A stretch of 64,000 bases of DNA, from contig JAJFFH010000070.1 of assembly GCA_021776735.1 (NCBI GenBank), forward strand, positions 1 through 64,000. The letters are read 5' to 3'. The notes beneath the pieces were generated by a model. That model worked only from the letters and a program-made list of their open reading frames with translations, was not told the DNA's origin and ran no database searches. Source of the stretch: Planctomycetota bacterium. Lineage in GTDB: Bacteria > Planctomycetota > PLA2. The translations under genes and the position numbers were made by a program. Shown piece after piece: positions 1-64,000 of this stretch (within the stretch, counting starts at the first letter, position 1; every line of letters starts with the position of its first letter).

Positions 1-145
1 GCCATCTCCAGCGAGCCAGATACTCCTCGCAAGCCTCGTCAGTCGCGAATTCACGCTGAAAATCAAGCAGCGTCGTCGGCACTCTCTGAGTCATCCTCGC
101 AGCCTAGCGCGAGGGGCTGACTCAAATGCATAGGCAGGGCCCGGG

Positions 146-667
146 CTAGCGCCGCCGTTTGGGGTAGGTGCGGACGATCGACGCGGCACGCGCGGAGATT
201 TCCGGCAACTGAGTCTGATCGATGTGAATCGTCCACGCGAGTCGGTTGCCATCACCGACCCGGTCGATCACCTCGCCCGCGACCTCGAAGTGTCCCAAGC
301 CATCGCCCGCGACTCGAAACTCCAGTTGCCCCTCGATGGTCTTGAACGTGGCGACGCCCCGGAGATCGTCATGCAAGTCCGCCGCGTCCCGCGCCAGAGC
401 GATGAAATCCTCGGTTCGCAGTTCACAGTCGAAAGCGCCGCAGAATCCACCGACGTCGATCGACACACGCGCCGTCAGCCAATTCCCGTCGTAGATGTCG
501 GTTGCGTGCGGATTCGAGTAACCGCGCACATCGACCACGAGTCGCTCGTGTTCAGCGCCACCGATGACCATCTGCATGCCCGATGTGACGATAACCTCTC
601 GGGACACAGAGCGGAACGACAGCTCTTGCTCTCGCGGGCCCAGGTCGGGTGCGGCCCCATCGGGCAC
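146..667 (-). CDS. hypothetical protein (possibly WapI-like immunity fold)
   Basis: 173-aa ORF with coherent composition; opposite-strand ORFs look like shadow frames. Confidence 0.55.
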   Translation of the reverse strand: MPDGAAPDLGPREQELSFRSVSREVIVTSGMQMVIGGAEHERLVVDVRGYSNPHATDIYDGNWLTARVSIDVGGFCGAFDCELRTEDFIALARDAADLHDDLRGVATFKTIEGQLEFRVAGDGLGHFEVAGEVIDRVGDGNRLAWTIHIDQTQLPEISARAASIVRTYPKRRR

Positions 668-1000
668 TCAGGACGGTCGGGCATAGTCAAACGCGGCCTG
701 AATGCCGCCTCGTGTCAGACGCGGATGTGCTTCAAGGATCTGTTCGACGGTTTCCCCGGCACCGAGCCGGTCGAGAATGTGCTCTACCGTGATCCTGGTC
801 CCCGAAACGACGGGCTTTCCAAGAACGACTTTCGGATCGGTCGTGATTCGCTGTTCCAAGGTCACGGTCTCCAACTGCGAATCTGTCGCGCCGCGCCGAA
901 TCTTCAACCCCTTGATCGGCGGGCACGGCCCTCGCCGCGAGCGTTCACTCCTCTCCTTCCCCCGGACCCCCTTCCACTCCTGCCAACCCGGCCAGCACAC
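668..1000 (-). CDS. DUF433 domain protein (antitoxin-like); true start probably internal
   Basis: TTDPKVVLGKPVVSGTRITVEHILDRLGAGETVEQILEAHP is a DUF433 signature. Confidence 0.75.
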   Translation of the reverse strand: MCWPGWQEWKGVRGKERSERSRRGPCPPIKGLKIRRGATDSQLETVTLEQRITTDPKVVLGKPVVSGTRITVEHILDRLGAGETVEQILEAHPRLTRGGIQAAFDYARPS

Positions 1001-1973
1001 GGTCCATGTCGGCGTGCAGCGGGGCTTCTACCTCTACCGTCTCGTCCGTTTCGGGATGGGGGAACGTGAGTCTTTGGGCGTGCAGCATCAGGCGCGGTGT
1101 CGGGACCGGCGGGGTGCGGCGGGCGGCGTAGGTTGTATCGCCCAGGATCGGGTGGCCGCGCTGTTCCAGGTGCACGCGGATTTGGTGCGTGCGGCCCGTG
1201 TGCGGACGGCATTCGAGCAACGTCGCGGACTTTTGGAAGCGGCGGATCACGCGCACCGCGGTCTTGGCGGCCTTGCCTTCGCCGTCGAAACGGACGGCGC
1301 GTCGCCGGGGGTCGTGCACGTCGCGCCCGAGCGGCAGGTCGATCTCGTCCTCGTCGTACGGGTAGTCGCCGAACACGATCGCACAGTAGACCTTTTGCAC
1401 GCGGCGCTCCTTGAACGCCTCCGCGAGGCGGGCATGCGCGGTCTCGTTCTTGGCGATCACCATCACGCCGGTGGTGTCCATGTCGAGGCGATGCACGATG
1501 CCGGGACGGTACGCGCCGTGGCCGGTGCTCACGATGCCCCAACGGTGCGCGATGGCGTTGGCGATCGTGCCCCGGCGGCGTCCTTTGCCCGGATGCACGG
1601 CCATCGCGGCACCCTTGTCGAGCACCGCGAACGACTCCTCCTCCCGAAGCACCGACAGCGGCAAGTCCTCGGGGACGACGTCGGGCGGGCGCACCTCCGG
1701 GATCATGACCACAATCTCATCGCCCGTTCGGAGCCGTGCGGACGACCGCGTCGCCGCCCCGTTCAGCAACACGGCGCCTTCGTGGCGGATGACTCGCTGG
1801 ACGGCGGCGCGCGAAAGCGGCCGCAGATGCGCCGCAAGGAACCGGTCCAGCCGAACACCGGCGTCCTCCGCCCCGACGACCAGACGCCGGTTCTCTCCCC
1901 GCTCGAAGTCGAACTCGACGGGAATGTCGTCGGCAGGGCCGGAGGGCACTCCATCGGGCCGGGTATCGGACAT
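945..1973 (-). CDS. RluA-family pseudouridine synthase (S4 domain)
   Basis: S4-like N-terminus; GIVHRLDMDTTGVMVIAKN and HTGRTHQIRVHL motifs. Confidence 0.93.
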   Translation of the reverse strand: MSDTRPDGVPSGPADDIPVEFDFERGENRRLVVGAEDAGVRLDRFLAAHLRPLSRAAVQRVIRHEGAVLLNGAATRSSARLRTGDEIVVMIPEVRPPDVVPEDLPLSVLREEESFAVLDKGAAMAVHPGKGRRRGTIANAIAHRWGIVSTGHGAYRPGIVHRLDMDTTGVMVIAKNETAHARLAEAFKERRVQKVYCAIVFGDYPYDEDEIDLPLGRDVHDPRRRAVRFDGEGKAAKTAVRVIRRFQKSATLLECRPHTGRTHQIRVHLEQRGHPILGDTTYAARRTPPVPTPRLMLHAQRLTFPHPETDETVEVEAPLHADMDRVLAGLAGVEGGPGEGEE

Positions 1974-2046
1974 CGGCGACCTAGACTAGCCCAAGCTCGG
2001 GTTTCCAACGTACCTTGATAGAGTGCTGGGTTCGAGGAGAACGCGC

Positions 2047-3519
2047 ATGAAGAACCGCAATACCATTGTCGCCGTACTATTCGGAGCCGTCGTGCTCTTT
2101 GCCGTCACGAGTTGGGCCTGGGATCCGCTGGATCGCTGGTGGACCGTGCGGGCGGCGATCAACCAGATCATCTCCGGCAACGAAGTCCCCCAAAACCAGA
2201 CCAAGCTGGCCGACCTCGACGACCGGGCTTACGTGATCGGCAGGCTCGAGGAAGCTCTCGAGCGCAAGACCAGCGTGGCCGGCAAGCTAAGGGTGATCAG
2301 GGCCCTGCAACGGTTCAAGGAAGACCGAATCATCAGCCGCGCGTTCCATTCCGACGTCCTATCGACCCGCCGGGCCGTTCTCGCGTACAACCCGAACAGT
2401 ACGGACAACCGCGAGGAGAAGATCAAGGTCCTCGTGGACTGGATCGAGGACGACCAGGCCGACATGCGGGCCCGGGCCATGAGCCTCGTCGGCATCCTCA
2501 AGATCGAGGAAGCCGTGCCGGTCCTGCTGAAGTTCATCGACAAGCCGTCGCAGCCGGGCGCCGACCTGACCCGGAACGCACTGAAAGTCCTTGGGCGCAT
2601 GAAGCCCAAGGGGCTGTTCGACCGGCTCCTCGCGATCGCGAACGACAAGAACCGCGACGGCATCGGCCGCGGACTCGCGCTGGAGGCGGCGGCGACCCAG
2701 CCCGACGCGCCGACCGATCGCTCGCGCGCGGCTGCTCTCGCCATCCTCCGCGACACGTCGCTCGCCAAGGATCCGCGCCTGATCGCCGCGGGCATCTTGC
2801 GCTACCCGCGGCTGACAAGCCCCGAGACGCTCGACGCGCTGGAGAAGGTTCTGCTTGATCCGAAGGACCCGCACCCGCTGGTCCAAAAGAGCTGTTTCGT
2901 GGCGCTGGGCAACACGGCGCCGCTGGACCGCGTCCGCGGCCTGGTTCTCGACAAGCGCGTCTACAACCACGAGAACTTCGCGCTGCGCATCTACGTCACC
3001 ACGACCCTGGCATCGCTGCGGGTCAAGGAGCGCCTCGCCCTCGAGATCCTCTGCGAGTACCTGATCGACAGCGACAAGGCCGATCCGCGCCGCAAGCTCC
3101 GCTGGGAAGCAATGCTCTCCCTGTTCACGATGACCGGCGCGGCCAACGGCGTAGCGGAAAAGCAGTTCTTTCGGAAGCCGCCCGCAGAGATCATGGACAA
3201 GGAGATCGCGCGCCGCTACTTCTTCTCGACCGAACACACGCGCCCCGGGATCTCGCCGCAACAGCTCGACGCTGTAAAAAGCCTTGTCGCGGACGACGAG
3301 AAGATGGCCAACATTCGCCAAACCTATCTGAGCAACATTGACGCCTATCTCGACGCCTGGCGCAAACAGGCCGAAGCGGAAGCAGCCAAGAAAAAGGCCG
3401 CCGAAGAAAAGGCCAAGAAGGCCGCCGAGGGCGACAAGGATCCCAAGGCGACCCCGGACAAGGACTCCAAGAAGGAAGAAAACGCGTCAGACCCGAAGAC
3501 GCCGAAAGACGGCGGCTAA
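2047..3519 (+). CDS. HEAT-repeat protein with N-terminal TM and Lys/Glu-rich tail
   Basis: MKNRNTIVAVLFGAVVLFAV TM segment; HEAT-like repeats. Confidence 0.7.
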   Translation: MKNRNTIVAVLFGAVVLFAVTSWAWDPLDRWWTVRAAINQIISGNEVPQNQTKLADLDDRAYVIGRLEEALERKTSVAGKLRVIRALQRFKEDRIISRAFHSDVLSTRRAVLAYNPNSTDNREEKIKVLVDWIEDDQADMRARAMSLVGILKIEEAVPVLLKFIDKPSQPGADLTRNALKVLGRMKPKGLFDRLLAIANDKNRDGIGRGLALEAAATQPDAPTDRSRAAALAILRDTSLAKDPRLIAAGILRYPRLTSPETLDALEKVLLDPKDPHPLVQKSCFVALGNTAPLDRVRGLVLDKRVYNHENFALRIYVTTTLASLRVKERLALEILCEYLIDSDKADPRRKLRWEAMLSLFTMTGAANGVAEKQFFRKPPAEIMDKEIARRYFFSTEHTRPGISPQQLDAVKSLVADDEKMANIRQTYLSNIDAYLDAWRKQAEAEAAKKKAAEEKAKKAAEGDKDPKATPDKDSKKEENASDPKTPKDGG

Positions 3520-3533
3520 CCCATCGAGCCAAA

Positions 3534-3590
3534 AGCAAACGGACGGCGATTCACGCGCCCGTCGGCCATGAGCATCGCGGTCCGTTTGCT
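3534..3590. repeat. ATCGCCGTCCGT motif inverted pair (3534-3550 and 3572-3590)
   Basis: agcaaacggacggcgat ... gcatcgcggtccgtttgct; 17-bp arms, 1 mismatch; between convergent genes. Confidence 0.95.
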
Positions 3591-3648
3591 GTTTGCGGGC
3601 CGCAGGCCCGCCTAGGAATCCGCGCAGCGGATTTCCCGCGGAGCGGAT

Positions 3649-5073
3649 TTAGTTGCGTTCGAACAGGGACGGATTCTTGCGCGCGGCACGGACGACGCGG
3701 TTTTGCCAACGGCGCTGGCTGATGTCGGCCGCGTCGCGGGCGATTTTCTTGCGGTCCTTTTTCAGGGTGCGGGACGGCTTCTTCTCCAGAAGCTTCGCGA
3801 TCACGTAGCCGCGGCCACGGCTGAAGAACGGGTGCGAAAACTCACCGACCTTGAGCAGGGACGCCTGGAGATAGGTGTCCTGGTAGCCGGGCGTTGCGCG
3901 CGAGAGGTGGAACGGAATCGTGCCGCCGTTCAGCTTGATTGTCTTGGGGTCGTTGCTCTTTTGGCGGGCGAGGGTCTCGAAATCGTCTCCGGCCAGCAGG
4001 CGGGCGTGGATGCCTCCGGCTTCGGCCTTGCCTTCCGGGAGCGACCGCGCGCGCTGGCCGATGCCGGGCACGCGCTGGGCGCGCGCGGCGATCAGGATGC
4101 GCTGGACCTTGAGCAGCGGTGCGTAGCGGGGCTTGTTGTCCTTGAAGAACTTCGCGATGTCGGCGTCCCCGAGGCCGTCCAGGAAGTAGCCCCGCGCACG
4201 CGCGTGCGCCCGAAACGCCGGGTTCTGGCGCAGCGATTCCAGCGTGATGCCGCGGTTGGCCATGTGCGCGATGATCCAAGCGTCCGTGACATCGTCCGGA
4301 CGCCTCACCTGGCGCTTGATGCGGTTTTTCTCCTGTTCGAGCTGCCACCGCTCCTGATAGGCCAGCTCACTCTTCGTCGGTGGGTTGTCGTTGCCGGTGA
4401 GCAGAACGATTTCCTTGGCCAGGATCAAGTCGGCGAGTGCGCGGGCGACCTCGGTCGGCGCGAGCTCGATGGCGAGAACGCGGCCCCACTCGTACTCGGT
4501 GACCTTGAGATCGTTGACGCGGAACACGACGTTTTTGGGCAGCTTCTTGCGGTCGAGTTCCTTGGTCGCCTTCTCGAAGAGTTCGCTGACGACAATGGTC
4601 ACCGAGCCGTCGCTCACCGGCGCGTTGGCCCGGCGGGTCGGGTCCTTCTTCATGAGAATCTCGCGCGTGACCTTTCTGTAGAGCAGCCACTGCCGGGCGC
4701 GCCGCTGCAACTCGCGTTTCGACATCCCCGACAACTTGCGCAGCTTGGCAAGGTCGGCACCGTTGGCCCGCTGCAGCTTGTCGATTTTCTTAAGCCACTT
4801 CGTGATCTCGGTGTCCGTCACCCGGATGCCGCGCTTGCGCGCCTCCGCCTCGACAAGTCGCGCCTCGACGTAGTCACGCAGCGCCGGGTTGATCGAGGGG
4901 TTCGCGCCCTTGTACCGCGTGAGATAGCGATAAAGCTCCGCGCGGCGCACCTTCCACTTGCCTTTCGGATGGGCGGCGGCAATGTCCTCCGGCAGCGGGG
5001 CTTCCTGAGCAAGAAGAGGACCGGCAAGCACCCCGCAAAGCAGCCCTAGCGTGGCGAACGGGAGGATTCTCAT
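3649..5073 (-). CDS. SurA/PpiC-like peptidyl-prolyl isomerase family protein, secreted
   Basis: signal peptide; region KVQRILIAAR...LLAGDDFETLARQKSNDPKT...GGTIPF is parvulin-like. Confidence 0.7.
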   Translation of the reverse strand: MRILPFATLGLLCGVLAGPLLAQEAPLPEDIAAAHPKGKWKVRRAELYRYLTRYKGANPSINPALRDYVEARLVEAEARKRGIRVTDTEITKWLKKIDKLQRANGADLAKLRKLSGMSKRELQRRARQWLLYRKVTREILMKKDPTRRANAPVSDGSVTIVVSELFEKATKELDRKKLPKNVVFRVNDLKVTEYEWGRVLAIELAPTEVARALADLILAKEIVLLTGNDNPPTKSELAYQERWQLEQEKNRIKRQVRRPDDVTDAWIIAHMANRGITLESLRQNPAFRAHARARGYFLDGLGDADIAKFFKDNKPRYAPLLKVQRILIAARAQRVPGIGQRARSLPEGKAEAGGIHARLLAGDDFETLARQKSNDPKTIKLNGGTIPFHLSRATPGYQDTYLQASLLKVGEFSHPFFSRGRGYVIAKLLEKKPSRTLKKDRKKIARDAADISQRRWQNRVVRAARKNPSLFERN

Positions 5074-5154
5074 GCTTACCCTTTCGGCAAATCGGGTCAT
5101 CGGCCCGTCATCCCTCTTGAGGGAAGTAGATCGCAAGGTCACAATCTTCATTCT

Positions 5155-5742
5155 ATGCGTCTTCTGTGCCTTACGACGATTCTCGGTCTGGTTTCACTTT
5201 GCGGTGGTTGCAGGGGGTCCGGGGGCAGCGCCGCCGCGGGCCTGCCGGCCGCCGATCAAAAAACCCGGCTGGTGCTCAACGGCTACCGCGGGCTCGCCTC
5301 GGTCTTCGTGATGGAGAACCTCGCCGGAAGAAACCTCGTGGAGCTGCGCAGCAAGCCGCTGCGCGCGAACCGCCCCGCGGTTGCCTACGTCGAAGACGAC
5401 GTGATGAAAAAGCTCATGAAGCAACTCGAGCGCGCGGGTTTTTTCAAGTACCGCCAGCCGCGTCCGCCCGATCCGCTGCAGTTCGGCGCCAAGAGCGAGT
5501 TCACGATGATCGAGGCTGACGGAAAACGCACGACCATCCTGAAGATACGGCTCATGGCGGGCCAGCCCGTCGAGAAGCGCCAGCTCGAAAGCCTGAAGGC
5601 GTTCGTGGCCAGCAAGGCGGAGTTCTTGAAGGTCTACAACCGGCACCGGCCGCAGATGCAGACGCGGGTCAACGCCGGCGGCCAGGATCCGTTCGGCGTA
5701 CGGCGGGCCACGGACACCAGCACCGGAAACACGAGCCGTTGA
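5155..5742 (+). CDS. putative lipoprotein
   Basis: signal with lipobox-like LVSLCGGC. Confidence 0.6.
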   Translation: MRLLCLTTILGLVSLCGGCRGSGGSAAAGLPAADQKTRLVLNGYRGLASVFVMENLAGRNLVELRSKPLRANRPAVAYVEDDVMKKLMKQLERAGFFKYRQPRPPDPLQFGAKSEFTMIEADGKRTTILKIRLMAGQPVEKRQLESLKAFVASKAEFLKVYNRHRPQMQTRVNAGGQDPFGVRRATDTSTGNTSR

Positions 5743-6449
5743 AACCGGTCCTGCTGGTGATCCCCGCACGACTGGCATCGACGCGTCTGCCGCAAAAAAT
5801 GCTGCTGAACGAGACCGGGAAGTTCTTGGTGCAGCACGTGTGGGAGCGCGCGCGTGCGGTGCGCACCGTGGACGAGGTCGTGATCGCCACGGACGCGCAG
5901 GGAATCCTCGACGCCGCCTCATCATTCGGCGCGCGCGCCGTCCTGACTTCGCCGGACCACCGCTCCGGATCGGATCGCGCCGCGGAAATCGCCCGCAGCG
6001 TTTCCGCGCGCCTCGTGGTCAACGTGCAGGGCGACGAACCCGAGCTCGAACCCGGCGACGTCGAAGCACTGATCGCGGCGATGCAGCCGAACGACCCCAT
6101 GGGCACGCTCGTCTATGACGGACTGACCGACGCGCAGCAAGACGATCCCGATGTCGTGAAGGCCAGGGTCGTGGACGGCTACGCTGTTGACTTCACGCGC
6201 GAGCGACTGCCGGGCGGACAGCGCCATCTCGGGGTGTACGCCTTCTCCGCGGAGTTTCTCCAGGAGTTCACGCGGCTTGAGCCGACCAAAAACGAGGGAG
6301 TCCGGCGACTGGAGCAGATGCGGGCCCTGGACCATGGCTACCGCATCCGCGCCGTGCCCGCGACGCACGAGGGCCTCGGCATCGACACCGCGGCGGACTA
6401 CGCCGCGTTCGTTCGTCGCTGCCGCGGAGGCGCAGCGCCCAAAGCCTGA
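5739..6449 (+). CDS. kdsB: 3-deoxy-manno-octulosonate cytidylyltransferase
   Basis: VIPARLASTRLPQKML and VVNVQGDEPELEP motifs. Confidence 0.93.
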   Translation: MKPVLLVIPARLASTRLPQKMLLNETGKFLVQHVWERARAVRTVDEVVIATDAQGILDAASSFGARAVLTSPDHRSGSDRAAEIARSVSARLVVNVQGDEPELEPGDVEALIAAMQPNDPMGTLVYDGLTDAQQDDPDVVKARVVDGYAVDFTRERLPGGQRHLGVYAFSAEFLQEFTRLEPTKNEGVRRLEQMRALDHGYRIRAVPATHEGLGIDTAADYAAFVRRCRGGAAPKA

Positions 6450-6451
6450 AG

Positions 6452-6470
6452 GCATCGCCGTCCGTACGCT
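6452..6470 (+). repeat. ATCGCCGTCCGT motif, intergenic
   Basis: gcatcgccgtccgtacgct, 3 nt after kdsB. Confidence 0.95.
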
Positions 6471-6581
6471 TTCGTCGCAAAGACCGTCCTCGATCCACGG
6501 ATCGCGGGGCCGACCTGATAGACTCCTCTTTTCCACGGAATCGGCGCCTCGCGAAAGCGGGACGCCCAGCTCTTTTTACAC

Positions 6582-8186
6582 ATGCGCAAGTACATCTTCG
6601 TGACCGGCGGCGTGGTTTCGAGCCTCGGGAAGGGGCTGACCTCGGCCGCGATTGGTGCACTTCTGGAGGCGCGCGGTCTCAAGATCGGCATCCAGAAGCT
6701 CGACCCCTACATCAACGTCGATCCCGGCACGATGTCGCCGTATCAGCACGGCGAGGTCTATGTGACGCGCGACGGCGCCGAGACCGACCTCGATCTCGGC
6801 CACTACGAGCGTTTCACGAACGCCGAGATGACCCGGGCGTCCAACTACACGACCGGGCAGATTTACAACGCGGTCATCACCAAGGAGCGCCGCGGCGAGT
6901 ACCTCGGGCGGACCGTGCAGGTGGTCCCGCACATCACCGACGAGATCATCGCGGCAATTCGCAGTGCCGAGGACGATGTCGATGTGCTGATCACCGAGAT
7001 CGGCGGGACGGTGGGCGACATCGAGGGGCTGCCGTTTCTGGAGGCGATCCGCCAGTTCGCGCTTGAGAAGGGACGCGAGCACGTCATGTTCGTGCACTTG
7101 ACGCTGCTGCCGTACCTGCGCGCGAGCGGCGAGATGAAGACCAAGCCGACGCAGCATTCCGTGGGCCGCCTGCGCGAGATCGGCATTCAGCCCGACGCGA
7201 TCCTCTGTCGCACCGAGCGTCCGATGGAGCCGGGGCTGAGCGACAAGATTTCGCTGTTCTGCAACGTCGCCAAGGACTGCGTGATCGAGGAAAAAGACGT
7301 CGATCACTCGATCTACGAGGTGCCGCTCGAGCTGCACCGCCAGGGCCTCGACGAACTCGTGTGCAAGCGCCTCGGACTGGACACGTCCCCGCCCGACATC
7401 TCGGCGTGGCGCGAACTCGTGGACCGCATCAAGTCGCCAAAGGGGCAGGTCGAGATCGCCGTCGTCGGCAAGTACATCGTGCTCCACGACGCGTACAAGT
7501 CGGTCTACGAGGCGCTGTCGCACGCCGGCTTCGCCAGCAACGTCGAGGTCAAGTTCCGCAAGATCAACCCCGAAGAGCTGACCGCCGAGAACGTCGCGGC
7601 GCGATTCGAGGGCGTCCACGGCCTGCTCGTACCGGGCGGATTCGGCGAACGCGGCTTCTCGGGCAAGGTCACGGCGATCCGGCACGCACGAGAAACCAAG
7701 CTGCCGTTCCTGGGCATCTGCTTCGGCCTGCAGGCGGCGGTCACGGAGTTCGCCCGCCACGTGTGCGGCGTCGAGGACGCGAACTCGACAGAATTCGTCG
7801 AGGACTGCACGCCGGTCATCGCCCTGATGGACGCGCAAAAAGACGTCGAGGATGTCGGCGGCACGATGCGCCTCGGCGCGTACCCGTGCACCCTGGCCGC
7901 GGACACCATCTCGCGCCGCGCGTACGACACCGACGCGATCTCGGAGCGCCACCGCCACCGCTGGGAAGTCAACAACCGCTACCGCGGCATGCTGGCGGAA
8001 CACGGACTCGTCATCGCGGGCACCAACGAGGAACTCGACCTGGTCGAGATCGTGGAGCTGCCGCAAGACCAGCATCCCTACTTCGTCGCGACGCAGTTCC
8101 ACCCGGAATTCAAGAGCAAACCGACACACGCGCACCCGCTGTTCCGCGAACTGATCGCCGCAGCCGTTGTCCAGGCTGGCCTTTAG
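6582..8186 (+). CDS. pyrG: CTP synthase
   Basis: [32 protein letters not shown]; GATase motif [11 protein letters not shown]. Confidence 0.98.
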
Positions 8187-8266
8187 GGCGAGAGCCACTA
8201 CGAAACTCCGCTGCGCGGATTTTCGCTAGTCGGCGGGCATAGGCCCGCCGGATGAAGATGAAAAAG

Positions 8267-8310
8267 GCGTACGGACGGCGATACTTCGCAGACATCGCCG
8301 TCCGTTTGCT
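8267..8310. terminator. ATCGCCGTCCGT motif inverted pair, candidate bidirectional terminator
   Basis: gcgtacggacggcgat (8267-8282) and acatcgccgtccgtttgct (8292-8310) between convergent genes. Confidence 0.75.
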
Positions 8311-8334
8311 GCCTCATGTTCATTCATGCCTCAT

Positions 8335-8383
8335 GCAGCGGGCCTACGCCCGCTGCTGACAAAAGTCCGCTCAGCGGACTTTT
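8335..8383. terminator. two adjacent perfect hairpins
   Basis: GCAGCGGGC-CTAC-GCCCGCTGC (8335-8356) and AAAAGTCCGC-TCA-GCGGACTTTT (8361-8383). Confidence 0.8.
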
Positions 8384-8388
8384 GCACG

Positions 8389-9597
8389 TCAGCCAACCGT
8401 CAAGTACGTCATTCCTACAAGGATCCCGTTGTGCGCCGCGTGGGCGGCGATCGGGGCGTAGATGCTTTGGCGCCACTCGCGCAAGAGCGCGAGCCACGCG
8501 CCGAGAACGCCCAGAACGGGGATGGCGGCCCAGCCCTGCGGGTGGACGGCGGCGAACGCGACACCCGAAATGACGGCCGACCCGACGATGCGGAATCGGG
8601 GGCGCAAAAAGCCATACAGCGCGCCGCGAAAGACCAGCTCTTCGACGAGGGGTGCGACGACGACGGCCAACAGGAACATTAAGAGCCAGGGCGTGTGCTC
8701 GCCCGCGTTGTCGAAGGCCGGATGTGACGCACCGCCCGGACCGGCCAGCCAGACCGTGACCAGGCCAGCGAGGACAAACAGCGGAAGCCCGGCCACGTGA
8801 CCGACGATCCCGGCAGGGGCGTCGCGCCCGGTGCCGCGCAGGCCCAGCCGGTCGCGCCATTCGCGCCAGCGCACGCCGCGCGCAAAGGGCCACAGGAGCG
8901 GCAGGATCGCGAGGAGAATCGCGGCCGGATGTCCGATTGCGGCCGCCACGATGCTGCCGGCCAAAAACAGATTGACCGTCTCAAGCCAGACAACGTCGCG
9001 TGGCGCCGGCGATGGCCCCGCCGGCACGGCCCGTGTCCAGAGACGCCCGCGCGACAGTCTCACGAATGCGATCACCAAGAGCACGATGCCGGCCACGAGC
9101 AGGGCGAGAAACCCGAGGGTCTGAACGGAAGACGTGATCACCGTGCGCCGGGCCGCGTTCAGCACTGCGGCGCGTTCGGGCTCCTCGTCGCGGCGGCCGA
9201 TCACGAACGCCAGCCGGCCGACCCAGCCATGGCGGCGTTCGATCCGGGCGCGCACTGCTGCATCGACCTCCTTGCCACGCCACGCTGCCTCGATCGCGAC
9301 GACCGTCTCGTGCGTCGGCGGCGCCACGTCGTGGAGCAGGGCGCGGCCCTCCTTGATTCCCATGATTTCCGCGGTGACGACGGCGACACGCAGCCGCGCC
9401 CCCGGCGTCTCGGCGGCAGCCGCGAGCTGCGCGAGGAGTTTTCTTGCGGTGGCCGGATCGACCGACTTCGAGGCAACCGCCCAGCGAGCCCTGTGCGTCT
9501 GCGGCGCCGTGCCCCGCACGGGAGACCGCGCCTCAATCGCGCTGTAGGCCATGCCTGCAACGAGCAGGACGAGAAGAATGCCGTGGAGCCGAATCAA
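8389..9597 (-). CDS. CPBP-family intramembrane metalloprotease
   Basis: PLVEELVFRGALYG...HAAHNG motifs; multiple TM segments. Confidence 0.85.
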   Translation of the reverse strand: MIRLHGILLVLLVAGMAYSAIEARSPVRGTAPQTHRARWAVASKSVDPATARKLLAQLAAAAETPGARLRVAVVTAEIMGIKEGRALLHDVAPPTHETVVAIEAAWRGKEVDAAVRARIERRHGWVGRLAFVIGRRDEEPERAAVLNAARRTVITSSVQTLGFLALLVAGIVLLVIAFVRLSRGRLWTRAVPAGPSPAPRDVVWLETVNLFLAGSIVAAAIGHPAAILLAILPLLWPFARGVRWREWRDRLGLRGTGRDAPAGIVGHVAGLPLFVLAGLVTVWLAGPGGASHPAFDNAGEHTPWLLMFLLAVVVAPLVEELVFRGALYGFLRPRFRIVGSAVISGVAFAAVHPQGWAAIPVLGVLGAWLALLREWRQSIYAPIAAHAAHNGILVGMTYLTVG

Positions 9598-9687
9598 GCC
9601 GCCATTTTGCGGGACCGCGACGGATTCCGGTCGCTTTTTCGCCCGCCGGCAGCGCCGCGTCCCCCAAGCCGTCTATAAACCGAGCCG

Positions 9688-10611
9688 GTGCGACACCCCC
9701 TCTCGATTCACGCCCGCGCGGCAGCCGCCCGTTGCCGCCACTTGCGCACACGCGTCTTTCGCAAGCTCGCCAAGATGACGGGCCGCGCCCCGGCCCGGCC
9801 CCAAAGGGCCGTCCATGATGGCGCCCGCCCGAAAGTCGCGGTCACCGACATCCAGGCGGCCCTGACCCAACTCGGCATCGGCCAAGGCGACGCGGTTCTG
9901 GTCCACAGCGGCCTCAGCCACCTCGGGCGCGTCGAGGGCGGCGCCAAGGGCGTGCTCGCGCTGCTCCGCGAACACGTCGGCGAAACCGGCACGCTGCTCT
10001 TCCCCGCGTTCCCGTTCAACACCCTCATGCTGGGCTACGTCAAAAGCAACCCCGAGTTCGACGCCCAAAACTCCCCGGCGCGCATGGGCATGCTGGCCGA
10101 GAAAGCGCTGAAGGAATCGGATCGCCGCCGCAGCCTCCACACCACCCACTGCCTCACCGCTCTGGGCGCCGACGCGGACGCCTACGCCAAAGACCACGAA
10201 AAAGACATCACCCCGTTTGGCCCGAACTCGCCCTACCGGCGCCTGGCCGACGAAGGCGGCAAAATCCTCGCACTCGGCGTCGGCCTCAAGAGCGTGACGA
10301 GCTTTCACGAAGCCGAAGACCGCATGGGCGACGAGTTCCCGGTCCGGGTCTACCTCGACGAGACGTTCGAAATGCAGGGGAAAACAGCGGACGGACGGCG
10401 ATACGTGGTGAAGACCCGCTGCCACGACCCGTTGTTGTCCGCGGTCCGCGACTGCAACCTGATGCAGCCGCCCCTCGAACAGGCTGGCGCGCTAAAAACC
10501 GTGCCCGTCGGCGCACATTTCGCGATGTGCCTCGACGCCGCGGGCCTGAGCCAGACCCTGATCGCTCAAGCCCAGAAGAAGCGCACGATCTACGGTCGAA
10601 TCTGGGGCTGA
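9688..10611 (+). CDS. AAC(3)-family aminoglycoside N-acetyltransferase-like protein
   Basis: DAVLVHSGLSHLGRVEGG...TLLFPAFPFN...NSPYRRLADEGGKILALGV. Confidence 0.85.
   Translation: MRHPLSIHARAAAARCRHLRTRVFRKLAKMTGRAPARPQRAVHDGARPKVAVTDIQAALTQLGIGQGDAVLVHSGLSHLGRVEGGAKGVLALLREHVGETGTLLFPAFPFNTLMLGYVKSNPEFDAQNSPARMGMLAEKALKESDRRRSLHTTHCLTALGADADAYAKDHEKDITPFGPNSPYRRLADEGGKILALGVGLKSVTSFHEAEDRMGDEFPVRVYLDETFEMQGKTADGRRYVVKTRCHDPLLSAVRDCNLMQPPLEQAGALKTVPVGAHFAMCLDAAGLSQTLIAQAQKKRTIYGRIWG
10391..10402 (-). repeat. ATCGCCGTCCGT motif inside AAC(3)-like CDS
   Basis: acggacggcgat. Confidence 0.9.
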
Positions 10612-10873
10612 TTCTGAGCAGCGAACAGCGAAGACCAAGACGGCAAGATCAGGTTTGGCAGCCTGAAGATGGCTCGGTCATTGAGTTCGAGGAACTGCTG
10701 CGCGCCGGAGGCGTGGTGACACAGCTTCATTGGTTGACGCCATTCGTGTTCTTGCGACACCACATGGTGCGCAGTTGCCACGCCGCAGAGGTTCTCCGTG
10801 AGCGGCGAAGCCGGTCGGTTGCATCGCCTTGTTGTCCCGCTACTCGGAGATGTTGGTTGTCTGTTGAAGTAAC

Positions 10874-11538
<665 letters not shown>

Positions 11539-11570
11539 AGTCGTGATTGTAGCGTGGGCTGCTCAAGCGG

Positions 11571-11675
11571 GATAACGGCCAAGTTCGGCGGCCCCAAGCG
11601 GGGCAGAGAGGATGGGCCCGAGTGCGAAAACGTCTCCCCGCTTGGGGTCCGCTGGAACGCGTTGTCGGGCGGCGT
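11571..11675 (-). other. candidate long integron attC-like site
   Basis: minus strand AACGCGTTCCAGCGGACCCCAAGCGGGG...CCCCGCTTGGGGCCGCCGAACTTGGCCGTTA; long stem with bulged base, just after DinB gene end. Confidence 0.55.
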
Positions 11676-11691
11676 CCCACCGCGCCTGCGG

Positions 11692-12165
11692 TTACGACCC
11701 GCTCGACGCTGCCATAGGCGGCCACGCGCCGATCCGCTGCCGCAACGCAACGATTTTGCCAAGGTGATAGGCGTTATGTACCGCCACACAGTTCAGCTCG
11801 TCGGCCAGTGTCTGGCCCGGCTCTACCTCGAGCGCCAATCGCTCGGGCTCCTGCCCCAACGCTGCCGCAACGCGCGCGCCGTCCAGGAACTTTTGCACCA
11901 AGTCGTGCCATTGGTGCTCGTGCTCCGGCGCCGCACTCGGGAACCGATCGCCGTCCGGGTCGCCCGAACCGATGATGCTCTCCTGGTACGCCACGACGTG
12001 CCACAACTCCTCGTAGATCGAGTGTGTCGCGCCGTCGGGGACTAGCGTGACTTGCTCGAGCGTCAGCCCGGACAGCAGGCGGGCTCGCTCGGGGAACTCG
12101 CCGACCAGAAACAGATGTTCGAGGATATGCATCGCATCATTTCCTTTTTGGCCAATGTTCGTCAC
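11692..12165 (-). CDS. DinB-family protein
   Basis: EELWHVVAYQESI...HNAYHLGKIVALRQ; starts just after an attC-like site. Confidence 0.85.
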   Translation of the reverse strand: MTNIGQKGNDAMHILEHLFLVGEFPERARLLSGLTLEQVTLVPDGATHSIYEELWHVVAYQESIIGSGDPDGDRFPSAAPEHEHQWHDLVQKFLDGARVAAALGQEPERLALEVEPGQTLADELNCVAVHNAYHLGKIVALRQRIGAWPPMAASSGS

Positions 12166-12179
12166 TGCGTTTGGTAGCC

Positions 12180-12242
12180 GCCCAACGCCTTGGGCGATCA
12201 GCGGCGACGCGAAGCGCGGTCCGCTGCATCGTCTAGTTGGGC
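12180..12242 (-). other. integron attC-like recombination site
   Basis: GCCCAAC (R'' type) and GTTGGGC (R' type) boxes; inner arms CGATCAGCGG / CCGCTGCATCG pair with one extrahelical base. Confidence 0.75.
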
Positions 12243-12539
12243 GGCGCGCCCGGGAACTGGTTTTCAGCCACAGAGGGCACCGAGATCACAGAGGCGTTCG
12301 AACGGGATTTCGCGGAGCTGAAACTCGACTGCGAGAGCCTCCTCGTAGATCGACTCCAAGAGACCGGGATCCATGTGGCGATGCGCCTCGATCGCCGCCG
12401 CGATGATCTGCTCGGTGAGCGGGTCTCCCATCTCTGTGACCTCTGTGATCTCTGTGGCCAGAACTTCTCCTCGTCCGCCCAACTACTACTTATCTGGTTC
12501 CGCATAGGACGAGGCCCTTTCGGATTCGTGCAGTCTATC
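12195..12539. repeat. 345-bp direct repeat, copy 1 (mate 63339-63683)
   Basis: same length, no indels, 23 mismatches by eye (~93% identity). Confidence 0.9.
12264..12431 (-). CDS. truncated GxxExxY-family protein
   Basis: MGDPLTEQIIAAAIEAHRHMDPGLLESIYEEALAVEFQLREIPFER then premature end. Confidence 0.6.
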   Translation of the reverse strand: MGDPLTEQIIAAAIEAHRHMDPGLLESIYEEALAVEFQLREIPFERLCDLGALCG

Positions 12540-12843
12540 GCAAGTCGTCGATTCCGGCACGGGCCGCAAAAGTCGTTCTGCGTGCGGACTTTGGGGGCGA
12601 GAGCGCCCGGGGTCTGTCGGGATAGACTGCACGGACGCCGCTGCATCGAACGAACGCTGGCTGGCGTGTTAGTCGCTCCGGGCGTCCGGCAACGAGTCTC
12701 CTCCAGCTTGGTCGGCGAGGCTGCGAACGCCCGGCTGTCCGCGATTCAGGGCATGGGTGTCGATGGGCCCCCAACCGCTCCTGAATGGTGCGGGGGTCGT
12801 ATCCGTCCTGGGGCGATGGTGGAAAAAGCGCCCAGGCGATTTC

Positions 12844-13077
12844 TTAGGCCGGCTTCCGTTCGGCGACCAGCGCGGCGATTTGTTGGAGGGTCTTCTCGCC
12901 GTCCAGGTCTTCTTCCGTGACCTTCACGTCGTACTGCGAGTCGATCTCCATGACCAGGCTGATGCGGGTCATGGAGTCCCAGCCGGGGATGTCCTCGAGC
13001 TTCAACTCGGCCGTGAACTCGGTGTCGTCGGCCTCGTCGAAGACGTTTTCCAGACAGTCCTTGAATGCGTCGTCCAT
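12844..13077 (-). CDS. acyl carrier protein-like
   Basis: 77 aa; PGWDSMTRISLVMEIDSQYDVKVTEEDL (phosphopantetheine Ser in DSM); next to fabH. Confidence 0.88.
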   Translation of the reverse strand: MDDAFKDCLENVFDEADDTEFTAELKLEDIPGWDSMTRISLVMEIDSQYDVKVTEEDLDGEKTLQQIAALVAERKPA

Positions 13078-13116
13078 CGTGTTCGCTCCTGATTGCTCTG
13101 CTTACTCGCTCGGTTC

Positions 13117-14109
13117 CTACTCGCTCGGTTCTGCTTCGAAGGCGAACGCCATGGCGCCCCACGAAAGGCCGCCGCCGAACGCGGCCATCACCAGATTTTC
13201 GCCGGGCTTGGGCGCGTGGTCGCCGCGCATGCGGTCGTCGAGCGCCACCACGATCGAGGCGGCGGCGGTATTGCCCATCGTCGCGACGATGTTCGCGAAA
13301 CGGTCCTCGTCCATCTCGAGGCGCCGCGCGATCTCCGTGATGATGTTGACGTTGGCCTGGTGCAAGACAACGTGCTGGACATCGTCGCTCGTAAGCCCCG
13401 CCTTCTTGATGACGTCGGCCACGATCTTGGAGCCTTCGCCCACGGCGAACTCGTAGACCTGGCGGCCCTTCATACGGAAGTACAGGTCCTTGTCCTTCTC
13501 GACCTGCTTGAACGGCAGCATCGCGCCGCCGCCCGGAACCTGGATCACGTCGGCGCCCGAGCCGTCGGTGCGCAGGATCACTTCGAGAACGCGCGCCCGT
13601 CCCGGCCGATTCGTGAGCAGCATCGCCCCCGCCCCGTCTCCGAAGTACGGGTACGTCGAGAAGTCCTTCGGGTTGGTGATGCGCGAGTACGCCTCGGCGG
13701 CAATCACCATCACGTTCTCGTAGTTGTGGGCCTCGACGAGCCCGTCCCCCATGTGCAGCGCGAAGACCGCGCCCGAGCACACCGAGTTCAGATCGCAGGC
13801 GAACGCCTTGTTCGCCCCGATCGCATGCTGCACGCGCGTCGCGGTCGCCGGCTGGACCCGGTCGGGCGACGAGGTCGCGAGCAGGATCGCGTCGAGGTCG
13901 GACCCGGCGATTCCGGCGTCGGCGAGACAGGCCCGCGCCGCCTCGATGGCGAGGTCGGAGGTCGTCTCTCCCTCGCTGACGTGCCGCCGCTCGCGGATCC
14001 CCGTCTTCTCCTCGATGCGGGGCCGGAACTCTTCCGGAAACTGGGTCAGGTCCTCGTTGCGGACGATCCGCCGCGGGAGAAAGGAGCCGGTTGCGCTTAG
14101 GTAGGCCAC
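13117..14109 (-). CDS. fabH: 3-oxoacyl-ACP synthase III
   Basis: DLNSVCSGAVFALHMGDG active-site Cys; HQANVNIITEIARRL; GGGLSWGAMAF. Confidence 0.93.
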   Translation of the reverse strand: MAYLSATGSFLPRRIVRNEDLTQFPEEFRPRIEEKTGIRERRHVSEGETTSDLAIEAARACLADAGIAGSDLDAILLATSSPDRVQPATATRVQHAIGANKAFACDLNSVCSGAVFALHMGDGLVEAHNYENVMVIAAEAYSRITNPKDFSTYPYFGDGAGAMLLTNRPGRARVLEVILRTDGSGADVIQVPGGGAMLPFKQVEKDKDLYFRMKGRQVYEFAVGEGSKIVADVIKKAGLTSDDVQHVVLHQANVNIITEIARRLEMDEDRFANIVATMGNTAAASIVVALDDRMRGDHAPKPGENLVMAAFGGGLSWGAMAFAFEAEPSE

Positions 14110-14255
14110 GAGATCATGCTATGAACCGAGGGTCGTTTTCGTGCTCATGCGACCACCGGTGTTTCGGTTCGGAACACCGGTGTCACCCCTCCGTATCGGT
14201 CGGGCCGCGAAAAAAAGGAAGTTCCCCCCGCCCACGTCTTGGCACCGGATTCGCC

Positions 14256-15575
14256 ATGAGGTTCGCCATGTATCGCCGTCCGTTCCTGTTTCTCCAGCTT
14301 CTCCTTCTCCTGCCTCTCGCCACCACGACCGTCGCCCAGGAGCCCGAAACAGAGCCCGCGGACGACCCGATCGCCGCCGCAGTCAAGGCGCGGATGGACC
14401 GCGGCAGCGCGTTCTACAAGGCGAAGGAGTACGCCAAGGCGGAGCGGGAGTTCGAGAAGGCGGCCAAACTCGACAAGAGCCACGCGCTCGCCCACCTCTG
14501 GCAGGGGTATTGCCGGTACTACCAAAAGAACTACGCGGGGGCGATCGAGTGCTATACGGCCACGATCGAGGCGGACCCGGGGCACGCGGGACGCGGGCAC
14601 TACGCGCGCGGGCAGGCTCGGGCGCTCCTGAAGAAGCACGAGGGCGCGGTCGAGGACTTCTCCGCGGCCATCGCGAAGCACGGGAACTGGGCGGCAGCGT
14701 ATCACTATCGCGCGAACTCGCTCTTCGAGCTGACCCGGCTGGCCGAGGCGGCGCGCGACTACGAACGTTCGATCGAGCTGCAAAAAAACAACTGGTCGGC
14801 CTGGATGCAGCGCGCCAGGGTCAGCGAGGCGATGGGCGACTACGACGCCGCGGAAAAGGTCTACTCGCAGCTCATCGAGGCCAATCCGAAGTACACGAGC
14901 GCCTACATCGGACGCGGCCGCTGCCGGGCCCTGCTCGGCAAGCGCACCGACGCCGAGTTCGACTTCGGTCGGGCGATCCGGGAGGCCCCCGACGATCCCA
15001 CGCCGCTCTGCCAGCGCGCGCGCATCCACATGCTCTTTCACGACTTCAAGCGCGCGCTCGAGGACTGCGACGCCGCGCGCAAGATCGATCCCAAGCACTA
15101 CTACCCGTACTTCATCCGCGGCCTCGTGAAATACAACTACGGCAAGTTCCGTCCGGCCCGCGCCGACATGCGCAAGGCGATCAAGAAGATGGAGGCCATG
15201 GGCCAGGAGCCGGACTACCTGCATCTGTACCTCTGCCTCGTCCAGCGGCGCATCGGCAAGCACGAAGAGGCCCTCGCCGACCTCAAGAAGTACTACGCGC
15301 AGAAGAAAAAAAAGCCCGAGGAGTGGTACACGCAGATCGTCTCGTTCCTGACGGGCAAGATCGACGAAGCAACGTTCTTGAAATCCGCGGTCGATGAGAC
15401 CCCGAAGCGCACGCGCGAGCGTCGCTGCGAGGCGTACTTCTACGCGGGCACGTGCCGCCTGATCGACGGCGACAAGACAAAAGCCAACGTGTACTTCCGT
15501 GAGGCGATCGACACCGACGTCATTTCCTTCATGGAATACGAGACAAGCAAGATCGCGCTCGCGCAGAAACGATAG
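14256..15575 (+). CDS. secreted TPR-repeat protein
   Basis: signal peptide MYRRPFLFLQLLLLLPLATTTVAQ; multiple TPRs. Confidence 0.85.
   Translation: MRFAMYRRPFLFLQLLLLLPLATTTVAQEPETEPADDPIAAAVKARMDRGSAFYKAKEYAKAEREFEKAAKLDKSHALAHLWQGYCRYYQKNYAGAIECYTATIEADPGHAGRGHYARGQARALLKKHEGAVEDFSAAIAKHGNWAAAYHYRANSLFELTRLAEAARDYERSIELQKNNWSAWMQRARVSEAMGDYDAAEKVYSQLIEANPKYTSAYIGRGRCRALLGKRTDAEFDFGRAIREAPDDPTPLCQRARIHMLFHDFKRALEDCDAARKIDPKHYYPYFIRGLVKYNYGKFRPARADMRKAIKKMEAMGQEPDYLHLYLCLVQRRIGKHEEALADLKKYYAQKKKKPEEWYTQIVSFLTGKIDEATFLKSAVDETPKRTRERRCEAYFYAGTCRLIDGDKTKANVYFREAIDTDVISFMEYETSKIALAQKR
14272..14283 (+). repeat. ATCGCCGTCCGT motif at TPR gene start region
   Basis: atcgccgtccgt followed by tcctg. 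Confidence 0.9.
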
Positions 15576-15626
15576 GGCGGTTTGGGGGGCCAGGGGGCCC
15601 GATCCCGTTCTCGAACGACGTTCACG

Positions 15627-15693
15627 TTCACGTAGCGCTTGCCGAACACGCGGAAGTCGACCATTCGAACAACCCGCGACGCAGTCGCGACCC
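15627..15693. repeat. 67-bp perfect direct repeat, copy 1
   Basis: ttcacgtagcgcttgccgaacacgcggaagtcgaccattcgaacaacccgcgacgcagtcgcgaccc. Confidence 0.95.
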
Positions 15694-15758
15694 GAACCCG
15701 AACCCGAACCCGAGAAGCACTACGGCAGCTGACGAAGCGTTCACGTGCACGAACGACG

Positions 15759-15825
15759 TTCACGTAGCGCTTGCCGAACACGCGGAAGTCGACCATTCGA
15801 ACAACCCGCGACGCAGTCGCGACCC
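15759..15825. repeat. 67-bp perfect direct repeat, copy 2
   Basis: identical to 15627-15693; period 132 bp (22 x 6). Confidence 0.95.
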
Positions 15826-15880
15826 AATCCCAATCCCAACCCCAACCCCGATCCCGACCGCGACCCCGGGGGGCGCGTGG

Positions 15881-16456
15881 CTACGTCCCGCCCTCGCCGG
15901 ATGCCGCGGAGACGCCGCCGGACACGATGAACTGCATGACCTCGCTCGGCTCCACCTCAAGCGGAGTGAGCGCGGACGTCGGGAAAATGAGCACCTGACC
16001 GGCGAAGTTGTACGACTGCGGGAAATAGACCGCGACCTGTCCCTCGCCCGCCCAACTGAGTTCATCGCGCGTGACGAACCCGAGCGCGCGCCCGTGAAGG
16101 CCCTCCCCCATCGCGACGAGCACAGGGCGATCAAACTTCTTCTGCTCCCCGACGAACGCGGCGAGCAGGTCCTTGATGGCGCCATGGATCAGCTTCGCGA
16201 TCGGCACGCGCTGAAACAACCGATCGACCGCCCGGGCAAACCAGCCGGTCAAGACGTTGCTGACGAGCATCCCGACAGCCGTAATCGCGACCAGCGCGAT
16301 CAAAGTGCCGAGCCCGGGCGTGCGAATGCCCAACCACCGGTCGGTATCGACCAGCGCCTCGATCCCGGAAAACACCATCCAGAGGATGTAGACCGTGAGC
16401 GCGATCGGAACGACAAAAACGAGACCCCGGAAGAAGTACCGCATCAGGAAGCGCAT
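15881..16456 (-). CDS. DUF502-family membrane protein
   Basis: MRYFFRGLVFVVPIALTVYILWMVF...GIRTPGLGTLIALVAI; pattern of DUF502. Confidence 0.85.
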   Translation of the reverse strand: MRFLMRYFFRGLVFVVPIALTVYILWMVFSGIEALVDTDRWLGIRTPGLGTLIALVAITAVGMLVSNVLTGWFARAVDRLFQRVPIAKLIHGAIKDLLAAFVGEQKKFDRPVLVAMGEGLHGRALGFVTRDELSWAGEGQVAVYFPQSYNFAGQVLIFPTSALTPLEVEPSEVMQFIVSGGVSAASGEGGT

Positions 16457-16573
16457 GGCGGCAGTCTATTTCGCCGCGATCGGCTCCGCTGCAAAAATCG
16501 CCTGTGGCGCTTTTTGTAAGTTCGCGCGTGGGGCGCCTGCGGCGCCACGGCGCGCACATGAAGGACGGACTTG

Positions 16574-16852
16574 TTAACCGCCGGATACTGCTTGCAGGAT
16601 CGTGATCTTGTCGCCGTCTCTTATGGGGAGATCCCTGCGCTCGTGCCAGCGCGTATTGTCTTCGTTGATGAAGCACAGGACGTGTGGGCGGAACTCGCCG
16701 TGTTCATCGACGACGTGGACCCTCAGGCGCGGCTCCTTTTCGAACGCGTCCTGAAGGACCTCCTGCAGCGTGGTGCCGTTGACCTCGAGGCGGCGGACAC
16801 CGCCCAGGACGTTCGCAATCATCGTGGGCAATTCAACAGTGGCGCTGGCCAT
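16574..16852 (-). CDS. MoaD/ThiS-family ubiquitin-like sulfur carrier
   Basis: ends DGDKITILQAVSGG; beta-grasp sized (~92 aa). Confidence 0.85.
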   Translation of the reverse strand: MASATVELPTMIANVLGGVRRLEVNGTTLQEVLQDAFEKEPRLRVHVVDEHGEFRPHVLCFINEDNTRWHERRDLPIRDGDKITILQAVSGG

Positions 16853-16869
16853 GGTCCGCTCGTTCCCTG

Positions 16870-17916
16870 CTAGACCGTGAACGCTTCGATCGACAAAACA
16901 CGCGGCAGGGTGCACGGCAGCGCCTGCCAGCTCTCCGCACCGTCCGCGCTGGCGTAGACCGCGCCCGCCGTGTCGCCGAAGTAGATGCCGCCCCCGCCAT
17001 CGTGCGCCATCGCGCCGCGCAGGACACCGGCCCAGCACGGATGCGTCGGCAGGCCCTCGGCGCGCCGCTGCCAGGAGTCGCCGCGATCGTCGCTGGTGTA
17101 CACGGCGAGGTCGCCCTTGACCGGCATGCGGTACTCGTCGCTTTCCATCGGGAAGCAGAACAGGCGCCCGCTGTCCGGATCGCGCACGACCGGGAACCCG
17201 AACCAGGACGGCAGCCCCTCCATGCACGCGGTCCAATGGTCACCGCCGTCGGTCGAGCGGTACATACCCGTGTGGTCTTGCCGCCACAAGACATCGCCGT
17301 CCGTTTGCTGCTGGGCGAGTGCATGCACGCAAAACCCGATGTCCTTGAATTCCTTGTCCTCGATGGCGACGCGGATGCCCTCGTTCTTGGCCAGCCAGGT
17401 CTCGCCACCATCGTCCGTGCGCCAGACGCCGACCGCGGAGATGCCGACCCAGACGCGTTTCTCGTCGTTGGGGTCGACAAGCACGACGTGGGCGCAGAGG
17501 CCGCCCGCCCCCGGGAACCAGTTCGGGCGCGAGGCGTGCTCGTTGAGCGCGGGCACGGGTTGCCACGACTCGCCATCGTCCTCGGAGAGAAACAGCCCGG
17601 CCTGATCGACGCCCGCGAAGTGCCGGTTCGCGCCGGCGCGCAGCGTCCAGATCTGGTTCATCTTGCGGTCGCTGTCGGCGGCCCACGCCGGCCCGTTTTC
17701 GATCTGGCGCCACTCCTTCAGGTCGTCGCTGACGTGCACGGCGGCGCCGTAGACGCGACTCGCGGTGGCCGCCAGCCAGCGCCCGCTGGGCGACCGAGTC
17801 GTCGCCGTGAGTTTCCAGCCCTTGAAGAGCGGCCCTTCAACGGTCCATTCGCGCTTGTTCTCGGAGCGGCAGATGAATCCGCCCTTTTCGGTGCCCACGA
17901 TGACGACGGTTCCCAT
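16870..17916 (-). CDS. BNR/sialidase-like beta-propeller protein
   Basis: Asp-box-like repeats: SEDDGESWQPV, TDDGGETWLAK, SDDRGDSWQRR, SADGAESWQAL. Confidence 0.88.
   Translation of the reverse strand: MGTVVIVGTEKGGFICRSENKREWTVEGPLFKGWKLTATTRSPSGRWLAATASRVYGAAVHVSDDLKEWRQIENGPAWAADSDRKMNQIWTLRAGANRHFAGVDQAGLFLSEDDGESWQPVPALNEHASRPNWFPGAGGLCAHVVLVDPNDEKRVWVGISAVGVWRTDDGGETWLAKNEGIRVAIEDKEFKDIGFCVHALAQQQTDGDVLWRQDHTGMYRSTDGGDHWTACMEGLPSWFGFPVVRDPDSGRLFCFPMESDEYRMPVKGDLAVYTSDDRGDSWQRRAEGLPTHPCWAGVLRGAMAHDGGGGIYFGDTAGAVYASADGAESWQALPCTLPRVLSIEAFTV
17291..17309 (+). repeat. ATCGCCGTCCGT motif (full 19-mer) in BNR CDS
   Basis: acatcgccgtccgtttgct; encodes QTDGDV on minus strand. Confidence 0.95.
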
Positions 17917-17957
17917 GATCTTTCCTCACGCTTGGATTGGTGCCTCGGACCGGTGCT

Positions 17958-18617
17958 TCAAGAGCCTGTTCGCGTCCGCGTCCCGGATGTCTCGGCTTTT
18001 CTATTTTCGCCGGGACGGAGGTACGGCGCAAGGGTCGCAAGTTCGTCTTCGACCTCGTCGGGCGAGCGGCAGGTCAGGGCGATTTCACGGCGCAGGGCAC
18101 GCATCAGGCGGCCGCGGGCGATCCAAAGCCGGTTGCGGCTGGGAACACCGTCCTCTGCGCCGTCCTCTGGGCCGTCCTCTGGGCCGTCCAGATGAGCGCG
18201 AATCACGTCGAAATGGCGCGGCTCCTCCGCCGCCAAACGGTCCAGCCCGCGGGTAACGAGCCACAGCGCCCATTCGCGTGAAAACGCCTCGGCCGCGTCG
18301 TCGCGCGCCGGCAACTCCGGCAACTCCACCGGTGCCTCGCGCCTACGCCGAAACCAGTCCCGCACCGCGTTGCGCGTGACCGTCCCCAGCAGCGCCCGAA
18401 ACCGCCCGCGCTGCGCGTCGGCCCGCTCGAGCACCCGCCCCCTGAGCAGGCGCACGAACACGTCGTGGCACAGGTCCTCGGCCTCCTGAGCCGGCACGCC
18501 GCATGCGCGCACCGTGGCCAGCACCGGCGCACGATAGCTCGCCGCAAAGCGCTCCAGGGCCTCGGAGTCGTCGAGCCCGGCGGCGTGGACCAGCGTCCAG
18601 ACGGTTGTCGGAAACAC
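17958..18617 (-). CDS. RNA polymerase sigma factor (ECF / sigma-70 family)
   Basis: TVWTLVHAAGLDDSEALERFAASYRAPVLATVRACGVPAQEAEDLCHDVFVRLL. Confidence 0.85.
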   Translation of the reverse strand: MFPTTVWTLVHAAGLDDSEALERFAASYRAPVLATVRACGVPAQEAEDLCHDVFVRLLRGRVLERADAQRGRFRALLGTVTRNAVRDWFRRRREAPVELPELPARDDAAEAFSREWALWLVTRGLDRLAAEEPRHFDVIRAHLDGPEDGPEDGAEDGVPSRNRLWIARGRLMRALRREIALTCRSPDEVEDELATLAPYLRPGENRKAETSGTRTRTGS

Positions 18618-18647
18618 GAATCGCCCAGCTTATTACAATGCGCGCGC

Positions 18648-20821
18648 ATGGAGAACCGGCGCGATTGGGCGCGTAAGCTCGTGGACCGCGATTTTTTCGC
18701 CGATGGCGTCGATCGGGAGCCCGACACGGGCGAAGCCGAGGCCGAGATCCCGGCGAGTACCGACAAGTACGAGATTCAGCGGAGGATCGGTCAGGGGGGG
18801 GCGGGGGCCGTGTATCTGGCCCGGGACAAGACCCTCAACCGTCCGGTGGCGCTGAAGTATCTGCGCCACGCCCGCCCCACCGACATCGAGCGCTTCTTGC
18901 GGGAAGCTCGCTTCGCCGCGCGCCTGAACAGCCCGGCCATCGTCCGCATCTACGAGTGCGGCGACGTCGACGGCGTCCCGTTCATCGCGATGCAGTACGT
19001 CGCTGGCCCCAACCTCTCCGACGCGACCCTGGAGGTTGCGGGCGTGGTGCGCGCCGTGCGGGAAGTCGCGGACGCCCTCGTGCACGCGCACGACGCCGGC
19101 ATCGTCCACCGCGACATCAAGCCCGAGAACATTCTCGTCGATGCCGCGGGCCGCGCGTATCTCACCGACTTCGGCATCGCCCGCGACCTGCAGCGTGAAC
19201 TCGGCGCAACGATCAGCGCGGAGGGCCAGATCATGGGCACGCCCGCGCTCATGCCGCCGGAGCAGGCGCGCGGCGACATCCACGCCGTCGATGCGCGTTC
19301 AGACGTGTATTCCCTGGGCGCGACGCTGTTCACGGTCCTGACCGGCCGCTGGCCGTTTTCCGGCGACCATGTCGTCGAGGTGCTGCACGCCGTCCTGAAC
19401 GAGGACGCGCCGCTCCTGCGCGCGTTCCGGCCCGATCTGGACCGCAACCTGGAAACGATCGTGCACCGCTGCATGCGCAAGCAGCGCGCGGACCGCTACG
19501 CGTCGATGCGCGAGGTCGTGGCTGCACTCGACGAACACCTCGAGGGCGCGGTCCGTCCGGTTGCCGGCGCGTGGTTCAGCGCGTTCGTCAAGAGCCGCGT
19601 GGACGACGGCCCGGAGAGACGGGAGCCAGAGAATCGGGAGGCAGCGGAATCGGAGGCGCAGGAACCCGGGCGGGACAAGACCGGGACAGCGAACGCCGAT
19701 ACGGACCACGACTGGCAGGCGGCGGTGCAGGCAGCGCAGGAGATCGCCGACTGGGATGTCTATCTCTACCGGGTCCGCACGGATCTGCCGCGCGCGTTCC
19801 CGCGGCTCGATCGCCTCATGGAGCGGCTGAGCAACATCCTGGCCGACCACCCGGCGTGCGCGTGGGCGCGGTTTTATCGCGGTGTCGCGCAAGTACGGCG
19901 GGGACGGCTGGCCGAAGGGCTCGACGACATGAACGCTCGATCGCCCGTGTGCGCGACCTCGGCGCCGCGTATTTTGAACTCGGCCGCGCCTATCTCGTGC
20001 AGCACTTTCAGGCCCACGCCCGGGCGCACGACCACTTCAGCGTTGCGGGAACAACCGCAAGCCTCGCTGCCACGCACACGCCGATCGAGCAGGCCGCGCT
20101 CGCTTTCGCCGAGGCCGGCCGCGTCAACCCCAATGCCCCGGCCTGGTACGAGCCGTACGCGCGCGCGGTGCTTTTGCTGGCCCACGACGACGCAGCCGGA
20201 TGCGCTGGCGCAACCGAAGCGATCCTGGATCACGAGCCCGACCTCGAGGAGGTGTGGAAGCTGCACGCCGAAGCGCGAGCCCGGCTCGACGACACCGCGG
20301 GCGCCCTCGCGGCCTACGAGCGCGCATTGGATATCCGCCGCAGCGACTTCGAGTGCCACCTGGCCCGCGCCGCCCTGCTGCCCCCGAAACAGGCGACCAC
20401 CGAGCTGCACGCCGCACTGAAGATTCACCCCGGACTCAAGCCCGCCCACGCCCGCCTCGCCCGCTTGGCCCTGGACGCCGCTCAACTCGACGAAGCCGAA
20501 GAACATGCGAACGCCGCGCAAGAAACCTACGAGGGCGAGGTGTGCCGCGCCGAGCTGTTCTTGCAACGCGACGATCCCGCGCGCGCCCTTAAGGCACTCG
20601 CCAAAGCCCGCGAGCTGCCGGGCTGCCAGAACCGCGTCAACTACCTGGAGGCGAACGCCTGGCTGGCCCGCGCCCGCCAAACGAGCGGCGAAGAGGCGCG
20701 GCAGGATCTCGACCGCATCCTCGCCCTCGAAGACATCGACGGCCGCTTCAAGGTCCCGGACAGCGAACCCTGGCGCAAGCTGCTTGCAAAAGCCAAAGAA
20801 GCACGGGCCAGGCTCACGTAG
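18648..20821 (+). CDS. Ser/Thr protein kinase with TPR-like C-terminus, interrupted by a frameshift near 19934
   Basis: IGQGGAGAVYLARD, HRDIKPENILVD, DFGIA, GTPALMPPEQARG; continuation in ORF 19571-20821. Confidence 0.88.
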
Positions 20822-20847
20822 GCACGCCGGAACGAAAGCGCGGCGAG

Positions 20848-20866
20848 AGCTGACGGACGGCGATGT
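20848..20866 (-). repeat. ATCGCCGTCCGT motif, left arm flanking hairpin repeats
   Basis: agctgacggacggcgatgt. Confidence 0.95.
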
Positions 20867-20910
20867 TTTTTTTGGGGGGGCTAGTGCGCGGGTGGGCTCG
20901 CTTAGCGGGG

Positions 20911-21145
20911 GAACCGCTAAGCGATGAACTCGGGGGCGCACGCCGCACAGGGTCTTTTGGCTCAACGGCTGACGCCGTTGAGGCTCTTGCGGGCGGAGGG
21001 ATCTATCGCTTGGCGGATGAACCGCTAAGCGATGAACTCGGGGGTGGGCGCGCACAGGGTCTTCTGGCTCAACGACTGACGCCGTTGAGGCTCTTGCGGG
21101 CGGAGGGCTCTTTCGCTTGGCGGAGGAACCGCTAAGCGATGAACT
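20911..21145. repeat. ~108-bp tandem repeat (about 2.2 units) with two hairpins per unit
   Basis: gaaccgctaagcgatgaact at 20911, 21019, 21126; CTCAACGGC/GCCGTTGAG and TCGCTTAGCGG/CCGCTAAGCGA inverted repeats. Confidence 0.92.
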
Positions 21146-21158
21146 CGAGGGCGGGTGC

Positions 21159-21177
21159 GCATCGCCGTCCGTACGCT
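21159..21177 (+). repeat. ATCGCCGTCCGT motif, right arm flanking hairpin repeats
   Basis: gcatcgccgtccgtacgct. Confidence 0.95.
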
Positions 21178-21188
21178 TTCGGCCCGTT

Positions 21189-22886
21189 TCAGCGCTTGAC
21201 GTAGCTTCCGCCGCTCAAGCGTGCTGCGGCAGCCAGCGCAGGAGAATCGACACCGATCGCCACGACGTGCAGCAGGACCATCCGTTCGCGGTTCAACTTC
21301 AGGAACTCGTCGCGGATCTTGGTTACGTCGCGAATGTCGCCGGCGGTCGGTGCGCCGTCGGTCAGCAGCACGATCGTATCGACCGTCTTGTCCTTGAGCG
21401 CGAACTCGAGGGCGTCCCAGATGTTGGTCGCGCCACCAGCCTTGACTTTGTTGATCTCGGCCAGCGCCTTCTTCCGGTTCTTCTCGTTGGCCTTCACCAT
21501 CTTGTTGAAGAGGTGGTCGATCTTGGCGTCAAAAAACACGAGGTTGAAGCGACCGTGCGGCGGGAAGCGGTTGATGACCGCCGTGAGTTCCAGCTTGAGC
21601 CGGTCGAGGCGTTTGCCTTGCATGCTGCCGGACTTGTCGCAGATGAACGCGGCGCGATCCGACACCAGATCGATGCCGTAAAAAACGTAGTCGTTGTTCG
21701 CGTCGGTGTCTTCCTCCCACAGTTCCTTGGGCACCTGCGGCGGCCTGAAGCCGATGGCGTGCGTGCCCCACCATCGCTCCCACACCTTGGCGCTGCGGCC
21801 GAACGGCTGGCCGGTCAGCGACGTGAGCGCGTTCGCGATTTCGAACTGGAACCGGCCGGTCGCGGTCTTGAGCGCCGCGATCAGGGGCGGGATCGCGGCG
21901 GCGGAGCGCGTGCCGGCAAGGCCGCGCGTCGCGCCCAGCGGCACCTGCCACGGCTTTTTGGCCCGCAGCAACGCCGCAAGTGCTGGGACGGCGTCCGCGC
22001 CGCCGGCGTGGCCGAGCGACTCGGCCGCCTTCGCGCGCAGCCGACTGCTCCCGCTCTTCGCGGCCTTGGCGAGTGCCTCGACCAGCGCCCGGTCACGGAG
22101 GCCGCCGCGCGCGATCAGGTCGTAGAGTTCCCATCGATCGCGAAACGACTTGGCCTTCTTCAACAGGTTTTGCACGGACCGTCCGCGTGCGCTCGCACCG
22201 GCGAGACGCGCGAGCCCGATGGTCGCCACTAGCCGCACGCGCGGATCCGCATCCTTGCGGCCCTCCGTGAACGCGTCGCGAAAGCGCTCGTCGGCACGCG
22301 CGGCTACCGCGAGCAGCGCGAGTACTCGCACGCCGGGCGGCTTCGCCCATGACAGCGATGACAACGCTGCCAGCTTGCCCGGCGCCAGGCCACGCAGGAC
22401 CGCCAGGATCGCGCCCTGCTCCTGGGATGACAGCCGCGCGCACCCAACGATAATCTCGCGGACTGCGCCGGACCGCGCCAGCACGTCGACGGCCGTGCGA
22501 CGCGCGCGGCGGTCGGCGTCTCCGAGCATGTTCGACGCCGCCTCGATGGCTTTTTTGGGATCGAGCTTGGCGAGTGCGCGCAGCGCCGTCGCCCGGTGGA
22601 ACGGATCGGTCCAATCGATCAGGCGATCCGCGATGAACTGGCGCTGGCCGGGCCAGCGGCGGTGCGCCAGGGCCTCGACGAACGCGCGCTTCACGACCGC
22701 TTCGCGCGCGTTGTCTGTTTCCCCGTACAGCCAACTGCTGACCCCGCTTCCCTTGATCTTGGCGATCGCGGCCACGGCCTTGCGCGCGTCCTTGTAGCGT
22801 TCGTTCTTCACAGCCGTCAAGAACGCGCCCTTGAGCGAGGCGAAGTCGGGCGCCAAACAAGCAAGCGCGAGCAGGGCCGGAATCAT
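21189..22886 (-). CDS. secreted HEAT-repeat + von Willebrand factor A protein
   Basis: ICDKSGSMQGKRLDRLK MIDAS, IVLLTDGAPTAGD; N-terminal HEAT repeats. Confidence 0.85.
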   Translation of the reverse strand: MIPALLALACLAPDFASLKGAFLTAVKNERYKDARKAVAAIAKIKGSGVSSWLYGETDNAREAVVKRAFVEALAHRRWPGQRQFIADRLIDWTDPFHRATALRALAKLDPKKAIEAASNMLGDADRRARRTAVDVLARSGAVREIIVGCARLSSQEQGAILAVLRGLAPGKLAALSSLSWAKPPGVRVLALLAVAARADERFRDAFTEGRKDADPRVRLVATIGLARLAGASARGRSVQNLLKKAKSFRDRWELYDLIARGGLRDRALVEALAKAAKSGSSRLRAKAAESLGHAGGADAVPALAALLRAKKPWQVPLGATRGLAGTRSAAAIPPLIAALKTATGRFQFEIANALTSLTGQPFGRSAKVWERWWGTHAIGFRPPQVPKELWEEDTDANNDYVFYGIDLVSDRAAFICDKSGSMQGKRLDRLKLELTAVINRFPPHGRFNLVFFDAKIDHLFNKMVKANEKNRKKALAEINKVKAGGATNIWDALEFALKDKTVDTIVLLTDGAPTAGDIRDVTKIRDEFLKLNRERMVLLHVVAIGVDSPALAAAARLSGGSYVKR

Positions 22887-22937
22887 GCCCCGCATCGTAA
22901 CGCTTTCACGGGGCGGGCCTCCGAGTACCCTGCGCCC

Positions 22938-24993
22938 GTGCGAACAGTCTCGATCCGGACGAGCCTCCTCTTGAGCCTCCTGCTGCTGATCGTCGCGCTG
23001 GCGGGGACGCTGCTGGCCGCCACATGGATCGGCCGCAAGCAGGGCGTCGAGACGGTGTCGCGGGAGCTCATCGAAAACCGGAGCATGCTCGTCTCCGCGA
23101 AGCTGGAACGGCTTCTCCACCCGGTTCACCAGACCCTGGCACTGCTGGGCCAATGGGGCCGCAGCGGCGAAGTCCTTGAGCCCACGGACACGGCGCGCCT
23201 GAACGCCCTGTTCATCTCGCTGTGCCGCGAAATTCCGCAGGTCTCCTCGGTCAACACCGGAGACGCCGACGGCAACGGCTATCTCCTGCTGCGCCGACCG
23301 GGCGGTCGGTGGCACAACCGCATCGTGCGGCGCCAGGCTTGGGGCGACCGGACGCGCTGGGAGGAATGGACGAGCAGTACGTTGTCGGGCACAACCCGCG
23401 TCCGAACGTGGGAAAAGAAACTCGACTACGACCCGCGCCAGCGGCCGTGGTACACACTCGCGGCCGAGCGCTCCGGCAAGGGCCCGGCGTGGTCCGAACC
23501 CTACACGTTCGCCACAACGGGACAGCGCGGGATCACGGCATCGATCCGGGTCATGCCCCAAGAGGGCCGACCCGTACGTGATCGCCTTCGATATCCTGCT
23601 CGCGGACCTCACGGACTTCACCCGAAGACTCCACGTCAGCCCGCGGGGGCTCGCCCTGATCCTCTCTCCGATGCTCCAATTCATCGCACTGCCGCGCGAC
23701 AAGTCCCTCGAAACACCGGAGGCCCGCGCCGCAGCTCTTGAAAGCGAAGACGAAACTCTCGGCATCCCGCTCCTCCGAGACGGCCGCACCGCCTGGGAAG
23801 CTCGCCTCAAACACGGTGAGGCCGAGCTCGGTTACTTCCAGTTCGAAAGCGGCGGCGAAACCTGGTGGGCCGGCGCGCTCGCCACACACCTGGGCGACGG
23901 GCAGGCCTTTCGCACGATCGTTCTCGTGCCCGAGGAGGATCTTGCCGCCGACATCCTCGCGCGGCGCTGGCAAATCGCCGTGGCTGCCGCCGTGGCGTTC
24001 GTGTTGGCGGTGCTGCTCGCGATCTGGCTGTCGCGGCGCTACGGCAAGCCGCTTCGTGAGATCGCGGAACAGAGTGCGCGCATCAGTTCGTTCGAGCTGG
24101 AGCAGCCCGTGTCCTGCACCGATTCCCGCCTCGAGGAAGTGCGCACACTCGCTCGCGCGCAAGAACGGATGCGCGGCGCGCTCCAGTCGTTTTCGAAGTA
24201 CGTACCCGTGGACATCGTGCGCGAATTGACCGAACGCGGCGAGGCCGCGCAGGTCGGCGGGCGCCACGAGACGCTCACGATCTTTTTCAGCGACATCCGC
24301 GGCTTCACCGGCATCATGGAACGCTGCGATCCGGACCAGCTCGCCGCCCAGCTCTCGGAGTACTTCGAAGCCATGGTCGGCATCCTCAAGGACGAGGGCG
24401 CGACCATCGACAAGTTCGTGGGCGACGCCATCGTCGCGTTCTGGAACGCCCCCCACCCACGGTCCAACCACGCAAAGTCCGGCGTCGCAGCCGCCCTGCG
24501 CTGTCGCGACGACCTGAGCGCGCGCAACCAGCGATGGAAGGCGGAAGGCAAGCCGGCGTTGCGAACATGCTTCGGCCTCGCCACCGGCGCCGTGATCGTG
24601 GGCAACTTCGGCGCGCCCCAGCGCCTGTCCTACACGGTCTTGGGCGACACCGTGAACGTGGCGGCACGCCTGGAGACCACCAACCGCGCGTACGGAACCG
24701 ACATTCTCGTCTCCGAAGCCGTGCGCCATGCCGCCGAAGACGCCTACCACTGGCGCGAGATCGGCATCGTCTCGGTCAAGGGCCGCACGCAGCCGATCGA
24801 CATGTACGAGCCCCTCGGCCGGCACGGCGAGGTCGATGCCGCGACCCTGGCCTGGGCCCGACAATACGAAGCCGCGTTGGCGGGACACCGCTCGGGCAAC
24901 AGCGGACGGACGGCGATGCTTTTGGACGAACTGGACGAGCAGCGCCCCGGCGATCTGTCGGTAAGAGCCCTGCGCGACGCCTGCGGCATGTGA
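22938..24993 (+). CDS. class III adenylate/guanylate cyclase with N-terminal TM/sensor region, frameshifted near 23566
   Basis: FFSDIRGFTGIMERCDPDQLA, FVGDAIVAFWNAP, VLGDTVNVAARLE; ORFs 22596-23741 and 23578-24993 join. Confidence 0.9.
24906..24917 (-). repeat. ATCGCCGTCCGT motif in cyclase C-terminus
   Basis: acggacggcgat. Confidence 0.9.
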
Positions 24994-25113
24994 CGCGGAG
25001 GCGCCAGGAGCGCGCCCGCCTGGCGAGATCGAGCGCCCATGCTGGGCGCGTCGGTCGTGCCGCCGTCGCTTGAACCAGCAAACGCTACGTGAACGTCAGT
25101 CGTGAACGCGAAC

Positions 25114-25207
25114 GGGGTCGGGGTCGGGGGCGGGTTCGGGTTCGGGATCGGGATCGGGTTCGGGGTCGGGGTCGGGTTCGGGGTCGGGGGCGGCGGCGGC
25201 GGCGGGG
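25114..25207. repeat. hexanucleotide tract GGGNTC-type (~13 units)
   Basis: ggggtc ggggtc gggggc gggttc gggttc gggatc gggatc ... Confidence 0.95.
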
Positions 25208-25219
25208 CGACGGCGACAT

Positions 25220-25238
25220 ACATCGCCGTCCGTACGCT
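25220..25238 (+). repeat. ATCGCCGTCCGT motif next to hexanucleotide tract
   Basis: acatcgccgtccgtacgct. Confidence 0.95.
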
Positions 25239-25299
25239 GCCGTCAGACCTCATGCAGTCTGACAACCCGTGACAGCCGCGGTTTTGCGCGGCCCCTCGT

Positions 25300-26466
25300 T
25301 TGCGCATCGCGGCGCGGAGCCGGACTGCGTTGCGTTTATTGGACATTCCCCCCATGCTCAGACCCGTCATGACGAACTCTGCCCCGTTGACGCGCGAGGT
25401 CATCAGCGACCCTGCCGCGTTCGCGGCGCTTCGCGATGAGTGGAACCGTCTGCTCGCGCGGGCGGACTGGCCCAACCCGTATGTCTTGCACGAGTGGCTA
25501 CAGGCGTGGTGGGAAGGGTTTCGCGGCGACCGCAAGCTGCATGTCGTCTTGGTGCGCGAAGGCGGCGAACTCGTGGCGGCGGCGCCGTGGATGATCGACA
25601 AGCGGACGCGCTCGGGTCTACCGGTGCGCGCGCTGTGTCCGCTAGGCCTCAACATCGGCTTTCCGGACGTGATCGTCGCCGGACCTCCGCGCGAGTGCCT
25701 GCAGCGGCTCGTCCTCGACACGCTGCGGGAAACGCGGTGCACGATCGCGCTGCTTCGCGGCGTGCGCGAGGATCAGCGCGCCGCACTCCGGTCGCTGCTC
25801 GACGACAGCGGCGGGCACTACCAGGACAACGACCTGCCGGAGATTTTTCTCGACGTCACCGGCGGCGCCGAGGGCTACAAGAGCGGGCGCAAGACCAAGT
25901 TCTGGGCAAACGTCCGCAACCGTACGAAGCGCATCGGCAAGGAGGGCGCGGTCACCTTCGAGCGCCACCGCGATGCGCGCGCCGCCGACGCGGTGATGGA
26001 AGCCATCTGCGCCATCAGCAACAAGAGCTGGAAAGGCGACGCGGGCACGGCAACCGGCCAGCAGGACACGTTCGAACGCGGATTCCGGCGCCTCCTCGAG
26101 CTCCAGGGCGAGCGCGGCGAAGCCGAGTTCTGCGTGCTCCGAGTCGATGGCCGCCCGATCGCGTACCGGATCGGCTACCTCTCGAACGGCTACTACTACG
26201 AGGCCGACATCGCGTTCGACCCCGAATGGAAACGCTTCTCGCCCGGCACGTTGCTCGGCCACTGGCACAACGAACAGCTCGTCGAGGAAGGCGTGAAAGA
26301 GATCGTGCTCGGCCAGGACTTTCCCTGGAAAAACGAGTGGAGCCCGAGCCGCCGCACCCTGCGCGACTTCATCGTCTACCGCAGCGCGAGTCCGTACGCG
26401 TGGCTCGTCGGCAAGGTCGATGCGTTTCGTGAGAAGCGCGCGAACAAACGCGACCAGCAAAAATAG
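25300..26466 (+). CDS. GNAT/CelD(BcsL)-like acetyltransferase
   Basis: NPYVLHEWLQAWWEGFRGDRKLHVVLVREGGELVAAAPW; C-terminal GNAT-like region. Confidence 0.8.
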   Translation: MRIAARSRTALRLLDIPPMLRPVMTNSAPLTREVISDPAAFAALRDEWNRLLARADWPNPYVLHEWLQAWWEGFRGDRKLHVVLVREGGELVAAAPWMIDKRTRSGLPVRALCPLGLNIGFPDVIVAGPPRECLQRLVLDTLRETRCTIALLRGVREDQRAALRSLLDDSGGHYQDNDLPEIFLDVTGGAEGYKSGRKTKFWANVRNRTKRIGKEGAVTFERHRDARAADAVMEAICAISNKSWKGDAGTATGQQDTFERGFRRLLELQGERGEAEFCVLRVDGRPIAYRIGYLSNGYYYEADIAFDPEWKRFSPGTLLGHWHNEQLVEEGVKEIVLGQDFPWKNEWSPSRRTLRDFIVYRSASPYAWLVGKVDAFREKRANKRDQQK

Positions 26467-26505
26467 GGGGCACGGAGGCAGCGCCGCGCGGCCGTTCGCC
26501 TCGGT

Positions 26506-27723
26506 CTAGCGGCTACCGGAAACCGGCTTGTGCGCGCGGGTCAAAAACAGTAACGCGAGCGCCGTCCCGAGCCGGTCCTTGGGGTTCATGCAGGTCGGAT
26601 CGACGAACGCGCCGTCCTCGCGCTGAATCTCCAGGAGATAGCGCCCTCCCTCGGGAAACCAGGAACGCCCGCCGATCAACTCGCGGCGCGCGAGGTCGCC
26701 GCAGCGTTCGAGGGCATACAGCCAGACGAAGTGGTACGACCCGTCGAGAAACGGTGCGTAGCCGGGATTGACGCGGACCGTGAAGTAGCGTCCCATCCAC
26801 GCGAATCCGTCTCGGATCGCCTTTTCGGTTTCCGGAGTTGCGCCGAGCTCGTCGTGGACCAGGAGCAGGCTGGCGACTCCCGCCGCAGTCATGCCGCCGC
26901 TTGCCCGACGATACGGCAACACGTTACTGCGCGCGATGTAGGGAAACGGCCGGGCCTCGTCCACCGCGTTCGCCGCGCCGCCGGGCACATGGATGGCGCG
27001 CGCGACCAGCGGCCCGTTCTCGCGCTGGGCTTTCAGGAGATAGGTCCGCGCTCTGCGAAACACTTCGTTCGGAACGGCCACGCCGCAGCGCGATGCGATC
27101 GACAGCGCCAGCAACGCGAACTGCGTCGAGGAGGTGTCGGCGGTGCCTCCCGAGTGAAAGTCGTTGGGGTAGTACCGCCAGCCGCCGTTCTTGGCCTGAA
27201 AGACCATCAGCTTCTTCGTGAGGTCGACCAGCCACGTCCAGTACGTGGTCTTGAACGGATGGCCCCTGGGTTTTTTGAAGCGGTGCAGCGTGCGCAAGAC
27301 GCGCCGGTCCCCCTGACGATAGTCGGGGCACGTCTTGGCCCCGGCGTATTCGGCCACGGCCATCAGCACGACCGCCATCTCGTAGGTCACGCCGGGCAGA
27401 CGGTGCCGCGTGCGAAGAAACGACAGCGCGCGCTTGAGCGTCTTGTGGTCGCGCGGCACGCCAGCTTTCATCAGCGCGTAGCAGATGATCGCCGTCGGCC
27501 CGCCCGCGTACGGATACGCGCGCCCCTTGTTGCCGTAGGTCCCGGTCCCGAGTGCGCCGCCCCAGCCCTTTTTCTTGTCGAACTCCTTGAGCAGGAAAGC
27601 GACGCCGCGCTGCACGCCGGTGTTCACGCTGGTCTCAAACGAGGGTGCGGCGTGACCGAAACAGGCCAGCGCCAGAACGACCAGGATGATCCGGCGACTC
27701 AGCGATCCCACGAGGATGTGAAC
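26506..27723 (-). CDS. secreted prenyltransferase/squalene-cyclase-fold repeat protein
   Basis: NTGVQRGVAFLLKEFDKKKGWGGALGTGTYGNKG...; alpha-toroid-like repeats. Confidence 0.65.
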   Translation of the reverse strand, partial: VHILVGSLSRRIILVVLALACFGHAAPSFETSVNTGVQRGVAFLLKEFDKKKGWGGALGTGTYGNKGRAYPYAGGPTAIICYALMKAGVPRDHKTLKRALSFLRTRHRLPGVTYEMAVVLMAVAEYAGAKTCPDYRQGDRRVLRTLHRFKKPRGHPFKTTYWTWLVDLTKKLMVFQAKNGGWRYYPNDFHSGGTADTSSTQFALLALSIASRCGVAVPNEVFRRARTYLLKAQRENGPLVARAIHVPGGAANAVDEARPFPYIARSNVLPYRRASGGMTAAGVASLLLVHDELGATPETEKAIRDGFAWMGRYFTVRVNPGYAPFLDGSYHFVWLYALERCGDLARRELIGGRSWFPEGGRYLLEIQREDGAFVDPTCMNPKDRLGTALALLFLTRAHKPVSGSR

Positions 27724-27725
27724 GG

Positions 27726-28607
27726 CTATGCGGGCTCGATCGCCACATGAACGGCGTGCGGAATCCTGGAGCGGATCTCGCGCTCGAGTTCGCGGACCGT
27801 TTCGACGCCTCCCGTCAGTTTCGCCTCCATGCTGATCAGCAGGGTTTCGGGCCCCAAGTGGATCGTCTTGAGGCTCACGACCTCCTTGACGCCGTCCACC
27901 ACGTCGATCGCGTCCTGGATGTGGACCTGATCCTCGGGCGACGCCGATTCGCCGATCAGGAACCGGTAGCAGCGGATCAGCAGAGCGATCGCGATCGCGC
28001 CGAGCAGGATCCCGACCGCAACCGTCGCGGCGCCGTCCGCCCAGGTCCAGCCGAGAATGTGCGCGGCGGAGACACCGGCCAGGGCGAACACGAGGCCGAG
28101 AAGCGCCCCGGCATCCTCGAGAAAAACGACGGACAGGTTCGGATCCTTGCTTTCGACAAAGAACCGCCACAGGGAACGGCCGCGGCGCTCCTTGTTGACC
28201 GCCTTCGTCGCCGCATACATCGCGTAGGCCTCAAACACCATCGAGGCGAGCAGGACGCCGTACGCCCAGCCGACGGACCGGATCGGTGTAGGGTTCAGCA
28301 GTTTGCTCACGCCCCCGTAAAGCGAAAACAGCGAACCGAGCGTAAACAGCACGAGCGCCACGACGAACGCCCAGAAGTAGCGCTCCGACCCGTAGCCGAA
28401 CGGGTGGGTCTTGTCCGGCGGCCGTTTCGCGCGGCTCATGCCGAATAGCAGCAGTGCCTGGTTGCCCGAGTCCGCAACACTGTGGATCGTCTCCGCCAGC
28501 ATCGCGCCGCTATGCGTGATGACGGCCGCCACGCCCTTCGTGACCGCGATGCAGAGGTTCGCGGTCAGAGCGGCGAGGACGACCTTTTTGGAATCCGCTG
28601 CCGCCAC
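27726..28607 (-). CDS. cation diffusion facilitator family transporter
   Basis: LTANLCIAVTKGVAAVITHSGAMLAETIHSVADSGNQALLLFG; HPFGYGSERYFWAF. Confidence 0.9.
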   Translation of the reverse strand: MAAADSKKVVLAALTANLCIAVTKGVAAVITHSGAMLAETIHSVADSGNQALLLFGMSRAKRPPDKTHPFGYGSERYFWAFVVALVLFTLGSLFSLYGGVSKLLNPTPIRSVGWAYGVLLASMVFEAYAMYAATKAVNKERRGRSLWRFFVESKDPNLSVVFLEDAGALLGLVFALAGVSAAHILGWTWADGAATVAVGILLGAIAIALLIRCYRFLIGESASPEDQVHIQDAIDVVDGVKEVVSLKTIHLGPETLLISMEAKLTGGVETVRELEREIRSRIPHAVHVAIEPA

Positions 28608-28630
28608 GCGCCAGAGGGTACCGTATGCCC

Positions 28631-30016
28631 ATGCGTTTTCTCGCGATTCTCGCCGTGTGCGCGGCGCCGCTGCCGGCCCACGACACGGGGACTCGTGTCC
28701 GCCGTTTCCTCGAGCAGGAGCAGCGCGCGTTCGCGCTCTTCGAGCAGGGAAGCACGGCGAAAGCTGCCGCCGCGTTCGAGGCGCAGATCGCGATCTACCC
28801 CGACAACCCGCGCCCGTACTACAACATCGCGTGCCTGTACGCGCGCGACAACGACCCGGCACGCGCGGCAACGTGGCTCAAGCTCTCGATCCTGCACGGC
28901 TGGCGCGACAAGGAGCATCTGGCGCAGGACACCGATTTCGATGGCATGCGCCATACCCCCGAGTACCGGCGGTGCGAACGCGCGCTCAACGCCGCTCTGC
29001 GAGCCGACCCGCGGCCGCTGCCGCGCCGGGTGCGCCTCGCGACGAACCCGTCCCGCGGGCGCATCGGGGGCATGGGGCAAATCGCGGGCATCGACGAGCA
29101 CAGCGCGGTCGAACTCGCGGTCGCCGCGTCCGTCCTGCAAGAGCGCGTCTTGCGCCGCCGCGAACGCCTCCTGGGAGTCCACGCGTTCCGCAAGCAGCTC
29201 TTCGCCCTCTGGGATCGGCGCATGGCGATTCTTGGTCGCCGGCTCGCCCGAAACGGCGACGCGCCCGACGCGGGAGCCATCGCCCACACCCGCGTGGAGA
29301 CCGCAACCAGCTACCTACAGGAGGCGGACCCGTCCACGACGTACGGACGCCGGCTCGAGCAGATCGCCGCCCGCTACGTCCTCGCTACCGCCGAGCAGTT
29401 CCAGCGCGGATACGCCGGAAGCCCCCACCTCTCCCACGTTCTCCTGCTCGAAGCCTACGCCCGCCGCCGCCTGCCCGGAGGGGCGCCCACCGCCGCCCGC
29501 GATCTGCGGACATGGCTCGCCGATCACCCCCACGACAAAAACATCGTCGGCGCGCGCATGCAACTGGCCGCGGCACTGGCCGACCTGGACAAGCGCTCCG
29601 AGCTGCGTGCGCTGATGGACGAGCTGCACAAGACCGCCGCACAGAGGGACCAAGTGGCCGAGGCGATGCGCGGCACGCTGCAAAAAGCGCAACTCCTCGC
29701 CTACGGATTGCCGAAGCCCCTGCTCGATCAAGCCAAGACAGCATTCGCCGATGGCGCGAGGACCGTCCGATGCGTCTTCGTCGGCGGCCAGAACCCGTTG
29801 ACCGCGCGCACGCTCAAGCATCTGCGCGAATCGAAAAGCAACGCGCTGATCTTCGTCATCGACCCGGACCTTGCCGCCGCCCAAGACTGGCTGAACGACC
29901 GCGCCGGCAACGTGAAGTGGGTCTACGCCCCCAGAGCCCCACAATTGCTATGGATGCGCCGCGCGCCCCTCATCCTCACGATCACCCAAGACGGCACGAT
30001 CACCAAAATCGAGTAG
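28631..30016 (+). CDS. secreted TPR-like protein of unknown function
   Basis: signal peptide; AAAFEAQIAIYPDNPRPYYNIACLYARDNDPARAATWLKLSI. Confidence 0.7.
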   Translation: MRFLAILAVCAAPLPAHDTGTRVRRFLEQEQRAFALFEQGSTAKAAAAFEAQIAIYPDNPRPYYNIACLYARDNDPARAATWLKLSILHGWRDKEHLAQDTDFDGMRHTPEYRRCERALNAALRADPRPLPRRVRLATNPSRGRIGGMGQIAGIDEHSAVELAVAASVLQERVLRRRERLLGVHAFRKQLFALWDRRMAILGRRLARNGDAPDAGAIAHTRVETATSYLQEADPSTTYGRRLEQIAARYVLATAEQFQRGYAGSPHLSHVLLLEAYARRRLPGGAPTAARDLRTWLADHPHDKNIVGARMQLAAALADLDKRSELRALMDELHKTAAQRDQVAEAMRGTLQKAQLLAYGLPKPLLDQAKTAFADGARTVRCVFVGGQNPLTARTLKHLRESKSNALIFVIDPDLAAAQDWLNDRAGNVKWVYAPRAPQLLWMRRAPLILTITQDGTITKIE

Positions 30017-30026
30017 CCACTGACAC

Positions 30027-30045
30027 AGCAAACGGACGGCGATGA
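30027..30045 (-). repeat. ATCGCCGTCCGT motif, intergenic, ~10 nt after stop codon
   Basis: agcaaacggacggcgatga. Confidence 0.95.
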
Positions 30046-30187
30046 AAACGCGGCAGAGGCCGCCCATTCGCTCGAAGCGCATCCAACGCGCGGGGCCGAC
30101 CAGGGGCCTGGCCGCCCGCCCGGCCCGAACTGGCGCTGTAGTTACTAGCGCAAGTCCGCCATGCGGATTTTCGACGGGGCGCATCCC

Positions 30188-30829
30188 CTACGGCAGCACT
30201 CTGTTCAACAGCTCGCGCGCGTCGGGTAGTTCTTCGCCGGCCGCCTCCTCCGCCGCGGCCACCGCACCGCGAATCTGATCCGCTGTCGCGCCCGTGCGTT
30301 CGGCGCCGTGCACATGCGCGCGCAACTGCGCCCTGAGGCCCATCACGGCGAGCATGGCCACGGCCATCAGTTCGCGGTCGGCGCGCGGCAGGAACGGGCG
30401 CGCCAAGACGCGGCCGTACGCGCCGCGCAGCGTCAGCCGGGCAAAATCCGGGTGCAGGTCCGTGAGCTTTTTCAACACCGCGGCGGCGTGCTGTTCGTAG
30501 ATCGCGTCGAAGTACGCCCTCCCGCGCCTGGCAACATCGCCGTCCGTTTGCTCTTGGTCCGATTCACTCGACTCGTCCCCTCCTTCCCGGGGCGGAGCGG
30601 GCGCGTCCGGAAGTGCTGCGTGCAACTCCTCGAAGGCGTCGATCGTGCGCGGGAACCCGGCGAACAGAAACACCTGCAGGGTCGCCTCGAACAGGTCGTC
30701 CGTGGAGACTCCGTCGGCGTGGGCAGCGGCGTACCAGGGCTTGAGGAGCGCGCGCTGGCCGGACGCGGCGGCGGCGGCGATGCGGGCGAGGTGGCGGGTT
30801 CGGCGCGCGCCCTCTTCGGACCGGAACAT
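30188..30829 (-). CDS. carboxymuconolactone decarboxylase-family protein (two AhpD-like repeats)
   Basis: AHADGVSTDDLFEATLQVFLFAGFPRTIDAFEEL; DRELMAVAMLAVMGLRAQLRAHVHGA. Confidence 0.78.
   Translation of the reverse strand: MFRSEEGARRTRHLARIAAAAASGQRALLKPWYAAAHADGVSTDDLFEATLQVFLFAGFPRTIDAFEELHAALPDAPAPPREGGDESSESDQEQTDGDVARRGRAYFDAIYEQHAAAVLKKLTDLHPDFARLTLRGAYGRVLARPFLPRADRELMAVAMLAVMGLRAQLRAHVHGAERTGATADQIRGAVAAAEEAAGEELPDARELLNRVLP
30534..30552 (+). repeat. ATCGCCGTCCGT motif (full 19-mer) in CMD-family CDS
   Basis: acatcgccgtccgtttgct; encodes EQTDGDV. Confidence 0.95.
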
Positions 30830-30863
30830 GGCGGAAGGATAGCGCCCGCACTACCCTGCCCGG

Positions 30864-31559
30864 GTGAACTCCGAGATTCGGGCGTATTTTTTGGACGCGG
30901 GCCTTCCGCTTTCCGACGACGACTGGGACTTTTTCGAGGCCCTGCGGGCGCGCGTGATCGCCGCGAACGAACACATGAACCTGACCCGGCTGACCGAGCC
31001 GGAGGACTTTTACCGCAAGCACGTTCTGGATTCGGCGCTGCCGCTCTTGCGGGTTCCCGTGCTGGGCGACATCCCCGAAGACGGGATGCTGGCGGCCGAT
31101 GTCGGCAGCGGCGCGGGCTTTCCAGGCCTCGTGTTTGCGCGACTCTACCCCGGCTGGAGCCTCGCCCTGATCGAGCGCACCGGAAAAAAAGCCGGATTCC
31201 TTGAGGACACGATCGAGGCGCTGGGTGTCGAAAACGCCCACGTCGTCCCGTTCGACGCCGCCGAGGCGGCCAACCGCGCCGCCGTTTTGCGCGGCGGGTG
31301 CCACCTCGTGTTGGCGCGCGCCGTCGGCCGGCTCGCCAAGGTGACGAAGGCGGCCGCGCTGCTGCTCGCGCAGGGCGGGCTTCTCGTGCATTACAAAGGC
31401 GGCACGATCGATCCGGAGGAGTTGGAAGAAGGCCGCAAAGCCGCCAAGAAACTGCGGCTCAAGCAGCACCCGCCCGTGCGATACGAACTTCCGCCGGACG
31501 CTGCGCGCTCCGCCGTGCTCGTGCAACGTCCCGTCTTGAAACGCCGCCAACGCAACTAG
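30864..31559 (+). CDS. rsmG: 16S rRNA (guanine527-N7)-methyltransferase
   Basis: NEHMNLTRLTEPEDFYRKHVLDSALPLL; ADVGSGAGFPGLVFARLYP. Confidence 0.92.
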   Translation: MNSEIRAYFLDAGLPLSDDDWDFFEALRARVIAANEHMNLTRLTEPEDFYRKHVLDSALPLLRVPVLGDIPEDGMLAADVGSGAGFPGLVFARLYPGWSLALIERTGKKAGFLEDTIEALGVENAHVVPFDAAEAANRAAVLRGGCHLVLARAVGRLAKVTKAAALLLAQGGLLVHYKGGTIDPEELEEGRKAAKKLRLKQHPPVRYELPPDAARSAVLVQRPVLKRRQRN

Positions 31560-31658
31560 CCCGGCCGCGTGGGCCGTTGGGCACGCCGTGTGAACAAGTA
31601 CGTTCCCGGAAACAAACTGTTCACCGGACTCAACTTTCTGGGTCCCATCGGAGTCAAC

Positions 31659-32414
31659 ATGAAGTGCGGCACACTCATGCATCCGTTGGCCATCCTGTTT
31701 TGCGCGCTGCTCTGCGCGCCGGGCTTGGCCGACACCGTCGTTCCGGACGGCCTCGGCACGGTCGAAGGCAACTCGAACAACGGATTCCCCTTCAACATCG
31801 GTCGGTTCGGCCGGCGGGAAATGCGCTACCAGCAGATCTACGATGCGACGGAGTTCGGGGCGACGACGCTGTCGATCACCGGCATTCGCTTTCGGCCCGA
31901 CGCGCGCTTCGGCTCCCCTTTCGCGACGACCCTGTCCGACATCAAGCTCAACCTGACTACGACCGGCCGGAACGTTGACGGCCTGTCGCGTCGGTTCAAC
32001 CGCAACTACGGCACGGACCTGACGACGGTGTTTGACGGCGATCTCTCCTGGTCAAGCGCGGACACCGGCAGCGGTCCCCGCGACTTCGACATTCTCATCT
32101 CGTTCGACACCCCGTTCGAGTACGACCCGAACGACGGCAACCTGCTGCTGGAACTCTTCAATCCGAACCGGTCGCGCACGACCCAGTTCGACGCGGCTTT
32201 TCGGCGCGGCGACGCTGTCTCGCGCATGTGGGCCTTCGACACGAGTGCCCGGTTCGCCAGCGGCCGCGACAGCCTGGGTCTCGTCACGTCGTTCGACACC
32301 CAGCCGTTTGACGCAACGCCCAACCCCGAGCCCGGCACGCTGATCATGCTCGGCGGCGCGGCGGTGGCCTTCGTGGCCTACCGCCGGCGCAAACAGCGCG
32401 CGGCAGCGAACTAG
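31659..32414 (+). CDS. PEP-CTERM sorting-domain protein
   Basis: signal peptide and C-terminus NPEPGTLIMLGGAAVAFVAYRRRKQRAAAN. Confidence 0.9.
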   Translation: MKCGTLMHPLAILFCALLCAPGLADTVVPDGLGTVEGNSNNGFPFNIGRFGRREMRYQQIYDATEFGATTLSITGIRFRPDARFGSPFATTLSDIKLNLTTTGRNVDGLSRRFNRNYGTDLTTVFDGDLSWSSADTGSGPRDFDILISFDTPFEYDPNDGNLLLELFNPNRSRTTQFDAAFRRGDAVSRMWAFDTSARFASGRDSLGLVTSFDTQPFDATPNPEPGTLIMLGGAAVAFVAYRRRKQRAAAN

Positions 32415-32875
32415 TCCATCCAGACATCGAAAACGTGTCGTCGGTTCCGTCCCGAGGCCAGCCATGCCAGAAACCCCTGGTGATAAGGCGCGGCCAAGAC
32501 CTCGGCCAGACGGACCGGCGGCACAACGCGATGGCCCTCGATCTCGGGATCGCCGCTTGTGTCCACGGCCGAGACATCGCCTTGCACCGCGAAGAAAAAC
32601 GAGCGCCACACGGCCTCGCGCCGTCCTCCCCGGACGCGCTCCCCTTCGGCGACAAACAAGAACTCGCCCACGGTGACGAGCAGCCCGGTCTCCTCGCGCA
32701 TTTCGCGCAAGAGCGCCTCCTCCAGGGTCTCGCCCGGCTCGACCCCGCCGCCGGGCAGGTCCCAAACAAGCGTCGGCGCGCCGCCGATCACCCGCCGGTT
32801 GCCCACCAGCAGGATGCCGCGCTCCGTCTCAAGAAGCCCGAACGCACCGAGAAAGTCGCCGATCAAGAAACGATC
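32411..32875 (-). CDS. NUDIX hydrolase
   Basis: GGGVEPGETLEEALLREMREETGLLV NUDIX box. Confidence 0.9.
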   Translation of the reverse strand, partial: DRFLIGDFLGAFGLLETERGILLVGNRRVIGGAPTLVWDLPGGGVEPGETLEEALLREMREETGLLVTVGEFLFVAEGERVRGGRREAVWRSFFFAVQGDVSAVDTSGDPEIEGHRVVPPVRLAEVLAAPYHQGFLAWLASGRNRRHVFDVWMD

Positions 32876-33624
32876 CCCCGCAGCAGTGCGCCGATTCCGT
32901 AAGCCATGGCCGCAGCCACGCCGCCGACCGCGAGGGTCTCGATTCCGCTGCGCAGCCAGCCGACCCCGACGACGAGTCCCTTGCCGAGCCCCACGACAAA
33001 AAACGCGGCCCCGGTCAGCACCGTGCTCCACAAAAACGGCTGATCCCACCGCGACAACCCCACAACGTTCCAGACGAACGGCAAGAGGGGGATGAAACCG
33101 ACCGCGATAAAAGCGACGAACGTGGCTCCGGCGGCGCGTCCGGGCACGGGCGGTGCGTGAGCGAGGCCATGCTCATCGCGCAGCATGGTCTCGACCCAAC
33201 GCTCCTCCTCCGCGGTAATGATTTCCACGGCGCGCTCGAGATCCGCGCCTGTGAACCCCTTGGCCTCAAAAATCTGCCGGACCTCCTCGCGTTCACCGTC
33301 GGGTACGCGGCGAACGTGCTCCCGCTCCGTCCGGCGGGTCTGGGCGCGGTGCTGCCATTCGGCCCTGAGGCCCAAGAAGTTGCCCACGGCCATGGAGAAT
33401 CCGTCGGCCAGAAGGTTGGCCGCACCGAGCACGACGACGATGTTCGAGCCAAGCCGGGCACCCGCAACACCCGACACGACCGCAAACGTCGTCACGGCCC
33501 CGTCGATTGCGCCATAGATGAAATCGCGCAGATAGCTACCTCCTGGCCCCCGGCCCAGGCGCCTCGCAACAGCACGCGGTGTGTGTTCGGCGCGAAGGCG
33601 TTCCAGATCAGAATCGGCGTTCAT
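32863..33624 (-). CDS. VIT1/CCC1-family transporter
   Basis: FIYGAIDGAVTTFAVVSGVAGARLGSNIVVVLGAANLLADGFSMAVGNFLG. Confidence 0.9.
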   Translation of the reverse strand: MNADSDLERLRAEHTPRAVARRLGRGPGGSYLRDFIYGAIDGAVTTFAVVSGVAGARLGSNIVVVLGAANLLADGFSMAVGNFLGLRAEWQHRAQTRRTEREHVRRVPDGEREEVRQIFEAKGFTGADLERAVEIITAEEERWVETMLRDEHGLAHAPPVPGRAAGATFVAFIAVGFIPLLPFVWNVVGLSRWDQPFLWSTVLTGAAFFVVGLGKGLVVGVGWLRSGIETLAVGGVAAAMAYGIGALLRGIVS

Positions 33625-33682
33625 AGCCCGCAAGGTCGCTCCCCCTTCGCCTGCGGTCAAGCCCGGATATGATCCGCGCGCT

Positions 33683-34372
33683 ATGCGCCTGATTCGCAGC
33701 GGCCCCGGCGCGCCGCCTGACAACCTGGCCTTGGACGAGGCCCTGCTCCGCTCGGGCAAGGAAACACTACGCCTGTACGCCTGGGATCCGCCCGGCTACT
33801 CGATCGGCTATTTCCAGCAAGCCGCCACGTTACCCGCGCCCCAAGACTTCGTGAGAGTGCGCCGCCCCACCGGCGGCGGCGCGATAGCGCACCACGGCGA
33901 ATTGACTGTCGCCTGGATCGGCCGCCACTGCTCCGTCGATCGCGCCTACGATCGAATCAACGAAATCATCCGCAACGCCCTCGCCGTATTCGGCATCGAT
34001 ACACACGCGGGAACCGCTCTACCGAAAGCCGCGCCCGACGGACTGTGCTTCGATGCGCACACGTCCTACGACCTGCTCGCGGGCGGAAAAAAGATCTTCG
34101 GCTCCGCCCAGCGCCGCGGCGGCGACCGTTTTCTGCTGCACGGTTCTCTCGTCCTGAAACCGAACCGATTCGCCCAGGGAGCGGTGTCGCTCGAAGAACT
34201 TCTGGGTCACCCGGTGGCGTACAACGAAGTGGAACAGGCCGTGATTGACTCCGCGACAAAAAGTCTACGGACGGCGATGTCTGCGGAGCAACCCGAAGCA
34301 AGCGAGTGGGCCCACGCGAAGACACTCGTCCAGGAGCGCTACACCAACGACGCCTGGACTCTGCGCCGATAG
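33683..34372 (+). CDS. lipoate/biotin-protein ligase family protein
   Basis: NLALDEALL; RVRRPTGGGAIAHHGELTVAWIG. Confidence 0.85.
   Translation: MRLIRSGPGAPPDNLALDEALLRSGKETLRLYAWDPPGYSIGYFQQAATLPAPQDFVRVRRPTGGGAIAHHGELTVAWIGRHCSVDRAYDRINEIIRNALAVFGIDTHAGTALPKAAPDGLCFDAHTSYDLLAGGKKIFGSAQRRGGDRFLLHGSLVLKPNRFAQGAVSLEELLGHPVAYNEVEQAVIDSATKSLRTAMSAEQPEASEWAHAKTLVQERYTNDAWTLRR
34267..34278 (-). repeat. ATCGCCGTCCGT motif in ligase CDS
   Basis: acggacggcgat (KSLRTAMSAEQPE). Confidence 0.9.
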
Positions 34373-34448
34373 CCAGTGAGCCCGCTCGGGGCGCTCCCTC
34401 CAAGCGGCCGGCCATCTCGGAGGAGACTCGTGACGCGAGCGAGGACAA

Positions 34449-34560
34449 GTCCGTGGACGAGATCTTCGCGTTGTACGCGAAGGTGACTGCCGAGGCCATT
34501 CAGGCAACGCTGGCCTACGCGACCTACGCACCGTCGGAAAGCGCGGGCATCGTTGTGTTC
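34449..34560 (+). pseudogene. possible DUF433-like C-terminal remnant
   Basis: VDEIFALYAKVTAEAIQATLAYATYA in an otherwise unsupported frame. Confidence 0.3.
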
Positions 34561-34566
34561 CCCCGC

Positions 34567-34929
34567 TCAGGGTGCGGTCGGTACGTCGCGAGCACTGCGG
34601 AGCCGACGATCTCGCGTCACCAGCGGAATGCCGTGGACGACACTTGTTGCCGCGATAATCTTGTCCGCGGGATCGCTCTTGAGGTCCAAGCCCTCGATGG
34701 CGCGACAAATCTGCCAGCTCAGCGGCCAGACGTGGAGCCGTGCCAGAATCCGGTTCAGCTCAGCATCGTTCAAATCCACGTCGATGCGACCCAGCTCGGC
34801 CAGCTTTGTGATCTCCCACAGGACGATCGACGAGATACTCCATGGATGGCGAGCCAAGAGTTCCTCCTCGCGCTTTCGCAGGTCACCCGCAAGCGCAAAG
34901 AGCACGATGTGGGTGTCAAGATTGAGCAT
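34567..34929 (-). CDS. PIN-domain toxin (VapC-like)
   Basis: LNLDTHIVLFALAG...DPADKIIAATSVVHGIPLVTRDRRL. Confidence 0.9.
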   Translation of the reverse strand: MLNLDTHIVLFALAGDLRKREEELLARHPWSISSIVLWEITKLAELGRIDVDLNDAELNRILARLHVWPLSWQICRAIEGLDLKSDPADKIIAATSVVHGIPLVTRDRRLRSARDVPTAP

Positions 34930-35134
34930 CCCACTCGATTCCCGTCGAGAGCAGATCCCCGTGGATCTTGATCTTGCCCCTGAGACACCCGATGAGTTGC
35001 GCCGAATCCGCGCCGAGCGGCAGGAGCTTGGCCACGGGCTTGCCGTGCTTCGTGATTATGATGCCCTCGGGCCCCACGGTGTCGAGCAGCGCCAACACCT
35101 GCTCCTTGAACTTCGTGGCCGTGATGGTCTTCAT
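34916..35134 (-). CDS. Phd/YefM-family antitoxin
   Basis: MKTITATKFKEQVLALLDTVGPEGIIITKHGKPVAKLLP; overlaps PIN gene. Confidence 0.9.
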   Translation of the reverse strand: MKTITATKFKEQVLALLDTVGPEGIIITKHGKPVAKLLPLGADSAQLIGCLRGKIKIHGDLLSTGIEWDAQS

Positions 35135-35203
35135 GCCACCACTCTACGTCACGAATGACCGGTTTTCGCGACTGGTCATATTTTCTGACCACCGCGGGCA
35201 AGG

Positions 35204-35222
35204 ACATCGCCGTCCGTTTGCT
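35204..35222 (+). repeat. ATCGCCGTCCGT motif (full 19-mer), intergenic
   Basis: acatcgccgtccgtttgct. Confidence 0.95.
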
Positions 35223-35266
35223 GTCGCCGCGGTTTGCGGCCATTGTTCGGGCGCGGGAACGGCCTG

Positions 35267-35761
35267 CTAGCGATCCGAGTCGCTGGAGAGTTCCGACTCG
35301 AATCGGTCCCAGTCGATCGAGGTGATGTCGTCGCGGGTGATCGGGGGGAGCTTTTTGAAGCGCTGACGCTCGGCTTCGCTCGAAAAATCCGTGTGGATTT
35401 TTTTTACCTCGCGGCGGACTGAGACGTGGACCTGCCACGGGCCCTGGTCCTCGGTGCCGGGGTAGGAAAACAGCTCCGGGGCGCCGTCGTACTGGCTGCG
35501 CAGGCGGGCGTAGGCGCGCTCGAACCGTTCGGGGTCGATCTGCCACGCGACATCGAATTCCCGCTTGGCTTTCACGATTGCGCGGTCGCGCCAGTACACA
35601 CGGCCGAGCAGAAAATGGGCCACGAAGCTGTTCGGATTGCGGCGCAGGGCCGACTTGAGCGCGGACCGGGCCCGGGGCCGGCGCCCCGCGAACAGGGACA
35701 GACGGGCCTTGAGCAGATACCAGAATTCGGCGAAGCGTGCGGGGAAGGACAAGGCGTTCAA
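35267..35761 (-). CDS. TPR-like hypothetical protein
   Basis: SALKSALRRNPNSFVAHFLLGRVYWRDRAIVKAKREFDVAWQIDPERF. Confidence 0.65.
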   Translation of the reverse strand: MNALSFPARFAEFWYLLKARLSLFAGRRPRARSALKSALRRNPNSFVAHFLLGRVYWRDRAIVKAKREFDVAWQIDPERFERAYARLRSQYDGAPELFSYPGTEDQGPWQVHVSVRREVKKIHTDFSSEAERQRFKKLPPITRDDITSIDWDRFESELSSDSDR

Positions 35762-35944
35762 CTCCCAAGTCCGGATTAAGCCGGGTCAACCGGATTTCCG
35801 ATAGGCACTTGGATTTCCCGCATCGTAGGCGCAACCGGTCCATACCGCAAGGGGGGCCGGATCGGGTTGAGACGCGGGGGAAACGAAAGTGATGAAGCGG
35901 ATGAACACGGGCTCTGACGGCTGCCGGGAGGCTTTGGGCGAACC

Positions 35945-38900
35945 ATGTCCCTAAAGGGCAACCTGGCTAGCGTCAACCTCACGGAGATCTTCCAGATGCT
36001 CTCCCTTTCCGGCCGGGAAGGGACGTTGTTCATCTATGAAGGTGCCCGGAAGCGGGCGATCTGCTTCACCAAGGAGGGTGTCTCGATTCGATCGCGGGAT
36101 CGAAACGAGGGCAACCTGGTGGGGAGAATCCTCGTCCGGCTGGGGAAAATCGACGAACGCGACCTCCAGCGGGCCGTGGAAATGCGCCGCGTGGGCGAAA
36201 AGCTCTTCGGCGACACCCTCGTCGATCTGGGGGTGTGTTCGCCGGAGGACGTCGATCTTGCCCTGCGCATCCAGAGCGAGGAGGAAATCCAGGATCTCTT
36301 CCTGAACCGGAGCGATGCCCAGTTCGAATACGTCGATGGGTACTTCCCGGAAACCGAGGTGCCGTACGTTCACCTCAACGTCAACTCGCTCCTGATCGAA
36401 ATCGCACGGCGAACCGATGAGTGGGAGTACATCCGCAGGCGCATTCGCGGCCCGCGTGAAATCTACCGGTTCACGGGCCAGGAGGGGGCGGTCGACGCCG
36501 ACGTCCTGGCCGAGTGCTACGCCCACCGCGTCGATCCGATGATCGATGGATCACATTCGGTCGGCGAGATCATCGAACTCTCGTACGTCAACAAGTTCGA
36601 GGTCTGCAAGCTCTTGGCTGCCTATCTCGACGCTACGGTGATCGAACAGGTACCACCGGAAACGCTGCGCCAGAACGCACGGCTTGCGCTCCGAATGGGC
36701 GATACCGAGAGCGCGATTCGCCACTACGAATACCTCATGGCAACGGGCGACTACCCGCTCGACGTCATGGCGGAGGCCGCCGAGGCCCACGAAGCGAACC
36801 GAGACTTCGGCGAGGCCGCGGCGCTGCTGCGGCGGCTGGGCGAAGAGCTCGCGCGCGGTGGCGACATCCGTGGGGCGATCGACGCTCTGCGGCCGGTCGC
36901 GAACTACCCGCGGCCCGAGCCCGAAGCCCTGCGGTTCCTCATGGAACTCGTTTTCGACAATCCGCGCGCGGCGGCCGAGTTCCAGTCCGCCGTGGTCGAG
37001 GCCGCGAAGACGCTGACCGCGCACTACGCCGCGCACGGCCAAAAGTCCGACGCGATCGAAATGCTCGAGCACCTCATCGAGACGTATCCGGACGAGGTGG
37101 CCTTCGTGGTCTCGCTGGTCAACGTCCACTACGAGGATGGGGCGATCGAGGTGGCGGCGGACGAGTGCGAGCGCATGGCCGGCCGCTTCATGAAGCGCAA
37201 GCGGACGGCGCACGCGATCAGCCTCTACAAGAAGCTGCTCGTCATCGACCCGTCCCGAACCGACATCCGCGAGCGGGTACGCCAGCTTATGCAGGGCAAG
37301 CGGCGTCGGATTCCGGCCCTGGTGTCGCGACTTGCCGTCGTCCTCGGTGTCACGCTGCTGCTCGGCGGTGTTGCCGTCGTGGTCGTCAACAAGCGTTCCC
37401 CCGGCGGCTCCGGCTCGGGCGGGCTCGACCCCTCGACGCGGGACCAGCTTCTCGGACGGGCGGTGAGCGAGCAGGCCAGCGCGGCCGAGCACGGCCGCAA
37501 CGCGCTCGAGGCCTACCGCGGACTGCTCGAGATCGTCGCGGGCGATGTCGTGTCCCAAAATGATGCGGTCATGGTCGGCCTCCGCAACGCGGAGCGGAGC
37601 TGGGAACTGTTCCTGGAGGCTGCCGAAAAGTGCGCTCAGATCGCGGAGACGATCCGGCGCCAGACGGCCGACTCCGAGGTCACGGCACGGGCCAGGGCGA
37701 TGCTGGAAAAGATCTCCGCCCGGAGGAACGATGTCGAGCAGATGCGCTCGGAGTGGCACCTGCGCGCGCAGGACACCGCGGTGCGACTGCAGGCGACCGG
37801 CAGCAAGCACTACCAGGCAGGCAAGCTCCAGGCCGCCCTCGAGAACTTCGTGCTGGTGCGCGAACTCGCGACCAAGGAAGGCTGGAAGCGCGCGATCAAG
37901 GTCGGTCAGCGGATCGCCAACATCCGCCGCGACCTCGGACGCGCGAACGAGCTGATCCGCGCCGCGAAGGCGCGCGAAGAGGTCGGCGACTGGATCGGCG
38001 CGCGCGCCCAGTACGTGCGCGTCCTGCAGGAGTTCGGCCGGACCGACATCGTCAACAGCATCCGCATGCCGGTCGAGCTCCTCTCGATCCCGCCCGGCGC
38101 GACCATCGTTCTCGACGGCGTGAAACAGTCCCTGAAGACGCCGGCGATCCTGCGCCTCCCCGTCAACAGGGCGTCCCGGGTCAGGTTCAACAAGCCGTCT
38201 TTCAAGTCCAAGTCGTTCCAGCTCGGTCCCTACGGGGCGGAGACCGACCCGGCGAAGTGGACGACCACGTTCGCGCTGCGCAAGACGGCGACGTGGAGCC
38301 GCGCACTCCGCGGGGACATGGAGCCCGATCCCGCCGCCACGGCGAGCCGGCTGCTCGTCGCCGAGCGGCTGGGGCGCTGGTACCTGATGGATGCCCGGAA
38401 CGGCCAGCGGGTCGACTCCGGTCGCCTCAAGGTGTTTGACGGCATCTCCGGCGGTCTCGCGGGCAACAACAAGTGGTTTTTCGTGCCCACGCTCGACGGC
38501 ACCGTCTACATGCACCGCGCGGCGACGGGCAGCGTCGCGTACAAGTTGCGCCTCAAGAACTCCGAGGGCGTCGCGGCGAAACCGCTGCTGCGCGACGGAA
38601 TCCTGTACGTCGTCGGCAAGCGCGGACTGACCGTGGCCTGGGACCTGCGCGGCAAGAAGCCGAAGACGCTTTGGCGCAAACGCGCGGAGGGTGGCACCGT
38701 CCGAGCCGTCCCCGTGCTTCAGGATGGGCACGTCGTGGTCGTGACCACGACGGGTGAAGTGACGGTGTTTCGCGCGAAGAGCGGGCAGATCGTGATCCGG
38801 TACAAGGTACCCGGCACGTTCCGCTGTGCGCCGGCTGCTGCCGGCCGCGAGGACCTGATCTTCGCTTCCGAGGAGGGTCGTCTCTTCGCCGTACGCCGCG

Positions 38901-39274
38901 TCACCGGCAACGTCCAGTGGCAAAAGGACGTCGCGACGCCGCTGTTGCGCACCCCGCCGGTCCACGGCCGCGCCGTTTTCGTTTCGCCGCAACCGGCGCA
39001 GCTCATCGCCATCGACGTGAATACCGGGGTTCAAATCTACCGCTATCGCCAGAGCAGCGCGGCTGGGCGGCAGCAGGTAGAGCCCAAGGACCGCATCTTC
39101 TTTTCCCACGGGCCGACACTGACGGCCTTCGCGCCCTCCCAGGACGGCTACGCGCTGGCCTGGACGTTTCGGGCGCAGGGGCGGATCGTCGCCGGGCCCG
39201 TGGTGAGGGAAGACGCTGTCTACATCGTGGACGACAAAGGCTACGTCTATCGCCTGGAGGCCAACGACTCATGA
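35945..39274 (+). CDS. large membrane protein: DUF4388 (PATAN-like) + TPR + TM + PEGA-like + PQQ-like beta-propeller
   Basis: N-term SLKGNLASVNLTEIFQMLSLSGREGTLFI; TM LAVVLGVTLLLGGVAVVVV; LLSIPPGATIVLDG; PQQ-like repeats to end. Confidence 0.85.
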   Translation: MSLKGNLASVNLTEIFQMLSLSGREGTLFIYEGARKRAICFTKEGVSIRSRDRNEGNLVGRILVRLGKIDERDLQRAVEMRRVGEKLFGDTLVDLGVCSPEDVDLALRIQSEEEIQDLFLNRSDAQFEYVDGYFPETEVPYVHLNVNSLLIEIARRTDEWEYIRRRIRGPREIYRFTGQEGAVDADVLAECYAHRVDPMIDGSHSVGEIIELSYVNKFEVCKLLAAYLDATVIEQVPPETLRQNARLALRMGDTESAIRHYEYLMATGDYPLDVMAEAAEAHEANRDFGEAAALLRRLGEELARGGDIRGAIDALRPVANYPRPEPEALRFLMELVFDNPRAAAEFQSAVVEAAKTLTAHYAAHGQKSDAIEMLEHLIETYPDEVAFVVSLVNVHYEDGAIEVAADECERMAGRFMKRKRTAHAISLYKKLLVIDPSRTDIRERVRQLMQGKRRRIPALVSRLAVVLGVTLLLGGVAVVVVNKRSPGGSGSGGLDPSTRDQLLGRAVSEQASAAEHGRNALEAYRGLLEIVAGDVVSQNDAVMVGLRNAERSWELFLEAAEKCAQIAETIRRQTADSEVTARARAMLEKISARRNDVEQMRSEWHLRAQDTAVRLQATGSKHYQAGKLQAALENFVLVRELATKEGWKRAIKVGQRIANIRRDLGRANELIRAAKAREEVGDWIGARAQYVRVLQEFGRTDIVNSIRMPVELLSIPPGATIVLDGVKQSLKTPAILRLPVNRASRVRFNKPSFKSKSFQLGPYGAETDPAKWTTTFALRKTATWSRALRGDMEPDPAATASRLLVAERLGRWYLMDARNGQRVDSGRLKVFDGISGGLAGNNKWFFVPTLDGTVYMHRAATGSVAYKLRLKNSEGVAAKPLLRDGILYVVGKRGLTVAWDLRGKKPKTLWRKRAEGGTVRAVPVLQDGHVVVVTTTGEVTVFRAKSGQIVIRYKVPGTFRCAPAAAGREDLIFASEEGRLFAVRRVTGNVQWQKDVATPLLRTPPVHGRAVFVSPQPAQLIAIDVNTGVQIYRYRQSSAAGRQQVEPKDRIFFSHGPTLTAFAPSQDGYALAWTFRAQGRIVAGPVVREDAVYIVDDKGYVYRLEANDS

Positions 39275-39377
39275 CCAGACGGACTCAACTCGGCGCCTCC
39301 GGGTTCCGATATGACACGAGGCGCTATCCCGCCGCGACCGTGCGGCTCGGGATCGGGCCCGGGACAGGGAAGGAACA

Positions 39378-40511
39378 GTGAGCTTTTTCAGCAAACTCTT
39401 CGGACGCAAGCGGAAGCGTGGATCGCGAGACGCGACTCCGCAGCTCGCCAGGGAGCTGGAGTCGACCATCGCCGAGGCCGAGCGCCTCGTTGCGGCGGGT
39501 CGCTACGAGGAGGCGAGTTCGGTCGCGGAAGGCGGCCTGCGCCGCTTCCCCACCGCTCAGCGCCTCCGCGCGGTTATCCAGTACGTGCGCCGGGTCGGCG
39601 CCAACAAGCGCCTTTCGCAACTGCGCAAGATCCTCGACGAGCGCAAGGACGAGCGCGCCTACCGCGAACTCGTCTCGCTCCATCTCGATCTCGGCAACAG
39701 GGAGGCCGCCCTCGAGACGGCGAACCGGTACACCGAGGAATGCCCCGACGCGGCCGAGGCGCACGTCCATCTGGGCGAGGTCTACTTATCGCGCTACTTC
39801 GGCGAGGTCTTCGCCCGCGACGCATGGGCCGCGGTCGAAAAACTCGACCGGGCGCTGGAGCTGAACCCGGAAACGATCCGGGCGCACGTCCTGCTGGGAC
39901 TGCTCTACTACGCCATCGGGGCGCCGCGCTACTCGGCCAACGAGCTCGGCGAGGTTCTTCGGCTCGACCCGACCAACACCCGGGTGGCGGAGTTCCGCGA
40001 GCAGATGCTTCAGGTGGCCGGCGCCGAGGGCGAGGAGGACATCGAGTACCTCCTGGACTACGCCGAGGATCACCAGGAAATCCCGAATGATCCGGGGCTC
40101 TTCCCCGGAGGCCGTCGGTTCCGCCTCGACTCGCGGGGCGGCCAGCTCTCGCCGAAGCTGTTTGCGGCGGCTGCCGCGGGCATCGGCAAGCGTCTGCGCA
40201 TCGAGCAGCTCGCCGCCGTCGGCACGGGCGGGCGTCCGCTCGCGGTTGCCGGCGAAAACAAGGAGTCGTTCGTGCGTCTTGCCTGCCGCCTCGACGCGGC
40301 CGCCCGTCGGGCGGGACGCCACATGAACTTCGGCACGATGCGGCGCTTCATGATCGAGGGTCGTTTTGGCCGGGTCGTTCTCGTACCCGCGGGCAACTGC
40401 GCCGTCGCGGCCCGGGCGCCGCGTTCCGTATCGACGGAGCGTATCGCCGAAGGGCTCGAGATGGTCGTCACGGCCTCGCGGGCAGACGAGAGCGTAGAGG
40501 GAGAGGACTAA
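39378..40511 (+). CDS. TPR protein with C-terminal roadblock-like region
   Basis: TPR repeats; C-term FGRVVLVPAGNCAVAARAPRS... Confidence 0.7.
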   Translation: MSFFSKLFGRKRKRGSRDATPQLARELESTIAEAERLVAAGRYEEASSVAEGGLRRFPTAQRLRAVIQYVRRVGANKRLSQLRKILDERKDERAYRELVSLHLDLGNREAALETANRYTEECPDAAEAHVHLGEVYLSRYFGEVFARDAWAAVEKLDRALELNPETIRAHVLLGLLYYAIGAPRYSANELGEVLRLDPTNTRVAEFREQMLQVAGAEGEEDIEYLLDYAEDHQEIPNDPGLFPGGRRFRLDSRGGQLSPKLFAAAAAGIGKRLRIEQLAAVGTGGRPLAVAGENKESFVRLACRLDAAARRAGRHMNFGTMRRFMIEGRFGRVVLVPAGNCAVAARAPRSVSTERIAEGLEMVVTASRADESVEGED

Positions 40512-40870
40512 TGGAACGACTCCTCGATCGTCTCGAAAAGGAAGCCTGGGTCCGCGGGTCGATGATCGTGTCCGACGAGGGCATGGTGGTCGTCGAGCGG
40601 CTCTCGGGCTCACTTGACCGTGATGCCGTCGCCGCCCTGGCTTCCGATCTCGTCACCGAGGTCGTAGCCGGGCTGGCCGAGGCGGGTCACGACTCTTTCA
40701 AACGCATCGTACTCAGCGCGACATCCGGCGAACTGGTTGTCGTCGATTGCGGCGCCGTCTACCTCGTTGTGGTAGCGGCTGCGGGTTCCGAGGCCTTTTA
40801 CATCGAGATCGACAGCGCGGCCGCGCAATTGCGCCGCATGGCGCCGTCGACATCGATGCGCGGAATGTAG
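40511..40870 (+). CDS. roadblock/LC7-like protein
   Basis: IVSDEGMVVVERLSGSLDRDAVAALASDLV...; 119 aa; ATG/TAA overlap with upstream gene. Confidence 0.75.
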   Translation: MERLLDRLEKEAWVRGSMIVSDEGMVVVERLSGSLDRDAVAALASDLVTEVVAGLAEAGHDSFKRIVLSATSGELVVVDCGAVYLVVVAAAGSEAFYIEIDSAAAQLRRMAPSTSMRGM

Positions 40871-40878
40871 GGAACAAG

Positions 40879-41895
40879 ATGGTCCAGATCAACTTCGCCA
40901 ACAAAGAGATCCAGTGCAAGATCGTCTACTACGGACCGGGGATGTCGGGCAAGACCACGAATCTCGAGATCGTGCACAAGAAGGCCCCGGGCGGCGCCAA
41001 GGGTGACCTCACCTCGATCGCGACCGAGGGCGACCGCACGCTGTTTTTTGACTTCATGCCCCTTGATCTCGGCAACATCGCCGGCATCAAGACGAAGTTC
41101 CAGCTCTACACGGTTCCCGGCCAGGTCTACTACAACTCGACCCGGAAACTGGTGCTCCAGGGCGTCGACGGAATTGTCTTCGTTGCGGACAGCCAGGCCG
41201 AAAAGATCGAAGAAAACATCGAGGCATTGGAAAACCTCAAGGGCAACCTGAAGGAATACGGGCGCGACCTCGATTCGATTCCGCTCGTGATCCAATACAA
41301 CAAGCGCGACCTGCCGACGGCGATGTCGATCGAGGATCTCGAGGCACGCCTCAATCCGGTCGGCGCCCCGACGTTCGAGGCCGTTGCCGCGACGGGTGAG
41401 GGGGTGTTCCCCACACTGAAGGCGCTGGCGAGCCTGGTCCTTGAGTCGATCAACCGCGACAAGGGCGAAGGCGTGGGCGCTGCTGCCGCAGCCGTACCCG
41501 CCGCGGCAGCAGCCGCAGTTCCGGGTGCGTCCACGTCGGCACCGGCGCGTCCGGCGCCGGCCGCGCCGCGACGCGTTCCCGCGCGCCCCCAGGCGCCGGC
41601 CGCACCGCGCCGTGTCCAATCAACTCCGACTCCGGCTCAGGCCCAGCCGTCACGGTCCAAGCCGCAACGCGGCGCACCGGCCCGGGACGAACGCCCCGCG
41701 GCGACAGGTCCGGCCGGCCGCAACCAGCCCCGGCGCACGCAAAGGGCCGAGCCGCCCCGGATGCGGCCGGTGAACAGGCAGCAAGGCAAGGTCAAGATCA
41801 AGGAACGCGCGGACACGAGCCGTTTGGTGCTCATGATCGCGGTCGGCGCCGTCATCGTCGGCACCATCGGTTTTCTGGTCCTCAACTACCTGTAG
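40879..41895 (+). CDS. MglA-like small GTPase with Ala/Pro/Arg-rich linker and C-terminal TM anchor
   Basis: KIVYYGPGMSGKTTNLEIVHKK, QLYTVPGQVYYNSTRKLVLQGVDGIVFVADSQ, NKRDLP; tail LVLMIAVGAVIVGTIGFLVLNYL. Confidence 0.9.
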   Translation: MVQINFANKEIQCKIVYYGPGMSGKTTNLEIVHKKAPGGAKGDLTSIATEGDRTLFFDFMPLDLGNIAGIKTKFQLYTVPGQVYYNSTRKLVLQGVDGIVFVADSQAEKIEENIEALENLKGNLKEYGRDLDSIPLVIQYNKRDLPTAMSIEDLEARLNPVGAPTFEAVAATGEGVFPTLKALASLVLESINRDKGEGVGAAAAAVPAAAAAAVPGASTSAPARPAPAAPRRVPARPQAPAAPRRVQSTPTPAQAQPSRSKPQRGAPARDERPAATGPAGRNQPRRTQRAEPPRMRPVNRQQGKVKIKERADTSRLVLMIAVGAVIVGTIGFLVLNYL

Positions 41896-41910
41896 GCCGC
41901 GAGAACAGTC

Positions 41911-42447
41911 ATGTCGAAGACCAAAAGACGTCAGATGACCGACCAGGAGCTGCGCGACAGCCGGCTGATCTTCTATAAGGAAGACATCCAGCAGATCGAC
42001 TCGACGCTGCGCGAGTTCCTCGCCCGGTCCAAATCGAAAGCGGCCCTGCTCGTCGACAAGGACGGCCACCTCATCACGCAGGAGGGCAGTACCGAGAAGA
42101 CGGACACGGACACGATCGCCGCACTCGTCGCCGGCTGTTTCGCCGCGACGCGCGAGATGGCCCGCATCCTTGGCGAAGACGAGTTCACCGCGCTGTTCCA
42201 CCAAGGCCGGAAAGACAACCTCCAACTCAGCCTGGTCGGCACCCGCACGATCCTCGGCGTGTTGTTCGACGACACGACAACGATCGGCATGGTCCGACTG
42301 TACGCCGCGGAAACCGGGCGCAAACTCACGTCCCTGTTCCGCAAGATCAACGGCCGTCCGCCGGCCGCCGCGGGCACCGCTCCCGAAATCGGAGCCGGCT
42401 TCTCGCAAGCCGCGGCCGACACGCTGGAGAACGTCTTCGGCGAGTAG
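41911..42447 (+). CDS. roadblock/LC7 (MglB-like) protein
   Basis: SKAALLVDKDGHLITQEGSTEKTDTDTIAALVAGCFAATREMARILGEDEFTALFHQGRKDNLQLSLVGTRTILGVLFD. Confidence 0.85.
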   Translation: MSKTKRRQMTDQELRDSRLIFYKEDIQQIDSTLREFLARSKSKAALLVDKDGHLITQEGSTEKTDTDTIAALVAGCFAATREMARILGEDEFTALFHQGRKDNLQLSLVGTRTILGVLFDDTTTIGMVRLYAAETGRKLTSLFRKINGRPPAAAGTAPEIGAGFSQAAADTLENVFGE

Positions 42448-42561
42448 GGACCATCCAAGAATAGTTATTCACTGTCGGTGTTCTTGCGACAGTACGCTTG
42501 GCCCCGGGCGCGTTGCCCAGGGCCTTTTTTCTTGGCCGGTGGGGACGCCCCATAGGCCAAC

Positions 42562-42580
42562 AGCAAACGGACGGCGATGC
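42562..42580 (-). repeat. ATCGCCGTCCGT motif, intergenic at convergent gene ends
   Basis: agcaaacggacggcgatgc. Confidence 0.95.
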
Positions 42581-42601
42581 CCGTGACCGGACAACCCGCT
42601 A

Positions 42602-42967
42602 TCAGATGCGCCGCCACTCGTCGGCGACTACTTGATGCTCGTCCTCGTAGAGGATCTTGCCGGGACTCCTGGAGCGCAGCACGCGCACGGGCAATCCGTT
42701 CACGCGAAGGATCGACACGATCCCCCACACCCGGCGTATCGAGTCCCGGGCGCCGTCCTTGAACCAGCTCGCGGCGCTGCTCGGCCAGCCGCGGTAAAAC
42801 GGCGGCACGGGAAGATTCTCGTTCAGCCAGGCGTACGCTTCCGCAAGCCACTCGAGCTCGGCGTGGTCAAGGCGACCGTCGTCGCGCAAGAGCCGCGCCT
42901 CGGTGATCACTCCGGTCAAGTCCCGGTGATGCTCCCTCTCCAGACCCATGACAAATCGAATGAACAT
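42602..42967 (-). CDS. hypothetical protein
   Basis: MFIRFVMGLEREHHRDLTGVITEARLLRDDGRLDHAELEWLAEAYAWLNENLPVPPF. Confidence 0.6.
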   Translation of the reverse strand: MFIRFVMGLEREHHRDLTGVITEARLLRDDGRLDHAELEWLAEAYAWLNENLPVPPFYRGWPSSAASWFKDGARDSIRRVWGIVSILRVNGLPVRVLRSRSPGKILYEDEHQVVADEWRRI

Positions 42968-43039
42968 CACTGCCTCGGGCAGTAGTACCGACCGACGGGA
43001 GCGGGGTTGACCAAAAACAGCGCAGAGCGTCAAGCGGAC

Positions 43040-43219
43040 TCAGGATGTCCGCGCGCGGTGCCTGGCGAGAAACTCGTTCGGCTCTTCGACTTCTTCCACG
43101 ACGGTCACGAGACACTCGGCCCAGTAGAAGAACGCGAGCGGGATTCCGAATCCGGTCAGGCACAAGAGCACGACGACCAGCCGGCTGCCCAAGAACTCGT
43201 GTCGAATGATCTTTCCCAC
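43040..43219 (-). CDS. small (59-aa) single-TM protein, GTG start, absent from the supplied ORF track
   Basis: VGKIIRHEFLGSRLVVVLLCLTGFGIPLAFFYWAECLVTVVEEVEEPNEFLARHRARTS; AAAGGAG Shine-Dalgarno upstream. Confidence 0.7.
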   Translation of the reverse strand: MGKIIRHEFLGSRLVVVLLCLTGFGIPLAFFYWAECLVTVVEEVEEPNEFLARHRARTS

Positions 43220-43258
43220 TGAACCGATCTCCTTTCACTTGGCGGGCACGCCACGACT

Positions 43259-44704
43259 CTACCGGACCGCGACGTACCGACCGCCGGTCAAGTGCGCGAG
43301 GTTCGTCAGCAATTCGGCGTTTTGGTCCTGGGCGAGCCCCACGGTGTGGATCACGAGCCGACCGTAGCGCGTGCGCTCTTCGGTTTCTGCAAGCAAGAGC
43401 GCCGGATCGACGATCACGCCCACGCTCGGCTCACCGTCCGTGAGCAAGAACACCGTGTCGGCTCCGCTGCGCAGCGCAAACTCGAGTGCGGCGTACACGT
43501 TGGTGCCGCCCACCACCGCGCGGTCTTCCAGAAAGTCCAGCGCCGCTTCGCGGTTGCCCGCGTCGGCAGGCTTGAGACCGCGCTCCCACGCGCGAACGCC
43601 GCTGGCAAACAGGGCGACGTTGAACGTAACGTCCGCCGGCAGATCCATCAGCGATTGCATCAGGGCGCGCCGCGTGCGATCGATCCGCTTCTCGCGCTTG
43701 CCGCCCTTGCCGTCCATCGGAAAGATCATGGAGCCCGACACGTCGAGCAGATAGAGCACGCGCCGCGAGTGGGTCCGCAACCCGAAGAACGAAACATCGC
43801 CGTCCGTCTGCTTTTTTCGAAACCGCCGGACCGAACGCACCGCTTCCCAGTCGTCCCGATCCCGCCCGACAGCACGCGCCGTACGCTCTTCGACAAGCCG
43901 ATCGACCCAGCCTCCCGGCAATGTGCGACAAACCCGCGCCACTGCAAAACGCACCGCCGGTCGGGAATGGCGCGCCCACGCACGCACCAGAGCTTCCGGC
44001 GCATCGTGCCGCAACCGGGCAAACACGGCGGCGCCCAACAACTCGGGATCCCGCGCGCGCGATGGCGTGTCCTGCAACGCCCGCGTCGCTCGCGGATCGG
44101 GAATGCCGCCGAGCACGACGGCGCAGCGCCGTGCGAGTGTGTGATCGGAGGACCGCAGCCCCCGAAGCAGCGCATCGACGGCGTGGGCTCGGGAGCGGCC
44201 CGCAGACGAAAGCAGACGGACGGCGATTTGCCCGAGCGCCCAGGTGCGGAACTGGCGCTCGCTATGGCGCCGCGCCTGCAACGGCTGCTGGGGCATCATC
44301 AGGCGCGGCGTGCGAATCTTGTTGACGTAGCGTGCGGCGAACTCGCCCGGAGGCAGTTCCTCCATCGACCAGACGAGCGCAACGGTTTCGGCGACCGTCA
44401 AGCGCGCCAGCGTGCGGCGAAAGTCCGCCTGCTTGTCCCGCAGTCGCGTCCGGTACCGAAAGCCTGGGTAGAGGCGGGCGCGGATGTTGTTGGCCTGCGG
44501 CACTTGGTCGTTCACCGACGGTGGACGGCGGTGCAGGAGCGGCTCGAGGCCGCGGGCGTGCAGGCGGGCGACGGGATCGAGCCGGGTAAACGCGGCGCGC
44601 GGAACCGAGCGCAGGGTCGGCACCAGCGGATCAAACAGCCCGTCCGGCTCGGCAAACGCCGAACCCGCCAGCACCATTGCGAGAGCCAGGGCAACACGAC
44701 GCAC
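43259..44704 (-). CDS. secreted HEAT-like + VWA domain protein
   Basis: LYLLDVSGSMIFPMDGKGGKREKRIDRTRRALMQSL; TVFLLTDGEPSVGV. Confidence 0.88.
   Translation of the reverse strand: MRRVALALAMVLAGSAFAEPDGLFDPLVPTLRSVPRAAFTRLDPVARLHARGLEPLLHRRPPSVNDQVPQANNIRARLYPGFRYRTRLRDKQADFRRTLARLTVAETVALVWSMEELPPGEFAARYVNKIRTPRLMMPQQPLQARRHSERQFRTWALGQIAVRLLSSAGRSRAHAVDALLRGLRSSDHTLARRCAVVLGGIPDPRATRALQDTPSRARDPELLGAAVFARLRHDAPEALVRAWARHSRPAVRFAVARVCRTLPGGWVDRLVEERTARAVGRDRDDWEAVRSVRRFRKKQTDGDVSFFGLRTHSRRVLYLLDVSGSMIFPMDGKGGKREKRIDRTRRALMQSLMDLPADVTFNVALFASGVRAWERGLKPADAGNREAALDFLEDRAVVGGTNVYAALEFALRSGADTVFLLTDGEPSVGVIVDPALLLAETEERTRYGRLVIHTVGLAQDQNAELLTNLAHLTGGRYVAVR
43794..43812 (+). repeat. ATCGCCGTCCGT motif in VWA CDS
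   Basis: acatcgccgtccgtctgct; encodes KQTDGDV. Confidence 0.95.
44211..44227 (-). repeat. ATCGCCGTCCGT motif in VWA CDS, opposite orientation
   Basis: agcagacggacggcgat; encodes QIAVRLLSS. Confidence 0.95.
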
Positions 44705-44765
44705 GTCCTGTTTGTAACGCAGCGCGGCACGTCACGGCGACGCCGGGGTCCCTACAATCTTTGAC

Positions 44766-45092
44766 GTGTCGAACTACACTCGGGTCTGTCCCGCGGCCGA
44801 TCTCGCCCCCGCAACGGCCCGCCTGGCGAAGATCGGGAGCCAGGACATCGCCGTCCTTCGGCTTACGGACGGCTCATTACACGCCATCGAAGACGCCTGC
44901 CTGCACGCTGGCGGACCGCTGCACGAGGGCACGCTGGACGGCGCGATCGTGACCTGCCCCTGGCACGGCTGGAAATTCGACGTAAGGGACGGCTCGTGCA
45001 GCCTGAATCCGTGCGTCAAGCTGGCTTGCTACGGCGTACGCGAACGCGACGGATTCATCGAGGTCCGCGGGCCGCCGGCGCCGGCTTCGTAG
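44766..45092 (+). CDS. Rieske [2Fe-2S] ferredoxin-like protein
   Basis: CLHAGGPLHEGTLDGAIVTCPWHGWKFD (CxH...CxxH). Confidence 0.93.
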   Translation: MSNYTRVCPAADLAPATARLAKIGSQDIAVLRLTDGSLHAIEDACLHAGGPLHEGTLDGAIVTCPWHGWKFDVRDGSCSLNPCVKLACYGVRERDGFIEVRGPPAPAS

Positions 45093-45642
45093 CCAGAACG
45101 AGGCGTTCGCGGCCCAGGCGCGGTTGGACCGACGAAACGGGGGTCTCGACCGAAACCAGATCGAAAACCGTGCCCCAGATGGCCTCGATTTCGGATTCGA
45201 GGACACCGAACGGCGGTCCCTCCACGTATTCGCCCATCGGGAACAGCAGCGCGACGACGAGCCCGCCCGGCTTCAAGGCGGCCAAAAGAGCCTCGACGTA
45301 GGCGCCGCGCCGCACCGGATCGATCGCGCAAAAACAGGTGTATTCGACGATCACGTCGAACCGGTCGGGATAGACGCGCCCCAGATCGAACACGTCCAGC
45401 TTCTCCACATGCGGCAGATCGACGGCGAAATCGAAGCCGATGGCGTCGTAGCCGCGGGCGCGCCAGGCGTAGACATCGTGGGCCTGGCCACAGCCGGGGA
45501 AGGCCACGAGGCCGGTTTGGGGGGCGCGGGGGCTGTCGGCGAACTCCTCCAAAACCGGGCACGGGCCGTCCAAATCCCATCCCGCGGATTCCTCTGCATA
45601 CAGTTGGCGCCAGTACCCGGAAGAGGACACGTCGTCGGTCAT
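45055..45642 (-). CDS. thiopurine S-methyltransferase-like SAM methyltransferase
   Basis: GLVAFPGCGQAHDVYAWRARGYDAIGFDFA; FDVIVEYTCFCAIDPVRR. Confidence 0.82.
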   Translation of the reverse strand: MTDDVSSSGYWRQLYAEESAGWDLDGPCPVLEEFADSPRAPQTGLVAFPGCGQAHDVYAWRARGYDAIGFDFAVDLPHVEKLDVFDLGRVYPDRFDVIVEYTCFCAIDPVRRGAYVEALLAALKPGGLVVALLFPMGEYVEGPPFGVLESEIEAIWGTVFDLVSVETPVSSVQPRLGRERLVLATKPAPAARGPR

Positions 45643-45719
45643 CGGTAAAAGCCTATCTCAGAGGTTGTGAAGATATCCCGGTTGTCCCCCGCCCCCCTCT
45701 TTCCTAGACTGTCGCGGCT

Positions 45720-46292
45720 TTGGCGAAGCTCGAAATCGTGAAAGGCCTGGGAACGGGCTCCGAATACGAAGTGGACCAGGCCGTCATCTTGGGGCGGCTG
45801 GACACGAACGACGTGCCCGTGAAGGACACGAAGGCGTCGCGTGAGCACGCCAAGGTCTACCGGCAGGGCGCGGTTTTTTCGATCGTGGACCTGAACTCCA
45901 GCAACGGCACGTTCGTGAACGGCCGTCAGGTCACGAAGCAGCGCCTCGAAACCGGGGACGAAATCACGATCGGCTCGGTCACGATCCGCTTCACCGATCC
46001 GGAAGCCGAAGCGATCAAGCAGGCCGCACTCGCGGGCCGCAAGAGCCTCGACGACGACTTCGGCGGCAAGAAAAAGACCGCCGGGGCTGCCGCGGGCGGA
46101 GGCGGAGGCGCCCCCGACGTCGTGATGACGGGCCACCAGCCGCTGCAGTATGGTCGCAAGAAGCGCGGCAGCCCGAAAGCCGGCCTCGATTTCGACCAGA
46201 TTTCGGACGGAGCGCGCCTCTTCATCTACATCGCACTCGTGCTGGTGTTCGCGGGGCTGATGTACTTCGCCTACACGTTCGTGGCCGGATAG
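45720..46292 (+). CDS. FHA-domain protein with C-terminal TM
   Basis: VILGRLDTNDVPVKDTKASREHAKVY...IVDLNSSNGTFVNGRQV. Confidence 0.92.
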   Translation: MAKLEIVKGLGTGSEYEVDQAVILGRLDTNDVPVKDTKASREHAKVYRQGAVFSIVDLNSSNGTFVNGRQVTKQRLETGDEITIGSVTIRFTDPEAEAIKQAALAGRKSLDDDFGGKKKTAGAAAGGGGGAPDVVMTGHQPLQYGRKKRGSPKAGLDFDQISDGARLFIYIALVLVFAGLMYFAYTFVAG

Positions 46293-46337
46293 TTCGTTCG
46301 GGCGGGCCCCCCTAAATCCGCCTTCGGCGGCTCTTCG

Positions 46338-47270
46338 CTAGCTCGGAGGCTCGAACGCGCGGAGTCGTTTGGCCAGGACTTTCGCGGACCGTTGCCAGGT
46401 TTGTTTGCGCGCGTGATCTTGGGCGGCTTCCAGCTCTTGGGGGGTTGCGGCCATCGCGGCTCGGACGGCGGCTTCCAGTTCGGCTTGGGATTCTCCGTAG
46501 AACGCGTGTTCGCCCAGCGTTTCGCGAAACGCCGGAAGGTCGCGCACCACCACTGGACGGCCCAGCGCCATGGCTTCCAGCGCAACCATGCCGAACGCTT
46601 CGCGTGTCGCCGGGCACAACACGACCGCCGCCGCCGCGATCTCGCACCACAGTTCATCTTGCGGGAGCCACTTCACGCCGCGACCAACTTCGCGGAGCGG
46701 CAGGGCAACGCAATTAGCCAATTGGCGTGCAATTCTTATACCCTTATGCGCGGGACCCGGATCGACCATGAGCAAGAGCGGACGGACGGCGATGTCGCCG
46801 TAGCGGTCTCGAAGAGCCTGAGCGTCCGGCACGGACACGGCGTTGGGGACGACGGTAGCGTCGATGCCCCACGCCTTGCGCACCGCGGTGCTCACGGCAA
46901 GCACACCCGCGGCGCGACGCAGGTGCCGGCGAATGAGCGCACGGCGCCACCACGGTCCGCCGTCGTCGTGCAGCGTGATCAACGTCGGTACTTCCGAGGA
47001 CGCCGGGTAGTGGTCCGTGATCAAGACATCGCCGTCCGTCGGCGTCCTCAGGGTTCGAAACCGTCGGAAACGGGCCGTGGCACGCACCGGAAGCCGGCGC
47101 ACCTCCACGCCGGGCGGAACGATCGCCTCCGGCGTGTCTTCGGCGAGCAGGAAGAGGAGGTCGTAGTTTCCGAGCTCGCGCAAGGCGCCAAACAGGTGGC
47201 GGGCGCGAAGGCCCGCGCCGCCGGGCGGGTCGCCGTAGGCCGTTGCGTTGATCAGTACACGCACGCTCAA
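46338..47270 (-). CDS. GT4-type glycosyltransferase
   Basis: LCPATREAFGMVALEAMALGRPVVVRDLPAFRETLG. Confidence 0.88.
   Translation of the reverse strand: MSVRVLINATAYGDPPGGAGLRARHLFGALRELGNYDLLFLLAEDTPEAIVPPGVEVRRLPVRATARFRRFRTLRTPTDGDVLITDHYPASSEVPTLITLHDDGGPWWRRALIRRHLRRAAGVLAVSTAVRKAWGIDATVVPNAVSVPDAQALRDRYGDIAVRPLLLMVDPGPAHKGIRIARQLANCVALPLREVGRGVKWLPQDELWCEIAAAAVVLCPATREAFGMVALEAMALGRPVVVRDLPAFRETLGEHAFYGESQAELEAAVRAAMAATPQELEAAQDHARKQTWQRSAKVLAKRLRAFEPPS
46777..46795 (-). repeat. ATCGCCGTCCGT motif in glycosyltransferase CDS
   Basis: agcggacggacggcgatgt; encodes GDIAVRPLL. Confidence 0.95.
47026..47039 (+). repeat. ATCGCCGTCCGT motif in glycosyltransferase CDS
   Basis: acatcgccgtccgt; encodes TDGDV. 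Confidence 0.95.
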
Positions 47271-48322
47271 GGGGCCTTTTCAAGCGCTCTCTGAAAAGCC
47301 CTGACGTACCCGCGCGCCGTGCGCTCGGGCGAAAACCACAGCGCGCGCGCCGGGCCCAGGCGGCGGACCGTCTTGCGCCAGTCGGGCTTCACCGCGCGCG
47401 ACAAGGCCGCCGCGACCGATGCGGGGTCGCGCGGATGGGCGGTCAGCACGGCGTCGCCGCCGGTTTCCGCGGCACCCGTGTCGGCAGTGACCACGACGGG
47501 GACGCCGCGCTGCAAGGCCTCAAGCACGGGGAAGCCGAAGCCCTCGGAGGCGCTGAGCAGCCCGACCACGGACGCTTGGCGGTACAGGTAGTCCAGCGTC
47601 TCGTCGTCGACGGTGCCCAGCAGCAACAGCCTGTCCGCCACGCCGTGTCGGCGTGCGGCCTCTTCCACGCGCCAGCGTCCAGCGGAGTCGTACGGGCCCA
47701 CGAGACGGATCTGGCCGTCGAGCGCGCGCGCGCCGGCCAAGAGCGCGTCCACGCACTTGCGCTTGACCAGCCGGCCAACAAACAGGATCGAGCCGTCGGG
47801 TTCTTTTTGTTCTTCGACGGGCGCGGGCGGTGCGGGGTGCGGCACGACCATGGTCATCCGGCCTATCGCGGGATGCGCCACTTCCATCTGCCGCAGCGTG
47901 ACATGCGACGGTGCGACGAGCACGCGACAGTTCTTGAGCGCGCGGTCCAACCATGCGCCTTGGGCGAGCGCGCGCAAGATACCCTCAAGGCGGTGGTTGA
48001 CCGTGAACGGCAGCTCGTGCACGGTCGCCGTCGTGGGGATATCCCAGCGCGCGTGGGTCGGATGCGCCGTGACCGGCGAATGAAACACGTCGAGGCCGCG
48101 CGCGGCGCGGCGCAGGGCTCGGGACCTCCGCCACCACCGCGATCGCTTCGGGCCTCCGGTCGCGCGCATCTCGATGCCGGACGGCACCGGAAGAGGCTCG
48201 GGAGCCAGAGCAACGACGTCGATCCCGGGCGCGTGGCGTTCAAGCGCATCGAGCAGCAGACGGATCGATGTCGGGACCCCGCCGATCCCGTGCATGGCGG
48301 TGACGTCGATGCCAACCTTCAC
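47267..48322 (-). CDS. GT4-type glycosyltransferase
   Basis: MKVGIDVTAMHGIGGVPTSIRLLLDAL; SASEGFGFPVLEALQRGVPVVVTADTGAAE. Confidence 0.92.
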   Translation of the reverse strand: MKVGIDVTAMHGIGGVPTSIRLLLDALERHAPGIDVVALAPEPLPVPSGIEMRATGGPKRSRWWRRSRALRRAARGLDVFHSPVTAHPTHARWDIPTTATVHELPFTVNHRLEGILRALAQGAWLDRALKNCRVLVAPSHVTLRQMEVAHPAIGRMTMVVPHPAPPAPVEEQKEPDGSILFVGRLVKRKCVDALLAGARALDGQIRLVGPYDSAGRWRVEEAARRHGVADRLLLLGTVDDETLDYLYRQASVVGLLSASEGFGFPVLEALQRGVPVVVTADTGAAETGGDAVLTAHPRDPASVAAALSRAVKPDWRKTVRRLGPARALWFSPERTARGYVRAFQRALEKAP

Positions 48323-49407
48323 GCCGCCTCTCCCCCGTTGTCCGGTGTCGCGATCCCGGCAGCGTACGCCTCCCGGGTCGCCTGCGCGCACCGTTCCCAC
48401 GTGTACGGTCGCGCCTGGGCCGGCCCCCGCCCCCCCACATTCTTTCCCTCGCCTCCGCACACCCTGCGCAACCCGTCCGCGATCGCGTCCACGTCCGTCG
48501 GATCAACCAGCAGCGCGGCGTCGCCCACGACCGAGCGGATCGGCTCGATGTCCGAGGTCAGAACCGGTTTGCCGGCGGCGAGGGCCTCGAGCACGGGCAA
48601 GCCGAAGCCCTCGCACAACGACGGATAGGCGATGGCGCGTGCACCGGCGATCTGTCGGCGCAGTTCGGACTCTGAGATCGTGCCGAGCCAGCGGACGCGG
48701 TCCGTGCGTTCCGCCAGTGCCAGGACGTCGTCGCACAGCCAGCCGCGGCCACCGGCGAGCCGCAGTTCGCCGTCGAGTCGTGCGCGCGCGAACGCCTCCA
48801 CGAGGCGCCGGTGGTTCTTGCGCGGCTCGATCGTGCCGACGCAGAGGATGTAGGGCGGGCTGTCCGCCGGTCGCGAGACCAGGTCAAAAAACGAGGGATC
48901 GACGCCGAGCGGCGTGACCTGCGCGCGCGCGCCGAAAAACTCGCGGCAATCGGCGGCGGTCGCCTCGCTCGGGGCCAAAAGGTTCACACCGCGATCCAGT
49001 GCGATCTGGACCACGCGGCTGAGTGCACGTCCGGCGCGTTCGGTGTGGCAGCCAGGCTCGCGCAGCCAGGCGACGTCGTGGACCGTCAGGAACTCCGGTA
49101 TGCCGCGGGCGACCGGGGTGATGCGGAAGTTCGTGTGGTGAAACACGTCGCAGCCACCGAGAAGGCGATCGGCGGTAAGTCCAGCGATGCGCCCGGCCAT
49201 GTCGGCGACACGGCTCGGGATCTTCCAGGCCAGCAAGCGGGTCCGCGGCGGCACCTGGCGAACCGCCGGTGTGTTGCCCTTGAAAAACACCCCGAACAGC
49301 CGCGGGTCGTCGCCCGCGCGACCCAGCGCCCCGGCCAGTTCCATGACGTAGCGGCCGATGCCCGATCGGGCGCGCATGGCGGGGCGGTAATCGAGTCCGA
49401 CGATCAT
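48319..49407 (-). CDS. GT4-type glycosyltransferase
   Basis: MIVGLDYRPAMRARSGIGRYVMELAGAL; YPSLCEGFGLPVLEALAAGKPVLTSD. Confidence 0.92.
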   Translation of the reverse strand: MIVGLDYRPAMRARSGIGRYVMELAGALGRAGDDPRLFGVFFKGNTPAVRQVPPRTRLLAWKIPSRVADMAGRIAGLTADRLLGGCDVFHHTNFRITPVARGIPEFLTVHDVAWLREPGCHTERAGRALSRVVQIALDRGVNLLAPSEATAADCREFFGARAQVTPLGVDPSFFDLVSRPADSPPYILCVGTIEPRKNHRRLVEAFARARLDGELRLAGGRGWLCDDVLALAERTDRVRWLGTISESELRRQIAGARAIAYPSLCEGFGLPVLEALAAGKPVLTSDIEPIRSVVGDAALLVDPTDVDAIADGLRRVCGGEGKNVGGRGPAQARPYTWERCAQATREAYAAGIATPDNGGEAA

Positions 49408-49473
49408 GGGTCGAGGCGAAGCCTGCGGCTGAAGAATCCTGAATCCTGCTGGGGCGGGCAGTACCGTATCCGG

Positions 49474-51000
49474 ATGCAGAGGTTTGCGCTCGACGGTGAC
49501 AACCTGTCCTTGGACGCCGTTCGCCGGTTCCTGGCCCCCGCGCCCCCCCATCTCTCCCTCAAAAAGACCGCCGAAAAGCGCGTCCGCCGCGCTGCGGGGT
49601 TCGTCCGCGAGCTCACGAAGGGCAGCGCAACGGTCTACGGCGTCAACACCGGCTTTGGCCGGCTGGCGAACGTCCGCATTCCGCAGAACAAGCTCGCGCG
49701 GCTGCAGACCCGCCTGATCGTGTCGCACGCCGCCGGCGTCGGGCGCGCGCTGCCGTTCGAGGAGGCCCGGCTCGCCGTCGCGGTCCGCGCGGCCACTCTC
49801 GCCCGCGGCCACTCCGGCGTCCAATTGCCGACACTGCGGCTGCTGCTGGAGCTGTGGAACCGGGATGTCACGCCGTTCGTGCCGTCACGGGGTTCGGTCT
49901 GCGCGTCGGGCGATCTCGCGCCGCTCGCGCACATCGCGCTGACTCTGCTCGGCAAGGGCGACGCGTTTTCGGGCCGCCGCAAAATGGCCGCGAAGACCGC
50001 GCTAAAAAGGGCCGGCCTCGCACCGATCACGCTGGAGCCGAAGGAGGGCCTCGCGCTCATCAACGGCACGTCGGTCGCCACGGCAATCCTCGCGCGCACG
50101 CTGGTGCACGCCCAGGATCTCGTGCGGCTCGCGGACGCCGCCGCCGCGATGAGCCTCGAGGCGCTGCAGGGGACGGACACCCCTTACGACCCGCGCGTCC
50201 ACGCTCTGCGCCCCCACCCCGGCCAGGCGGCGACGGCGCGTAACCTCAAGAAGCTCCTCAAGGGCAGCCGCATCCTGCCGTCCCACAAGGAGTCCGACCA
50301 CAAGGTGCAGGATCCCTATTCGCTCCGCTGCGTGCCGCAGGTGCACGGCGCGTCTCGCGACGGTCTGCGCTTTACCAAAGAGATCATCGAGCGCGAACTC
50401 AACGCGGTGACGGACAATCCGCTGCTGTTTCCCGACGACGGCGACGTGTTGTCGGCCGGCAACTTTCACGGCCAGCACGTCGCGCTCGCCGCCGACACCG
50501 CGGCGATGGCGATAGCCGAACTCGGCTCGATCAGCGAGCGCCGCATCGAACAGATGGTCAACCCCGACCTGTCCAGCCTGCCCGCGTTCCTGGCCACGGA
50601 TCCCGGGCTCGACTCGGGTTTCATGATGGCGCAGACCACCGCCGCGGCCCTGGTCTCCGAAAACAAGACCCTCGCGCATCCTGCATCGATCGACTCGATC
50701 CCGACGTCGGCGAACCAGGAGGACCACGTCTCGATGGGCATGTGGGCGGCACGCAAGTGCCGCAACATCCTGGAAAACGCGCGCGCGGTACTCGCCATCG
50801 AACTGCTGTGCGCCGCGCAGGCGCTGGACTGGCAACAGCTCCGCCCCGGCCGCAGCGTGGGTCGGGTCCGCAACGCCTTGCGTGAGCAGGTTCCGAAAAT
50901 GAAAAAGGACCGCTACCTCGCACGCGACATCGAATTGACCGCGGCAATGATCGCGGACGGTTCGTTACTGAAGGCTGCCGGAGCACTCGAGTCGTTTTGA
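49474..51000 (+). CDS. hutH: histidine ammonia-lyase
   Basis: SRGSVCASGDLAPLAHIALTLLGKG; YGVNTGFG. Confidence 0.95.
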   Translation: MQRFALDGDNLSLDAVRRFLAPAPPHLSLKKTAEKRVRRAAGFVRELTKGSATVYGVNTGFGRLANVRIPQNKLARLQTRLIVSHAAGVGRALPFEEARLAVAVRAATLARGHSGVQLPTLRLLLELWNRDVTPFVPSRGSVCASGDLAPLAHIALTLLGKGDAFSGRRKMAAKTALKRAGLAPITLEPKEGLALINGTSVATAILARTLVHAQDLVRLADAAAAMSLEALQGTDTPYDPRVHALRPHPGQAATARNLKKLLKGSRILPSHKESDHKVQDPYSLRCVPQVHGASRDGLRFTKEIIERELNAVTDNPLLFPDDGDVLSAGNFHGQHVALAADTAAMAIAELGSISERRIEQMVNPDLSSLPAFLATDPGLDSGFMMAQTTAAALVSENKTLAHPASIDSIPTSANQEDHVSMGMWAARKCRNILENARAVLAIELLCAAQALDWQQLRPGRSVGRVRNALREQVPKMKKDRYLARDIELTAAMIADGSLLKAAGALESF

Positions 51001-52904
51001 AAAACATCGCCGTCCTTGGCTTCCTCGTCCTGATTCTCGTCGCCACGCTCGTCTGGTGGGCCACCGACGGGCATGGCGGACGAGCACTCGAAAGCAAACG
51101 GACGGCGATCTCCGCCGAGAATCCGCGGGGCGGGTCTTTGGTAGGGGTGAGGCCTTCGGACACCTTTCGGGCAACGTCCTCGGACACCGCGGGCGCGCCT
51201 CGCGCGACCAACATCGTGGTGGTGTCCGCTCAAGGGCAGCCGATCGCGGAGGCCACCGTGCGCATCGGCGAACATGCCGAGCTACGTACCGGTTCGGATG
51301 GCTCAGTCTCGACGCGAGCCGCACGACCGATTCGGATCGTGGCTTGGGCGCGCGGATGGTTTCCGAATCGCCGCACGGTCTTCGGCCGCGATCCCGGCAC
51401 GGTGCGTATTGCACTCAAGCCAGGCATGGCGCTCGCGGGGGTGGTCGTCCTCGACGATTCCGGCGCTGCGGCCGCCGGCGCCGTCGTGCAGTCGGGACCG
51501 CTTGAACGGATCGCGGACGAGCACGGGCGTTTTGAACTGCCTGCGGCGCCGAGCAGGTTTCGCGTGCGCTATCCCGGCTACTACCCGACGTACGCGGGGC
51601 TGCACCCGGCCCGCCCGACCATCGAGGTCCGGCTTGGGCGCGGCGTCACGGTATCCGGTCGGGTCATGGACGAAAACGGCCGGCCAGTCGCCAACGCGAA
51701 GGTCGTCGCTGCCCGCAATACGAAGCTGGGGACCATCTTCACCACGAGCGCATGGCGCCGCGCCACGGTGCGAACGGACCGCGACGGGCGCTACACGCTT
51801 CGCGGAGTGCCCGGCACCAAGACCTACATCTGGACCGTCGCGGCCTCCGCTTTCGGCTACCGCTTCGGCATGGGCACAACGTTCGATTCGCGTACCGCAG
51901 GCCCCCACGAACGCCCGATCGTTGTACGGCCGCGCGCCCACGTCGTCGTGAGCATCGTCCCCGCGACGAGAGCGCGGATTACAGTCGATGGAGTCCCTGC
52001 CGAGCGGCAACCGGACCAGACCTACATTGCCGCCCCCGTCGCGGTCGGCGTGCGGAAGCTCCTGGTTCGCGCCCTCGGCTACCGCACGACGGAACGCGAC
52101 GTGGCCGTACGCGAAGGTGCGCGTCACGACATCACCGTGAACCTCACGGATGGAGCAGTGCTGCAAGGTGTCGTGGTCGATACGCGGGACCGGCCGGTGG
52201 CAGGCGCATTCGTGGGATTCGGGGAGAAACTCGACGCGACCGCACGAACCGACACGCGCGGCCGGTTCTTGATGCGGGGACTTCTTACCGGGCCGGGCCC
52301 GCTCACCGTGGAGTACGAGGCCGCCGGCTTCCTGACTTCCGTGATCGACAACGTCACGCCCGGTGACGCCACGCTGCGGGTCGTCCTACGAGCCGGACCG
52401 CGCGTCGTCGGACGCCTCGATCCGGTCCCCGCCTACCGGAGGTTCGCGCCGCTCGTCATCTGGGGCGACGACGACGCCATGAGCGGGTGGATTCCGGTCG
52501 ATGACCACGGCCGCTTCGAAATCCGCTGGGCACCAGCGAACGAACCGTTCTGGCTGCGCATCAAGCACGGCAACGTGCCGCTGATCTGGAGTGGCCTCAA
52601 GGTTGCGCCGGAGCAGGTCCTCGACCTCGGCGTTCTTCGCCCGCGCGCCGGGTTCACGCTATCCGGACGAGTAGAAGACGATCAGGGCCGGCCGCTGGTC
52701 GCCACGATCGACTGCGCGAGTGTTCCCTCTGATCTGGGAATCACCCACGGCACATCGTCAGGAACGGACGGCGAGTTCTCCATCCGGCATCTGCCCCCCA
52801 TCGAGGTCGAGCTCGCGGCCAAGGCGGACGGATACGAGCCCACGACCGTACGCGTCCGCACCGATGGTGGACGCGCACGGATTCGGCTACGCCCGAAGGG
52901 CTAG
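50997..52904 (+). CDS. carboxypeptidase-regulatory-like (CarboxypepD_reg) multi-domain protein, N-terminal TM
   Basis: repeats VSGRVMDENGRPVANAKVVA, LQGVVVDTRDRPVAGAFVGFG, LSGRVEDDQGRPLVATIDC. Confidence 0.85.
   Translation: MKNIAVLGFLVLILVATLVWWATDGHGGRALESKRTAISAENPRGGSLVGVRPSDTFRATSSDTAGAPRATNIVVVSAQGQPIAEATVRIGEHAELRTGSDGSVSTRAARPIRIVAWARGWFPNRRTVFGRDPGTVRIALKPGMALAGVVVLDDSGAAAAGAVVQSGPLERIADEHGRFELPAAPSRFRVRYPGYYPTYAGLHPARPTIEVRLGRGVTVSGRVMDENGRPVANAKVVAARNTKLGTIFTTSAWRRATVRTDRDGRYTLRGVPGTKTYIWTVAASAFGYRFGMGTTFDSRTAGPHERPIVVRPRAHVVVSIVPATRARITVDGVPAERQPDQTYIAAPVAVGVRKLLVRALGYRTTERDVAVREGARHDITVNLTDGAVLQGVVVDTRDRPVAGAFVGFGEKLDATARTDTRGRFLMRGLLTGPGPLTVEYEAAGFLTSVIDNVTPGDATLRVVLRAGPRVVGRLDPVPAYRRFAPLVIWGDDDAMSGWIPVDDHGRFEIRWAPANEPFWLRIKHGNVPLIWSGLKVAPEQVLDLGVLRPRAGFTLSGRVEDDQGRPLVATIDCASVPSDLGITHGTSSGTDGEFSIRHLPPIEVELAAKADGYEPTTVRVRTDGGRARIRLRPKG
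51093..51111 (-). repeat. ATCGCCGTCCGT motif in CarboxypepD_reg CDS
   Basis: agcaaacggacggcgatct; encodes ESKRTAIS. Confidence 0.95.
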
Positions 52905-52915
52905 GCCAGCCAGGC

Positions 52916-54177
52916 TTAGGCCTTGTTTGATGCCCGACGGATCAAGTCGCTACCGCCGCGCTGCATGAACACCCGCAGATCAGGGCGGTCCGGTCGCCAT
53001 GGCCGAGACAGTAACGGCGGTAGGACGTCCATTCTCGCGAGCCCGCCCGCTCCCGCGTGCACGAACTGCGCGACAGCGATAGGGCGGCGCGCGCTCGCGA
53101 ACCTCGGATGCGCCGCCAGCCCCCCCCCGCCGACCCCTGAGTCGTAGTCGGGTGCCTCCGGCAATGCGGCGTCCGGCGATTCGACATCAGAGGACCCGAC
53201 CCCGGACGTCTCGAACCGGGTGTGATCGAACACAAACACCGGGCAGCCGGCCTCGTCGAAGTGCGAGAAGCCGAACACCCCCGGCGTCGAGCAACACATG
53301 GCAGTCGCGGCACGAGTCCGCAATGTTGTCCGCCTCGTTGCTCCCGCCGTGCGCATACGGCTTCAGATGGACAAACTCCACCCCGCGCCGCGCCGCGCAC
53401 GGCAGAGCTCGCAGATTCCGCCCGAGCGCCGCTTCACCAGAGCTTGGACCTGCTTGGATATCCCGCGCGAGCGCTCGCCCGTGCGATCCTGCGCGGCGCC
53501 GTTCCGCCTCTTCGGCAGCGGCCTGAGCTTGCGGTCGTAGACCCTCGAAATCCGCTCGGCGGATTTCGCCAGCGGCACTGGTAGCGCAAGCGATAGTCCT
53601 GCACCATCCGCCCCAGGATCTCGCCAGCGGTCGGCATGACCCGTTGGCCCTTGGCCATCAACAGTCCAACCCGCCGAAAACCGTCCCGCGTCTTCTTGGT
53701 GACCCGAAAACGCATCAGAAACGTTGGCGCCTCCCTGGCGCGCGTCTTCGATCGCCTGCTCGGCGTCGTCGCGAACCTTGTTCGGGTTCTCCTCTTCAGC
53801 CCGCCGCTTCCAGTCGTCCGTTTGCTTCGGATCGAGGTCGAGCTTGCCCTCGCGAAGAACCCGCCCGATCTGCGCCGCGGTCTCCGCCGGCACCTTGCCC
53901 TTGGCGACCTTCTCTTCGAGGTCCGGCTCCGCGATCAGGGTCCGGCCCAGCTCGAGCAGCCGGTGAATCTGCTGTGGCCCGTACCCGACCTTCGCCGCCC
54001 AAGCGTGGACCGACCGAAACCCGCCAAGACGTACGATCGCCGCTGCTCAATGGTCGCGAGCGCGATCGCTGCCGTGGTCTCGGCCTTCACGATCGCCCGA
54101 TACGCCCGCCGCGCCGCGCGCTCGGCATCCGGCGCAGGCTCGACATCACGGGAGCGGCGATCGGCCTCGATCTTCAT
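52916..54177 (-). pseudogene. degraded HNH-endonuclease gene with multiple frameshifts
   Basis: pieces in alternating frames: RRSYVLAGFG / PAETAAQIGRVLREGKLDLDPKQTDDWKRR / MRFRVTKKTRDGFRRVG / LVKRRSGGICELCRARRG / EFVHLKPYAHGGSNEADNIADSCRDCH / FGFSHFDEAGCPVFVFDH. Confidence 0.8.
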
Positions 54178-54254
54178 GGCTAACGAAAGCCTAACGTGAC
54201 GGTCGGACAGGATCCGGCAAATCGTCGAAGGTCGACGGGGACGCCAGTCCTGCC

Positions 54255-56834
54255 CTAACGCCGGGATTCGACGCCGATCAGGACCTCCGCCAGCTCCGCC
54301 TTGCCCTTCGGCGTCACGCGAATGAGCTTGGCGCTGCGCTTTTTGGGCAGGCGCAACTGCACAAAACCCGGCCCGCGCACAACCGTCACGTCAGCGACCT
54401 CGCGCGGCTTCTTGCCCCTCGTTGCGCTTAGAGTCCACTCACCCGGGAGCTTCTCGCCAAACAGGGTCACACTGATGATCTTGCGCTCCGTGCGCTTCCA
54501 CGCGATGTCCAGACCCGTCTCGGGCACGGGGATCTTTTGGCCGACGCGCTTGCCGTCGATCAGCTTGGCGTCCAGCAGCGGCGACTTCTCGACCGGCGGA
54601 TCGCCGTCATGCATGAATTTTGCACGTGCCATCACCTGATCGCCGTTGACGAACAGCTCGAGACGCGGCTTGCCCTTTGGAGTGTAGACCAACTCGAGGG
54701 GCTCGCCGCGCCCCACCAGAATCGGTCGCCACGAACTCAACGGAAGATCCTTGCCGTTGACGACCAGGGTGCCGCGCCCCCGCGCGCCGAGCTGAAACAG
54801 CGTGCCTTCGGGCAAGTCCAGACGCCCGTTCAGGCGGTACGTCCTCGCCGGCGCAAGATTCCCGGAGGGGTCGAGCACGACCGGAACTCGCCGTCCGTTT
54901 GCTTCGGTCCGGATTCCCTCCAGCCCCGGGAGCGAACTCGCGAGTGTTCGGGCAAACACCGCCGGCGCGAGTGGCTCGTCGTGCACGAGATGCTGCGCAC
55001 GATACGCGTATCCGTCGGCAAAGACCGCGCGCCACTGGAGCTTGATCGGTCCCGGTCCGATCTCTGCGAGTCGCTTCGGATCGACGGGCCCGCCGCCCCA
55101 CAAGAGCTCATGCGACTTCGCGCCCTTGCAGCGGTTCGTGCCGGGGTCCCACACGATCTTGCGAGCGTCGTTGCGGATCTCGGCGGTCAGCGTGGCGTAC
55201 GACCGCGTTTGTACGTCACCAACAACCGCGACCACCCGGATGTCGTGGTAGCCGTCGTCGAGCCTGATCGTGTTGAGCTCGAGTTTGTCTTGCCGGCGTC
55301 CGTTGACCCACAGCTCGTAGCGCAGACGTGCGCCGTCTGCGTTCTTTACCTGCGGCCGGAAGGCGACGGTTCCCTTCCAGGGGCCCTGCGGCGCACCCGG
55401 GTTGACCCACAGGCGATCCGTGAACGGCCGCGCCAGCCCGTCGCCACAGATCAGGAGCTGATACGGCCCCTCGACACTCTGGTAGAACGCCTCGGCCAGC
55501 GAATGGCCCTCCGCGTAGAACACGTGAATCTGCGGGACCGGGAACTTCCACTGAAGCGCGAGGGGCTCCTGGACCGAGCCGCTCGCCCCCGCCGCGCCGT
55601 AGCGCAAGAACTCGCTCAGCTTGGTCTGGCTCTTCGAGGCGAAGTTGCCGCCGTGGCTCGTCAGGTGCTCACAAATCGCGCCGCCGTAGATTCGGCTCTT
55701 GGACTTCTTCCAGTCGAAGTTCGCAATGCCAACGACCGCTCCCATCACGTCCGCACAGTCCTGGGGAATGTCGGCGTCGATCAGTTTGGCCGGGCGACCG
55801 AGCACGCGCAACCGGCGCAGGGCATCCTCGAAGTGACCTTGCCGCGTACGGGTGCGAACGTTCTTGTTGCGGCAAAAATACACGGTTCCCCGCGGCTTGG
55901 TGCCGTCGGTCTTCGCGGCGGCATCGAGATAGCGCAGAATTTCCCCGCGCGAGTTGCCGCGTTCGCCCGTGTAGCCGAGCATCGTGCACAAGAATGCGTT
56001 TTGTTGGGATGCTACGAAACCCAAGCGGGGCGCGAGCGTGGACCGGCTCGCAACCTTGGTGCGCAGCGCAGCCTGAAACTTCGGATGGCTTCGCAGGCGC
56101 CGCAGCAGCCCGTCGCGCTGCGCGACGGCCGCCGGAAAGCCATTGCCGATCGCGCGCGCGAGCGACGAAAAAGCATCGCCGTCCGTTCCTGTCTGTGCGA
56201 GGCATCGCGCCAAATGAAACGACAGCGCCGGGTTGCCCGGATGGCGCTGCACGAGTCGCCGAAAGATCGCCGCCGCCTTTTGGAACCGGCGCGCCTGCAT
56301 CTCCTGGGACGCCTGCTTGATCTCCGCCTTGTCTTCAGCCGTGAGCCGCGGTTTCTTGAGGCGGAAGTACGGATTGGTGTCGGGCTTCCAGAACTCCTCG
56401 CCGGCGAGCACGCGATGCATGAGATACGTCGCGCCGGTGAGCGACGCCTGGTTGCCGACGAACCAGCGGCTGTTGCCCTCGCCCTCCGGCTTGTTCTTGA
56501 AACGAACCGCATAGGGAAAGTCCGCGGAGTACGTGATGAGGTCGATCTGGCCTTCGAGCCCACGCGCCTTCAAGAACGCGAGAATCGGTCGCGCGATAAG
56601 GCTCTTGAACTGGTCCAGCGTGATCACGCGCAGGTGCGGAATGGCGCGGAGTACACAAACGTGAGACTCCGGGATGTCGCGCATCGCGCGGTACCGATGC
56701 GCCAGCTCGCGCGACAGCGGGGAGTCCCCGTTGACGACCACGAGGGATGTCTCGGGACCGCCACCCGCACACGCATGTGTCGGAGCGAACGTCACGGACA
56801 AGACGGCAAGGCAAAGGGCAAGAACAGCACGCAT
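54255..56834 (-). CDS. TIGR03790-like secreted protein
   Basis: signal peptide; SLVVVNGDSPLSRELAHRYRAMRDIPESHVCVLRAIPHLRVITLDQFKSLIARPILAFLKARGLEGQIDLITYSADFPYAV. Confidence 0.75.
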   Translation of the reverse strand: MRAVLALCLAVLSVTFAPTHACAGGGPETSLVVVNGDSPLSRELAHRYRAMRDIPESHVCVLRAIPHLRVITLDQFKSLIARPILAFLKARGLEGQIDLITYSADFPYAVRFKNKPEGEGNSRWFVGNQASLTGATYLMHRVLAGEEFWKPDTNPYFRLKKPRLTAEDKAEIKQASQEMQARRFQKAAAIFRRLVQRHPGNPALSFHLARCLAQTGTDGDAFSSLARAIGNGFPAAVAQRDGLLRRLRSHPKFQAALRTKVASRSTLAPRLGFVASQQNAFLCTMLGYTGERGNSRGEILRYLDAAAKTDGTKPRGTVYFCRNKNVRTRTRQGHFEDALRRLRVLGRPAKLIDADIPQDCADVMGAVVGIANFDWKKSKSRIYGGAICEHLTSHGGNFASKSQTKLSEFLRYGAAGASGSVQEPLALQWKFPVPQIHVFYAEGHSLAEAFYQSVEGPYQLLICGDGLARPFTDRLWVNPGAPQGPWKGTVAFRPQVKNADGARLRYELWVNGRRQDKLELNTIRLDDGYHDIRVVAVVGDVQTRSYATLTAEIRNDARKIVWDPGTNRCKGAKSHELLWGGGPVDPKRLAEIGPGPIKLQWRAVFADGYAYRAQHLVHDEPLAPAVFARTLASSLPGLEGIRTEANGRRVPVVLDPSGNLAPARTYRLNGRLDLPEGTLFQLGARGRGTLVVNGKDLPLSSWRPILVGRGEPLELVYTPKGKPRLELFVNGDQVMARAKFMHDGDPPVEKSPLLDAKLIDGKRVGQKIPVPETGLDIAWKRTERKIISVTLFGEKLPGEWTLSATRGKKPREVADVTVVRGPGFVQLRLPKKRSAKLIRVTPKGKAELAEVLIGVESRR
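54885..54903 (+). repeat. near-match of motif in TIGR03790-like CDS
   Basis: aactcgccgtccgtttgct; encodes EANGRRV. Confidence 0.8.
56173..56191 (+). repeat. ATCGCCGTCCGT motif in TIGR03790-like CDS
   Basis: gcatcgccgtccgttcctg; encodes TGTDGDAF. Confidence 0.92.
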
Positions 56835-57007
56835 CGCCGCCAGTGTACGCCCCCGAGCGCCGGCTGCGATCGAGGCCGCCCGGGTGGATCGAACGCGCGA
56901 GAGACTGCCCTACCGAGCCGGGCTCAAAAGGATGACTCTGGGAGCAGGAAATCCCTAAACCAAGCCTCTAAAACGGTTTACGGCCGGAGAGCATCGTCAA
57001 GGACACG

Positions 57008-57496
57008 TCACGATTGCGTCATGGGGCCCGTTTCCGGACGCCCGGCACCGGAGGTGCGAACCCGGCGCTCCACGAGAGCCACCACCCGATCCAGCGCCAG
57101 CCGATCGCGCGCCGAGAGTTCCCCCAGCAAACCCACGACATTGCGGATCCGCGCCTGACGCGCCCGGCGCAGCACTCGCCGCGCCTTCGCCGTCGCCGAC
57201 ACGAGCCAGGAGCGCCCGTCATCCGGATCAGCCCGCCGCCGCACGTATCCGCCGCGCTCGAGCGCCTTCACCAGCACCGTCACCGTCGGCGCCGTGACCT
57301 GCTCCGCTCGCGCCAACTCCCCGAGCGAGCGCGATCGCGACCCGCCGAACACGAGTACCGACAGGAGGCTCAACCGCGCCGGCGAAAGTCCAGTGTCCTC
57401 GTCGGACGACCGCACGCGCCGCAGCAGATGGATCGCCGCCGAGTGCAGCCGGTCGGCCAACGCCTGCGACACGCGCCTTGACTTTGCGGAAGGCAT
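57008..57496 (-). CDS. MarR-family transcriptional regulator
   Basis: LSPARLSLLSVLVFGGSRSRSLGELARAEQVTAPTVTVLVKALERGGYVRRRADPDDGRSWLVSAT. Confidence 0.92.
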   Translation of the reverse strand: MPSAKSRRVSQALADRLHSAAIHLLRRVRSSDEDTGLSPARLSLLSVLVFGGSRSRSLGELARAEQVTAPTVTVLVKALERGGYVRRRADPDDGRSWLVSATAKARRVLRRARQARIRNVVGLLGELSARDRLALDRVVALVERRVRTSGAGRPETGPMTQS

Positions 57497-57505
57497 CCCA
57501 TAAAG

Positions 57506-57522
57506 TTAGTTTCTCAAACTAA
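57506..57522. promoter_or_regulatory. perfect palindrome TTAGTTTctcAAACTAA, candidate MarR operator
   Basis: 7-bp perfect arms directly upstream of MarR gene, between divergent genes. Confidence 0.75.
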
Positions 57523-57576
57523 ATAAATCAAGCCCCAGAAACAAAAACGTCACAGAAACGAAGAACCTCACAAAGA

Positions 57577-57595
57577 CAGGAACGGACGGCGATGT
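57577..57595 (-). repeat. ATCGCCGTCCGT motif overlapping ankyrin gene start codon
   Basis: caggaacggacggcgatgt contains the ATG at 57592. Confidence 0.92.
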
Positions 57596-58224
57596 CTGCA
57601 GCCAACGAAATGTTCTCGGCCATCAAGCGGGGCGACGCGGAACGCGTGCGTGCGCTCCTCGACCAGGATCAACAATGCGCCGGCGCAACCGACAAGCAGG
57701 GGCTTCCGGCCGTACTTGTCGCGCTCTATCACCGCCAGGAGGAGTGTGCCCGGGTCCTGGCCGACACTCTCGGCGACGACATCGATCTGCCGGTAGCGGC
57801 CGCTCTCGGCAACGAGCGAAAGACAACGGCGCTACTCGCCGAGGGCTCCAACGCGCGCGTGCGCACGCCGGACGGGTTCACGCCACTGCACCTTGCCGCG
57901 TTCTTCGGACACACCGATACGGCGCGCGTCCTGCTCGAGCACGGCGCGGACGCCAACGCGATCGCCGACAACCCGAGCCGCGTCCGTCCACTCCATAGCG
58001 CTGCCGCCGCAACGAACGCCGCGACGATCCGCCTGCTGCTCGAGCACGGAGCCGAGGTGGGCGCCACACAACACGGCGGCTGGACCGCGTTGCAGGCAGT
58101 CACGAAACGCGGCGCACGGGACTGCATCGAGATGCTTCTCGCGGCCGAGGCCGATCCCCGCAAGGCCGCGAACGACGGCACGACCGCGCAAGACCTCGGG
58201 GAGGGCCGCTCCACGGATTCCTAG
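57592..58224 (+). CDS. ankyrin-repeat protein
   Basis: DGFTPLHLAAFFGHTDTARVLLEHGADANAIA...TIRLLLEHGAEVGA. Confidence 0.92.
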   Translation: MSAANEMFSAIKRGDAERVRALLDQDQQCAGATDKQGLPAVLVALYHRQEECARVLADTLGDDIDLPVAAALGNERKTTALLAEGSNARVRTPDGFTPLHLAAFFGHTDTARVLLEHGADANAIADNPSRVRPLHSAAAATNAATIRLLLEHGAEVGATQHGGWTALQAVTKRGARDCIEMLLAAEADPRKAANDGTTAQDLGEGRSTDS

Positions 58225-58271
58225 CCCGTTTCGCCCCCGGCGTCCCGGCGGGGCCGGCGCCAGAGCCGGGC

Positions 58272-59452
58272 CTACCGGCCCAAGCCCGGCCACACCGGGC
58301 GGCGGCGACCGGTCGTGAATACCCAACGGCGGTCGTGCGGGTCGCCGTCCTGCTTGTAGTGCAGCGTCACGCGGTACAGGCTCTTCGGCGCCAGCGGCGC
58401 GCGCGGAATGATGCAGATCGTCTTGCGGTTGTCCTGGCGTTTCTTGTTCGCCGGGTTGCCCGGCCATGACACGAGGACCGGCACGGGGAACGCGCCGCGG
58501 CGCACGACGCGCTCGAGCTTGGCCCGGACCTCGGAAAACGTTGCGCCGTCACGAAACGTGAGCGTGATCGGAAACCCCGGCTGCTTGATCTGCGGCGGAT
58601 ACGGACGCGGCGCCTCGGGCGGAAAATGCGTCGGCTGCAACGCGGATCCCGGCGCGGGCACGATCACGGGATCGCTCCACAACCGTTCCTCGACGCGCGT
58701 CTTGCCGTCGATCGCGGTGTAGCGCGCGGAGTGCCCGATGCCGATCGCCCGCGTCCCCGGATTCATGAGCGGTAGGCGGTGATAGAACGACGCGTAGGTC
58801 ATGAGCACGCTCATGCCCGGCTTTTCCTGCGACAGCATCGAACGCCGCCCCGCGAGCTCGCCCTTCTCGGTCATGGGCGCATCGCCTTCCTCGGCGTAGT
58901 GCTTGAACCCGTTCTTCTCCATCCACGCGCAGTGCTCGGTGCACCACGAACTCACCTCGGGATCGAAGTCCACCGGCGGCAGCCCGTTGATCAGCCGCCA
59001 GTAGTTGAACTGCCGAAACGTCTTGTTCTGCGCCGGATCGACCGCCACGCGCCGCGCGCGCCAGTGCACGAACGAACCGTCCGCCTCGACCTTCCACGTC
59101 ACGCGCAGCAGCTCGATCACGGCGGTCTTTTCAAGCGGCAGCACGTAGTTCATGCCGGTGAGCGCCCAGCCGTCCACGCCCTCCTCGTCGAACCGCCCGT
59201 CGCCATCGACATCGACAAACAGCACGTTCAGCCGATCGACGCGCCCCTTGCGTACGCCGGGCTTTTCCGCGAGCTTCTTGCCGTCCGCCAGGCGGTACTG
59301 AAAGCGGACCTTCTTGTACTTCCAGCGGGTCGGAGCGAGCCGCGATTTTTTCATGGGGGGCGCGGGGGCGGAAACATCGCCGTCCTTGGCTGTCGCCGGA
59401 CCCGCCAGCCCCGAAAGCAGCGCGCAACACACCGAGAGCCATCGTCGCATGG
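58272..59452 (-). CDS. secreted CAP/SCP-domain-like protein
   Basis: [42 protein letters not shown]...[22 protein letters not shown]. Confidence 0.75.
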
Positions 59453-59466
59453 TCAACAGTCTACCC

Positions 59467-61134
59467 ATGCGGTACGCTGCGCGCGTGCGAGAGATCCACC
59501 CCCCCACCGGAACCGAGCTGACCTGCCGCCACTGGGGTGCCGAAGCGATGTATCGCATGATTCAGCACAACGTCAGCCCCGGCGTGGCGGAAGATCCCGA
59601 GAAGTTGATCGTGTACGGCGGCACCGGACGCGCCGCGCGCAACTGGGAGTGCTTCGACGCGATCCTTACGACCCTCAAGCGGCTGGGCGAGGACGAGACG
59701 CTGCTGATCCAGTCGGGCAAGCCGGTCGGGGTCTTCAAGACCCACAAGGACGCGCCGCGTGCGCTGCTCGTGAACAGCCAGCTCGTACCGCACTGGGCCA
59801 CATGGGAGCACTTTCGCGAGTACGAGCGGATGGGGCTCACGATGTACGGTCAGATGACCGCGGGTTCGTGGATCTACATCGGCACGCAGGGCATCGTGCA
59901 GGGTACATACGAGACCTTCGCGGCGGTCGCCGACCAGCACTTCGATGGCTCGCTCGAGGGCAAGCTGCTCGTGACCGGCGGCTGCGGCGGCATGGGCGGC
60001 GCGCAACCGCTTGCCGCAACGATGGCGGGCGCGTGCTGCCTCATCGCGGATGTCGAACGCCGCCGGCTCGACATGCGCATCGAAACGCGTTACCTCGACG
60101 TCGTCGCGGACTCGATCGACGAGGCCCTCGAGATGGCCGAAGCGCGCGAGCCGAAGTCGATCGGTGTCCAGTGCAACATCGTCGAACTTTTGCGCGAACT
60201 CGCCGCGCGCGACCTCACGCCGGACGTGCTCACGGACCAGACCTCGGCGCACGACCCGCTGAACGGCTACGTCCCGGTCGGTATCACGTTCGAGGAAGCG
60301 TTGGCGCTGCGCGAAGCGGACCCGGACGACTACGCGAGGATGTCGCTCGCCACGATGGTCGAACACGTGCAGCTCATGAACACGCTGATGGACCGCGGCG
60401 CGATCACGTTCGACTACGGCAACAACCTGCGCGGCCACGCCGTCGAGGGCGGCCTCGAAAAAAACCAGGCCTTCCGCTTCCCGGGATTTGTGCCCGCCTA
60501 CATCCGCCCGCTGTTTTGCGAGGGCAAGGGCCCGTTTCGCTGGGTGGCGCTGTCCGGCGATCCAAAAGACATTCACCGCACGGACGAACTCGTGCTCGAA
60601 CTGTTCCCCGACGACGAGCCGCTCGCGCGCTGGATCCGCCTCGCCGGCGAAAAGATCGCCTTCCAGGGCCTTCCGTCACGCATCTGCTGGCTCGGCTACG
60701 GCGCCCGCGCGAAGTTCGGTCTCGCGCTGAACGACCTCGTGAAGCGCGGCGAACTCAAGGCCCCCATCGTGATCGGCCGCGACCATCTCGACTGCGGCTC
60801 GGTCGCCTCGCCCTACCGCGAAACCGAAGCGATGAAGGACGGCTCCGACGCGATCGCCGACTGGCCGATCTTGAACGCGCTGCTCAACACGAGCGCGGGC
60901 GCCACATGGGTCTCGGTCCACCACGGCGGCGGCGTCGGCATCGGCTACTCGATCCACTCGGGCATGGTCGTCGTCGCGGACGGCACCGACGAAGCGGCAC
61001 GTCGCCTCGAACGTGTGCTCACGACCGATCCCGGCACAGGCGTCATGCGCCACGCCGACGCGGGCTACGAACAAGCCATCGACTGCGCAAGAACAAGGGG
61101 CGTCGATCTACCGATGGTGAACAACGATGAGTAA
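59467..61134 (+). CDS. hutU: urocanate hydratase
   Basis: [72 protein letters not shown]. Confidence 0.96.
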
Positions 61135-61241
61135 AGCCAACGGACGGCGATTCACGCCCACGGTGAACCGGACGCGCCCGCTGCTGGAACCTGACGAAAG
61201 TCCGCGTAGCGAAGTTTCGAGTGCATCGCCGTCCGTATGCT
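61135..61241. repeat. ATCGCCGTCCGT motif inverted pair between hutU and hutI
   Basis: agccaacggacggcgat (61135-61151) and gcatcgccgtccgtatgct (61223-61241). Confidence 0.95.
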
Positions 61242-61262
61242 GTCTTCCGATTCGGCCCAACC

Positions 61263-62489
61263 ATGGTTGACCTCCTCATTCAGAATGCTTCGCAGATCCT
61301 GACGCTCGCGCGTGCGGGGCTTGATGCGCCGTATGCCGGGCGCGACGCCGGGGAGCTCGGCATCGTGGACGGCGCCGTGGCCATCGAGGGCGGGCGCATC
61401 GTCGCGGTCGGGGCGGACGCGGTCGGGACGACGGCGGAGCGGGTCGTCGATGCGCGCAAGGGCGTCGTGCTGCCCGGGTTTGTCGATTGCCACACGCATG
61501 CGGTGTTTTACGGCGGGCGCGCGGACGAGTTCGAGGATCGCGCGCGCGGCGTGTCGTACGCCGAGATCGCGCGGCGCGGCGGCGGGATTCGGGCGACGGT
61601 GCGCAAGCTGCGCGCGGCCAGCGACGAGCAGTTGAACGCCGCGGTGAGGCGCCACTACGATCGTTTTTTGCGTCTCGGTACGACGACGATCGAGGCCAAG
61701 TCGGGGTACGGGCTGTCGCTCGAACACGAGTTGCGGTCGTTGCGCGCGCTCGGGATGGATCACCAGCTCGATGTCGTGCGCACGTGTCTCGCGGCGCACA
61801 CCGTCCCGGACGAGTTTCACAGAAACCCGAGGGGCTACCTCGATCTGGTGTGCGACGAGATCTATCCCGCGGTCGCGCGCGAGGGGTTGGCGAAGTACTG
61901 CGACGTGTTCGTCGAGCGCGGCGCGTTCACGTTCGACGACGGCGAGCGGGCGCTGGAGGCAGGCAAGGCGCACGGACTGCGCGGGCGCGTGCACGCGGAC
62001 CAGCTCTCGCGCAACGGCGGCGCCCGGCTCGCCTGCCGCGTCGGCGCCATTACCGCGGACCACCTCGAGTACGCCACCAAGGAAGACGCGGTCGCGATGC
62101 GCACCGCCGGGGTCATCGCCGTCCTGCTCCCGGCCGCGAACCACATGCTCGACCAGCAAGAACGCCCGCCGGCGCGCGCGATGATCGCGCACAGCTGCCC
62201 GATCGCCGTGGCCACGGACTTCAACCCGGGCTCGGCCCCCACCCAATCGATGCCGCTCACGCTCAACCTCGCGTGCGTACGCTTCGGCCTATCGGTCGCG
62301 GAAGCCCTGGTCGGCGCCACCATCAACGGCGCCTGCGCCGCCGGCATAAACGACAAGGTAGGCAGCCTGGAAGTCGGCAAGCAAGCCGACGTGTTGGTCT
62401 GTGCGGTCCGCGACTACCGAGAACTGGCGTACTGGTTCGGCCACAACCCGGTGAGGCACGTCGTCAAGTCGGGCGTGCTTGTTCGATAG
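61263..62489 (+). CDS. hutI: imidazolonepropionase
   Basis: GFVDCHTHAVFYGGRADEFEDRARGVSYAEIARRGGGI; EAKSGYGLSLEHELRSLRAL; ATDFNPGSAPTQSMPL. Confidence 0.96.
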   Translation: MVDLLIQNASQILTLARAGLDAPYAGRDAGELGIVDGAVAIEGGRIVAVGADAVGTTAERVVDARKGVVLPGFVDCHTHAVFYGGRADEFEDRARGVSYAEIARRGGGIRATVRKLRAASDEQLNAAVRRHYDRFLRLGTTTIEAKSGYGLSLEHELRSLRALGMDHQLDVVRTCLAAHTVPDEFHRNPRGYLDLVCDEIYPAVAREGLAKYCDVFVERGAFTFDDGERALEAGKAHGLRGRVHADQLSRNGGARLACRVGAITADHLEYATKEDAVAMRTAGVIAVLLPAANHMLDQQERPPARAMIAHSCPIAVATDFNPGSAPTQSMPLTLNLACVRFGLSVAEALVGATINGACAAGINDKVGSLEVGKQADVLVCAVRDYRELAYWFGHNPVRHVVKSGVLVR

Positions 62490-62501
62490 AGGCAGCCGGG
62501 A

Positions 62502-62833
62502 TGAAGCCCCTGTTCGACGAGAACCTCGCGGCGCGCCTTGTCAAGGATCTTGCCGACATGTATCCGGGCTCCGCGCACGTTCTGACGCTCGGTCTTGCCG
62601 GGGCTGGCGACCGGGCGATCTGGGATCGCGCGGCCGCAGAAGGCTTTGTTCTCGTCACGAAAGACGAGGACTTCCATCGCCTGAGTGTGCTGCTTGGTCC
62701 GCCGCCTAAGGTGATCTGGATCAGACTTGGCAACTGCGCGACGGCAGATGTGACGGGGCTGCTGCGCTTTCGAGCGAACGCGGTGCGTGCGTTTGCGGAA
62801 CACACAGAGACCGCTTTCTTGGAGCTCGGGTGA
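62502..62833 (+). CDS. DUF5615 PIN-like putative toxin
   Basis: LFDENLAARLVKDLADMYPGSAHVLTLGLAGAGDRAIWDRAAAEGFVLVTKDEDFH. Confidence 0.88.
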
Positions 62834-62917
62834 GTGAGCGATCGTGGACCGACGCGGCCGCGGACCGATAGGCCGTTCATTGTTCGATCGCGTGGCCGAG
62901 GGGCATCCGACGCGCCC

Positions 62918-63145
62918 TTAGCTGCCGGGGATGCTCGCCAGTCTGCGTTCACGTTCCGCCGCAAAAGCTAGGCACGCACGCAGATCCTCGCGACAAAGTT
63001 GCGGAAAATCGACGAGAATCTCATCCTCGCTCATTCCGCTCGCAAGGTACGAGAGCACGTCACCGACCGTGATCCGCGTCCCACGGACGATCGGCTTCCC
63101 GAAGCGGACCTCGGCATCAACCACGATACGCTCGCGATAGTCCAT
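62918..63145 (-). CDS. DUF433 protein (antitoxin-like)
   Basis: RIVVDAEVRFGKPIVRGTRITVGDVLSYLASGMSEDEILVDFPQL. Confidence 0.88.
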   Translation of the reverse strand: MDYRERIVVDAEVRFGKPIVRGTRITVGDVLSYLASGMSEDEILVDFPQLCREDLRACLAFAAERERRLASIPGS

Positions 63146-63323
63146 ACATGAATCCTATGCCGCCCCAACGACTCCGTCAAGGCGCCCCCCGCCGCCGATC
63201 GCGCCAGCAGCGGCCAGCTGATGGCGGTCCTCAGATCTTCACGCTTTTTGCTCCACCTGTATCGAACCCGAAAGTCGGGGGCTCGACCTGACTTTGCGTA
63301 GCAACTCATCGCGCCGCCGTGCG

Positions 63324-63386
63324 GTCTAACGCCTCGGCCGATCAGCGGCGACGCGAAGCGCGGTCCGCTGCATCGTCTTGTTGGGC
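63324..63386 (-). other. integron attC-like recombination site
   Basis: minus strand GCCCAAC...GATGCAGCGG...CCGCTGATCGG...GTTAGAC; arms differ by one extrahelical base. Confidence 0.8.
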
Positions 63387-63683
63387 GGCGCGCCCGGGAA
63401 CTGGTTTTCAGCCACAGAGGACTCCGAGATCACAGAAGCGTTCGAACGGGATTTCGCGGAGCCGAAATTCGACTGGGAGAGCCTCGTCGTGGATCGACCC
63501 CAAGAGACCGGGATCCATGTGGCGATGCACGTCGATCGCCGCCGCGATGATCTGCTCGGTGAGCGGGTCTCCCATCTCTGTGACCTCTGTGATCTCTGTG
63601 GCCAGAACTTCTCATCGTCCGCCCAACTGCTGCTTATCTGGTTCCGCACAAGACGACGGCCTTCTGGACTCGTGCAGTCTATC
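63339..63683. repeat. 345-bp direct repeat, copy 2 (mate 12195-12539)
   Basis: ~93% identical, ungapped by eye. Confidence 0.9.
63408..63575 (-). CDS. truncated GxxExxY-family protein, copy 2
   Basis: same reading frame as 12264-12431 remains open. Confidence 0.5.
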   Translation of the reverse strand: MGDPLTEQIIAAAIDVHRHMDPGLLGSIHDEALPVEFRLREIPFERFCDLGVLCG

Positions 63684-63866
63684 TCGAATCGGGATGGACT
63701 GCACGGGCGCTGCTGGATAAGACGCACGCCGTGGTCGCCTCCCGTCGCGCCGTGCTCTTCGGTCTATGAGCCCCCCCGGAAGTGCTCGCCTGGCCGGATT
63801 ATCGCATGTGTGCTCGCGTGCGATGCGGGCGTTCCGCGTCCGCAGGACGCTGTATCGTGGTGTCGC

Positions 63867-64000
63867 GTGAATACGATGACGCACGAGCAACTCATGGCGC
63901 GCGCAGGCGAGTTGGCGCTGGACGGCGTGCAGCGCGGCGATGGCGGGCCCTTTGGAGCGGTCGTCGCTCGTGACGGGGTGATCGTGGGCGAAGGATGGAA
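63867..64000 (+). CDS. nucleoside/guanine deaminase-like protein, truncated by window end
   Basis: MTHEQLMARAGELALDGVQRGDGGPFGAVVARDGVIVGEGW. Confidence 0.8.
   Translation, partial: MNTMTHEQLMARAGELALDGVQRGDGGPFGAVVARDGVIVGEGW

Follow-up and report, generated by a model that had tools for sequence, protein, structure and literature searches.

What is the structured tandem array that follows a protein kinase gene in contig JAJFFH010000070.1 of Planctomycetota bacterium GCA_021776735.1 (source genome of 5.97 Mb), and do the inverted motifs on its two sides belong to it? The locus was considered within the window, that is, the whole analyzed stretch of 64,000 nucleotides. An earlier note on this DNA had described a tandem repeat of about 108 bp with two hairpins per unit, bounded by uptake-like motifs in opposite orientations, and had offered three readings of it: a mobile or amplifying structured element, a strong terminator array, or an RNA.

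Structure of the array and its hairpins

The repeat itself is confirmed. TRF detects a 107-bp period with 2.5 copies (90% matches, score 435), the covariance model of the family described below matches at 20896-20998, 21004-21105 and 21111-21173, and copies of the 20-mer gaaccgctaagcgatgaact begin at 20911, 21019 and 21126, with two hairpins in each unit and all positions within one base of those given before (Table 1). ORFs, gene calls and Pfam domains agree with the earlier note in placing the array between the kinase gene and the convergent HEAT-VWA gene. The kinase-TPR gene is divided between two open frames (18465-20420 and 19571-20821), with the switch near 19930-19960; this apparent frameshift may be real or an assembly error.

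Table 1. Features of the array locus, in coordinates of the window
Feature	Position	Strand	Evidence
Ser/Thr kinase, then TPR-like region; 3' end toward the array	18465..20821	+	ORFs; Pfam Pkinase, weak TPR
Uptake-like motif AGCTGACGGACGGCGATG, GATG side toward the array; separate repeat system	20848..20865	+	
Tandem array, 2.5 units of 107 bp, order A-B-A-B-A	20898..21161	+	TRF, repeat finder, covariance model
Hairpin A copy 1, TCGCTTAGCGG-GGGAA-CCGCTAAGCGA	20898..20924	+	sequence; covariation in the array family
Hairpin B copy 1, CTCAACGGC-TGAC-GCCGTTGAG	20961..20982	+	sequence; relatives
Hairpin A copy 2, contains a G.U pair	21006..21032	+	sequence
Hairpin B copy 2, one mismatch (CTCAACGAC)	21068..21089	+	sequence
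Hairpin A copy 3, opens the partial third unit	21113..21139	+	sequence
Uptake-like motif AGCGTACGGACGGCGATG, inverted, GATG side toward the array	21160..21177	-	
HEAT-VWA gene, convergent; 3' end toward the array	21189..22895	-	gene call; Pfam HEAT_2 + VWA

The two hairpins measure 27 and about 30 nt, and both show compensatory changes. At the locus, hairpin A follows the pattern TCGCTTrGCGG-nnGAA-CCGCTAAGCGA and hairpin B the pattern CTCAACGrC-TGAC-GCCGTTGAG, the latter being found twice in the window, with a chance expectation of 0.00. The array region folds far better than shuffled sequences on each of the two strands (z of -8.3 and -9.2).

In hairpin A, stem position 1 alternates between C-G and U-A, position 4 between C-G, G-C and U-A, and position 7 between C-G, U-A, A-U and G-C, with many G-U pairs. 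Across the whole structure six pairs have changed on both sides, which was reached in none of 500 shuffles, nor by slid controls. Moreover, the stems of 66 hairpin A copies contain 26 G.T pairs and no A.C pairs, and since these wobbles are one-sided, it is the strand read from A to B that folds, whether in an RNA or in single-stranded DNA. One subfamily often carries a fixed C.C mismatch. Hairpin B has a nearly invariant frame, TCAACnnC-TnAC-GnnGTTGA plus a bulged G, in which the two n pairs switch together in the sister genus (GG, AT, GC, AC); the bulged G below the core is kept, and the lower stem shifts from GGCT/AGCC to GGT/ACC.

A search of the window against Rfam at the gathering score gave no match, and a tRNA search found nothing. 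The third reading of the earlier note, an RNA, thus has no Rfam match behind it, while the one-sided G.T wobbles would fit RNA as well as single-stranded DNA. Integron attC sites and CRISPR were set aside by eye, there being neither cassette genes nor spacers.

A dispersed family at gene 3' ends

According to the earlier note, its proposal would fail if the unit were absent elsewhere and untranscribed and the copy number were an artefact of assembly. Blastn with the array unit gave 69 matches across many contigs of the source genome, so the unit is dispersed. The examined sequence of this genome contains 37 sites with one to six units, at times inverted. An assembly artefact is unlikely as an explanation of the feature as a whole (as distinct from the unit number at a single locus), because arrays of one to six units occur at dozens of sites.

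A covariance model built from 37 units matches 139 units in the source genome and 30 in OFTM272, a MAG from the sister genus in the same family, with no matches in 15 other genomes of the order. The exact core of hairpin B is present in 73 copies in the source genome and 62 in OFTM272, as well as in two further MAGs, Bpl_4 and MAG-27 (28 and 45 copies, respectively). The bare hairpin B pattern gave two single matches in 292 other genomes of the phylum, and viral contigs yielded two chance-like coding matches. No relative of hairpin A is known.

The architecture of the repeat varies between genomes. Hairpin B alone forms a tandem unit of 33-40 bp in MAG-27, Bpl_4 and parts of OFTM272; the source genome and OFTM272 have the composite of 100-107 bp, which includes a second hairpin, and that of OFTM272 differs in sequence. 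In OFTM272, the hairpin B arrays of five loci (L102, L104, L116, L118, L091) are immediately preceded by long, near-perfect hairpins that differ in sequence and coincide with a stop codon or lie close to one. A further mosaic form is seen at gene ends in Bpl_4 (L158, L159, L161, L167, L202), where hairpin B comes after a composite of two other hairpins rich in GC (GCGGGGC.../GTGCCGC...). The largest array seen (L069, positions 11604-12240, contig C17 of the source genome) includes a three-unit block that looks duplicated, suggesting unequal recombination.

The genomic context was analyzed in contiguous contigs totalling 0.82 Mb and in loci of 3 kb, with genes predicted by a home-made caller based on codon usage and with arrays masked. 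Arrays occupy convergent gaps in 16 cases of 34, compared to 60 of 299 background gaps (Fisher p 0.0009), and divergent gaps in 2 of 34, compared to 76 of 299 (Fisher p 0.009); a stricter count on 17 hairpin B clusters shows the same direction with no statistical significance. The family shares two traits with REPs, which are palindromes of 20-40 bp in many dispersed copies and are sited outside genes, in convergent or co-directional gaps and rarely in divergent ones.

This location, together with the stable fold and the one-sided wobbles of hairpin A, is what would be expected if the array were mainly a 3'-end RNA device, whose serial hairpins terminate or stabilize the flanking transcripts and are retained for function rather than for mobility. 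In particular, hairpin B of OFTM272 often lies 6-60 nt past a stop codon in the sense orientation, and at two places directly 3' of tRNA genes (the tRNAs being read by eye). However, no T-tract follows the hairpin stems, and the search for intrinsic terminators gave one site, away from hairpins A and B, with 0.8 expected by chance. Moreover, the orientation of the hairpins relative to the adjoining gene is even in the source genome (9 sense, 11 antisense), the number of units is highly variable, and arrays are absent from most of the order, hence there is no general need for them. We consider a primarily RNA-level device unlikely. For the strong terminator array proposed earlier only a side role is possible: the arrays adjoin gene 3' ends, but the missing T-tract and the chance-level terminator calls speak against it.

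Relation to known REPs and to REP transposases

The reading that we prefer instead is that the array is a BIME-like mosaic belonging to a dispersed family of REP-like extragenic palindromes. REPs of the CGTC group have an unpaired 5' tag (CGTC, or else TGTC or CCTC), a stem of 8-9 bp, a loop of 4-5 nt and a short tail, mostly CCA, form a superfamily that includes neisserial dRS3, and are stated not to be linked to transposase genes (PMC3733652). On the reverse strand, hairpin B of the relatives reads nGTC-TCAACGGC-GTCA-GCCGTTGA-ACCA, its 8-bp stem TCAACGGC/GCCGTTGA and its 4-nt loop (GTCA or GTGA) being within the CGTC lengths. The preceding tag is CGTC, GGTC, TGTC or AGTC in MAG-27, Bpl_4 and OFTM272, whereas in the source genome it has drifted and reads GCTC or GGCC; the tails are ACCA or ACCC in the relatives, and AGCC or GCCA in the source genome. 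As in the CGTC group, hairpin B is extragenic and located near gene 3' ends.

The differences concern both sequence and arrangement. The hairpin B stem starts with TC (pairs T-A and C-G) rather than with two A/T pairs in positions 1 and 2, it carries a bulged base with a lower stem, its arrays are head-to-tail tandems rather than head-to-head dimers, and in MAG-27 it is linked to Y1 genes. The GTAG tag that stands 5' of the palindrome in RAYT-associated REPs is not carried by hairpin B in either the source genome or the relatives; CTAC precedes many hairpin A copies, which puts GTAG on the wrong side. Hairpin B thus closely resembles the CGTC repeats in sequence and appears to behave as a relative of them, but it is not assigned to the group, because of the different start of its stem and the drift of its tag in the source genome.

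Bacterial interspersed mosaic elements (BIMEs) are built of REPs and are associated with RAYT transposases. Like them, the array combines more than one kind of short palindrome into a mosaic, is dispersed between genes with one to six units per site, and belongs to a genome that encodes REP-transposase-like proteins; unlike them, it alternates two unrelated palindromes in a single orientation, and no RAYT-like gene lies beside the array family in the source genome.

Seven Y1/REP-transposase-like genes were identified in the source genome, with neither hairpin A nor hairpin B within 1.5 kb of any of the seven loci, and a RAYT-flanking REP in this genome was therefore rejected. Such genes are also present in family members without the hairpins, so that their mere presence proves nothing. 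As a positive control we used the Thermoguttaceae MAG RGIG3287, where repeated hairpins flank Y1 transposase genes at two loci (L225, L229; CCCCACGTC-TTTA-GACGTGGGG and CCGTGGGT-TTTA-ACCCACGG) and form classic RAYT-REP pairs.

In MAG-27 (JAEUHW; L336-L348), a Y1 gene occurs in over 50 copies, many of them in head-to-tail units of about 1.6 kb, and its protein matches NF047646, 'REP-associated tyrosine transposase', with a score below the cut-off. Hairpin B is located 10-15 bp before the first unit in eight of ten Y1 arrays (five intact, three degenerate), and is absent from the internal unit junctions. Here hairpin B stands beside a transposase of the right kind; since the Y1 arrays are homologous, the eight contacts may go back to one event inherited many times. 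This transposase is absent from the source genome and the sister genus, where identity is only 22-28%. A CGTC-like palindrome beside REP-transposase-like genes would be new, if the kinship with CGTC REPs holds.

Dispersal, the presence of one to six units per site, compensatory changes and the preference for 3' ends, along with the relatives in the sister genus and in two MAGs and the linkage of hairpin B to transposase-like genes in MAG-27, are the grounds for the preferred reading. As a description (REP-like, a BIME-like mosaic, dispersed and locally amplified) it is very probably correct; that the array is one copy of such a family with the spread proposed below is probable; and for spread driven by a transposase, arguments for and against are evenly balanced. 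With this array, REP-like repeats are extended to a planctomycete family that has been little studied, in the form of a two-palindrome mosaic.

In the proposed course of events, an HUH/Y1 transposase acting in trans would copy a single hairpin, in the form of single-stranded DNA, to a new 3' end, and either unequal recombination or slippage during replication would then multiply the unit locally. Convergent 3' ends would be sites where hairpin insertions are tolerated, and the flanking genes may use the hairpins as weak transcript ends. Replication-strand bias, a possible sign of single-strand transposition, is not seen in the source genome (8 vs 12), and in the sister genus it is weak (15 of 19) and confounded with gene direction. 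The mobile or amplifying element proposed in the earlier note fits the observed dispersal, local amplification and compensatory changes, and the vicinity of hairpin B to REP-transposase-like genes in a related MAG; movement and the 3'-end role are what we infer, no movement, empty site or transcript having been observed.

The uptake-like motif

The 18-bp motif AGCnnACGGACGGCGATG on both sides of the array has 803 perfect copies in the genome, almost equally distributed between the strands (387 and 416), while the reversed motif, taken as a control, has none. Its 13-mer core occurs 1202 times in the source genome, compared to 0-5 times in 58 relatives, and 31 times in the window with at most two mismatches (2.8 expected). 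The window contains 25 copies of the motif in almost perfectly alternating orientation (for example, at 6453, 8266, 17292, 24901, 30027, 34262, 42562, 46777 and 57577). The motif is preceded by A/G-rich bases and followed by pyrimidines.

The spacing of the copies is more even than random (variance/mean of counts of 0.56-0.69 at 10-20 kb). About half of the copies are intergenic, intergenic DNA being about one tenth of the total, and those inside genes are mostly in one frame per orientation (50 of 60 and 29 of 42). Orientations alternate beyond chance, the GATG side of short pairs being turned inward. In several well-aligned orthologues the motif replaces residues without an insertion, with gaps nearby in 12 of 20 alignments.

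Two readings tie the motif to the locus structurally. According to the first, the motif pair and the array form one MITE-like mobile element with the motifs as terminal inverted repeats: arrays lie inside an inverted motif pair both here and at contig C47:202573-202956, 13 of the 14 motifs near an array are turned toward it, and the outer pair closes the predicted fold of the array region. However, only two of 21 arrays are bracketed, therefore the motifs are not array termini; most of the 803 copies are away from arrays and in genes; some in-gene copies replaced residues by substitution, as the orthologue alignments show; and arrays occur in the sister genus, where the motif is almost absent. 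A motif-bounded MITE, hardly credible on this evidence, was rejected. The bounding of the array by opposite motif copies, claimed earlier, is correct for this locus (with starts at 20848 and 21160, not 21159), but not as a rule. The motif likely faces the arrays because the short stretch behind converging genes accommodates both.

According to the second, transcription of the two convergent genes would be terminated by the inverted motif pair, with the array inserted into this terminator. Among motif pairs under 1 kb, + to - pairs outnumber - to + pairs (25 vs 7, p 0.002), nine + to - pairs are less than 100 bp apart and could form stems, and a precedent exists in Neisseriaceae, where inverted DUS pairs are associated with terminators (PMC3630211). 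The pair considered here is, however, separated by 294 nt, far beyond the length of a terminator loop, and many motifs are unpaired or inside genes, which makes this explanation very improbable.

We therefore treat the array and the motif as two separate repeat systems, the motif being a second, independent repeat that probably accumulates by substitution and shares the 3'-end space with the array. Even spacing, frame bias, inverted pairs and the like have been reported for DUS and USS (PMC2346458, PMC3630211). DUS and USS are motifs of 9-12 bp or longer with hundreds to thousands of copies. The motif resembles these in having about 1,200 copies of a 13-mer, equal on both strands, evenly spaced, placed in preferred reading frames, enriched between genes, arranged in inverted pairs and restricted to one lineage. 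It differs in its host, a member of Planctomycetota, in a free dinucleotide that interrupts its 16 fixed bases, and in having no known receptor.

To our knowledge, uptake sequences come so far from two proteobacterial families only, Neisseriaceae and Pasteurellaceae; a search on uptake signal sequences in planctomycetes found no paper in the collection covered. No dialect of the motif is found among over-represented 11-mers of OFTM272 or G001. The source genome has a ComEC-type gene, but such genes are common in bacteria, so its presence proves little about competence. The term uptake-like, used in the earlier note, fits well on every sequence test made, and at the sequence level the motif is a strong candidate for uptake sequences having originated independently a third time. 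We tentatively suggest that it may function as a self-recognition sequence in DNA uptake, having arisen separately from the two proteobacterial cases, and that it may have colonised 3' ends shared with REP-like hairpins mobilised by an HUH transposase.

A further repeat, the G-rich hexamer (CGGGGT)n, occupies positions 25113-25193 of the window; tracts similar to it (related CGGGGTCGGGTTC) adjoin several hairpin arrays elsewhere in the genome (L019, L020, L069).

Follow-up and report, generated by a model that had tools for sequence, protein, structure and literature searches.

Uptake sequences and comparable genomic words

Sequence-tagged DNA uptake had been described in only two bacterial families by 2016 (PMC5031613). 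Inverted terminator pairs have been reported for both USS and DUS (PMC7811141; PMC2397512), and uptake sequences are reported to be scarce in newly acquired DNA (PMC7811141). DNA uptake in H. influenzae is reported to be independent of the orientation of the USS (PMC1939737). For DUS, the receptor ComP is known, and DUS dialects span a family. Nothing relevant on sequence-tagged uptake in Planctomycetes was found in the literature searched.

Control genomes were located by the USS or DUS word itself, and their group was inferred from that word; we take them to be of the Pasteurellaceae and Neisseria types. Pasteurellaceae-type genomes contained 1,052-2,437 copies of the USS 10-mer AAAGTGCGGT, and a Neisseria-type genome contained 1,437 copies of the DUS 12-mer ATGCCGTCTGAA, in each case with strands near 50:50.

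Two further kinds of abundant genomic word allow comparison. Known Chi sites comprise 5-8 bp and are normally conserved within an order; the Chi sites of E. coli are strongly co-oriented with replication. The HIP1 word is palindromic, comprises 8 bp and has a link to methyltransferases; its copies arise by substitution.

A lineage-specific word in a planctomycete genome

The 12-mer ACGGACGGCGAT is present in 1,520 exact copies in a planctomycete genome of 5.97 Mb, with 762 and 758 copies on the two strands. Base composition predicts about 1.4 copies genome-wide, and the reversed control sequence was found once. Fifty-eight relatives, four of them from the same family, hold 0-11 copies each. 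When 392 genomes of the phylum, this one included, were searched for CAAACGGACGGCGATG with at most one mismatch, 639 matches were obtained here and no more than 3 in each of the other 391 genomes. The word is thus lineage-specific and missing from the other genera of the family; a sister species was not part of the comparison. Among the GTDB contigs covered by an exact scan, which may not have included this genome, the 18-mer gave only scattered single matches.

No analogous dispersed word was detected in the approximately 130-230 kb sampled from each of the relatives G001, G002 and G003. A candidate word from G003, CCAATGCGGGACC, was rejected, as it forms local tandem arrays and is not genome-wide. 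L030 and L034 of this relative contain local arrays of CCAATGCGGGACC units, and two arrays terminate in AGGTTCCGGTGGATAACTCC.

The word resembles USS as a non-palindromic, genome-wide sequence with more than 1,000 copies, equal on both strands and located in genes and spacers. A rigid core, graded AT-rich flanks, inverted pairs at gene ends and the presence of competence genes are further likenesses. It differs from USS in its sequence, its unrelated lineage and its stricter core, and uptake is only inferred. With DUS it shares the length of 12 bases, a copy number in a genome of the order of 1,400, inverted pairs that resemble terminators and a spread through the core genome. The sequence is again another one, no receptor has been identified, and the DUS dialects extend over a family, unlike this word.

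Copies in the 64-kb window

The window, the whole stretch of 64,000 nucleotides that was analyzed, contains 25 exact copies of ACGGACGGCGAT. A 14-mer searched with up to three mismatches gave 47 matches, compared with 13.2 +/- 3.1 in shuffled sequences. A VWA/HEAT-domain gene (43259..44704, minus strand; Pfam VWA_3 1.5e-12, VWA_2 1.5e-6) carries two opposite copies. The copy at 43796..43807 (minus) encodes KQTDGDV, and the copy at 44216..44227 (plus) lies over QIAVRLLSS. The full-length orthologue in G003 (46% identity) reads FEDASV and EFARRLNEL at these sites, without a gap at either.

Further copies lie within coding sequences of unrelated families. Those on the plus strand lie in an aminoglycoside-acetyltransferase-like (10391..10402, KTADGRRYVV), an adenylate-cyclase-like (24906..24917, NSGRTAMLLD), a lipoyl-ligase-family (34267..34278, SLRTAMS) and a CarboxypepD_reg (51098..51109, SKRTAIS) coding sequence. 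Those on the minus strand lie in a BNR/YCF48-like (17293..17304, QQTDGDV; DPKEPDT in a relative, gap-free), a carboxymuconolactone-decarboxylase-family (30536..30547, EQTDGDV) and a TPR (56175..56186, TGTDGDAF) coding sequence. A glycosyltransferase gene also contains two opposite copies, at 46782..46793 (plus, GDIAVRPLL) and 47028..47039 (minus, PTDGDVL). Intergenic copies occupy 3539..3550, 20853..20864 and 42567..42578 on the plus strand and 21161..21172, 25222..25233 and 35206..35217 on the minus strand. Other copies are located at a gene start (14272..14283, minus), at a gene end (30032..30043, plus) and over the ATG of an ankyrin-repeat gene (57582..57593, plus). An inverted pair at 8271..8305 (8271-8282 plus, 8294-8305 minus) resembles a hairpin or terminator. 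The remaining copies are at 6454..6465 (minus), at 61140..61151 (plus) and, in opposite orientation and 84 bp from the latter, at 61225..61236 (minus).

Variants with A at position 2, AAGGACGGCGAT, occur on the minus strand in a Rieske-type coding sequence (44847..44858, QDIAVLRL), in a predicted N-terminal anchor (51006..51017, LKNIAVLGF) and at 59376..59387. A degenerate copy lacking the final T, GGACGGCGAG, is found at 54885..54898 (minus). The initial annotation had named the two opposite copies in one VWA gene and the peptides KQTDGDV, QIAVRLLSS, EQTDGDV, QQTDGDV, GDIAVRPLL, ESKRTAIS and TGTDGDAF, and all of these were confirmed; its EANGRR copy is present only as this degenerate form.

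In reverse reading, the position-2 A variant gives KNIAVL(G), which was observed within hydrophobic leader-like segments, predicted N-terminal leaders, of unrelated proteins (contig C20 at 297989 and 222379, C3 at 10540, C67 at 80383 and window position 51006).

Anatomy and genomic placement

The anatomy of the word was established on 1.88 Mb of the genome, a sample of 30 whole or partial contigs that includes the window. Sites were collected by the fixed ten-base core GGACGGCGAT, which does not vary. Copies in which position 2 is A or C number 504 in this sample. The asymmetric, non-palindromic core is 5'-A[C/a]GGACGGCGAT-3', and the preferred form is about GNGAAAGCNAACGGACGGCGATGTCT. The flanks on either side show a gradient that extends from about -12 to +16 (about 28 bp), A-rich upstream and pyrimidine-rich downstream, and the motif information amounts to about 33 bits over 32 positions. 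Sequences that differ from the 12-mer by one mismatch stay close to background in 0.83 Mb, except for A at position 2 (39 versus 213 exact copies) and, weakly, G at position 12 (10 copies).

Coding sequences contain 256 of the copies, intergenic DNA 243, and five cross gene edges, in a sample that is 83% coding according to a simple purpose-made gene caller. Convergent gaps, which make up 21% of intergenic bases, hold 74 of the 240 classified intergenic copies. Copies in tandem gaps are closer to stops than to starts (99:37). They show no orientation to transcription (70 versus 66), and an RNA-level signal or a dedicated terminator was rejected on this ground. All 11 pairs closer than 50 bp are in opposite orientation; nine of them are head-to-head hairpins such as that at 8271-8305.

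Origin of the copies

The comparison drew on orthologues from three genomes of other genera in the same family (G001, G002 and G003) and from one of the same order (G006). Alignments without the word and without gaps were obtained for RecG, CoaD, IspF, FolC, TsaD, YchF, both sites of IspD, a branched-chain-aminotransferase-like protein, a deaminase, FtcD and both VWA copies. The RecG site adjoins helicase motif VI and reads TSPSF here versus GHASS, GAGASF and GGTDAY in relatives; the FolC site reads ERIAVRG here versus ERITIDG and ERIAVDG. Compared with distant solved homologues, CoaD and PPDK (on another contig) have no gaps across the site. The MoeA site, the second of the FolC copies and the site in one LplA comparison are located in segments of variable length. 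Since most of the copies compared sit at positions that are gap-free in orthologues, they arose in place by base substitution. Of the two possibilities raised by the initial annotation, selection or insertion acting on the DNA, insertion failed on these alignments.

DNA level and protein level

Copies in coding sequences occupy all six frame and orientation classes; TDGD accounts for 138 and IAVR/IAVL for 65 of the 256 in 1.88 Mb. Together with the intergenic copies, this confirms the annotated observation that the DNA word is kept while the peptide changes with the frame. At the flanking AGC positions, intergenic copies have A in 85%, G in 88% and C in 86%, compared with 55%, 60% and 54% in coding sequences. 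The position-2 A variant, which changes TDGD to KDGD and IAVR to IAVL, occurs 56 times in coding and eight times in intergenic DNA (Fisher p = 1e-10). The fuller intergenic flanks and the near restriction of the A variant to coding sequences place the optimum at the DNA level; protein constraint forces compromises on the word. Selection at the DNA level, or drive, is thereby supported, by the fuller intergenic form and the use of all frame classes.

The encoded peptide differs in relatives for RecG, CoaD, IspF, FtcD, LplA, the YCF48-like/BNR protein and both VWA sites. The initial annotation would have been refuted by peptides conserved in orthologues devoid of the motif, and this was met only locally, in YchF (4/4 relatives) and TsaD (3/4). 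As DGD is kept in these relatives without the word, the word can complete itself where a protein nearly spells it. In most orthologues the peptides differ. Peptides common to unrelated proteins (TDGDV, IAVR, SKRTA) should be read with caution, as they may be imposed from the DNA level.

Strand-specific spacing

All pairs of the 504 copies were analyzed in the motif-bearing contigs (1.75 Mb). In consecutive bins ending at 50, 100, 200, 500, 1000, 1500, 2000 and 3000 bp, 0, 1, 1, 4, 10, 19, 24 and 61 same-orientation pairs were observed, whereas 3.6, 3.5, 7.9, 22.1, 35.7, 36.7, 36.1 and 71.7 were expected (ratios of 0.00, 0.29, 0.13, 0.18, 0.28, 0.52, 0.66 and 0.85). Opposite pairs showed a three- to fourfold excess below 100 bp, a ratio of 1.25 at 100-200 bp and ratios of 0.85-1.10 beyond. 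Between 200 and 2000 bp, 57 same-orientation pairs stand against 128 opposite pairs (p = 2e-7), and in three contig groups the counts at 500-1000 bp were 2:7, 3:14 and 5:16. Each strand is under-dispersed in 5-kb windows (variance/mean 0.70-0.77). Same-orientation copies are hence depleted within about 2 kb and opposite copies are not. With repulsion restricted to the same strand, two opposite copies in one gene, as in the VWA gene, are the rule.

The strand difference does not correlate with GC skew (Spearman 0.0005), and replication polarity of a Chi- or KOPS-like kind was rejected for this reason. The small USS spacing control comprised 100 sites from one genome and, from a second genome, 50 sites on the plus strand. 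Pairs on the same strand were scarce only below 500 bp (7 versus 20 expected). At 500-2000 bp, the genome with both strands listed had 33 same-orientation and 34 opposite pairs, compared with 53 and 108 here (Fisher p = 0.025, with the reservation of the small control). Same-strand depletion below 500 bp in the USS sample thus contrasts with a strand-specific spacing up to about 2 kb in this genome. This spacing adds a new constraint, since it suggests a directional reading of the word, and any functional model must account for it.

Uptake machinery homologues and motif-free contigs

The genome encodes homologues of a type IV pilus motor set, ComEC and DprA, which is no proof of competence. 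A PilB-PilT-PilC cluster is present. Nine PilT-family ATPases scored above the cut-off and six gave weaker matches, some in adjacent pairs (contigs C11, C17, C34, C42, C54, C59, C64). The ComEC-like frame of 798 aa and DprA both matched below the curated cut-offs. ComEC and DprA occur in most bacteria.

A total of 126 kb lacks the 12-mer with A[CA] and has two matches to the 10-bp core only. It comprises the small contigs C8, C9, C10, C12, C13, C15, C18, C23, C24 and C28 and the first 20 kb of C19 and C27. Reading by eye, without a family search, identified tyrosine integrases on C8 and C9, a type I restriction HsdR/HsdM pair on C9, an RHS-repeat protein on C13, and a ParB-like protein and a RecB-like nuclease on C19. 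These contigs are possibly foreign DNA, which would fit the scarcity of uptake sequences reported for acquired DNA, or mis-binned, which has not been excluded.

Proposed function

On balance, and by a narrow margin, we favor the reading that the word works like an uptake signal sequence of the USS/DUS type. This is inferred; uptake or transformation data are lacking, and a receptor has not been identified. Uptake or recombination as the process maintaining the word is an inference as well. Shown is the starting point, approximately 1,500 copies on both strands kept at the DNA level in whichever frame the local protein tolerates. A putative pilus-tip or pilin-like receptor of the competent cell would prefer word-bearing DNA. 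Retraction of the type IV pilus would import this DNA, and ComEC and DprA would hand it on to recombination. Word-bearing alleles would replace word-less ones, resulting in spread and perfection of the word by molecular drive, whether or not selection for uptake of self-DNA contributes. The spacing pattern is shown, its mechanism inferred: reading of the word would be limited to one strand or one direction and would reach over about 2 kb, rendering a second copy on the same strand redundant.

Several points speak against the uptake reading. The small USS control did not show the strand-specific repulsion at 500-2000 bp, and uptake in H. influenzae is reported not to depend on orientation (PMC1939737), but the pattern found here concerns the spacing of copies and not uptake as such. 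The ComEC and DprA matches are below cut-off and such genes are common. With one-mismatch copies nearly absent, the core is stricter than that of USS. The motif-free contigs are mostly small and may be mis-binned.

A bolder reading remains possible. Tagging of self-DNA may have arisen independently a third time, in a lineage distant from Pasteurellaceae and Neisseriaceae, with a tag read on one strand. The two strands would then bear separate sets of tags, each set evenly spaced and reaching over about 2 kb, and sequence-specific uptake would be tied to the entering strand or to directional recombination. If true, an independent case of an uptake tag would make drive versus self-recognition testable by comparison.

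Alternative explanations

The main rival is a strand-read, Chi-like recombination or repair signal. A helicase-nuclease that processes DNA ends would recognize the word on one strand and then change over to recombination; one site per strand every few kilobases would be enough, and close neighbours on that strand would be redundant. In its favor, same-orientation pairs are depleted in all bins to 3 kb, opposite pairs beyond 200 bp are near expectation, each strand is under-dispersed, and the pattern holds in contig subsets at 500-1000 bp. The word shares with Chi that it is over-represented, and its strand-specific spacing suggests that, like Chi, it may be directional and read on one strand. 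It differs in the absence of replication polarity, in its length (with about 33 bits over 32 positions it extends far beyond Chi) and in its lineage specificity, being missing from genomes of the same family. We regard this explanation as unlikely.

If the word were HIP1-like, DNA modification, mismatch repair or nucleoid structure would maintain it, without any role in uptake. Cyanobacterial HIP1 (PMC4390886) is a precedent for a frequent word that is present in both genes and spacers and spreads through substitution. The present word is asymmetric and much longer, its flanks are graded and its spacing is strand-specific, which makes this rival very improbable.

Little credit is likewise given to the spacing rule as a by-product of deletion between direct repeats, without function. 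Deletion affects direct but not inverted repeats, and the depletion peaks at short distance. Against this, no depletion of direct repeats is seen for other 12-16-mers of the genome (at 200-1000 bp, 551 direct versus 271 inverted pairs of 12-mers), and we infer that a range of 1-2 kb is long for repeats of 12-20 bp.

A self-inserting short mobile element (MITE/REP-like) would account for many dispersed near-identical copies and inverted pairs, but it is practically excluded by orthologue alignments that mostly show no insertion, by graded flanks without sharp edges and by the location of about half of the copies inside intact genes, including RecG, TsaD and YchF. Conservation of a TDGD/IAVR peptide at the protein level can point to DGD in YchF and TsaD relatives, yet it is virtually ruled out by the six frame and orientation classes, the intergenic half of the copies and the differing peptides in most orthologues.

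Other repeats in the window

A tandem repeat of about 107 bp occupies 20898-21158, between the opposite word copies at 20853 (plus) and 21161 (minus). A direct repeat of 88 nt is found at 15624-15711 and 15756-15843, 132 bp apart, and its ends are C-rich hexamer tracts; G-rich tracts at 25100-25207 resemble the hexamer tracts of this repeat. A direct repeat of 300 nt, 94% identical, is present at 12177-12476 and 63321-63620, 51 kb apart.
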